In this document: positions 1 through 33,704 of the stretch, piece by piece | How the letters are laid out: every line of letters begins with the position of its first letter | How positions within the stretch are numbered: position 1 is the first letter of the stretch | Origin: a virus | Length of the DNA stretch: 33,704 bases | Virus record (IMG/VR): IMGVR_UViG_3300030019_000553 | Location: 1 to 33,704 of that record | Direction: 5' to 3' (one strand) | Made by a program: the position numbers and the translations under genes | The notes under the pieces: model-generated | Told to the model about the DNA's origin: nothing | Seen by the model: only the letters and a program-made list of their open reading frames with translations | Databases searched by the model: none

Positions 1-807
1 CTGAAAATATATATCGAGCGCATGGGTAGCCAAAATAAAGCGGCTAACAGTATGAAAGGCGTAAGCTCTGCAACACTTAGCCAAATGGTAAATGAGAATT
101 GGGAGCTTATAACTGACGAGATGTGGCGAAACGTTTCTGCACAAATAGGATTCAAAAACAGCAAATGGCAACCTGTAGAAACTGGCGTTTATGTGGCTTT
201 TAAAAAGGTTTTGAACGATGTTCAGGAAAATAGCCTGGTAATGGCTGTTACCATTGATGCCGGAAGTGGCAAAACATTTACAGCAAAACATTATGCAGCC
301 GATAACCGCAATGTTTACATGCTTTGCTGCAATGAATTCTGGAACCGAAAACTTTTCTTACAAGAGCTGCTACAAACAATGGGAAGGGACTACACCGGTT
401 ACACCGTTGGAGAAATGATGCACGAGGTGGTTTATAATCTGAAAAAACAGGAAAACCCGATGTTGATACTTGACGAAGCTGATAAACTATCTGATCAGGT
501 GCTTTTCTTTTTCATTACCCTGTACAATCAACTGGATGGCGAATGTGGCATTCTTCTAACAGCTACCGACCATTTGGATAAGCGACTGAGAAAAGGCCTT
601 AAACTGAACAAAAAAGGCTATAAAGAGATATGGAGCCGTCTCGGAAGGAAATGTGTAGAGCTAAAGCGATGTAATGCCGCAGATATTCAGCTGATATGTG
701 AGGCAAATGGCATAAATGACAGTAAACTGATCAGCGAAATAATACAGGATTCTGAAAGCGACCTGCGAAGAGTCAAACGGAAAATCCATGCAGTTTTAAA
801 AAAATAG
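1..807 (+). CDS. MuB/TnsC-like AAA+ transposition ATPase (5' end outside window)
   Basis: This is probably the ATPase that activates the phage transposase and binds target DNA, as MuB and TniB/TnsC do. A Walker A motif (AGSGKT) lies near base 258 and a Walker B motif (LILDEADK) near base 465. The N-terminal part (SQNKAANSMKGVSSATLSQM) looks like a small helix-turn-helix domain, as in MuB. The reading frame is open to base 1 with no stop. The first visible Met (base 22) falls inside what looks like the HTH region, so the true start probably lies upstream and the gene is cut by the window edge. In Mu-like phages the transposase gene would sit just to the left. Family assignment is from motifs and context. 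Confidence 0.85.
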   Translation: MKIYIERMGSQNKAANSMKGVSSATLSQMVNENWELITDEMWRNVSAQIGFKNSKWQPVETGVYVAFKKVLNDVQENSLVMAVTIDAGSGKTFTAKHYAADNRNVYMLCCNEFWNRKLFLQELLQTMGRDYTGYTVGEMMHEVVYNLKKQENPMLILDEADKLSDQVLFFFITLYNQLDGECGILLTATDHLDKRLRKGLKLNKKGYKEIWSRLGRKCVELKRCNAADIQLICEANGINDSKLISEIIQDSESDLRRVKRKIHAVLKK

Positions 808-811
808 CTTT

Positions 812-1030
812 ATGATAACGAAAAAGCAAAAGAGGCGATTGTATAAGATACACTATAACCTCAAAAAAAAAGGAAACAGAGTAAATGGAAGGTGTCGAAC
901 AATTACCAAAAGGGCAAAAATCGTAAGCCCCATAGAGCAAAGCTGGTTGAATGAATTGATTGAGTTTCAGTATTGCGTTTGTGATGGTTTATTTACCCCC
1001 CCCCCATTTTGGAGAATTAGAATAGCTTAA
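812..1030 (+). CDS. Small basic protein with a C10 tract near its 3' end
   Basis: A 72-residue product, very basic at the N terminus (KKQKRRLYKIHYNLKKKG). It begins four bases after the ATPase stop and ends just before the next ATPase start, so it is part of the early operon. I do not recognise a function; the sequence resembles short basic proteins I associate with Bacteroidales phages. The striking point is a run of ten C at 996-1005 in AT-rich DNA. Gain or loss of one C changes the last residues and moves the stop: 11 C ends in ILEN, 9 C ends in HFGELE. The C-terminus given here therefore depends on the exact tract length. Confidence 0.6.
   Translation: MITKKQKRRLYKIHYNLKKKGNRVNGRCRTITKRAKIVSPIEQSWLNELIEFQYCVCDGLFTPPPFWRIRIA
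996..1005 (+). repeat. Homopolymer tract of ten C
   Basis: Ten consecutive C inside the 3' end of the 812-1030 gene. Such tracts are prone to slipped-strand changes and also to sequencing error. Each change of one base alters the C-terminus of the encoded protein. Confidence 0.9.
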
Positions 1031-1032
1031 TT

Positions 1033-1653
1033 ATGGCACTAAAACGAGCATTAACCATACAAAATATACTTGATAAAAAGTACAAGCTCTTTGATTTTAC
1101 TGATGCATGGTACGATGCCTTTAAAAAGCCAGAAACGACAGGAGTTTGGTTTATATGGGGAAATAGTGGTAATGGAAAAACAAGTTTTGTTATTCAACTG
1201 ATAAAAGAGCTTGCAAAATTTGATAATGTATTGCTCAATAGTAGGGAGGAAGGTACAAAACATACCATGCAGGAAAACCTCATTAAATTCAATATGAGTG
1301 AGGCAAAAGACAATAAAGTGCATTTTGTTGATGAACCAATAAGCGATCTTACAGAGAGGCTTAGAATGAAAAAATCTGCACGTATAGTAGTTATAGATTC
1401 ATTTCAATACATGCAGATGAGCTACAAGGACTATATAGAATTTAAAAGACTATTTCCAGACAAATTAATCGTTTTTATTAGTCATGCAGATGGTAAAAGC
1501 CCGGCCGGACGAAGTGCTAAAAGTGTAAAATTCGATGCTACTTTAAAAATATGGGTTGAAGGATATCGGGCATTTTCTCATGGAAGATATAAAGGTCCAA
1601 CTGAACAGTTTGATATTTGGCCGGAACGAGCATTAAAATACTGGGGAGAATAA
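1033..1653 (+). CDS. RecA-fold P-loop ATPase, early region
   Basis: A 206-residue cytoplasmic ATPase. It has a Walker A motif (GNSGNGKTS) near residues 43-51 and a Walker B strand (ARIVVIDS) near residues 116-123, followed by a sensor-like strand (LIVFISHADG). This order fits RecA/DnaB-type ATPases rather than AAA+ clamp loaders. The gene sits directly behind the transposition ATPase and a small gene, separated by only a few bases, so it is probably co-transcribed with them. A role in DNA processing during replicative transposition is inferred from position only. The substrate is not visible from the sequence. Confidence 0.8.
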   Translation: MALKRALTIQNILDKKYKLFDFTDAWYDAFKKPETTGVWFIWGNSGNGKTSFVIQLIKELAKFDNVLLNSREEGTKHTMQENLIKFNMSEAKDNKVHFVDEPISDLTERLRMKKSARIVVIDSFQYMQMSYKDYIEFKRLFPDKLIVFISHADGKSPAGRSAKSVKFDATLKIWVEGYRAFSHGRYKGPTEQFDIWPERALKYWGE

Positions 1654-1670
1654 TTTAATCAAAATAGAAT

Positions 1671-2147
1671 ATGAACACAACGGAAATTACTCACAAAAAT
1701 CTTGTAAAGAAGTTTCACACGCTTCTGAGCAAGTTCTCTATCCGAAACGATGATAAACTGACTATACTCGGAACGTTTGGCGTGGAAACGTCACTCGATC
1801 TGACAATAGATGAACTGGCTCAGGCATGCGATGCTATTGAAAGTACTTTTGGTCAGAAAGAAGCTGACAAACAGGCAAAACTTGACACTATGCGCAAACG
1901 CCTGATAGCTTCCATATTTGCATGGCGTGCGAGTCTCGGAACTCCTGCTGATATGAACCTTGTAAAAGCAATCGCATGCCGTGCTGCCGAAATACCGGAA
2001 GGTTATTCGCTTAGTATACGATTCAACTCCATATCGGAGCAAAAGCTTCAAAGTCTCTATAATGCTTTTAAACATATGGCAAAAGATATGGGAAAAGTGA
2101 GAGAAATGAATCAGGAAATGATAGATAAGTTAACCACTTTAAATTAA
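1671..2147 (+). CDS. GemA/Mu gp16-like protein
   Basis: A 158-residue protein. Its N-terminal part (KFHTLLSKFSIRNDDKLTIL) resembles the start of the GemA (DUF1018) family of Mu-like phages, in which a short helix-rich segment begins with a K-lhvl-s-lgi-d pattern. The middle and C-terminal parts are helical and charged. GemA proteins lie in the early region of Mu and affect host gene expression and DNA topology; the role here is carried over by analogy only. The gene is 5 bases from the next. The assignment rests on pattern and position, so it could instead be an unrelated early protein. Confidence 0.5.
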   Translation: MNTTEITHKNLVKKFHTLLSKFSIRNDDKLTILGTFGVETSLDLTIDELAQACDAIESTFGQKEADKQAKLDTMRKRLIASIFAWRASLGTPADMNLVKAIACRAAEIPEGYSLSIRFNSISEQKLQSLYNAFKHMAKDMGKVREMNQEMIDKLTTLN

Positions 2148-2152
2148 GGAAT

Positions 2153-2545
2153 ATGATAGTAACATTAGAACAAGAAAATAGATTTAAGGCTATTGAAGAG
2201 AAAAAGCGATTAGAGCTTAATAAAAAATTCGATGAGGCTGCAAAAGCACGCATGATAATTCAGCGTAATGACTTTTCGGAAATAATGGAACGGGTTGAAT
2301 ACCTAAATCATCAAAAAGAACAACGCCGTAAAGAGGAAAACAGAATAAACGAACTTGAAAAGTTGCAGGACGAATACATTCAATGGATGATTGATCATCC
2401 TACAACTGATCCCCAATGGAATAGTATTGTAGAAAAATACAATAACATAAACATCAAAATTCAAACATTGTTGCATCCTGAAACATCCTGCACCGGACTG
2501 GCAGAAGTTTCAACCATTGCTATAAAAAACGGATATAATAACTAA
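2153..2545 (+). CDS. Coiled-coil early protein, unknown function
   Basis: A 130-residue protein dominated by charged heptad-like helices (for example EEKKRLELNKKFDEAAKARM), with long runs rich in E, K and R up to about residue 75, then a less charged C-terminus. I recognise no catalytic motif and no signal or membrane segment. It lies between the GemA-like and DUF3164 genes with short spacers on both sides, so it belongs to the early operon. It may act as a partner of a neighbouring DNA-binding protein, but nothing in the sequence proves this. Confidence 0.65.
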   Translation: MIVTLEQENRFKAIEEKKRLELNKKFDEAAKARMIIQRNDFSEIMERVEYLNHQKEQRRKEENRINELEKLQDEYIQWMIDHPTTDPQWNSIVEKYNNINIKIQTLLHPETSCTGLAEVSTIAIKNGYNN

Positions 2546-2557
2546 AAATAGAAATAT

Positions 2558-3178
2558 ATGATTCAGACAAACAGAAATCCAATATGGTTGGATGAAAGCA
2601 AGGTAAAAATACCTTACTCGCGCGTAACAAAGACAGAGCGACTTCATGAGGTTGTTTGCTCAAAAATAGTGACTAAAGCTCAGACGGCTAACAAAAAGCT
2701 GGTTGATTTCAAACAAGAAATAAAAGAACTTGTAGAAGAGGCAGAAAAGGCTTTTGTAGCTGAATATGGTATTGAAAGAGCCGCTAATTACAAAGGAAAT
2801 TTCACGATGTTCAATTTTGATAGAAGTATAAAAATTGAACGTAGTGTTAATGAATTGATAACCTACGACGAAGCTTTAAGTATTGCTGCAAAAGACATTT
2901 TTATGTCATTCATTACAAACTCAATTACGGCTTCGAAAGATTGGGTAAAAGGACTGATTCTCGATGTATTCGAGACAAAAGGCGGCAAACTTGATCCTAA
3001 AAAAGTAAATCTACTTATGCGACATGAAAGTCGTGCTAACGATCCTGAGTACTCGCGAGGTTGTGCTCTTTTGAAAAAAGCCGAACGTCGTCCCGATTCA
3101 AAAACTTATTACCGTGTATGGGTAAAAGATGAAGAGGGAGAGTATAAAGCTATTGAATTGAATTTTTCTAACATTTAA
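2558..3178 (+). CDS. DUF3164 family protein
   Basis: A 206-residue protein matching the DUF3164 family, which is frequent in the early region of Mu-like phages of many hosts. Recognisable parts are the N-terminal W-DE-K--IP segment, a long helix (KLVDFKQEIKELVEEAEKAF), the segment YKGNFTMFNFDRSIKIER, and a C-terminal part where a string of R and K precedes YYRVWVKDEEGEYKAIELNF. The biochemical role of the family is unknown to me. Some databases label members as sulfate transporter-like, but no membrane segment is present here. The early operon context suggests a role in replication or recombination, which is inference. Confidence 0.8.
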   Translation: MIQTNRNPIWLDESKVKIPYSRVTKTERLHEVVCSKIVTKAQTANKKLVDFKQEIKELVEEAEKAFVAEYGIERAANYKGNFTMFNFDRSIKIERSVNELITYDEALSIAAKDIFMSFITNSITASKDWVKGLILDVFETKGGKLDPKKVNLLMRHESRANDPEYSRGCALLKKAERRPDSKTYYRVWVKDEEGEYKAIELNFSNI

Positions 3179-3187
3179 TAATAACCA

Positions 3188-3204
3188 GTTCCGATACACG
3201 GAAC
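3188..3204. repeat. Short inverted repeat between early genes
   Basis: GTTCCG and CGGAAC flank a five-base loop in the 42-base gap between the DUF3164 and DUF4494 genes. There is no T-run after it, so it is not an obvious terminator. It may be an mRNA hairpin or a small operator. Confidence 0.4.
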
Positions 3205-3220
3205 ATAAAACAAAGTAAAC

Positions 3221-3655
3221 ATGCATAACTGGTTTGAAACCGTAATTGGTTACGAAAAAACAGCCGAGGAAGGCAAAATTGTAAAGGTAAAAGAGCACTA
3301 CTTAGTTGATGCTCTAAGTCATGCGGAAGCTGAAAACCGTATCATTGAAGAGATGAAGCCATTCATTAGCGGTGAATTCAAAGTAGATAAAGTTCTACGA
3401 AAGAAAATCAATGAAATTTTCTTCAACGAAAATGGAGACAAGTGGTACAAGGCAAAAGTGATGTTTGTATCGCTTTATGAAGAAAAAGGGATTGAAAAGA
3501 AAACTCCGGTAACAATGCTTGTACAGGCCAATGATATAAAAGAAGCATTGGACGGAATTACCGAAGGAATGAAAGGATCAATGGCAGACTATGAAACTGT
3601 CGCGATCTCTGAGACTCTGATAATGGATTTATACGTTTACGATGCCGTCGGTTAA
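3221..3655 (+). CDS. DUF4494 family protein
   Basis: A 144-residue protein matching DUF4494, a family I know from Bacteroidetes phages and mobile elements. Diagnostic features are the N-terminal M--WFE, the phrase KVKEHYLVDALSHAEAE (members usually read k-tE-YLVdAlsftEAE), and the central WYKAKVMFVSLYEEKGIEKK. The fold appears to be mixed alpha/beta without a membrane segment. Its function is unknown. It lies in the early operon and overlaps the next gene by 14 bases, so the two are probably translationally coupled. Confidence 0.85.
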   Translation: MHNWFETVIGYEKTAEEGKIVKVKEHYLVDALSHAEAENRIIEEMKPFISGEFKVDKVLRKKINEIFFNENGDKWYKAKVMFVSLYEEKGIEKKTPVTMLVQANDIKEALDGITEGMKGSMADYETVAISETLIMDLYVYDAVG

Positions 3656-3929
3656 GCAACTTCAAAGAAAAGCCTTTCGCCAACAGGCTAAAGAATCACA
3701 TGAAAAGAAAATTCATGAAGAGGAATTAAAAAAGGTGATGGGCTTTTCTTGTATGCTTTTGGTTCTTGATAATTACGTGTTGAAAAAGGATGATTTCAAA
3801 ATAACATTAATTGCTTACAAGAATCTATTTAGCAAAGAATTTGAGGCTAAACATATCTATGATTTAGTTGAGCCTGTTGGACAATGGATGTGTAAACTAC
3901 CAAAAGGAGTATGGGAAGAAAAACAATAA
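3642..3929 (+). CDS. Small basic early protein, unknown function
   Basis: A 95-residue protein with a strongly basic N-terminus (KQLQRKAFRQQAKESHEKKI) and a more hydrophobic helical middle (SCMLLVLDNYVLKKDDF). The ATG overlaps the end of the DUF4494 gene, which supports the start. I recognise no family. It lies directly upstream of the candidate DGR target gene. DGRs often encode a small helical accessory variability determinant (Avd) near the target, and this protein has roughly the right size, but no clear Avd pattern is visible. That role is only a possibility to test. Confidence 0.6.
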   Translation: MPSVKQLQRKAFRQQAKESHEKKIHEEELKKVMGFSCMLLVLDNYVLKKDDFKITLIAYKNLFSKEFEAKHIYDLVEPVGQWMCKLPKGVWEEKQ

Positions 3930-3947
3930 TTAACAACTAACAAAAGA

Positions 3948-4355
3948 ATGGAAACTTTACAAACAATGAAAATATCTCCGAGCAATGCCCGGAAAATGTA
4001 CAAGGAAATACCTGAAATGAGACCTTCGCTGGAAGATACTTTCGGTAAAGAGTTTTTCTCTGAAAAAATTACTGATCGTATCAAAACATACGAGGATGCA
4101 TGTGCGGAACTAGGTATTCAACCTATTGATGAGGCTAAAATGAAACAAGTAGGTTTCACGGATGACGAAATCACTTATCGTAAAATTAAAACTATCACTC
4201 AAGCGCTCAACAAAGGTTGGAAATGTGACTGGAACGATAGTGATCAACGCAAGTGGTATCCTTGGTTTAAAATGTCTTCCGGTGGCTTCGTTTTCAGCGA
4301 TACGTCTTTCGATTACTCGTATGCGTTTGCGGGTTACGCCTCGCACCTATGCTAA
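3948..4355 (+). CDS. Candidate DGR target protein with A-poor variable 3' end
   Basis: A 135-residue soluble protein. Residues 1-85 are helical and A-rich at DNA level. From about residue 88 the sequence becomes aromatic (GWKCDWNDSDQRKWYPWF), then SSGG and a segment of F, Y, S, D, G and A residues ending in SHLC. I recall similar small proteins in Bacteroidales phages with a hypervariable stretch before a conserved S-R-L-C-F-K motif and about 20 more residues. Here the reading frame stops right after SHLC. The last 72 coding bases (4281-4352) contain only 9 A, and most codons end in C or T, as expected if AAY codons of a template were mutated at A. It lies 98 bases upstream of the DGR-type RT. 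The target role is inferred; no template repeat was found. Confidence 0.6.
   Translation: METLQTMKISPSNARKMYKEIPEMRPSLEDTFGKEFFSEKITDRIKTYEDACAELGIQPIDEAKMKQVGFTDDEITYRKIKTITQALNKGWKCDWNDSDQRKWYPWFKMSSGGFVFSDTSFDYSYAFAGYASHLC
4281..4352 (+). other. Candidate DGR variable region (adenine-depleted tract)
   Basis: By hand count 9 of 72 bases are A, although the flanking DNA on both sides is rich in A. Of the last 22 codons of the gene (4287-4352), 16 end in C or T and only one ends in A. DGR mutagenesis replaces template A with any base, which depletes A and leaves NNY codons. The position at the extreme 3' end of a gene just upstream of the RT also fits a variable region. Without a template repeat this remains a candidate. 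Confidence 0.5.
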
Positions 4356-4375
4356 AAGATACAAAGACAAAGGCC

Positions 4376-4389
4376 TTGCCGCTTGGCAA
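4376..4389 (+). repeat. Small hairpin just downstream of the candidate variable region
   Basis: TTGCC and GGCAA flank a four-base loop (GCTT), 23 bases after the end of the A-poor tract. Some DGRs (for example that of Bordetella phage BPP-1) need a short tetraloop hairpin just downstream of the variable region for efficient homing. The stem here is only 5 bp, so chance is possible. Confidence 0.35.
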
Positions 4390-4453
4390 AAAATAACAAA
4401 CTTCAAAAGGTGCTGGTAGGATAACCGAATGCTCCGATACGAAAAGCAAAGCA

Positions 4454-5437
4454 ATGAAAAGACACAATAACCTATACGAACAGGTATGCAGCGAAGATAA
4501 TATGGTTCTCGCTTGGGAGAAAGCCCGAAAAGGTAAAACGAACACTTACGGTGTTAGGCTCTTTGAAAAGGACTTGGAAAATAACATGAGACAGTTGAGA
4601 ACTGAATTGGTAAACGGAACTTATAGAACTTCAGAATATAGCGTGTTCACGATTTATGATCCAAAAGAACGGGAGATTTATCGACTTCCATTTCGTGACA
4701 GAGTAGTTCACCACGCCATCATGAATGTAATGGAGCCAATATGGACAAGTATTTTCATTCAGCATACTTATAGCTGTATAAAAGGACGTGGAATACATGC
4801 CGTTTTAAAAGCGATTAAACGGGATTTAAAGGACGTTGAAAATAAACGTTACTGTCTGAAAATGGATGTACGGAAATTCTACCCAACCATTGATCATGAA
4901 ATACTGAAAAACATTATCCGGCGAAAGGTAAAAGATAACCGACTACTTGATTTGCTTGATTTGATTATTGACTCCGCTCCAGGAGTTCCAATCGGAAACT
5001 ATCTGAGTCAGTTTTTCGCTAATTTGTATTTATCATATTTCGATCACTGGTTGAAAGAAACGAAGCAAGTAAAGTATTACTACAGATACGCCGACGATAT
5101 GGTGATACTTGCACCGAATAAAGCATATTTACATGGATTATTGAACGAAATAACCGAATATCTAAGCAATGAACTCAACCTGAAACTAAAGGGCAATTTT
5201 CAAGTGTTTCCGGTCGATTCTCGCGGCATTGACTTCGTTGGTTACAAATTCTATCACACGCACATATTGATGCGTAAATCGATTAAAAAACGGCTTTGCA
5301 GAAAGGCTGCAAAGTTGAATAAAAAAGATATTGATGCTAAAAATTACAAAATGCAAATTGCTCCCTGGTTAGGATGGGCTAAGCACTGTGACTCGAAGCA
5401 TCTACTTAAAAAAGTATTGAATGAAAAAATTCTCTGA
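4454..5437 (+). CDS. DGR-type reverse transcriptase
   Basis: A 327-residue reverse transcriptase. The catalytic YADD lies at residues 212-215 and motif A (KMDVRKFYPTIDH) lies upstream, with the catalytic Asp in KMD. Residues 180-186 read IGNYLSQ. The form [IVL]GxxxSQ in motif 4 is the hallmark separating DGR RTs from group II intron and retron RTs. Length and the absence of maturase, endonuclease or extra N-terminal domains also fit DGRs. In a DGR this enzyme, with an accessory protein, copies a template RNA with errors at adenines and the cDNA replaces the variable region of a target gene. The candidate target lies immediately upstream and a small protein overlaps the 3' end by 17 bases. The start at 4454 precedes the conserved N-terminal domain. 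Confidence 0.92.
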   Translation: MKRHNNLYEQVCSEDNMVLAWEKARKGKTNTYGVRLFEKDLENNMRQLRTELVNGTYRTSEYSVFTIYDPKEREIYRLPFRDRVVHHAIMNVMEPIWTSIFIQHTYSCIKGRGIHAVLKAIKRDLKDVENKRYCLKMDVRKFYPTIDHEILKNIIRRKVKDNRLLDLLDLIIDSAPGVPIGNYLSQFFANLYLSYFDHWLKETKQVKYYYRYADDMVILAPNKAYLHGLLNEITEYLSNELNLKLKGNFQVFPVDSRGIDFVGYKFYHTHILMRKSIKKRLCRKAAKLNKKDIDAKNYKMQIAPWLGWAKHCDSKHLLKKVLNEKIL

Positions 5438-5738
5438 TTTGGGCGTAAAGCCACTTGAAGATAAACACATATTCAATGTTCCGGTGGTATCAGTTCAGGA
5501 CGTGATAAACGTAGAAATAGAAATACTGGATTTTGAAGCAAATGTAAAAACAACTCACGGCGATGGCCGGTATATACTGAAGGTAAAGCATGAAGGAATA
5601 GAATGTAAGTTTTTTACGAATGCAACGCCAATAAAAAATGCACTGGATCAAATAAACAAAAACGATCTACCATTTACTGCAACCATTAAACAGCAACGAT
5701 TCGGAAGTGGATCGGGCAAAACATTTTATTTTACATGA
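5421..5738 (+). CDS. Small protein overlapping the RT, possible OB-fold nucleic-acid binder
   Basis: A 105-residue, beta-rich protein whose ATG lies 17 bases inside the RT gene, so the two are translationally coupled. The pattern begins K-FSDLGVKPLE, then alternating strands (VINVEIEILDFEANVKTT, RYILKVKHEGIECKFFT), a helix (IKNALDQINKNDLP) and a last strand (FTATIKQQRF). I recall proteins of this form beside reverse transcriptases in Bacteroidales elements. The strand order and charged surface suggest a small OB-like single-strand-binding protein. Both the fold and a role in cDNA handling are inferences. Confidence 0.6.
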   Translation: MKKFSDLGVKPLEDKHIFNVPVVSVQDVINVEIEILDFEANVKTTHGDGRYILKVKHEGIECKFFTNATPIKNALDQINKNDLPFTATIKQQRFGSGSGKTFYFT

Positions 5739-5741
5739 AAT

Positions 5742-7466
5742 ATGGCATACACGGATATGAATATTGATAATGAAATTCTACTAATAGTAATTGATAGCTT
5801 TTGCGGTGGTGGTGGAACAACGACCGGATTTCACCGTGCACAGATCAACGGTGAAAAAATAGCCAAAGTAGTGATCGGAATCAATCACGATGCTATGGCC
5901 ATTGCCAGTCATGCAGCCAATCACCCGGACACGGTTCATTTCGTCGAAGATTTCACCACACTGGATCCACACCGCTTAGTTGATATCGTAGCAGCTGCAA
6001 AGCTTCGTTATCCTAATGCTAAAGTACTGTTCTGGGCTTCGGCCGAATGTACGCACCATAGCAAAGCCAAAGGTGGTTTGCCACGCGATGCCGATAGTCG
6101 ATCATTACCTGAACATATTGAACGCTACGTGAAGGTATTAAATCCGGATATTATAGGAGTTGAAAACGTAATAGAGTTCATAGACTGGGGACCGCTGAAC
6201 GAATCAGGTAAACCGATCAAGGAACAAAAGGGAATATATTATACCGAGTGGCGTGATAATCTGATTAAACTTGGTTACATGTACGACTATCAGAAACTAA
6301 ATGCTGCCGATTATGGAGCATATACTTCACGCAGTAGATATTTTGGATTGTTCGCTAAAGATGAAGTAAACATTCGTTTTCCAGAACAAACGCACTCCAA
6401 AACAGGTACCGACGGCTTAAAAAAGTGGAAAGCCGTAAAGGATGTACTAGATCTTGAAATTGAGGGAGAAAGTATATTCAACAGAAATAAACCTCTAGTA
6501 GATGCAACGCTCGAAAGGATTTTAAACGGTGTTGTGCGCTTCGTTTTAGGGGGAACGAATGATTTCCTTATCAAATGGAATTCGATGCAAGTCAACGGAA
6601 AGTATAAGGCTCCAAGCGTGGACGAACCTTCGCCAACCGTCACCACTCAAAACCGATTGGGATTAGTAAAGGCCGTATCTACTGATAAGTTTTTAGTTTC
6701 ATACAATTTTAAAGACAAACCACGCTTGTTTGAAACTCCATTTCCAACGCTAACATGTAAGGATCGATTTACGGTAGTAACGGCAAAGTTTCAAAGTTTG
6801 ATGACGTATAATTCACCCGGTTTAAATACTCCGGTAACTGAACCTTGCGGAACTGTAACCACTAAAGATCGCTTCGCCCTGATTACTTCAAAGTTTATTG
6901 ATGAACAATATGGAAACAGCAAACCAGTAAGTATTGAAAAACCATGCGGAACTTTACTTACAAACCCAAAACAACACATTGTCTCTGCTCAGTGGCTAAT
7001 GGATACACAATTCAGCAATATAGGAAGACGTTTAGATCAACCTTGCCCGGTTATTACGGCTAACCGTAAACACTTCTATCTAATGAATCCACAATTCAAT
7101 AATAAAGGCGCAAGTATTGAAAAACCATGCTTCACACTTATTGCAAGGATGGACAAAATGCCACCGTATTTGATGCAGGCCAATCACGGACAAAGTAAGA
7201 TCCGGATAAACGAAACGGATACCGAAACAATGATAAAGCTAAAGAACCTCTGCAACGAGTATGGCATAACCGACATATTTATGCGAATGCTATTTATCGA
7301 CGAACTTAAGCGAATAATGGGTTTCGGTGATGATTATATCCTCAAAGGAACTAAGGCCGAACAAAAGAAATTTATCGGTAATGCCGTCGAATGTACACAA
7401 TCACAAGTAAACGCTGAAGCAGTGGCTATGAGCATTTATGAATCACTATTAAAACAAGCTATTTAA
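5742..7466 (+). CDS. DNA (cytosine-5-) methyltransferase with repeated target-recognition segment
   Basis: A 574-residue C5-cytosine methyltransferase. Motif I (DSFCGGGGTTTGFH) binds S-adenosylmethionine. The catalytic Cys is residue 103 in AECTHHSKAKGG, where the usual PPC is AEC. ENV (motif VI) is at residues 141-143, and the C-terminal FIGNAV motif precedes the last helices. Between about residues 290 and 475 a unit ending in x-P-x-x-T-h-T-x-x-R-h-h-h-V recurs six times (6619-7166), which probably forms the target-recognition domain. The protein most likely methylates phage DNA to protect it from host restriction. It lies 4 bases after the small RT-coupled gene, and no partner restriction enzyme is visible, so it is an orphan methylase. 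Confidence 0.9.
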   Translation: MAYTDMNIDNEILLIVIDSFCGGGGTTTGFHRAQINGEKIAKVVIGINHDAMAIASHAANHPDTVHFVEDFTTLDPHRLVDIVAAAKLRYPNAKVLFWASAECTHHSKAKGGLPRDADSRSLPEHIERYVKVLNPDIIGVENVIEFIDWGPLNESGKPIKEQKGIYYTEWRDNLIKLGYMYDYQKLNAADYGAYTSRSRYFGLFAKDEVNIRFPEQTHSKTGTDGLKKWKAVKDVLDLEIEGESIFNRNKPLVDATLERILNGVVRFVLGGTNDFLIKWNSMQVNGKYKAPSVDEPSPTVTTQNRLGLVKAVSTDKFLVSYNFKDKPRLFETPFPTLTCKDRFTVVTAKFQSLMTYNSPGLNTPVTEPCGTVTTKDRFALITSKFIDEQYGNSKPVSIEKPCGTLLTNPKQHIVSAQWLMDTQFSNIGRRLDQPCPVITANRKHFYLMNPQFNNKGASIEKPCFTLIARMDKMPPYLMQANHGQSKIRINETDTETMIKLKNLCNEYGITDIFMRMLFIDELKRIMGFGDDYILKGTKAEQKKFIGNAVECTQSQVNAEAVAMSIYESLLKQAI

Positions 7467-7510
7467 ACTAAAAACACTTCGGATCAGAGGTTGGTAAAAA
7501 TATTTTTTTA

Positions 7511-7600
7511 ATGAAAACAAAGAAACTCAAAACATACGTGATATTCGTTAGTCAGACATATCCGGCTTATCACTCTAAAAAAGAAATAATAACACTTTGA
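7511..7600 (+). pseudogene. Short ORF, possible remnant of a phage protein
   Basis: The gap between the cytosine methylase and the next gene contains a 29-codon ORF (MKTKKLKTYVIFVSQTYPAY and nine more residues). Its phrase TYVIFVSQTYPAYHSK resembles the start of a longer Bacteroidetes phage protein that reads roughly f-l-lS--FP--HP-kG. If so, this is a truncated relic. It might also be a real micro-protein. The similarity is from memory and weak. Confidence 0.25.
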
Positions 7601-7613
7601 AATAAATATTAAT

Positions 7614-8039
7614 ATGAAAATTTACATTGCATCAAGTTGGAGGAATAAACATGGAGTTCAAATGCTTACGACTATTCTAAGGGAAAAAGGTCATGAAGTA
7701 ATTTCATGGATAGAAAACTGTAATCAAGAAGGGAATAAGCAATTCATTTTTGAAGAATGGATCAATACAACCGAAGCAAACGACTGCTTCAATTTTGATA
7801 TTATTGGAGCTACAACAAGCGATTTGGTTATTTATTATGGTCCCGCCGGAAAAGATGCATGTGTAGAAGTTGGCGCTGCTTGGGGGTCTGGAATTCCAAT
7901 AATTGGCATATATGCAAAAGGGGAAGACTTAGGTCTTATGAGAAAATGTATGAGCTTCTGGGTTGATAATGTGTATAGACTTCTTGAATTGATAGATTTA
8001 TATATGACTGATGGAACAACATTACACAGCCAAAAGTAA
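7614..8039 (+). CDS. Nucleoside 2-deoxyribosyltransferase-like protein
   Basis: A 141-residue Rossmann-like protein. The N-terminus KIYIASSWRNKHG is typical for the 2-deoxyribosyltransferase family. A second segment, LVIYYGPAGKDACVEVGAAW with GSGIPIIGIY after it, contains the Glu-x-G-x-A region in which family members carry the catalytic Glu. The fold breaks the N-glycosidic bond of deoxynucleosides or, in the DNPH1/RCL branch, of deoxynucleotides. Phage copies are thought to serve nucleotide salvage or modified-base pathways. It overlaps the next gene by 29 bases and is followed two genes later by a HAD phosphatase, which points to a nucleotide metabolism cluster. Substrate unknown. Confidence 0.75.
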   Translation: MKIYIASSWRNKHGVQMLTTILREKGHEVISWIENCNQEGNKQFIFEEWINTTEANDCFNFDIIGATTSDLVIYYGPAGKDACVEVGAAWGSGIPIIGIYAKGEDLGLMRKCMSFWVDNVYRLLELIDLYMTDGTTLHSQK

Positions 8040-8469
8040 AGGTACCTGGGGACGTGAAACGGCTAAAACAGGCGAAGAGCTTAACAGGTTATGTAATGAT
8101 TTCTTTGAAAAATTGGTTGTGTCTCCTGAATGGAAGAATATGGGGTGGAGTAATGCACTTGACACTTCAACAGGAATACTCTATTCTGTCGGTAAACTAT
8201 TCAGAGATATGCGCACCAGTGGCATTGATTTAATGCATTACAGGGTCTATTTCAATAGTTTTTCATGCAAAGGTGGTATTTGCTCAAAAAAGATTATTGA
8301 CTTTGGAAAATTCAAATATCATACGGAAGTCAATAATAAAGATATTGAGAAACTGAACGATTTTATAGCTGAGCACTACAATGTGTTGGTTGCAGAATTG
8401 GACAATACGGAAAATGAAATAAACGATGAGGACGGATTATCAAGGTTTAGAGAAAATCTGAATGAATGA
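8011..8469 (+). CDS. Hypothetical protein, middle region
   Basis: A 152-residue soluble protein with the segment WGRETAKTGEELNRLCNDFF near its start and an acidic C-terminus. It contains several aromatic residues and four cysteines (CNDFF, SCKGGICSK), but the Cys spacing is not a clear zinc site. No family is recognised. It overlaps both the deoxyribosyltransferase-like gene (29 bases) and the following small gene (8 bases), so it is co-translated with them. The ATG at 8011 is the first usable start after the upstream stop in this frame. Confidence 0.6.
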   Translation: MEQHYTAKSKGTWGRETAKTGEELNRLCNDFFEKLVVSPEWKNMGWSNALDTSTGILYSVGKLFRDMRTSGIDLMHYRVYFNSFSCKGGICSKKIIDFGKFKYHTEVNNKDIEKLNDFIAEHYNVLVAELDNTENEINDEDGLSRFRENLNE

Positions 8470-8689
8470 ACAGTTGTACATACAGTTTGAAGCTCCTGTG
8501 AAGCGATCAATGCCTACGGAACGAACACGCGACTCAGAAGGTCGCTATGCTTCAGATATATGTGAAACTGCTACCGACCCGATAGAATCACTGAAAAACG
8601 AAAATGAAATGCTTACACGGAAGTATTTAGCTATTGCTAAACAACTGGCAAGAACTGAACGTGAATTATTAAAATATAAACAGATATGA
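8462..8689 (+). CDS. Small coiled-coil protein, unknown function
   Basis: A 75-residue protein. The first half is polar and basic (VKRSMPTERTRDSEGRYASD) and the second half is a predicted helix of heptad type (IESLKNENEMLTRKYLAIAK). It overlaps the preceding gene by 8 bases and the HAD gene by 4 bases (ATGA), which supports translation. I recognise no family. It could be a small accessory subunit; nothing more can be said. Confidence 0.6.
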   Translation: MNEQLYIQFEAPVKRSMPTERTRDSEGRYASDICETATDPIESLKNENEMLTRKYLAIAKQLARTERELLKYKQI

Positions 8690-9075
8690 TATTGGCAATT
8701 GATTTTGATGGCACTATTGTAAAGGATGAGTTTCCCGGAATAGGAAAATTATTACCTGGTGCAAAAGAAAATTTACTGAAGCTTAGAAAAGAAGGTTATT
8801 ATTTGATATTATGGACATGCAGGACTGAAAAGCGTCTGGCTGAGGCTGCAAAGTTCCTCGCTGAGAATGGCATTCATTTCGATGCTTATAACAACAGTTG
8901 TCCGGCCAACGTGAAGGAGTTTAGCGGATTGGACACACGCAAGGTATTTGCTAATATGTACATTGATGATAAAGGGCTTTTAAAGCCCTTGCCGCACTGG
9001 GATGAACTTTATGAACTTATACATGAACGGTTGCCTACACATGCCGATAAAATTGATAATGAAGGATTCTTATAA
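8686..9075 (+). CDS. HAD-superfamily phosphatase
   Basis: A 129-residue HAD hydrolase. The nucleophile motif DFDGTIV is at residues 6-12, motif II is the Thr in ILWTCR near residue 45, and an acidic pair near residue 104 (MYIDDKG) serves as motif IV. It is short, with little or no cap domain, like small Bacteroides phosphatases of the BT0820 type. It probably removes a phosphate from a small phosphorylated substrate. The cluster with a deoxyribosyltransferase-like gene makes a nucleotide substrate attractive, but that is inference. Start and upstream stop overlap as ATGA. Confidence 0.8.
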   Translation: MILAIDFDGTIVKDEFPGIGKLLPGAKENLLKLRKEGYYLILWTCRTEKRLAEAAKFLAENGIHFDAYNNSCPANVKEFSGLDTRKVFANMYIDDKGLLKPLPHWDELYELIHERLPTHADKIDNEGFL

Positions 9076-9116
9076 TTCCGAAACACCTGATTAAACTGCT
9101 TTTAAAAATCTATTAA

Positions 9117-9353
9117 ATGGCAAAAAAACACACAAAGCATAAAAGTACCCGCCTGAGTGCAGAACGGGTAAAAGAGCTTCTAAGGGCTGACTATGAGCCA
9201 GGGAGGCAGGACAAGTGTAAATTGGCTGTTTACAGAAATAAAATTCGACCAATAACAGGTATATCTGAGCGTACTTTCTGGCGATATATGAATGAAATAG
9301 AAGCAGAACAAGAAAAACCTATAGACGATCCGAATCAATTGAAATTGTTTTAA
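9117..9353 (+). CDS. Small basic protein with a possible helix-turn-helix
   Basis: A 78-residue protein with a basic N-terminus (KKHTKHKSTRLSAERVKELL) and a segment ITGISERTFWRYMNEIE that looks like the recognition half of a helix-turn-helix. The C-terminus is acidic and ends in LKLF. It lies close to the end of the early/middle transcript. A regulator of late transcription, as Mor or C in Mu, would be expected near here, but the protein is shorter than Mor and I see no firm match. DNA binding is plausible, function unknown. Confidence 0.55.
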   Translation: MAKKHTKHKSTRLSAERVKELLRADYEPGRQDKCKLAVYRNKIRPITGISERTFWRYMNEIEAEQEKPIDDPNQLKLF

Positions 9354-9381
9354 ATTATACGAACTAATTAATTGCATTACC

Positions 9382-9651
9382 ATGAAAGTATTTAAATTTT
9401 ACTATGACGATTGTCATACAGCTTTTTCAGGAACTGATCAAGCTGAAGCTACGGAGGCCTTTATTGAATATTTAGGCGATGTTGAAATTGACAAAATAGA
9501 AGAAATTCCCGAAACGGAATGGGATAAGCCATTTATTTTGATATATGAAGAAAACGACCCGGAAACCGAGATATTTAAAGTGTCTATTCGCGAGCAACTT
9601 GAAAATACTCCAACACTGATATTTTCTAATGATATTGATTTGATTGAATAA
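9382..9651 (+). CDS. Small acidic protein, unknown function
   Basis: An 89-residue, strongly acidic protein (many D and E, for example IYEENDPETEIFK). The first residues KVFKFYYDDCHTAF form a beta strand pair followed by a helix (AEATEAFIEYLGDVEID), a simple alpha/beta arrangement. The charge would also suit a DNA mimic or anti-restriction protein, but no known family is recognised. It is the last gene before a strong terminator. Confidence 0.55.
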   Translation: MKVFKFYYDDCHTAFSGTDQAEATEAFIEYLGDVEIDKIEEIPETEWDKPFILIYEENDPETEIFKVSIREQLENTPTLIFSNDIDLIE

Positions 9652-9683
9652 AAAATTATTTTGAACACTATTCTTGACCCGAT

Positions 9684-9722
9684 AGGCCGCTTACGCTGTG
9701 AAGCGGGGCGGCCTTAATTTTT
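9684..9722 (+). terminator. Intrinsic terminator of the early/middle operon
   Basis: AGGCCGC (9684-9690) pairs with GCGGCCT (9708-9714), with an inner CGCT/AGCG stem, and is followed by TAATTTTT. It lies 32 bases after the stop of the acidic protein and closes the early/middle transcript. Confidence 0.85.
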
Positions 9723-9763
9723 AATATTTCTTTCAAATAATATAAGAATTAAATAAAACTATA

Positions 9764-9771
9764 TATATTTG
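9764..9771 (+). promoter_or_regulatory. Possible Bacteroidetes -7 element upstream of the secreted-protein gene
   Basis: TATATTTG matches the Bacteroidetes -7 consensus TAnnTTTG and lies 27 bases before the ATG at 9799, right after a terminator. No clear TTTG at the -33 position is seen, so the site may be weak or regulated. Confidence 0.4.
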
Positions 9772-9798
9772 CAAATAATAACAACTAATTATAATATT

Positions 9799-9948
9799 AT
9801 GAGAAAATTAATCGTTTCCTGTTTGGTAATGTTTTTATGCATAAGTACATACGCTCAAAAGATATTGAACGATTCAACACCTGTTATTGGAGTTGCTACA
9901 TCAGAGTACGATGACATAACTATTGGTAAGAATTTTAATTCGGTTTGA
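9799..9948 (+). pseudogene. Signal-peptide ORF, probable 5' half of a split secreted protein
   Basis: A 49-residue ORF. Residues 1-19 form a signal peptide (KLIVSCLVMFLCISTYA) with a likely cleavage before QK. The rest (QKILNDSTPVIGVATSEYDD) has no stop until TGA at 9946-9948. The next ORF starts right at this point in another frame and encodes a beta-rich domain without a signal. This suggests that one insertion or deletion near 9930-9950 has split one exported protein, or that the sequence contains an error. The gene stands alone between two terminators, as cargo (moron) genes often do. Confidence 0.5.
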
Positions 9949-10313
9949 CTATGATTAAAAGTAAAATTTTTGATGTAAGCGAATATACTGGTGGAACCGG
10001 TTTTGAATTTGAGGCTTACAACCCCACAAAAAAAGTAATTAAATACATAAGTCTAAATATAATTGGGTTGAACTCCGTAGGTGATCCGGTAATAAGTAGG
10101 GGTAAAACAATTCAAACAGTAAAATGTATTGGTCCAATTCAATCGCATGATAGCGGATTTTATTCTTTTGATTATGTATGGTTATCTGACTTAGTTGAAT
10201 CATATAAAGTCTCTTCAATTACCGTTACTTACATGGATAAATCAATTAAGACAATAAAGAACATTAAATCAATATCATTCCCCAGAGAACTATATAATTA
10301 CATTGATAAATAA
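9945..10313 (+). CDS. Beta-rich domain of a probable exported cargo protein
   Basis: A 122-residue ORF with TTG at 9945 or ATG at 9951 as start. It contains the segment FDVSEYTGGTGFEFEAYNPT followed by KKVIKYISLNIIGLNSVGDP. The second segment resembles an immunoglobulin-like beta sandwich found in secreted Bacteroidetes proteins, in which hydrophobic strands alternate with polar ones. There is no signal peptide in this frame, but one lies directly upstream in a different frame. I therefore think the two ORFs are parts of one exported protein. Isolation from the phage operons suggests a lysogenic conversion gene. Function unknown. Confidence 0.6.
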   Translation: MTMIKSKIFDVSEYTGGTGFEFEAYNPTKKVIKYISLNIIGLNSVGDPVISRGKTIQTVKCIGPIQSHDSGFYSFDYVWLSDLVESYKVSSITVTYMDKSIKTIKNIKSISFPRELYNYIDK

Positions 10314-10324
10314 AAATAAAAAAC

Positions 10325-10361
10325 AAAGCCCCGAACAATAGTTGTTCGGGGCTTTATTTTT
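10325..10361. terminator. Bidirectional terminator between convergent genes
   Basis: AAAGCCCCGAACAA (10325-10338) and TTGTTCGGGGCTTT (10342-10355) form a perfect 14-bp stem with a 3-base loop. T-rich DNA follows on the + strand, and an A-rich flank upstream gives a T-run on the - strand. It ends the + strand cargo gene and the - strand structural operon. Confidence 0.92.
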
Positions 10362-10365
10362 GTAA

Positions 10366-10914
10366 TTATTTTTTCTTCTTTTCCGGTACTCCATCACCAA
10401 TTGCAATAATACCAAACTCAAGTAATGCATCAATATTGATGTCGTCCGATATTTTGTATTTTGTAGGATCGATCACACTGAATTTCATTGAATCTAAAAC
10501 CGCTTTTTGAACTTCTGATTCCATAATGGAATTAAAAGTTTCCGTTTCTGATTTATGCTTATCAAGCAGTTCCTTATTGGATTCCCCCAACTTATTCAAT
10601 TTCTCTTTGAATTCCGCAAAACGTGGGTTTGGTTTGCTTTTATCAAACGAACCATCTTCGTTTTTTGCATAAATAGGAACTTCCGGATAGCCTTTCCCAA
10701 AATCTTCGCCATATTCATTATATAGCTCTGATATTGATTTTTGATAATTTTCAAGACTTTTAGCCAATTGCTTTTGTGTTTCGATGAACGGATAAACTAC
10801 AGGCTCAATAACTTGTTTATTCTTGAAAAATAAGATTTTTGTTTCGACAGTTCCGGTTTTTACTGCGGCCTCGAGTTCCTGGTATGCTTGAATGAGTTTA
10901 CCGTTTGTTTTCAT
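10366..10914 (-). CDS. Hypothetical protein at the end of the fibre operon
   Basis: A 182-residue, mostly helical, charged protein (for example IETQKQLAKSLENYQKSISE) ending in a lysine tail. No signal or membrane segment is seen. Its start overlaps the stop of the preceding gene as ATGA, so it is translationally coupled. As the last gene after the tail fibre it could be a fibre assembly factor or a minor tail protein, but no family is recognised. The 3' end abuts the bidirectional terminator. Confidence 0.65.
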   Translation of the reverse strand: MKTNGKLIQAYQELEAAVKTGTVETKILFFKNKQVIEPVVYPFIETQKQLAKSLENYQKSISELYNEYGEDFGKGYPEVPIYAKNEDGSFDKSKPNPRFAEFKEKLNKLGESNKELLDKHKSETETFNSIMESEVQKAVLDSMKFSVIDPTKYKISDDINIDALLEFGIIAIGDGVPEKKKK

Positions 10915-11207
10915 ACAAGTTTTTGTTTTATATCATATACATCGGCAACAATCTGTTGTATCTCTTCAATGGTTGTATCACTATCAATATCATTGAAATT
11001 GAATGATACAGTTTTACCTTTTTCGTGTACATAGATATTGAAATTTCCAACCTGAATAGAAGCATTTTCTTCTGTTTTCTTGCTAATTTGACCATTTACC
11101 GAAGTAACTTTATCTCCCTGAGATGTTATTCCCATAGCGTATTCAAACACTCCTTTACTTGCTTTTGCAGGTGTATTTGTAGCACCTGGACCTTTTTCGA
11201 TTTCCAT
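10911..11207 (-). CDS. Small hypothetical protein downstream of the tail fibre
   Basis: A 98-residue protein if started at the Met at 11207 (MEIEKGPGATNTPAKA). This start is preferred because the longer version (to 11264) would overlap the end of the fibre gene and begins with an unlike segment. The central part is beta-rich (SIQVGNFNIYVHEKGKTVSF) and the C-terminus is a helix (TIEEIQQIVADVYDIKQKLV). No family is recognised. The position after the fibre suggests a fibre-associated role. Confidence 0.6.
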   Translation of the reverse strand: MEIEKGPGATNTPAKASKGVFEYAMGITSQGDKVTSVNGQISKKTEENASIQVGNFNIYVHEKGKTVSFNFNDIDSDTTIEEIQQIVADVYDIKQKLV

Positions 11208-11239
11208 TTTAAATTTTTGTTTTAAATTAATATTGTTGA

Positions 11240-13291
11240 TTAATAGCCTTCTAGTACAACCCATCCGTTTACGGATGATGATGTAGTTACTGTTACATAT
11301 AAATATGATGTTGATAGTGAAATTCCAGCGCTTACAGCTGTTACTATAGGTACTCCCGAAAAAGTGGTAGGATATGTGAATGTTGCACTTCCAATAAGAT
11401 TTACCACTCTTATTAATACTTTTTTATATGTGCTGCCATTAAATGGCTGAGAACACACAATTGATCCGGACGATGAGCCTGCATAAGTGTACTGATTTTC
11501 GTTTACAGCCCCAATAGAACTTATATTTATAACCCCACCGGCAGCAGTTAGCAGTTGTGATGATGTTCCTGATGGTGTTTTGAAACCAGTAGCTGTAACT
11601 GTTGATGCGTATATCCCAGATCCATTATTTAGAAGAGAAAAAGCTACAAGCCCATCAGTTAGGTTAGACCAATATGTGCCGCTAGCATCAGATTGAAAAC
11701 CCCACTGTTTGCAGGATGTTCTTTGATATTTAATGGAAGTATCTAAAGAGCTAGATATAATTAATTGTGTTGCACTAACCGTTGATGCGAAAGTTGCTGC
11801 ATTATTACTATTTATTTCTAAGGGATAAGTAGAACCATTATATATTCTAAATGAACCATCAGCCAAAGAGCCTAATGTATAAGTCTTTCCAAAAGTAGTT
11901 CCAACAAGATTTAATCTTGATTCTCCATTAGAAATAGTTATATCTTTTGATTGGATAGTAGAAGCAAAAGTTGCTGCACCTGTAGATGATAGAATTAATG
12001 CATCTAATTGTGTCCCATTATTCGAAACTCCAAAATATAAATTAGTATTTAAGGTTGAACTATAATTAAAATCAGTAGCTATATAACTTCCATAAAGCCC
12101 TGAATTTACATAAGTACCTAATTTAATTACAGTACTTCCATTAGAACTAGCTCCACGTAATTTAACCCCTGTTGCAGTTATAGAACCATCAATCCACATA
12201 TTAGCAGATTGAGCAAAACTATTATTGTTTAAAATATGGTCATTTGTATTGGTATATGCACTTGAACCTAAACCTAAAAAGGATTTAATTGCAGTAGGGC
12301 TAAATCTATTAGTTATACCATCAGAGTCAAAACCTAATATTTGCATAGGAGCACCATCATAATAACCCAATACAAAATTATTAGTATAACCTCTCCATAA
12401 ATTAGAATTAGCAACGGTTGAACCTGTTGCATAGAAATCTCCAGTGTTGTTGTTGGCCGCTGTTCCGAAAGTTCTTGTTGCTAATGGAGTATAACCCAAT
12501 GCCGTTGTAATCTGTGAACTTATAAGTCCAGTTATTCCAGCTCCTGAACCATTAAATTGTCCACCAGTAGTTATATTTCCGGAAACATTAATAGTAGCAT
12601 TTTGCTGCGAATATTGATTCCATATATAAGCATTAACTCCACTGGGAATATCATTTACAGTTAGATATCTAAACGATGGTATTCCTGTACTTCCATTAGG
12701 GGATGCAAAAACCATATTAGCAGTTTGACTACCAAATGCCGAGGTAACCATGCTTGAGTTTATACCGGTTAAGTATCCCATACCCGTCCACGGAGTACCA
12801 GTCACAAATCCGCCATAATTTCCTAAATCATTGGTAAATTGAGATAATGCTGTAGGTATGCTTCCTATTTCCGACCACGTATAAGCGGGTTTCGTTGAAG
12901 CCTTAGCCCATGCATATACATCACTCGCTGGTAGCGATGTAGGTATTGATGCAGATGTAATGTATCCGTCAGGATTGCTTGCATTGTATGGCGTGAAACC
13001 CAATGCAGTTTGATAATACGATGGCAACTGGCCTCCAAAACGTGCGGAGTCGTTAGCCTGAGCATTAATACCTAGGTAGTATGTTTCATTTTGTGATTTG
13101 GTTGCATACGACGATAAATCAGGAGCAGGACCAGGTAAACCATTAGACCCATTTCTTACGCTAAATGCAGAAACAGATTCATCGGTATAAAAAATAGTAT
13201 ATGTATCAGTACTACCGGCTGCACCTGTACCAGAAGTTTTTCTAATATCTTGTATTCCCTTGCCGGAATAAAATAATAAACCTTTTGCCAT
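11240..13291 (-). CDS. Phage tail fibre / receptor-binding protein
   Basis: A 683-residue protein rich in S, T, G, N and A with almost no Cys. The N-terminal part has collagen-like and linker segments (GSNGLPGPAPDLSSYATKSQ) and a phrase common in fibres (AWAKASTKPAYTWSEIGSIP). Later segments repeat the form A-ATFAST-h-x-A, seen three times. The C-terminus (SYLYVTVTTSSSVNGWVVLE) is beta-rich and carries no intramolecular chaperone or lectin-like variable domain, so it is not an evident DGR target. It probably attaches the virion to the host surface. It follows the Tal-like gene with a 2-base gap. Confidence 0.8.
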   Translation of the reverse strand: MAKGLLFYSGKGIQDIRKTSGTGAAGSTDTYTIFYTDESVSAFSVRNGSNGLPGPAPDLSSYATKSQNETYYLGINAQANDSARFGGQLPSYYQTALGFTPYNASNPDGYITSASIPTSLPASDVYAWAKASTKPAYTWSEIGSIPTALSQFTNDLGNYGGFVTGTPWTGMGYLTGINSSMVTSAFGSQTANMVFASPNGSTGIPSFRYLTVNDIPSGVNAYIWNQYSQQNATINVSGNITTGGQFNGSGAGITGLISSQITTALGYTPLATRTFGTAANNNTGDFYATGSTVANSNLWRGYTNNFVLGYYDGAPMQILGFDSDGITNRFSPTAIKSFLGLGSSAYTNTNDHILNNNSFAQSANMWIDGSITATGVKLRGASSNGSTVIKLGTYVNSGLYGSYIATDFNYSSTLNTNLYFGVSNNGTQLDALILSSTGAATFASTIQSKDITISNGESRLNLVGTTFGKTYTLGSLADGSFRIYNGSTYPLEINSNNAATFASTVSATQLIISSSLDTSIKYQRTSCKQWGFQSDASGTYWSNLTDGLVAFSLLNNGSGIYASTVTATGFKTPSGTSSQLLTAAGGVINISSIGAVNENQYTYAGSSSGSIVCSQPFNGSTYKKVLIRVVNLIGSATFTYPTTFSGVPIVTAVSAGISLSTSYLYVTVTTSSSVNGWVVLEGY

Positions 13292-13293
13292 AG

Positions 13294-16200
13294 TTAATGA
13301 ATGTCACTTCCGTTGAAATTAGTTATGTAATATCTCATTTCCGTTCCGTACAAAATTGCCTGAAATTCAATTACGTCCCCGTGAGTCATTCCCACATAGT
13401 TTCGTGTATTTCCATCTTCGTTGTACATTTGTGCACCGGTTTTAGATTCTAATTTTATTGATCCGCCTCCGGTACCAACCACTACTCTTAACCAGAAATT
13501 ATCAGTTCCTGTTTCAAGCTCAGTAGGTGTTGGAAAATGAACAGTTCTTTGTACTGAATCATTGCTATACTTCTCAAGTATAAATGAGTTGTAGTTGGCA
13601 ATATTGTTTATAATCGGCTCAGCATTATTTGTATAAACATATCCACGGTATGAATCATTAAAAAACCTCCTAGCTCCTTTTAATTTTAATCCCGAAGTAG
13701 CTTTATAATATAAATAACGTAATGCATCCAGTTCGCTGTAAAACCCATCAATGCCTATTTTTGTGTTGTTTGCCGGACGATATAAACCAATTTTATCAGT
13801 ATTACCCAACAGGGCAAAGCCTCCAGTTGTAGGTGTATTGTAATTTCCAATAATTTCGACATACGCAGACTGATCGGCCAATCTGTGTTCTGCTAGTGCA
13901 TGAAAAACAAAGTTCCCCTTATTCAATACAATGCTGTACTCTTTATTAATACAACCGTTATCCCCACATATACTTTTATCGGAGAAAACAGTATTATTGT
14001 TTTCGTCTGAAATCCAAACATTCAGCGTTATATCAGTCGCATGTCCTGTAAGTCCTGACGGTTGTGGAGGATAGGCAATCTCTGTATTTCTTCCGCCTTG
14101 TACATTGGCAAAAATCTGAAAATCGACAATACCTGCCTTTGAAGTTGTCAGTGTTCCTGTAACCGCTGTAGCGTATTGAATACCATTAGCAGTCCATGAA
14201 GATGTTCTATTTACGATTTCTTCTGCCGGGTTAATAAGAGAATCTAACGGTTCAATTTCTGTGTCAGAAAACTCAATAGAATCATTGATAATTGCTTTTT
14301 CAAAAATGGTAAAATCTCCTATATATCCCTCTCTGGCCTTTACCGCCATATCGGTAATTATGTTCCCTGCAGCATCTCCTCGGAAACTACCTCCACCAAA
14401 TTGAAATCCGCCATTTTTGTACAGTATGATTTTTGCAATTGCAGCAATAGCATCTTCCTCAGTTCCTCCAAACCATGCTGCAATGTCGCTTAATGAATCT
14501 CCATTGATACCGGCTTTAATAGTTCCATCACTTGACAGCTTTATGGAGCCGGCAATAATACCGTCCATAAATTCAATGTAGCCCTTGATTTTGTTATTCA
14601 CCAGGTCAAAGTATGTCGATTCATCCATCGACGAAATAACGCCAAGCTTTACGAAGCTGCCATTGATGATTGTCATTCCATAGCTCAACGATATGCCTCT
14701 TATTCCACCAATGGGAGAATGTAATACTCCAACAAGAAATAAATAATCAATATCGCTGCTATCATAGTTTAAATGATCTGCACTTAGAAAAATATCTCCA
14801 ACATTTGTATTTCTCTTACAGCGGGCATATATATACATTGGATGAATAGTATCATTGCTTCCTGTCAATGTCAAACTTCCTGAAGAAATAATCCAATTTC
14901 GTACTCCGGTTTCATCAATCGTGAAGTGTACAAGTTCACCGGCAGTCCATTGTAATATTTGTGGATTTCCGTTGTAGTTTGGTTGTAATATACAGGTAAG
15001 CTGGAAGCTTTGGCTTCTTGCACCAACACTCAACATCGACGTTTCTATGCTCAACGGCTTGATGTTTTCGGCGTTGAAATAACCTTCAGGATCGAATACC
15101 ATGCCCTGAAGTTCCTTTGTCTGTTGGTATGCCCGAAGATTGTTTCTATTTACCCGCTCGTTTGACGTAATTACAGTATTTTGAACATTCGATAATCCGC
15201 CCTCAATTCGCTCCAGTCTTGTTGCTGAAACTGTATTTGAAAGGTCAAATTGAACGGTCCAAAAGTCGGTAATACCTTTTTGAATTTTTACGATTCTAAT
15301 ATTTTCATCAATTCCAAGGTCTTCATCGTATATTGGTACTGTATCTCCACATTCGACATTTTGTAAATTTTGTATCGCGTATATAGAGCTAAATGTTGCT
15401 TTATATTCTACTTTTGGAGAATTGTTTTTATCATCAATAAGCCATTTTTGAGCAGCTGCTAATAATTCGTTTTCGGCAGATGTTTTGTAACTGTCCGGCA
15501 TTACAATATCAAGTAATACATATTTATCTCCTATTTTAGGACGAAGTGTTGCGTTTGGCAATGCGTAGTCTTTTTCTGACGTATTAGCAATTAATATGAA
15601 TTTACGTGTATTATGAGTATATGACTTAATTTCATAGTCATAACCCGATGCATCGCCGGTATTGAAATGCACTTTTGCTGTTGTGCCTGATAATAGATAG
15701 CTGTTAACGTCAAAATCTAACGCGCTATCGAAAAATACTAATTCATTCGATTCGTCAATAGCAGTTACCTTTCCGGCATTTGTGCCATCTAAGCGCGGAT
15801 AAATATCATCGAATGTTTTTGAAGCTTCTATTATTCCATACAGATCAATATTGCTTTCAATGTATAAATTTGGTGCAGGTATAAGAAGTTTGTCAGAACC
15901 GTTCCGATAATCAGATGCAATATTGCGTGTAGACCCGAATGGATATAGTCGTGTCACAACATTACTATCGTTTACCGATGTACGTTCAATATCGTATGCC
16001 GTTGATCCGTATTTTAGGGTTATGTTTCGGGTTGTACTCTTTTTATCAAGATGAATCACAGAACCGTTTACTATGTATTCAGTATCAAATTCACTTGCCA
16101 GCCGTTCTAAGACAGATAAACATGATTCATTGCTAAATGTAAGCAGTTTATAATCTGTTTGGATTACATCGCCTTTAGTCCAGGTATTTGATCCATGTAT

Positions 16201-16569
16201 GCGATTCAGGTTTGCAATAAGCAGATCAATAAACATATCTGCATTTCCTGTAAGTGGAAATTCGCCCTGCGGTGGCGTAGACGTATTATCAAAAAGCATG
16301 TACATCACTTTCCCAAGATCATATTTTGAGCTTTGAAAAATGGCGTTATATTGAAAGAGCTTGCTGCTGAGTTTCTTAATAGTTGGCAGTTGATTCAATG
16401 TCCATTTACTTCCTTCGTAGGTAATATAATCGTTCAGATACAATGGTGTACATGTATTTTGTTCCCATACGAGCGTAATTTGTTCATCTCCCATTACGGC
16501 TTTCGTCATATTTGATGAAGGCAATGGGTTGACTGTAATTAAATCTGTGTTGGTGCGTTTAATCGTTAT
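13294..16569 (-). CDS. Tail-tip protein, Tal / endopeptidase-tail-like
   Basis: About 1091 residues when started at the Met at 16569 (MITIKRTNTDLITVNPLP), which is more likely than the upstream Met at 16614 because only this start begins a tail-like domain. The first 380 or so residues resemble the baseplate hub/Tal fold of siphovirus tails (KLFQYNAIFQSSKYDLG, then a domain with YPFGSTRN). The later part is a long beta-rich region with GGGSFRGDAAGNI, typical of host-contact extensions. It overlaps the preceding Dit-like gene by 11 bases, matching the usual Dit-Tal order. No catalytic peptidase residues can be assigned from sequence alone. Confidence 0.75.
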   Translation of the reverse strand: MTIKRTNTDLITVNPLPSSNMTKAVMGDEQITLVWEQNTCTPLYLNDYITYEGSKWTLNQLPTIKKLSSKLFQYNAIFQSSKYDLGKVMYMLFDNTSTPPQGEFPLTGNADMFIDLLIANLNRIHGSNTWTKGDVIQTDYKLLTFSNESCLSVLERLASEFDTEYIVNGSVIHLDKKSTTRNITLKYGSTAYDIERTSVNDSNVVTRLYPFGSTRNIASDYRNGSDKLLIPAPNLYIESNIDLYGIIEASKTFDDIYPRLDGTNAGKVTAIDESNELVFFDSALDFDVNSYLLSGTTAKVHFNTGDASGYDYEIKSYTHNTRKFILIANTSEKDYALPNATLRPKIGDKYVLLDIVMPDSYKTSAENELLAAAQKWLIDDKNNSPKVEYKATFSSIYAIQNLQNVECGDTVPIYDEDLGIDENIRIVKIQKGITDFWTVQFDLSNTVSATRLERIEGGLSNVQNTVITSNERVNRNNLRAYQQTKELQGMVFDPEGYFNAENIKPLSIETSMLSVGARSQSFQLTCILQPNYNGNPQILQWTAGELVHFTIDETGVRNWIISSGSLTLTGSNDTIHPMYIYARCKRNTNVGDIFLSADHLNYDSSDIDYLFLVGVLHSPIGGIRGISLSYGMTIINGSFVKLGVISSMDESTYFDLVNNKIKGYIEFMDGIIAGSIKLSSDGTIKAGINGDSLSDIAAWFGGTEEDAIAAIAKIILYKNGGFQFGGGSFRGDAAGNIITDMAVKAREGYIGDFTIFEKAIINDSIEFSDTEIEPLDSLINPAEEIVNRTSSWTANGIQYATAVTGTLTTSKAGIVDFQIFANVQGGRNTEIAYPPQPSGLTGHATDITLNVWISDENNNTVFSDKSICGDNGCINKEYSIVLNKGNFVFHALAEHRLADQSAYVEIIGNYNTPTTGGFALLGNTDKIGLYRPANNTKIGIDGFYSELDALRYLYYKATSGLKLKGARRFFNDSYRGYVYTNNAEPIINNIANYNSFILEKYSNDSVQRTVHFPTPTELETGTDNFWLRVVVGTGGGSIKLESKTGAQMYNEDGNTRNYVGMTHGDVIEFQAILYGTEMRYYITNFNGSDIH

Positions 16570-17002
16570 CATAAGTTCTATTAACCGGATTAGGTTCAAA
16601 AACTGATAATTCATATTTTACGGATATCCTTCCGCTTTTCAGACTCTTTGGTTTTGATGTACACTTAGCACCCTCATAAAGAAGATTAACTGTAACACCC
16701 AGATTATAAACATATAATGAAAATATTCCTGGTGTTGCTATTTCTTCGATCAAAGCATTATAGTTTGTCCAAAACTCTTCTCTTGTGTCTGCTACTATCA
16801 GTATTTTTATCACATATCTGCGAGACTCAAAAATTAAATCGGATACAGTATCTACCTCTGTTCCGTTGGCGTCTGGAAAATCATGTTCCAATCTCTTTTT
16901 TGGAACTGGAGGAGACATGATTTCAAGATAGCTATCTTTAAGTATCATCGCGCCGTAAGTGGCAAAAATATCATTATCATTTATTTTCCAAAGGTTTGTC
17001 AT
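16559..17002 (-). CDS. Distal tail (Dit)-like protein
   Basis: A 147-residue protein. The beginning reads LWKINDNDIFATYGAMILKD, a pattern of distal tail proteins from Bacteroidetes phages. The C-terminal part contains beta strands (GRISVKYELSVFEPNP) as in the hub domain. It lies between the portal-MuF gene and the Tal-like gene, overlapping the latter. Dit forms the hexameric ring that joins the tail tube to the tail tip. The assignment rests on order and general pattern. Confidence 0.65.
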   Translation of the reverse strand: MTNLWKINDNDIFATYGAMILKDSYLEIMSPPVPKKRLEHDFPDANGTEVDTVSDLIFESRRYVIKILIVADTREEFWTNYNALIEEIATPGIFSLYVYNLGVTVNLLYEGAKCTSKPKSLKSGRISVKYELSVFEPNPVNRTYDND

Positions 17003-17011
17003 ATGTTTGCA

Positions 17012-19171
17012 TTATTCAGTTGGAAACTCTTTTTTTATAAACTCTTCAATTGATTTTATAACATCTTCGTCGGTTACTTCTTTCACATATGGGTGTTCCT
17101 TGATGTTTATAAATTCGGCTGTTTCTCCCGGATTATTTTCAAATACAGGATTAATTGATCCGTCGTCTTCTGGAACCGGTGTAATAGGTTCATCCGTGTT
17201 TTCAACATCACACTCACAACCCCACTCACTTGGTGGCATATGTGTTTTCCACCATACATGTAAAATTGGCAATATTATACCATAATAGGCTTTATGTGTT
17301 TCGCGAGGTTTAGCAGCTCGGCTTGGCAAATACTTAAGATTTGGATAAAGCTTAGCTGTTTTTAAATAGCCTTTAAACCGTTCGGCCATACGGGCGGCAC
17401 GAACAGCCATGTTATATTCCGTTTTCAGCCAATTTTCATTATAGTCGGTAGCAATTGAGGTTCCAAGTACTGCTTTTCTAAACTGATAATAACTACGTAA
17501 ATTTCCCTTATCATCTAGCAATTGAGTGGCTATTTCATTGCCTTCTCTATGTGCTTTGAATGCAGAAAATACCGATGTATTTTCTTTAAATTGTTGAATA
17601 AATTCGGGATCGGTATTTCCAAACTCTACTGAAAATGTATTATCAATACCTTGCTGTAGTGTTTTATTCGTAATGTCGAACAGTGGTTTTGATATAACCG
17701 GCATGTTCTCCGGATCAATACCATATTGTTTGTAAATGTCTTTTAAAGCGGAACTAAAAAGCTTATCAATGTTGATGTTCGTTGTATAGCTCGTTGATTT
17801 GTCGGCTAAGTTCAGATTGCTCTTTATTGCCCGGCTCCCCAATGTCCGGGCGTTGGCGAAAAAATCAACCAGTTGGCGGATAAATCCTTTTTGGGTGTCT
17901 GAAAGTTTTACCCCTGGTTTCTTTTTTGGTGACGCTGGGGACTTTTGCGACGGTTCCTGTGGTATAAGATCATTACCTACCGCATCGCCACCCGGAGGTG
18001 GAGTGATTTGTTGCTGTTGAGGCGCGGGGTTAGTTTGTCCACCTGCTACTTCCTCATCCCCCTCCGGCATTGGAATGGCATACTTGTCATGAATCCATTT
18101 TGAAGGGATTTTAATCAGCTTTGAAAGAGTGCTTAAATTGTCTACACTCAGGTCTTCTTTAGCTGCCGGAAATACAAATTTTCCACCCGTAGCCGGATAA
18201 CCGCGTTTGATTAATAGCGGAACAAATTTAGAATTAAGCTGACGTTGTACAAACCGGCAAAGCGTTTTTGCTTTTTCATCCAATGTGTCTGAATGAGTCT
18301 CACTCTGACTTCGTGAGCTCCCCGATATGGTTGTCATAGTTTCGCCTAGAACTCCAATCATTATTTGTTCGTCACAGGCATCTTTCAGCGTTTTATACAA
18401 ATCAGTAGAACCTGAACCCGAATTCCAAACTATTTCTACATCGGTTTCTTTAGGGACAGCCGCTACCGGCTTACCTCCAATTTCTGAAAGAGAACTAAAT
18501 AACTGATCACGGGCATTTGTATCCGTACTGTTATATTTTCCTAGCACGAATGGCATTCCAAAAATTTCGGCATATTGTGCCCAGTCTCCAAAGTTTCCGC
18601 GTTTGTAGATGACGTATTGAGCCACGCGGAACATGATTCCCAAATCGCTATCTTTCCCGAATTCGAGTATATACTCATCCTGCGTATAGTCATAACCAGT
18701 CATCCCACCTGGCATGGTAGTTATTACTTTTTCGCGGTCGGCAAGTTTTCGACCTATATTCTTCACGTAAATATGTTTGCGTGGAAAGCTGAAAATATCA
18801 AATTTTGGTGCGAATGAAGTATTTACAACCGATTTTCCGAATACTTTAGAATATACAATTTCGGTAAGCAGCTCTTCAAACTCTGGCGTTTCAATGAGGT
18901 CATTAATCACATCTACAGCCTGTCCGTCAATCTGAAACTGTAAATCTGAATTCGTGACTATCCCTACAAGCTTATCAATCTGATCCTGTAGAAATGGATC
19001 GGATAATAAATTGTCAACCAAATCGAACCATTGTGAATAAAATCCCCACTTTGCTTGATTGACAGCATTCTTGTAGTTTTGTACATCAGCGCTTTGTACT
19101 TTTGCCGGTTGCACTACCAGGGTTTGTATAAATGTCTGAGCTTCGTTGCTCTGTGCCGCTTTTTCTAACAT
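17012..19171 (-). CDS. Portal (DUF935) fused to a Mu F-like head protein
   Basis: A 719-residue protein. Residues 1 to about 400 match the DUF935 portal family (Mu gp29), for example VINDLIETPEFEELLTEIVY and QYVIYKRGNFGDWAQYAEIFG. A proline- and glutamine-rich linker with PAPQQQQITPPPGG follows, then a C-terminal domain of the Mu gpF / SPP1 gp7 type with KPRETHKAYYGIILP and PPSEWGCECDVE. In Mu these are separate proteins (gp29, gp30). The portal is the dodecameric channel for DNA, and the F-like protein is a minor head component needed for morphogenesis. A clear single ORF covers both. The gene lies between the gp36-like and Dit-like genes. Confidence 0.85.
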   Translation of the reverse strand: MLEKAAQSNEAQTFIQTLVVQPAKVQSADVQNYKNAVNQAKWGFYSQWFDLVDNLLSDPFLQDQIDKLVGIVTNSDLQFQIDGQAVDVINDLIETPEFEELLTEIVYSKVFGKSVVNTSFAPKFDIFSFPRKHIYVKNIGRKLADREKVITTMPGGMTGYDYTQDEYILEFGKDSDLGIMFRVAQYVIYKRGNFGDWAQYAEIFGMPFVLGKYNSTDTNARDQLFSSLSEIGGKPVAAVPKETDVEIVWNSGSGSTDLYKTLKDACDEQIMIGVLGETMTTISGSSRSQSETHSDTLDEKAKTLCRFVQRQLNSKFVPLLIKRGYPATGGKFVFPAAKEDLSVDNLSTLSKLIKIPSKWIHDKYAIPMPEGDEEVAGGQTNPAPQQQQITPPPGGDAVGNDLIPQEPSQKSPASPKKKPGVKLSDTQKGFIRQLVDFFANARTLGSRAIKSNLNLADKSTSYTTNINIDKLFSSALKDIYKQYGIDPENMPVISKPLFDITNKTLQQGIDNTFSVEFGNTDPEFIQQFKENTSVFSAFKAHREGNEIATQLLDDKGNLRSYYQFRKAVLGTSIATDYNENWLKTEYNMAVRAARMAERFKGYLKTAKLYPNLKYLPSRAAKPRETHKAYYGIILPILHVWWKTHMPPSEWGCECDVENTDEPITPVPEDDGSINPVFENNPGETAEFINIKEHPYVKEVTDEDVIKSIEEFIKKEFPTE

Positions 19172-19173
19172 GA

Positions 19174-19593
19174 TTAAATATGATTATTGCGTTTAGGATT
19201 ACTGGTAACTTTATATGGAAGATTGTTTGCTTCTCCTCCATTATTTTCAATTGTAGGCAGATCGGGTAATACTTCGCCTTTTTGAACAGCCTTAAGCCAG
19301 GCTATTGCACGCTCGTATCTGTCTTGCCTGAGTTCCATGGAAGTATTTACGTTGCATATATTCACAAAATGCCATACGGCAATATCTTTGATAAATATCA
19401 TTAGTAGTGCGTTTCGTTGACTACCCGTCTTAGCCAATTCCGCAGCAATATCATAAGCCTTAAGGTAACCCTTAGCTTCTTGCGTAGCTGCGTCTATGGC
19501 AGCAGTTAGCATGGTTTCATCGCCATCGCTGATAGCTTCAATTTGCTCAACACCCAAATGGGTGGTTATTTCGTCGGGAGTTATGTAAGACAT
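19174..19593 (-). CDS. Mu gp36-like head-tail connector (DUF1320)
   Basis: A 139-residue protein when started at the Met at 19593 (MSYITPDEITTHLGVEQIEA). This start is chosen because it follows the stop of the previous gene by 4 bases and begins exactly like DUF1320 proteins. The pattern (D at the N-terminus, IDAATQEAKGYLKAYD, then a helix with RYERAIAWLKAVQKGEV) matches the gp36 family, which are head completion proteins of Mu-like phages. It abuts the portal-MuF gene (2 bases apart). Confidence 0.85.
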   Translation of the reverse strand: MSYITPDEITTHLGVEQIEAISDGDETMLTAAIDAATQEAKGYLKAYDIAAELAKTGSQRNALLMIFIKDIAVWHFVNICNVNTSMELRQDRYERAIAWLKAVQKGEVLPDLPTIENNGGEANNLPYKVTSNPKRNNHI

Positions 19594-19597
19594 AATT

Positions 19598-19915
19598 TTA
19601 TATTTTACGGTTTGAAAATTGTGGATGAGTATTTGCTCCTGTTTGTGTGTCGTAAAAAGCATTTTTCGACAATATGCCTGTTTCTTCGTGTTTTGATATT
19701 ATACCCTGATTTTTCATGCGCTGAATATCATCCCTGCAAAGTGCGCGGTATTCGTCAAACAGATAAACCCGGTAGCGTTTGCCGTCGTTATCTTTTGAGT
19801 ACTGGCGAGCGCGTTTGCACTCGCGTTTAAAATGCCGGAAACTCATACGTCTATTCATTCGGCGTATTTTGCGCCTTAAGTTCCAGGCGCGAATGAGATT
19901 TAATAGTTTTTTCAT
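19598..19915 (-). CDS. Small basic hypothetical protein
   Basis: A 105-residue protein, extremely basic in its first half (RKIRRMNRRMSFRHFKRECK). No transmembrane segment. It lies between the terminase large subunit and the gp36-like connector with short gaps. The charge suggests nucleic-acid contact or a packaging accessory, but no family is recognised. The C-terminal part (LSKNAFYDTQTGANTHPQFS) has low charge. Confidence 0.6.
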   Translation of the reverse strand: MKKLLNLIRAWNLRRKIRRMNRRMSFRHFKRECKRARQYSKDNDGKRYRVYLFDEYRALCRDDIQRMKNQGIISKHEETGILSKNAFYDTQTGANTHPQFSNRKI

Positions 19916-19932
19916 TTTCCGTGTTGTTGTTT

Positions 19933-21471
19933 TTATAATCGTTTGCTATTTGTTGGTCGGCTCCACGATTTTACGCTTCCCGCTCCCAGGGTACTTATTT
20001 TTTCATTGATAATCCAAACACCGCCTTCAATACAGTCTGGTCCATCGGCCGGAGCTCGGAGCTGCATGTTGAATAATTTGAACTGCTCTGCAAGGCGTAT
20101 CATATGCGGATTGTCTTTTTCTAGTATGTTGAAAACTAGTTGTGAGTTACGAACCAATGTTTCCAGCGTTCCTTCGATTCGGATGGCTTTATCCGGTTTC
20201 TTTCGGGTGTCGGGCGTAATATTGATAAATCCTTTTTGGCGACCCATTTGATAAAATAGCGGCTTATACACCTGTTCAAAAAAAGCATCCTGAAGGGTGT
20301 TATTCTCAACGTAGTTGTAGAGCATAGTTTTATTCCCTACATAATCCCGCTGAGCATAAAACCAGTCAATAAAACTGGCTGTATTTACCTGGTCCAGGAA
20401 TCCATGATAGATATAGAATTTCCCATCTTTATAGCCTATTATCCAGTTAGCCTTAAAGCTGACTCCTTTCTTTTGCTTATCCTTATTAGATGGCGATGGG
20501 TCGGCATAATTTACCACGAATGAAAGTGAGTTAAGTGGCGGACATTTTCCCCAGGTTAACTCATTGAATACAGTACCTTCCGTAATCGGATTGTTCATGT
20601 ATTCTTTTTGAAAACTGCGGAAACCCATGAATCGCTCCATGGCTTCTACCTCTGCTTTTGTCCATTTTTCTGCCCAGGTAACATTACCATTGTCATCGTA
20701 TATATTTACCTGACTAACATGTACGTCCTGCGTGTCGGCAATACGTGCTAACACAGAATCCGCACCGATAAGGTTCCCCACCATAATAAACCGGCCACGG
20801 CCACCGTCCAGAATTCCGAACAATGCTTCTTTTACCCAGTCGGTAAGTTTGCTGATACGGCTTTCGTTTTGAATTAATTCATCATCGTCCAAGTCATCAA
20901 TTACCACATAATCCGGACGCATATCGCGGTACCGGAGTCCGCGGGGAGACTGTCCACGACCCAATGCAAAAAAAGCACAACCGTCACGGGTGACGAAAGA
21001 ACCTTCCGCCCAATGGCCAACCTGGTATTGTTCGCCAAAGTCGTTTATGTATCGTTGATTGAATTGAAGCTCCGATTGAATATCGGCCAGCAAGGTGTTG
21101 GCGTTTGTCTGGCTCTTACCTACAACTACCATTACGTTTAATTCCCGTACTTCCTGGCATTTCAGCCAAAGAGGGATAAACACATCCATGTGTGTTGATT
21201 TGGCGTGAGCACGCGCCCATTTAAAAACTGCCTTTAGGTTTTTAGTCTTCAGTATTTTGTTGGCAGCATCAATCTGGAATTTACCGGATTTGGTTTTGGC
21301 GAAATGAGGAAAATAATACTCTACAAAAAAGGCATAGTCTTTCCGAGCTCGTTTAATACGTGCTTGTTTGGTGGAATTACTTTCGGAGCGGTCAACAGTT
21401 GTTTGTTGCTGAACCTCTTCGTTGTGTAACTGCCACTCTTTGAGCGCATCGGATATTCTTTTCTGTGCCAT
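19933..21471 (-). CDS. Terminase large subunit
   Basis: A 512-residue DNA-packaging motor. The ATPase domain has an atypical Walker A (KWARAHAKST) near residues 83-92 and a Walker B with YVVIDDLDDDE. The phrase GRGQSPRGLRYRDMRPD between them is typical for Mu-like phages. The nuclease domain follows, with VVNYADPSPSNKDK and a later DGPDCIEGG, both containing metal-binding Asp residues. It pumps DNA into the prohead and cuts it at headful. It is preceded by the small subunit, and the pair starts the - strand structural operon. Confidence 0.9.
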   Translation of the reverse strand: MAQKRISDALKEWQLHNEEVQQQTTVDRSESNSTKQARIKRARKDYAFFVEYYFPHFAKTKSGKFQIDAANKILKTKNLKAVFKWARAHAKSTHMDVFIPLWLKCQEVRELNVMVVVGKSQTNANTLLADIQSELQFNQRYINDFGEQYQVGHWAEGSFVTRDGCAFFALGRGQSPRGLRYRDMRPDYVVIDDLDDDELIQNESRISKLTDWVKEALFGILDGGRGRFIMVGNLIGADSVLARIADTQDVHVSQVNIYDDNGNVTWAEKWTKAEVEAMERFMGFRSFQKEYMNNPITEGTVFNELTWGKCPPLNSLSFVVNYADPSPSNKDKQKKGVSFKANWIIGYKDGKFYIYHGFLDQVNTASFIDWFYAQRDYVGNKTMLYNYVENNTLQDAFFEQVYKPLFYQMGRQKGFINITPDTRKKPDKAIRIEGTLETLVRNSQLVFNILEKDNPHMIRLAEQFKLFNMQLRAPADGPDCIEGGVWIINEKISTLGAGSVKSWSRPTNSKRL

Positions 21472-21574
21472 TATAGTGTTGTTTCCAAATGTGCAAACTA
21501 TCGCTTAGAAGTATGTTGCAACAGTTTTCCATGTCGCGAATGCTTTTGTCTAATTGAGTTGATTGTCCGGCCAT
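21392..21574 (-). CDS. Possible small gene between the terminase subunits
   Basis: A 60-codon ORF whose ATG (21574) lies four bases after the stop of the small terminase gene and which runs 80 bases into the large subunit gene in another frame. The first part (STQLDKSIRDMENCCNILLS) reads like a coding helix; the last part overlaps TerL and is less convincing. It fills the otherwise empty gap 21472-21578. It may be real or chance. Confidence 0.35.
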   Translation of the reverse strand: MAGQSTQLDKSIRDMENCCNILLSDSLHIWKQHYNGTEKNIRCAQRVAVTQRRGSATNNC

Positions 21575-21578
21575 GAGT

Positions 21579-22046
21579 TTACATTTTAGTGATATGCTCA
21601 TTAATATATAAGTCCTGGTATTTATTCAGGGCACGAAGGAATTCGGGTGTAATGTCTTTGTCCCACGAAGCTCGGTATTGAATCCATTTACTGAAAGCCA
21701 TAAATACATCGATGGTAGAAACGATGTTGGCTTTTTTGTCGAGTTTTTCGATAGCTGATGCAAACTTGGCAAGTTTGTCTGGGAGTGAACTTATAATGTC
21801 AATATCGTCTGACTCATACACCTGGTCCAATACTTTATTTAATGCAGCAAGTGCTTTATTTACCAATTCAGGTCTTGTGACATTAATACCTGCACGTCGT
21901 GCAGCCCATCCTTCTTTGTCCACCCAGCTTGATATTGTTTGTTCACTTGTGCCCACTTTTTCAGCGATTGATTTTTGAGTTTCTCCATTCATATAATACA
22001 TGCGGGCTAACTCTTTTTTCTGCTCCATTTCTTTTTTACTTGCCAT
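21579..22046 (-). CDS. Terminase small subunit
   Basis: A 155-residue DNA-binding protein. An N-terminal helix-turn-helix (residues about 13-40) contains ELARMYYMNGETQKSIAEKV and a GTSEQTISSWVDKEGW recognition part, typical of small terminase subunits. A helical oligomerisation domain follows, with DKLAKFASAIEKLDKKANIV. It binds the packaging start site and activates the large subunit. It is the first gene of the - strand structural operon and lies next to the divergent promoter region. Confidence 0.85.
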   Translation of the reverse strand: MASKKEMEQKKELARMYYMNGETQKSIAEKVGTSEQTISSWVDKEGWAARRAGINVTRPELVNKALAALNKVLDQVYESDDIDIISSLPDKLAKFASAIEKLDKKANIVSTIDVFMAFSKWIQYRASWDKDITPEFLRALNKYQDLYINEHITKM

Positions 22047-22068
22047 ATTGTCAGCTTTAATTTTTCAG

Positions 22069-22098
22069 CAAAATAAGCTACTTATAACGGTATTCAAA
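22069..22098 (-). promoter_or_regulatory. Candidate promoter for the - strand structural operon
   Basis: On the - strand, TTTG (22098-22095) is followed after 18 bases by TTATTTTG (22076-22069), close to the Bacteroidetes pattern TTTG, about 19 bases, TAnnTTTG with one mismatch. It points to the terminase genes, 22 bases upstream of the start. Confidence 0.5.
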
Positions 22099-22126
22099 AA
22101 AACAATTGACAAAATGGCAGTACTTT

Positions 22127-22157
22127 TTTGTCGTGTTTGAATTATATGAGATTTTTG
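22127..22157 (+). promoter_or_regulatory. Candidate promoter for the + strand structural operon
   Basis: TTTG (22127-22130), a 19-base spacer, then GATTTTTG (22150-22157), one mismatch from TAnnTTTG. Transcription would begin near 22163, leaving a leader of about 45 bases before the protease start at 22208. It diverges from the promoter for the terminase operon. Confidence 0.5.
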
Positions 22158-22207
22158 CATCGACAAACAACCAAATAGAGGAAAAAATAATTAAACGACA
22201 TTTTAAA

Positions 22208-23191
22208 ATGGATAGAAAACCAATACCATATGAAGCCCTGGACTCATCGATTCTTACTAACGGTATGCGAGTAATGGTTGATGGTGTGGATATTTCTCAG
22301 TTTTTAAAAAATCCTGTTATGTTATTCGATCATAACGATTGGCAGTTGCCAATAGGTAGATGGTTGGATACGATAAAAGACAGTGGAAAAATTCTTACAA
22401 ATGCAGAGTTTGATTATGAAGACAAAGACGAACAAACTCAACGCATCATTGGAAAGGCTGAACGAGGGTTTTTAAAAGCCTGCACTGTTGGATTGGCTGA
22501 CATTGAGGCTACCGATGATCCCATGTATATGCTTCCGGGACAAACCGGTCCTACAATTATTCGTTGCAGACTTCGTGAAATATCAATAACACCTATTGGA
22601 AGAAATCATAATGCGTTACGACTTTATGATAAAGATGGTAATGAAATGCCATTTGACGAAAAGACCGACACGAAATTATTATTATCAGACTTTATTGTAT
22701 CACCTAAAATAGAAATTAAAATGAGTAAAACGTATTTAGACTTATTGAACTTATCTGATAAGGCTACTGAGGCCGAAAAGGTAGAAAAAATTGAGTTATT
22801 GCTTTCTGACAAGAAAAAAGCAACGGAAGACCTGGAAGCTGAAAAGCTAAAAGTGAATTCGCTAACCAATGAAAAAACGGAATTGCAGTCACGCATTGAT
22901 GCCATTGAGTTAGCCGATAAAACAGCAAAAAAAACGGCTTTTGATGCTGAACTTACCGAGGCTTTCAAAGATGGCCGACTGAGTGAAAAACCCGAAGGCG
23001 ATAAGCTGACCCCCGTAAAAGATCGTATGTTGAATTTGTTCGACAAAGACCCTGAAGGAACTATGTTGCTTGTAAAGGATTTGCCAAAACACAAATCATC
23101 GATTGATCTATCCGATCATGTTCCTGCTGAAGGCGAAAGTGCCTGGGATAAACGACAAAAGGAAATTGAAGAGGCTAACAAGAAAAAGTAA
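22208..23191 (+). CDS. HK97-like prohead protease fused to a scaffold region
   Basis: A 327-residue protein when started at the Met at 22208 (MDRKPIPYEALDSSIL); the upstream Met at 22106 would place the start before the candidate promoter. The protease part covers residues 1 to about 180, with the likely catalytic His at residue 42 in LFDHND and the end of the fold at LREISITPIGRNHNAL. The position normally held by the catalytic Ser reads ACTVGL, with Thr93. Residues from about 190 to 285 form a long charged coiled coil (EKVEKIELLLSDKKKATEDL), as expected for an internal scaffold. It processes the capsid during maturation. The capsid gene follows. Confidence 0.8.
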   Translation: MDRKPIPYEALDSSILTNGMRVMVDGVDISQFLKNPVMLFDHNDWQLPIGRWLDTIKDSGKILTNAEFDYEDKDEQTQRIIGKAERGFLKACTVGLADIEATDDPMYMLPGQTGPTIIRCRLREISITPIGRNHNALRLYDKDGNEMPFDEKTDTKLLLSDFIVSPKIEIKMSKTYLDLLNLSDKATEAEKVEKIELLLSDKKKATEDLEAEKLKVNSLTNEKTELQSRIDAIELADKTAKKTAFDAELTEAFKDGRLSEKPEGDKLTPVKDRMLNLFDKDPEGTMLLVKDLPKHKSSIDLSDHVPAEGESAWDKRQKEIEEANKKK

Positions 23192-23250
23192 CTTCATTTT
23201 TAAACGACAATTAAATATTAATTAAATATCAATTCAAAATCAAAAATCAA

Positions 23251-24681
23251 ATGAAAGCTTTAAAATTCATTCTTGTTATTTTCGCGATGTTGCTTGCTAA
23301 CATAGCTTTGGGTTCATTAATCACCCAAGGTGCGCCTCCCTATGTCACAAATATTGTGATAGTTTCATTGATGACATGTAGCCTTTTCGGCTCTGTTTAT
23401 GCTTATCGGAATAAGCATAAATCGGGTATTTTAGCTATGGCTGTTACCATTACTTCGGCCTATGCTGGGGAAGTTCTGGAGCAGTTACTTGTCAAAGCTA
23501 CTACCGGTAATCAAATAGTTGCAGGAGGACACATTCATGTTCAGCCTAATGTGACTAAAAAGTTTGCAATACCGCGACTTAAAGCCGGTAAAATGCTACA
23601 GCGCCGGAAAGAGCAGCCTGTTGAGGCAGATTCAAGTGGTAATTTTACTATCGATGAGAAATATCTTGAACCTAAAGATATAATGGCATTTACCACCTTT
23701 AACCCTCGCGTTTTTGAAAATATATGGAGACCTTTCCAGTCAACAGGTAATCTGGTATTTGAGCAACTACCTTCCAATATTCAATCGGCTTTATTGACTG
23801 AATTAGCTAAGGTTGTAGATTTTGAGCTTGGCGGAGAACTTATAAATGGGCAATATCATGCTACTGATGCTGGAAAATACTTCGATGGTATTTTGACGCG
23901 TATTATGGCTGATTCTGACGTTGTGGAAATTGCAACTCTGGCAGCTATTACTCAAAGCAATGTGATTGCAAAAATGAAGCTTGTACGTGCCGCTGTACCT
24001 AAGGCTATCAAGGCTAATCCAAATCTCAAAATGTTCATGAGTGTGGAAGATGCTGAAAGCTACGAATACGAATTGACAGATAAACCATCGAAAGGACAGG
24101 ACTATACTAATATGAATCCTGAGCGATTCAAAGGTATTCAAATCGTTGCTCTTGCTGACTGGCCCAAAGATGTAATTGTTGCTGCTATTGCCACTTCTGG
24201 TATTGACTCCAACTTCTGGGCAGGTGTGGCTATGGCTGACGATGCAGAAGCAATTCAAATAGACAAGTTGACAAATGCTGGCGAAAAGTACTTCTTTAAA
24301 ATGTTGATGAAAATAGACACCAATATAGTATTTGGCGAAGATATCGTATTATACGATGGTCGTGCTGCTGCTATTGCCGCAGGTTCTACCGATTTGGATA
24401 ATTTGGTATTGAGCGCTGGTTCTATTGTTCCTGACTTTGATCCTGCAACTAAAACTTACACGCTGGCTGTAGCTACAGGAGTAACATCTACTACCGTAAC
24501 TGCCACTCGTGGCGAAACTGGTCAGATTTTGAAGTTAGGTTCTACTACACTAACGAGCGGCACCGCTTCTGCGGCTAAGAATTTAGCAATAGGTGAAAAT
24601 ATCATAAGCGTTACTGTAACCAGTGCAGATGGTAATTCAACTGCCACTTATCAGGTATTAGTTACTCGTGCTGCTTCCTAA
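23251..24681 (+). CDS. Major capsid protein with N-terminal membrane segments and C-terminal Cadherin-like domain
   Basis: A 476-residue protein with three parts. Residues 1-80 contain two or three hydrophobic helices (for example FILVIFAMLLANIALG and VTNIVIVSLMTCSLFGSVYA). Residues about 85-375 look like an HK97-fold capsid core (RPFQSTGNLVFEQLPSNIQS, then a region with NPERFKGIQIVAL as in related capsids). Residues about 380-476 form a Cadherin-like beta sandwich (LVLSAGSIVPDFDPATKTYT), a domain seen as a decoration on virion proteins. The position after the prohead protease supports capsid identity. The hydrophobic part may be removed by the protease or help target assembly; neither is known. 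Confidence 0.8.
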   Translation: MKALKFILVIFAMLLANIALGSLITQGAPPYVTNIVIVSLMTCSLFGSVYAYRNKHKSGILAMAVTITSAYAGEVLEQLLVKATTGNQIVAGGHIHVQPNVTKKFAIPRLKAGKMLQRRKEQPVEADSSGNFTIDEKYLEPKDIMAFTTFNPRVFENIWRPFQSTGNLVFEQLPSNIQSALLTELAKVVDFELGGELINGQYHATDAGKYFDGILTRIMADSDVVEIATLAAITQSNVIAKMKLVRAAVPKAIKANPNLKMFMSVEDAESYEYELTDKPSKGQDYTNMNPERFKGIQIVALADWPKDVIVAAIATSGIDSNFWAGVAMADDAEAIQIDKLTNAGEKYFFKMLMKIDTNIVFGEDIVLYDGRAAAIAAGSTDLDNLVLSAGSIVPDFDPATKTYTLAVATGVTSTTVTATRGETGQILKLGSTTLTSGTASAAKNLAIGENIISVTVTSADGNSTATYQVLVTRAAS

Positions 24682-24717
24682 TTAGTTTTTGAGGTATAAA
24701 TAATCCGTGTGTTGTTG

Positions 24718-24754
24718 AACCCGCCGAAAGAGTAATCCGGTAGGCGGGTTTTAA
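24718..24754 (+). terminator. Hairpin terminator after the capsid gene
   Basis: AACCCGCC (24718-24725) pairs with GGCGGGTT (24743-24750), followed by TTAAAATT. It lies between the capsid stop and the amidase start and may reduce readthrough, giving more capsid than lysis transcript. Confidence 0.75.
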
Positions 24755-24764
24755 AATTATCATT

Positions 24765-25232
24765 ATGCGTAAAATAGATACAATAGTAGTTCATTGCTCG
24801 GCCACGCCTGTAACGCAGGATTACACTCCTGAACGATTGACGCGTGATCATTTAGCCCGCGGATTCAATTCATCCGGTTATCATTTCTATATTCGTCAAT
24901 CCGGTCAACGTGTGGCATTTCGCCCAATTGAAGTTCCAGGTGCACAAGTAGAAGGTCATAATTATGATACAATCGGTATTTGTTATGAGGGTGGTATTGA
25001 TGCACATGGGAAAACCGCTGATACTCGTAACCCGCTTCAAAAAGCAGCGCTTATTGCATTGCTGAAAGAACTTGTAAAAATGTTCCCTGGTGTGAATATC
25101 TGCGGACACCGCGATTTCTCCCCTGATTTGGATCATGATGGAAAGATTGAGCCGAATGAATGGATTAAAGTGTGTCCTTGTTTTGATGCTATTCCTGAAT
25201 ATGCTTATTTGACTAAAAAAAGTAAGAAGTAA
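24765..25232 (+). CDS. Endolysin, N-acetylmuramoyl-L-alanine amidase (Amidase_2)
   Basis: A 155-residue amidase of the T7 lysozyme type. The start RKIDTIVVHCSATP carries the first zinc-binding His, FNSSGYHFYIRQSGQ holds the next conserved region, and ICGHRDFSPDLDHDG plus KVCPCFD hold the C-terminal ligands and the conserved Cys-Pro-Cys-Phe segment. It cuts the amide bond between muramic acid and the peptide in peptidoglycan at the end of infection. No signal peptide is present, so export needs a holin. The following two genes overlap one another and probably complete the lysis cassette. Confidence 0.92.
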   Translation: MRKIDTIVVHCSATPVTQDYTPERLTRDHLARGFNSSGYHFYIRQSGQRVAFRPIEVPGAQVEGHNYDTIGICYEGGIDAHGKTADTRNPLQKAALIALLKELVKMFPGVNICGHRDFSPDLDHDGKIEPNEWIKVCPCFDAIPEYAYLTKKSKK

Positions 25233-25624
25233 TGGACTGGAGTAATATTATTTCTGTAGTACTAAACCTGATACTCGGAGGCGGTCTTATTCTTTCTCTT
25301 GTAACGCTTAAGGCTAAAAAACGACAAGAAGAGGCTAGTGCTGATCAGATTGCGGCAGGCGCAAAACAGACTCTTGCATCTGCTACTACAACTGAAATAG
25401 GCAATGTTTCTGAAATTGCAGATAAATGGCGACAATTTGCTGAAGAATCGGAGTTGCGATATAGCAGCATGAATAAACTTATGCAGCAACAAATTACCAG
25501 TCTTCAGGCTGATGTAACCAAGTTGTCAAAACAGTTGAATCAAATTTTGAAAATCATTAAAGAAATAAATCATGACAATTTGGATCAAAAAAAACAAGAA
25601 GCAAGTGATATTGCGAGGGAGTAG
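25232..25624 (+). CDS. Membrane protein with coiled coil, holin- or spanin-like
   Basis: A 130-residue protein with one N-terminal membrane helix (VVLNLILGGGLILSLVTL) followed by a long charged helix with heptads (LMQQQITSLQADVTKLSKQL). This shape is that of an inner-membrane spanin or of a type III holin-like protein. It begins at the amidase stop, sharing one base, and its last 53 bases overlap the next gene in a different frame. Overlapping genes of this kind are typical of Rz/Rz1 pairs. The exact lysis role is inferred from context. Confidence 0.6.
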   Translation: MDWSNIISVVLNLILGGGLILSLVTLKAKKRQEEASADQIAAGAKQTLASATTTEIGNVSEIADKWRQFAEESELRYSSMNKLMQQQITSLQADVTKLSKQLNQILKIIKEINHDNLDQKKQEASDIARE

Positions 25625-26093
25625 CATTATTCTCCTTTCATTATTTCTTCTGTTTGGATGCAGAACGATTAAATATGTACCTATTGTACAGCGTCACGAT
25701 AGCATCGTTGAAAAGACAGTACGCGATACTGTTTTGAAATACTTACCGCAAAAACAATCGGTAATCGCTGTAAAAAAATCGCATTTGGAGACCGATTTGG
25801 CTATTTCAAATGCTTCAATAGATTCGCTTGGATTATTGCACCATTCTATCGAGAATAAAGGGACTATTCCCGGAAAAATTATACACGATAAAACAACAGT
25901 TCATGATTCGATACCAGTTCCTTATAAAGTTGAAGTTCCAGGTAAACCCAAAATAGTTAATGTTCCGGTACATGACTTTATATGGTGGATAGGGTTAATA
26001 GTTCTAATTAGTGGTGGATTGTTTGGGCTGTATAAGCTTCTAACAAAAACTCCTGTAATATCAATAATTAAAAAGTTTTTAAAACCAATTTAA
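25572..26093 (+). CDS. Lipoprotein with C-terminal membrane helix, candidate unimolecular spanin
   Basis: A 173-residue protein. Residues 1-30 form a lipoprotein signal with lipobox LFGC and the acylated Cys at residue 30. Near the C-terminus (about residues 134-155) lies a second hydrophobic helix (FIWWIGLIVLISGGLFGLYK). A protein anchored by lipid in the outer membrane at one end and by a membrane helix in the inner membrane at the other is the definition of a unimolecular spanin, as T1 gp11. The region between is polar with many P and V. It overlaps the preceding lysis gene in another frame. The role is inferred from topology. Confidence 0.6.
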   Translation: MTIWIKKNKKQVILRGSSIILLSLFLLFGCRTIKYVPIVQRHDSIVEKTVRDTVLKYLPQKQSVIAVKKSHLETDLAISNASIDSLGLLHHSIENKGTIPGKIIHDKTTVHDSIPVPYKVEVPGKPKIVNVPVHDFIWWIGLIVLISGGLFGLYKLLTKTPVISIIKKFLKPI

Positions 26094-26108
26094 TAATAAC
26101 TAATCATT

Positions 26109-26606
26109 ATGTCAGAAAAAAGAATTATGGGCGTTTCGTCGATTGAAGTAGGCGAAATTGCAGTTGACGGTGATGTTTCTGCTGCATTTGCAGCACTCGG
26201 TGGTACCTATAAAGATACGGCCACTTTTGAGGAAGATGACGGTACCGATACAGAGCACGAAATTGAAGAATCCGACGATCCCGTTGAAATTCTACCGGGT
26301 CCTACCAAAAAGACAATTACCTGGGGTATTATCAACATGGACCCTGAAACATTGGTAAAAGTATTAGGTGGCACAGTAACTGGTACCGGGGATACTGCAA
26401 AGTGGAATGCACCACGGTCAAAACCGGCTATTTATTTGTCAGTTAGAATCACCGACAAAAACGGTGTGAAAGTAACTTACCCTCGTTGCTTTATCAAGGC
26501 TAAACGTACATGGAAAGTAACTAAAACTGGAATACTTCAAGTGATCATCAAAGCACGCGTATTAACGCCTACTAAAGATGGTGTTGCTCCTGAAATTCAG
26601 GGTTGA
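26109..26606 (+). CDS. Tail tube (major tail) protein
   Basis: A 165-residue, beta-rich protein (KNGVKVTYPRCFIKAKRTWK, then strands) with an acidic central segment (EEDDGTDTEHEIEESDDPVE). It resembles major tail proteins of Bacteroidetes siphoviruses in length, in the pattern of strands and in the phrase PGPTKKTITWGIINMDPETL. It polymerises into the tail tube. Its place before the two-frame chaperone and tape measure is the classic order of long-tailed phages. A strong terminator follows directly. Confidence 0.75.
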   Translation: MSEKRIMGVSSIEVGEIAVDGDVSAAFAALGGTYKDTATFEEDDGTDTEHEIEESDDPVEILPGPTKKTITWGIINMDPETLVKVLGGTVTGTGDTAKWNAPRSKPAIYLSVRITDKNGVKVTYPRCFIKAKRTWKVTKTGILQVIIKARVLTPTKDGVAPEIQG

Positions 26607-26629
26607 TGAATTCCTATTATAAATTCTAT

Positions 26630-26666
26630 AAAGTGCCGCCCGGCTAACTGCGGCGGCACTTTTTAT
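26630..26666 (+). terminator. Hairpin terminator after the tail tube gene
   Basis: AAAGTGCCGCC (26630-26640) pairs with GGCGGCACTTT (26652-26662), an 11-bp stem followed by TTTATTT. It probably cuts transcription so that the tube gene is expressed more strongly than chaperone and tape measure. Confidence 0.88.
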
Positions 26667-26680
26667 TTAAAACGACACAC

Positions 26681-27187
26681 ATGGATAAAAATATAGAACA
26701 GTCAGCTGCGATGGCTTTGCTGGATCGTGGAGTTGCATTTCGTATACCGGCTCCACTATTGTGGAGATTATTCGGCCGAAAAACAATGCTTATTTCGGTA
26801 AAGAGATTGAGAATTGGGACACTGTTATATTGTTCGGCATTTAATGATTTGAATGCGTTTGAACAAATAACCGTAATAGATGATTTCAGGAAATCATTAA
26901 TATCTGAAATGGGCTTTGAACCTATAGCTATTTCGATGAAATCTATGCAGGATAATGCGATTGGGATAACAAAATCAATTGCAGCATGTCTGCTAAACTC
27001 CCCATTAAAAATACGGTTATTTGCACCATTCTTAGCGCGTATATTACGAAGGCGTTGTACGTGGGATCAATTACAGGAGCTTACCATGTGGATAATGGTA
27101 TACTCCAGAATGGAAAGTTTTACCAATACTACCAAATTGCTGTCGGTGATGCTTCTGACGAAGCCGATGAACTGTTCCGAGAGCTAA
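26681..27187 (+). CDS. Tail assembly chaperone, upstream frame
   Basis: A 168-residue protein, basic in its C-terminal half (FLARILRRRCTWDQLQELTM) and ending KPMNCSES. Position between tube and tape measure is that of the G protein of the lambda G/GT pair. The start lies after the terminator. Its last part overlaps, in the -1 frame, a second ORF that has no sensible own start. This arrangement is the classic sign of a frameshift that gives a minor, longer product. The family is not certain from sequence alone, but related Bacteroidetes phage proteins share the phrase FTNTT. Confidence 0.65.
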   Translation: MDKNIEQSAAMALLDRGVAFRIPAPLLWRLFGRKTMLISVKRLRIGTLLYCSAFNDLNAFEQITVIDDFRKSLISEMGFEPIAISMKSMQDNAIGITKSIAACLLNSPLKIRLFAPFLARILRRRCTWDQLQELTMWIMVYSRMESFTNTTKLLSVMLLTKPMNCSES

Positions 27188-27399
27188 ATGGGTCTGAAGA
27201 TGAAGAGGAGTCAACGAGCGATGCAGATCGATCCCATAGCCTCTTTGGTTTAATTTTTTCCATACAAAAAGAAACCGGATGGAGTCATGATTATATTCTT
27301 TGGGGTGAATCGTGGTTTAACCTTCAAATGAAATTGAATGACTTACCAGGCAAAAAAAAGAAGAAAGAAGTAAAAATGTCAGATAGTTTTGACGAATAA
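26986..27399 (+). CDS. Tail assembly chaperone, downstream frame (probable -1 frameshift product)
   Basis: A 137-codon ORF in the -1 frame relative to the upstream chaperone gene, overlapping it by about 200 bases. The part after base 27187 (SHSLFGLIFSIQKETGWSHD, then YILWGESWFNLQ) looks coding; the part inside the overlap does not. There is no ATG in this frame near or after the end of the upstream ORF, so translation most likely enters by frameshifting, as in lambda G/GT. I looked for a canonical X-XXY-YYZ heptamer and found none, so the slip site is undefined. A plain frameshift mutation is the alternative. The boundaries given are those of the open frame from its first Met, not of a true start. 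Confidence 0.55.
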   Translation: MSAKLPIKNTVICTILSAYITKALYVGSITGAYHVDNGILQNGKFYQYYQIAVGDASDEADELFRELNGSEDEEESTSDADRSHSLFGLIFSIQKETGWSHDYILWGESWFNLQMKLNDLPGKKKKKEVKMSDSFDE

Positions 27400-27408
27400 G
27401 CTAACAAC

Positions 27409-30400
27409 ATGGAACCTGTAGAAATAGACTTTATGATTGGCGGTAATACTGTTACCGAAGGTAAAAAGGTAGAACAAACTTTCGATGAAATTACACTTTC
27501 TGTCAATGGACTTACTAATGATATTGGCAGGCACAGAACTGCATTGATAGAACTCCAAAAGGACTTGGTTGGGCTTGGGATTGCCTACAAAACAGCCACT
27601 AAAACCCAAAAAAGTGAATTACTTCAAGACATTGAACTCACCAAGAAAAATATTATTGACGAAAAACAATCAATAATAGAACTCACAGCTGAAGTACGTC
27701 AATTGGAGAAACAAAAAAGGTCTGCCGGATCAGTAGTCGTTGATAGTTCAACTATGTCAAATAATGCGGGGAGAGCAGCTGTGGGATATAACAGTTTGGG
27801 GTTTTCTATGCAGCAAATTATTCGTGAAGCTCCGTCAGCGGCTATGGGCATGAATACTTTCTTTTTGGCTATAAGTAACAATATTCCCATTTTGACAGAT
27901 CAAATAAAAAGAGCCAGTGCAGAAAATAAAGCTTTATCGGCATCCGGTCAAACATCTGTTCCAGTTTGGAAGCAACTAGTTAGTAGTTTGTTTTCATGGC
28001 AATCGGCTATGATGATTGGAATTACGCTATTATCGATGTATGGTAAAGATTTTATCGCATGGGTTGAAAAAATATTAACCGGAAAAAAGGCAATAGATAA
28101 AACAACAGAAAGTCAGAAATCACTTAATAAGGTATTTTCCGACTTTACTGGAAGTGCATCAAGTAAAATACAGGATGTCACCAGAATAGGTATTGAAATA
28201 GAAAAATATGGGAATAATTCAAAAAATGCAAAAGGGATTATAGACGATTTTAATAAAACATTTAATACCCATTTAAAAACCATTGAACAGGTAAAAAAGG
28301 CTTACCCTGAGCTTTCAAAATCTGCAATTGAAGCAGCTATAAAAATTCAGGCAGCAAATAGTCTTATTGAAAAATCGGCTCAGGCCACATTAAAAAAACA
28401 AGAAGCGGATACAGCTCTTTCTCCATATTCATCTAAGCAGGTAAAGCAACAAGAGGACATGTTGAATAGGCTTGTTTCGATGGCACAAAAATACAATGTA
28501 GATATGAACGAGTTAACGACAAAACTTATATCAAAAGAAGGTTTTGGAGTAAATGGGGTGAAACAATTTATTATTGGATCGAATAATCAAAAAGAGGGTG
28601 ATTTCAAGGAACTAAACGCTTTAAATGATTTTTATAATAATTGGGACAATTTGTGGTTCGCAAAATACATATCTCAACAGCGTAAGGCCGGAAAACAGAT
28701 TGACATAAATAACAAGGAAATACAAAAACTTTTGGAGGGTGTAGATTTTAAAGACTTCACAAAGGATAATTTGACTAAGGACTCAACCAACAATCAAAAA
28801 GTATATTACGATGCCGCTAAAGCGATCCAGAAGTTATTGGTAGAAGTTGATAAAGAAACCTCTGGTTTACTTCTTTCCAGTCAAGATAATTATCTTCAAA
28901 CGCGTCTCGATAAAATCAGTATTGAACAAGAACAAGAAATTGCAGCGATTCGACAAAAATCAAAGGACATTGTGGATGAATACAACAAATCACACCGGAA
29001 TGATACTGGATTTAAATCAATTAGTACACTTTCAGAAATTGATCCGGAACAAGCAAAAAAATTAGAAGATGAAATAACCGAACTTATTTCGGCTTATGGA
29101 AAAAAAAGAGCAAAACTTCAGAATGATTATTATGAAGAAGAAAATAAACTTGTTGCCGGAATGGCTGAAGAGAGAGTGAAAATAGAGAAAGAATATGAAG
29201 AAAAAATAAATGAGGCACAAGCTAATGGTGCAACTAGGTATGCTCAAATGCTAATAAATGAACGTGACAAGAAAATATCAGAAACCTCACTAAAATTAAT
29301 AGAGGAGACTGATTTATATAAGATCGCCACTAATGAACAAATCAACATTGGAAAGCAACTGAATGACAAATTGATTCAGCAGGTAAAAGACCGGGTAAAT
29401 GCCGAAATTGCTGAAAATAAATTGAGCAAAAAGGATGGCAATAAGATATTGGAAGCACTGGATAAATCTCAGGCTTCTCAGGTATCAGATACATTGTCCG
29501 GATTTATTGCAAAATATAAAGAGCTTAATGCTGCAAAAACCCGTTTTGAAACGGCTAAGAAGAATGGTGATATAGTAGGCGCTGCTAATGCTGCTAATGA
29601 TATTGACAATCTTACAAAATCTGTAGAAGGCTACGAGCAAAAAATACAGAATGTCATGTCGAGTGCTAGTTTGTTCGCAAACCAAGCTATTGATTTACTT
29701 AACTCCATGAGTACCGAAGAGGGTGATGCAGCCAGTTCAGCCGCAAAATCTATCGGTGCTGTTATGAATATTGCTAATTCAACTATGCAAGGATTCCAAG
29801 CGGGAGGTGTTGTCGGAGGTGCTGTTGCGTTTGTAATGTCTACTGCCACTCAAATTTTCAATGCCGAAAAGGCACATAAAGAAGCATTGGCAGCTATTGA
29901 AAAAGCAAGAATAGCTACTCAAAAAGAATACAATGATTTGCTACTGAAACAGAACAAATTATTAGAGGCTGCCAAGAGTATTTTTGGCACTAATGCATTG
30001 GCACAAGCCAATGCTTATGCAGCGCAACTTAAAGCGTATAATGATGCTTTGAATGGCCGTAGTGGTGCCATGTCTGATTTGGCAACGTCAACAGTTCAAA
30101 CCGGTTCTCATAAGACTGGATTATTTGGCTGGGGAGGAGAGAAAGCAGATTATTCTGGTCTATTATCAGTTTATCCTTATCTGATTGATGCTAATGGAAA
30201 ACTTAATGAAGAGTTGGCAAAATCAATTATTGACAACGAAAAACTAGACGAAGCGAGCAAAAAAGCGCTACAGTCAGCATTAGATTATACTGATGCCTAT
30301 AGTGAAGCCTTAGATAATCTACAGAGTTATTTAAATAGTATATTTGGTGATCTCGGTGGTGATTTAATGACTGCTATTACGGATAACCTGAATGATGCAA

Positions 30401-30945
30401 AATCGGCAGTTGATGATTTTGGAGATTATGTGGGGAAGGCAATGAAGAAAATGATTTCGGATATAGCCTATAATATCTTTTTTGCCCAGTCATTTGACAA
30501 GTTGTCCGAACAAATTACAGACATTTATAAAAACAGTAGTCTGAACGATAAACAGAAAGGCGATGCAGCTACACAGGCTATGAGCTCTTTTTATTCGGGC
30601 ATTGATTCATCTGTGTCGGCGGCTACTGATTTTATAAATCAAATGTACGGAACTATTAAGGATCAAACTGGACTTGATTTAAGTTCAACCAGCACTGCAA
30701 CGGGAATTAAAGGAGATGTCAATAACATGACTGAAAATACAGGTAGCGCCCTGGTTGGGGCTATCAATGCTATGCGATTAAATGTTGCTGAACTGTTGAA
30801 AAATAGCAATAACGGACTAACGATGATTTCTGGTATATTGGCTATTTTAGGCGAAATAAAGGAAGATACGAGCTTTCTAAGAAAATTAGAACGTATAGAC
30901 AATACGCTGTATTATCTGAAAAATAATGGAATAAAAGCACTCTAA
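27409..30945 (+). CDS. Tape measure protein
   Basis: A 1178-residue, mostly alpha-helical protein, by far the longest in the window. It has long charged coiled coils (AKLQNDYYEEENKLVAGMAE) and hydrophobic segments such as SAMMIGITLLSMYGKDFIAW and QAGGVVGGAVAFVMSTATQI, as in tape measure proteins that insert into the host membrane. It fixes tail length and passes through the tail lumen; at roughly 0.15 nm per residue the tail would be about 175 nm. The gene follows the two-frame chaperone by 9 bases and precedes tail completion genes. Confidence 0.9.
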   Translation: MEPVEIDFMIGGNTVTEGKKVEQTFDEITLSVNGLTNDIGRHRTALIELQKDLVGLGIAYKTATKTQKSELLQDIELTKKNIIDEKQSIIELTAEVRQLEKQKRSAGSVVVDSSTMSNNAGRAAVGYNSLGFSMQQIIREAPSAAMGMNTFFLAISNNIPILTDQIKRASAENKALSASGQTSVPVWKQLVSSLFSWQSAMMIGITLLSMYGKDFIAWVEKILTGKKAIDKTTESQKSLNKVFSDFTGSASSKIQDVTRIGIEIEKYGNNSKNAKGIIDDFNKTFNTHLKTIEQVKKAYPELSKSAIEAAIKIQAANSLIEKSAQATLKKQEADTALSPYSSKQVKQQEDMLNRLVSMAQKYNVDMNELTTKLISKEGFGVNGVKQFIIGSNNQKEGDFKELNALNDFYNNWDNLWFAKYISQQRKAGKQIDINNKEIQKLLEGVDFKDFTKDNLTKDSTNNQKVYYDAAKAIQKLLVEVDKETSGLLLSSQDNYLQTRLDKISIEQEQEIAAIRQKSKDIVDEYNKSHRNDTGFKSISTLSEIDPEQAKKLEDEITELISAYGKKRAKLQNDYYEEENKLVAGMAEERVKIEKEYEEKINEAQANGATRYAQMLINERDKKISETSLKLIEETDLYKIATNEQINIGKQLNDKLIQQVKDRVNAEIAENKLSKKDGNKILEALDKSQASQVSDTLSGFIAKYKELNAAKTRFETAKKNGDIVGAANAANDIDNLTKSVEGYEQKIQNVMSSASLFANQAIDLLNSMSTEEGDAASSAAKSIGAVMNIANSTMQGFQAGGVVGGAVAFVMSTATQIFNAEKAHKEALAAIEKARIATQKEYNDLLLKQNKLLEAAKSIFGTNALAQANAYAAQLKAYNDALNGRSGAMSDLATSTVQTGSHKTGLFGWGGEKADYSGLLSVYPYLIDANGKLNEELAKSIIDNEKLDEASKKALQSALDYTDAYSEALDNLQSYLNSIFGDLGGDLMTAITDNLNDAKSAVDDFGDYVGKAMKKMISDIAYNIFFAQSFDKLSEQITDIYKNSSLNDKQKGDAATQAMSSFYSGIDSSVSAATDFINQMYGTIKDQTGLDLSSTSTATGIKGDVNNMTENTGSALVGAINAMRLNVAELLKNSNNGLTMISGILAILGEIKEDTSFLRKLERIDNTLYYLKNNGIKAL

Positions 30946-31493
30946 TGGATATAAATGAGGTAAATGCTAAGATTAAAGAGTTTCTGAAGTTTCAACAGCA
31001 ATATGTTAGCGAAGATGCTCCTGATGTTATGGGTACCGAAGCTGTAAAACATTATAAAAATTCATTTGTTGATGAGGGATTTACTGATGAAATCTTAGAG
31101 CCATGGAGAGAGGTTGAGCGGCGAAAACCAGAAAGCAAATGGTATGGATTCAGTTATAAATCTAATTCGGCTATACCAGGTAAAAAAGCAAAAAAGGGGA
31201 ATGCTAAAAGTAATTTTTCCCCGGCACGCACTAATGATAAAATACTAACAGGTGAAACTAATGAGCTTTCTAATTCTATTTCGTATGTAAAAAAAACGGA
31301 TCGAGTGACTGTTAGGTCTGATAAACCTTATTCTAAAATTCAAAATGAAGGTGGATTAGGTAAAGTGTTTGGTAAATCATCGTTCATTATGCCGGCGCGT
31401 CCGTTCATACGTGATTCAAAGCAATTGAGAGAAAAAATTATAGCAAAGTTTAAACGAGATATTCAAAGTAAAAGAAAGGAACTAGGATTATGA
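30945..31493 (+). CDS. Mu gpG-like virion morphogenesis / tail completion protein
   Basis: A 182-residue protein of the phage virion morphogenesis family (PF05069, Mu gpG). Diagnostic pieces are EPWREVERRKPESKWYGF near the middle, the segment SDKPYSKIQNEGGLGK, and the motif FIMPARPFIRDSK close to the C-terminus. Family members complete the head-tail joint or the tail. Start and upstream stop share one base with the tape measure gene, and it overlaps the next gene by 4 bases (ATGA). Confidence 0.85.
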   Translation: MDINEVNAKIKEFLKFQQQYVSEDAPDVMGTEAVKHYKNSFVDEGFTDEILEPWREVERRKPESKWYGFSYKSNSAIPGKKAKKGNAKSNFSPARTNDKILTGETNELSNSISYVKKTDRVTVRSDKPYSKIQNEGGLGKVFGKSSFIMPARPFIRDSKQLREKIIAKFKRDIQSKRKELGL

Positions 31494-31924
31494 GTTTATA
31501 TAGTTTGATAAAAGACCCATTAAAGGCAATAAGTTGGATGAAGTGGGTTGATATTGATGCAGGGCAATTAGAAGGAGCTGAGAAAAGAAAAGTGTTGATA
31601 TTTCCATGCTCATTAATAGCTGAGTCTTCTGTATCTAATGATATAACAGAATCTGGTGATGTGCAGCGCGAAGATGCTACACTGACTCTTCGCCTTGCAT
31701 GGGATGCAACTGGAAGCAGAACTAATGCCTCTTCTCCTGAAACTGTACAAGAAAGATCGCTTGCATATACAGTTCAAACTAAGGAAGTATATGAGTTATT
31801 GCAGGGTGCTATTTTTGGGGATTATACATCGCTTGAATGTGGCTCGGCAGTTCAGGAAAAAAACACTGATGGTTTAGTGGTTTTTAAGTTTACATTTAAA
31901 ACCAATCAAATAGTAATTAAATAG
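31490..31924 (+). CDS. Probable tail terminator-like protein
   Basis: A 144-residue protein of beta-rich type (ATLTLRLAWDATGSR, LVVFKFTFKTNQIVIK). It begins with a helix (LYSLIKDPLKAISWMKWVDI) and the general shape of tail terminator proteins, which cap the tube. Position at the end of the tail operon and overlap with the gpG-like gene support a tail role, but I recognise no specific family. The operon ends here, followed by a structured intergenic region. Confidence 0.55.
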   Translation: MSLYSLIKDPLKAISWMKWVDIDAGQLEGAEKRKVLIFPCSLIAESSVSNDITESGDVQREDATLTLRLAWDATGSRTNASSPETVQERSLAYTVQTKEVYELLQGAIFGDYTSLECGSAVQEKNTDGLVVFKFTFKTNQIVIK

Positions 31925-31931
31925 ACTTTAT

Positions 31932-32056
31932 GGGGTTGAAAATAACCCCGGTCATATTGGAGCCTCTGACCTCTCCAACATATAAAATTCGAATACACCG
32001 CATACCCAGGGTTTAATATCCTTGGTGCGGTGTATTCGCATTTTAAGTTGTCAGAG
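31932..32056. repeat. Structured intergenic region with nested inverted repeats
   Basis: The 175-base gap 31925-32099 contains a small stem GGGGTT/AACCCC (31932-31949), an outer pair CTCTGAC (31964-31970) and GTCAGAG (32050-32056), and within it a perfect 12-bp stem GAATACACCGCA (31991-32002) and TGCGGTGTATTC (32026-32037) that extends inward with one mismatch. The long stem is not followed by a strong T-run, so simple termination is uncertain. It separates tail genes from the DNA-modification genes and may control their expression. No ORF of note lies in it. Confidence 0.7.
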
Positions 32057-32099
32057 ACTACAAAAATAGGTATTATTAATTATAAAACAAGTAAGTAAA

Positions 32100-32927
32100 A
32101 TGAAAAATTTCAATCAGGCTCCCCTGCCATTTCAGGGGCAAAAGCGGAGGTTTCAAACCTCCTTTAAAGAGGCTTTAAAATGTTTTGAAAAGGCTTCGGT
32201 ATTTGTAGATTTGTTTGGTGGTAGCGGTTTGCTAAGTCGGTGGGTTAAGGAAACATACCCGGACGCCAAAGTAGTGTATAATGATTTTGATGGATACAGC
32301 AAGCGAGTAGCCAATATAAAACGTACAAATGCACTATTGGCAGACTTTCGCGTCATTCTGAGCGATGCTCCTGTTGATAAGGTGGTGAGTAAAGATGCTA
32401 AAGCGGCCATCCTGAAGGCCATTAAAGCTGAAGAAAAAATAACCGGTTATGTAGATTATATCACTATCAGTTCAAGTTTGTTATTCAGCATGAATTATGC
32501 AACTACTTATGAAGAGATGGAAAAGCAAACGATGTATAACTGTGTACGAAAGAATGATTATGAATTGGCGGACGACTATCTGGACGATGTGGACATTGTT
32601 CGCATGGATTACAGAGAGTTATACGATCGTTGGAAGCATATACCGGGTGTTGTATTTCTTATTGATCCACCCTATTTATCAACGGATTGTTCAACATACG
32701 GAAATTATTGGAAGTTGGCTAATTATCTGGATGTATTGTCGGTATTGAAAGGAACTAATTACTTCTATTTCACGTCTAACAAAAGCAGTATATTGGAGCT
32801 TACCGAATGGATAGCAATGAATCTGGGCGGTGATGATTCATTTGCTGGTGCTCAACGGGTGGATATCAATTCACGAATGAATTATAATGCGGGATATACT
32901 GATATAATGCTTTGGAAAAAAATATGA
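32100..32927 (+). CDS. Dam-type DNA adenine-N6 methyltransferase
   Basis: A 275-residue alpha-class adenine methyltransferase. FNQAPLPFQGQKRRF at the start is motif X, DLFGGSGLLSRWV is motif I (SAM binding) and FLIDPPYLSTD carries the catalytic DPPY (motif IV). It would methylate adenine at N6 in a short recognition sequence that cannot be read from the protein. No restriction enzyme accompanies it. It overlaps the next gene by 4 bases (ATGA), so the two products are translated together. Mu carries its mom modification gene at the same right-end place. Confidence 0.92.
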   Translation: MKNFNQAPLPFQGQKRRFQTSFKEALKCFEKASVFVDLFGGSGLLSRWVKETYPDAKVVYNDFDGYSKRVANIKRTNALLADFRVILSDAPVDKVVSKDAKAAILKAIKAEEKITGYVDYITISSSLLFSMNYATTYEEMEKQTMYNCVRKNDYELADDYLDDVDIVRMDYRELYDRWKHIPGVVFLIDPPYLSTDCSTYGNYWKLANYLDVLSVLKGTNYFYFTSNKSSILELTEWIAMNLGGDDSFAGAQRVDINSRMNYNAGYTDIMLWKKI

Positions 32928-33559
32928 ATAAGTATCACAAAATATTAGATAAGGTACTGAATAATGGAAAAATTCAGACAAATAAGAAAGGAAATATACG
33001 TTATTTGCTGAATGAACAATTGCAATTGAAGGCAGATGATTTGTTGGATATATTCGAAGGTCATTCTATTGCTCGTAATAAATTGAGAAGTGAGCTTCAG
33101 CTGTTTATGTCCGGTGAAAGATTGACAGAAAAGTATCGTGAAATAGGTGTAAACTGGTGGGATTATTGCGGTCCTATATTAGTAAATAGTTATCCAACTT
33201 ATTTTGAAAAGTTACCTCCATTGATAGCTAAAATCAATAAAGAAAGACGAAACAGTAAAAATTATGTTTTGTTTCTTGGTTCAACAGATGTAGAAAGCAA
33301 TCAGTCTCCTTGCTTGAGTCTTATTCAATTTCAGATAGATGATGACAAGTTAGTTGTTAGCGCTTACCAGCGCAGTTGTGATGCTAATTTAGGGCTTCCG
33401 GCGGATATTTATCACTTGTATCTTATATCCAGACAAATTGACTTTCAATTAAAGTCAATCACGCTTAATATAGGTAATGTTCACATATATGAGAATAATG
33501 TTGAGTCCACTAAGCGGCTTCTCGATGGTGAAAATGTTAGGTTTGAATTGAATGTATAA
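32924..33559 (+). CDS. Thymidylate synthase homologue with Asn-to-Asp substitution, candidate dCMP (hydroxy)methylase
   Basis: A 211-residue protein if started at the ATG that overlaps the Dam stop (ATGA); an ATG at 32912 would add four residues. It aligns with thymidylate synthase: YHKILDKVLNNG at the N-terminus, SELQLFMSGE (E. coli Glu58 region), VNWWDY, active-site Cys130 in SPC, QRSCD at 149-153, LGLPADI, and HIY at 187-189. The spacing from Cys130 to Arg150 (20) and to Asp161 (31) equals that in E. coli. E. coli Asn177, which selects dUMP, is Asp161 here. T4 dCMP hydroxymethylase has Asp at this place, and the Asn-to-Asp change turns thymidylate synthase into a dCMP methylase. The paired Arg of the phosphate site (SRR) is replaced by SKN, and the usual C-terminus is shorter. 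Substrate is predicted, not shown. Confidence 0.75.
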   Translation: MNKYHKILDKVLNNGKIQTNKKGNIRYLLNEQLQLKADDLLDIFEGHSIARNKLRSELQLFMSGERLTEKYREIGVNWWDYCGPILVNSYPTYFEKLPPLIAKINKERRNSKNYVLFLGSTDVESNQSPCLSLIQFQIDDDKLVVSAYQRSCDANLGLPADIYHLYLISRQIDFQLKSITLNIGNVHIYENNVESTKRLLDGENVRFELNV

Positions 33560-33565
33560 ATTGAT

Positions 33566-33605
33566 AAACAAATTGTGCGTGATTATTTTCATGCACAATT
33601 TGTTT
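33566..33605. terminator. Hairpin at the end of the modification operon
   Basis: AAACAAATTGTGC (33566-33578) and GCACAATTTGTTT (33593-33605) form a perfect 13-bp stem with a 14-base loop, 7 bases after the stop of the thymidylate synthase homologue. It very likely ends the transcript. Only a short T-run follows on the + strand. Confidence 0.7.
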
Positions 33606-33607
33606 TC

Positions 33608-33659
33608 GTACTTTTGTACAATTTGATTTTTCGATTATACTCGAAATAAACTATTTTTG
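33608..33659 (+). promoter_or_regulatory. Candidate promoter with internal operator-like inverted repeat
   Basis: TATTTTTG (33652-33659) is a perfect match to the -7 consensus TAnnTTTG, with TTTC 19 bases upstream (33629-33632). Between them lies an inverted repeat TTTCGA (33629-33634) / TCGAAA (33641-33646). A further small palindrome GTACTTTTGTAC (33608-33619) lies just upstream. A repressor binding here would block the promoter. The driven gene is outside the window. Confidence 0.5.
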
Positions 33660-33704
33660 TGGAATGACTCAGAATTTTACAGTTTTTTCTCCATAATCAT
33701 AAAA

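Follow-up and report, generated by a model that had tools for sequence, protein, structure and literature searches.

In gp42, the dCMP hydroxymethylase of phage T4, Asp145 is essential, its proposed role being activation of the water molecule from which the hydroxyl derives; Tyr96, Cys148 and Asp179 are needed as well (PMC6400193). In thymidylate synthase (TS) homologues Asp at position 177 is a known dCMP determinant; in MetaGPA no other positions distinguished the TS homologues of cytosine-modified contigs as well as 177 and 147 did, and Asn-to-Asp mutants of TS yield 5-methyl-dCMP (PMC8670742). Among Bacteroides phages, inducible Hankyphage is present in B. thetaiotaomicron strains (PMC12135933). 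Hankyphage p00 encodes a protein annotated as thymidylate synthase (DAC76694.1, BK010646), a gene that is not mentioned in the Hankyphage literature searched. Our literature search on Bacteroides or Mu-like phages found no report of a dCMP hydroxymethylase, of dCMP activity or of modified bases, in agreement with an earlier note on this DNA, which held modified cytosine to be unreported for Mu-like phages of Bacteroidales.

A TS-like gene in a Hankyphage-type phage

The window, i.e. the whole stretch of 33,704 nt that was analysed (IMG/VR record IMGVR_UViG_3300030019_000553), belongs to a Hankyphage-type, Mu-like transposable phage. Its left edge falls within MuB and the left phage end is absent. 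Identity to Hankyphage p00 amounts to 41% for MuB, 37% for the terminase, 27-34% for portal and head proteins, 51% for the methyltransferase and 77% for the TS-like protein. A Mu-like phage of Bacteroidota, for which the earlier note gave Bacteroidales, is supported. The features of the window are collected in Table 1.

Table 1. Features of the window, with positions counted from its first letter
Feature	Position	Strand	Basis
Reverse transcriptase	4454..5437		PF00078, PHROG 1423
C5-cytosine DNA methyltransferase, 574 aa	5742..7466		PF00145, PHROG 116
Nucleoside-deoxyribosyltransferase (NDT)-like ORF	7614..8039		PHROG 12607 (E=7.6e-14)
Strong hairpin 3' of the tail-gene block and 5' of the D12/TS-like pair	31985..32043	+	-30.9 kcal/mol, z=-7.3
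D12-class (N6-adenine type) DNA methyltransferase, DPPY motif	32100..32927	+	PF02086 (5.3e-10), sequence
TS-like gene (predicted dCMP C5-methylene transferase), 211 aa	32924..33559	+	PF00303 (E=1.6e-20), active-site alignment, 77% identity to p00 'thymidylate synthase'
Cys130 codon TGC, catalytic nucleophile (E. coli Cys146)	33311..33313	+	sequence, alignments
Asp161 codon GAT (E. coli Asn177, T4 gp42 Asp179)	33404..33406	+	sequence, alignments
Intrinsic-terminator-like hairpin 3' of the TS-like gene	33566..33605	+	17-bp stem, T-rich tail; fold z=-7.3

The TS-like ORF starts with ATG and its reading frame is open throughout. The start codon overlaps the TGA stop of the D12 methyltransferase gene (ATGA), an arrangement that suggests translational coupling of the two genes. 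The strong hairpin upstream of the pair has no T-run of a classical terminator and did not come up in the terminator scan; it may set the pair apart as a transcription unit of its own. In profile searches the TS-like protein matched PF00303 over residues 3-203 with 73.8 bits against a cut-off of 24.3, and PHROG 160 with E=6.9e-30, both matches spanning almost the entire protein. Its structural model has the TS fold (best Z 17.7, rmsd 2.9, 200 residues); confidence in the model is low at residues 78-89 and 121-128, which are loops of the active site. Membership in the TS family, as proposed in the earlier note, is supported. The structure search was unable to separate TS from hydroxymethylase: gp42, which has MilA as a PDB match, was not among the 50 PDB entries listed, which is uninformative since TS entries filled that list.

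The reverse transcriptase lies in the left part of the window genome, whereas in p00 the reverse transcriptase of the diversity-generating retroelement (DGR) is located near the right end. The NDT-like ORF adjoins the C5-cytosine methyltransferase gene. In other systems, hydrolases of this family (MilB, DNPH1) have modified pyrimidine nucleotides as substrates. A MilA/MilB-like pathway was set aside here, the match of the ORF to PF05014 being weak (E=0.003, below cut-off); neither p00 nor the searched flanks yielded a homologue of it.

The residue at the Asn177 site and its surroundings

Using PDB and MAFFT alignments, Cys130, Arg150 and Asp161 of the TS-like protein were found to align with Cys146, Arg166 and Asn177 of E. 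coli ThyA, and their 20/11 spacing is identical to that of Cys148, Arg168 and Asp179 in T4 gp42. The register given in the earlier note, which had equated the spacing with that of the E. coli enzyme, is therefore right, and its central claim, that Asp replaces the dUMP-selecting Asn, holds as well: no other residue occupies the Asn177 site in the alignments. Asp161 is kept in all 73 distinct homologues, window and p00 included, and is invariant in the alignment. A local mutation of the window contig is ruled out, since all 73 share the Asp.

As in E. coli ThyA (numbering of that enzyme), the TS-like protein has Glu58, Trp80, Tyr94, Cys146, Gln165, Arg166, Ser167, Asp169, His207 and Tyr209, and it shares the fold, the nucleophile and the YQRS.D..LGLP core. 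The catalytic set Glu58, Tyr94, Cys146, Arg166, Ser167, Asp169, His207 and Tyr209 is invariant or nearly so across the family. In contrast to ThyA, Asn177 is replaced by Asp, His147 by Leu (Ile in one relative shown) and Trp83 by Cys, the loop after Trp80 is shortened, and the C-terminal lid of TS is missing, the segment beyond about residue 230 being nearly gone. The Leu143 site carries Gln127, which is invariant in the family. The ThyA hallmark, Asn at 177, is replaced by Asp in every homologue examined, and the NCBIfam TS equivalog models gave 32-58 bits against cut-offs of 108-576, every one of which was failed.

The phosphate-site Arg pair (Arg126-Arg127) was likewise said to be changed. 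The change itself stands, SRR having become SKN, with an uncertainty of one residue in the alignment register. Arg109 and Lys112, both invariant and basic, sit in the loop of the lost pair. The altered pair does not favour dCMP: at least the first Arg is retained in T4 gp42 and in the other phage enzymes with Asp177 that were examined.

The protein resembles T4 gp42 in the Cys/Arg/Asp spacing, in Lys21 at the Arg21 site (Lys28 in T4), in an equivalent of Tyr96 and in its short C-terminus. However, Gln stands in place of the T4 Asp145 (site 143), the T4 phosphate pair Arg123-Arg124 is absent (SKN instead of SRR), and sites 147 and 165 hold Leu and Gln rather than Thr and Met. Judged by these residues, the enzyme is not a T4-type gp42; with the dCMP-selecting Asp present but the T4 hydroxylation residue absent, it would represent a different solution. 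Asp143, Thr147, Met165 and Arg126 are common to the T4-like enzymes and the Asp177 enzymes of phages Clock (Microbacterium), nattely (Enterococcus) and GodonK (Gordonia), and the Asp177 enzyme of Edwardsiella phage PEi20 has Glu143. In a Microbacterium phage with an Asp177 homologue, genes for a glycosyltransferase, a kinase and MazG are nearby.

Family spread and linkage to DNA methyltransferase genes

A scan of viral sequences yielded 80 contig loci with a TS-like gene, with Asp at the site throughout. dN/dS was about 0.02-0.06 for pairs with unsaturated dS, indicating purifying selection. A chance match or a frameshift artefact is ruled out by the profile scores, the conservation of the family and this ratio. 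A scan of GTDB genomes gave 272 matching stretches. The best 80 of the 272 lie in Bacteroidota genomes, mostly of Bacteroidales (Prevotella, Bacteroides, Alistipes), but also of Flavobacteriia (Chryseobacterium, Mesonia, Halpernia). Of 296 sampled genomes of the phylum two had the gene, and the sample had been centred on one of these; such scarcity is expected if the element is mobile. A genome of B. finegoldii (G001; L263, L272) and one of Paraprevotella clara (G002; L262, L273) each hold two distinct copies, probably from two related prophages.

The family is isolated, as the closest phage sequences outside it are ThyA-like proteins of about 27% identity. In a phylogenetic tree it falls on the ThyA side with a support of 99/97, but on a very long branch. 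A single Asp177 clade was not rejected by the AU test (p=0.28), and a reduced set gives one at 64/92. Searches meant to widen the tree gave four loci for relatives of Enterococcus phage nattely and one locus for those of Microbacterium phage Clock. The differing residues around it suggest that the Asp may have arisen independently of the other Asp177 enzymes.

A D12 methyltransferase gene homologous to that of the window accompanies the TS-like gene on the same strand in 127 of 160 loci. It precedes the TS-like gene in 68 loci, as in the window, and follows it in 59, as in p00, where the TS-like gene is likewise at the right end; judged from a quickly built TS-like protein tree, the order has switched at least nine times. 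The two genes mostly overlap or are separated by 30 nt or less. Where this D12 gene is lacking, another D12 methyltransferase gene is found directly upstream in three loci and an N6/N4 methyltransferase gene (PF01555) in one. Seen from the D12 side, the TS-like gene is present at 53 of the 86 viral loci with this D12 family, in a set that partly overlaps the first. Many contigs, the window included, stop no more than a few hundred bases from the pair. The pair, newly described here, is thus compact, occurs in both orders and is often at the right end of the phage. The recurrent linkage of the TS-like gene to methyltransferase genes of several subfamilies supports a role in DNA modification; two unrelated anti-restriction genes at a common cargo site would give a similar picture. 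The TS homologues of the MetaGPA study also combine Asp177 with a changed residue 147, but they co-occur with carbamoyltransferases, deaminases and pyrophosphohydrolases instead of D12 methyltransferases (PMC8670742).

An HTH-like protein whose match to the Mor family is weak and below threshold is encoded by a gene of some 80 codons, which lies at most 400 nt upstream in 68 of 161 loci and up to 1500 nt away in 47 of them; the gene is absent from the window. The protein corresponds to PHROG 17790 (for example at 1180-1419 of locus L086) and is encoded upstream of most TS-like loci. Its position recalls the way in which mom of Mu is controlled by an activator. Mu keeps mom at its right end, and the com/mom module is comparable in consisting of right-end modification genes of a transposable phage, with the small HTH-like gene often upstream of the D12/TS-like pair, but the chemistry is different. 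No homologue of Mom was detectable at the right end of the window, where only the PF00303 and PF02086 proteins are found.

Proposed function of the TS-like protein

From the computed fold family, catalytic residues, Asp, selection and pairing we infer substrate, product, incorporation and an anti-restriction role. With moderate confidence we take the TS-like protein to be a dCMP enzyme giving 5-hydroxymethyl-dCMP, which would be partially incorporated, in a right-end anti-restriction cassette with the D12 protein. A compact, probably dimeric TS-fold enzyme would bind dCMP, Asp161 pairing with N3/N4 of the cytosine. The substrate is proposed to be dCMP because the retained His187/Tyr189 and Arg150/Ser151 favour a mononucleotide and Asp161 favours cytosine. 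Cys130 would form a covalent adduct with dCMP, and the methylene of 5,10-methylene-tetrahydrofolate would be moved to C5. Without the TS lid, water would most likely quench the exocyclic methylene, giving 5-hydroxymethyl-dCMP (alternatively 5-methyl-dCMP). Host kinases would then take the modified nucleotide to the triphosphate, some modified cytosine would enter newly replicated phage DNA, and hence possibly the virion, and the TS-like and D12 proteins would act against host restriction, their genes occupying the site that mom has in the Mu genome.

T4 needs kinase, dCTPase and glucosyltransferase-type partners for complete base replacement. Among the scanned ORFs of the window, which lacks the left end, no dNMP (dCMP/hmdCMP) kinase, dCTPase, glycosyltransferase or deaminase turned up, nor did one in the annotation of the complete p00 genome or in the part of it that was scanned. 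With Gln at the Asp145 site, the Arg pair lost and no partner enzymes found, complete replacement is doubtful; modification in Hankyphage-type phages, if real, is probably partial or dependent on host kinases. The idea of a dCMP-modifying enzyme put forward in the earlier note thus gains from the family-wide Asp, the loss of His147 and the methyltransferase pairing, and loses from the Gln, the missing Arg pair and the missing partners. The Gln and the lost Arg pair also mean that another product or substrate could apply.

The enzyme might instead be a dCMP methylase, the methylene intermediate being reduced by hydride from tetrahydrofolate to give 5-methyl-dCMP, as in the engineered Asn-to-Asp TS (PMC8670742). 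The ThyA-like YQRS.D..LGLP core, the placement of the clade on the ThyA side in the first tree and the absence of the hydroxylating Asp145 of T4 all agree with this reading, which we consider unlikely, as Trp83 and the C-terminal segment, which close the site for hydride transfer in TS, are missing. Hydride transfer is impaired without the lid, and for this reason 5-hydroxymethylation is ranked above methylation. Since the window phage also encodes a classical C5-cytosine methyltransferase, 5-methylcytosine in phage DNA alone would be no proof of activity of the TS-like protein.

A rather improbable option is that the TS-like and D12 proteins form an undescribed two-gene system that works without a T4-style kinase or dCTPase: either the TS fold would act on cytosine of the DNA polymer, or modification of nucleotides would be coupled to that of DNA. 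An auxiliary TS raising dTMP for phage replication would fit the TS fold and the annotation in Hankyphage records. We regard it as very improbable, given that Asn177, His147, Trp83, the Arg pair and the lid are all altered despite purifying selection, that the NCBIfam scores fall far short, and that each of the 12 host genomes tested has a complete ThyA of its own, so that the phage gene supplies no missing function. No more plausible is a TS-fold enzyme that modifies cytosine within DNA, perhaps at a site presented or marked by the D12 protein. The loss of the phosphomonoester-binding Arg pair, the tight methyltransferase linkage and the failure to find nucleotide-level partners would suit it, but His187/Tyr189, which contact the free 3'-OH in TS, and Arg150/Ser151, which contact the 5'-phosphate, are conserved, and we know of no TS-fold enzyme that acts on polynucleotides. 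An idle or regulatory TS relative, retained as a moron for some other reason, is likewise very improbable; it could account for the changed phosphate loop and the shortened active-site loops but scarcely for direct catalytic residues that are invariant or nearly so.

Phages of the Hankyphage type are among the most widespread of the human gut. Their TS-like gene is filed as thymidylate synthase, which, from the residues described, is probably a misannotation. What appears to be new is a dCMP-type TS homologue, its product predicted, in Mu-like phages and joined to a DNA methyltransferase gene. If a modified dCMP is made, Hankyphages may carry modified cytosine, and work on Bacteroides phages, be it on host restriction, sequencing or engineering, would have to be read differently. 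It would also mean that transposable temperate phages, whose replication uses host enzymes, can modify cytosine at the nucleotide level without the full T4 toolkit.
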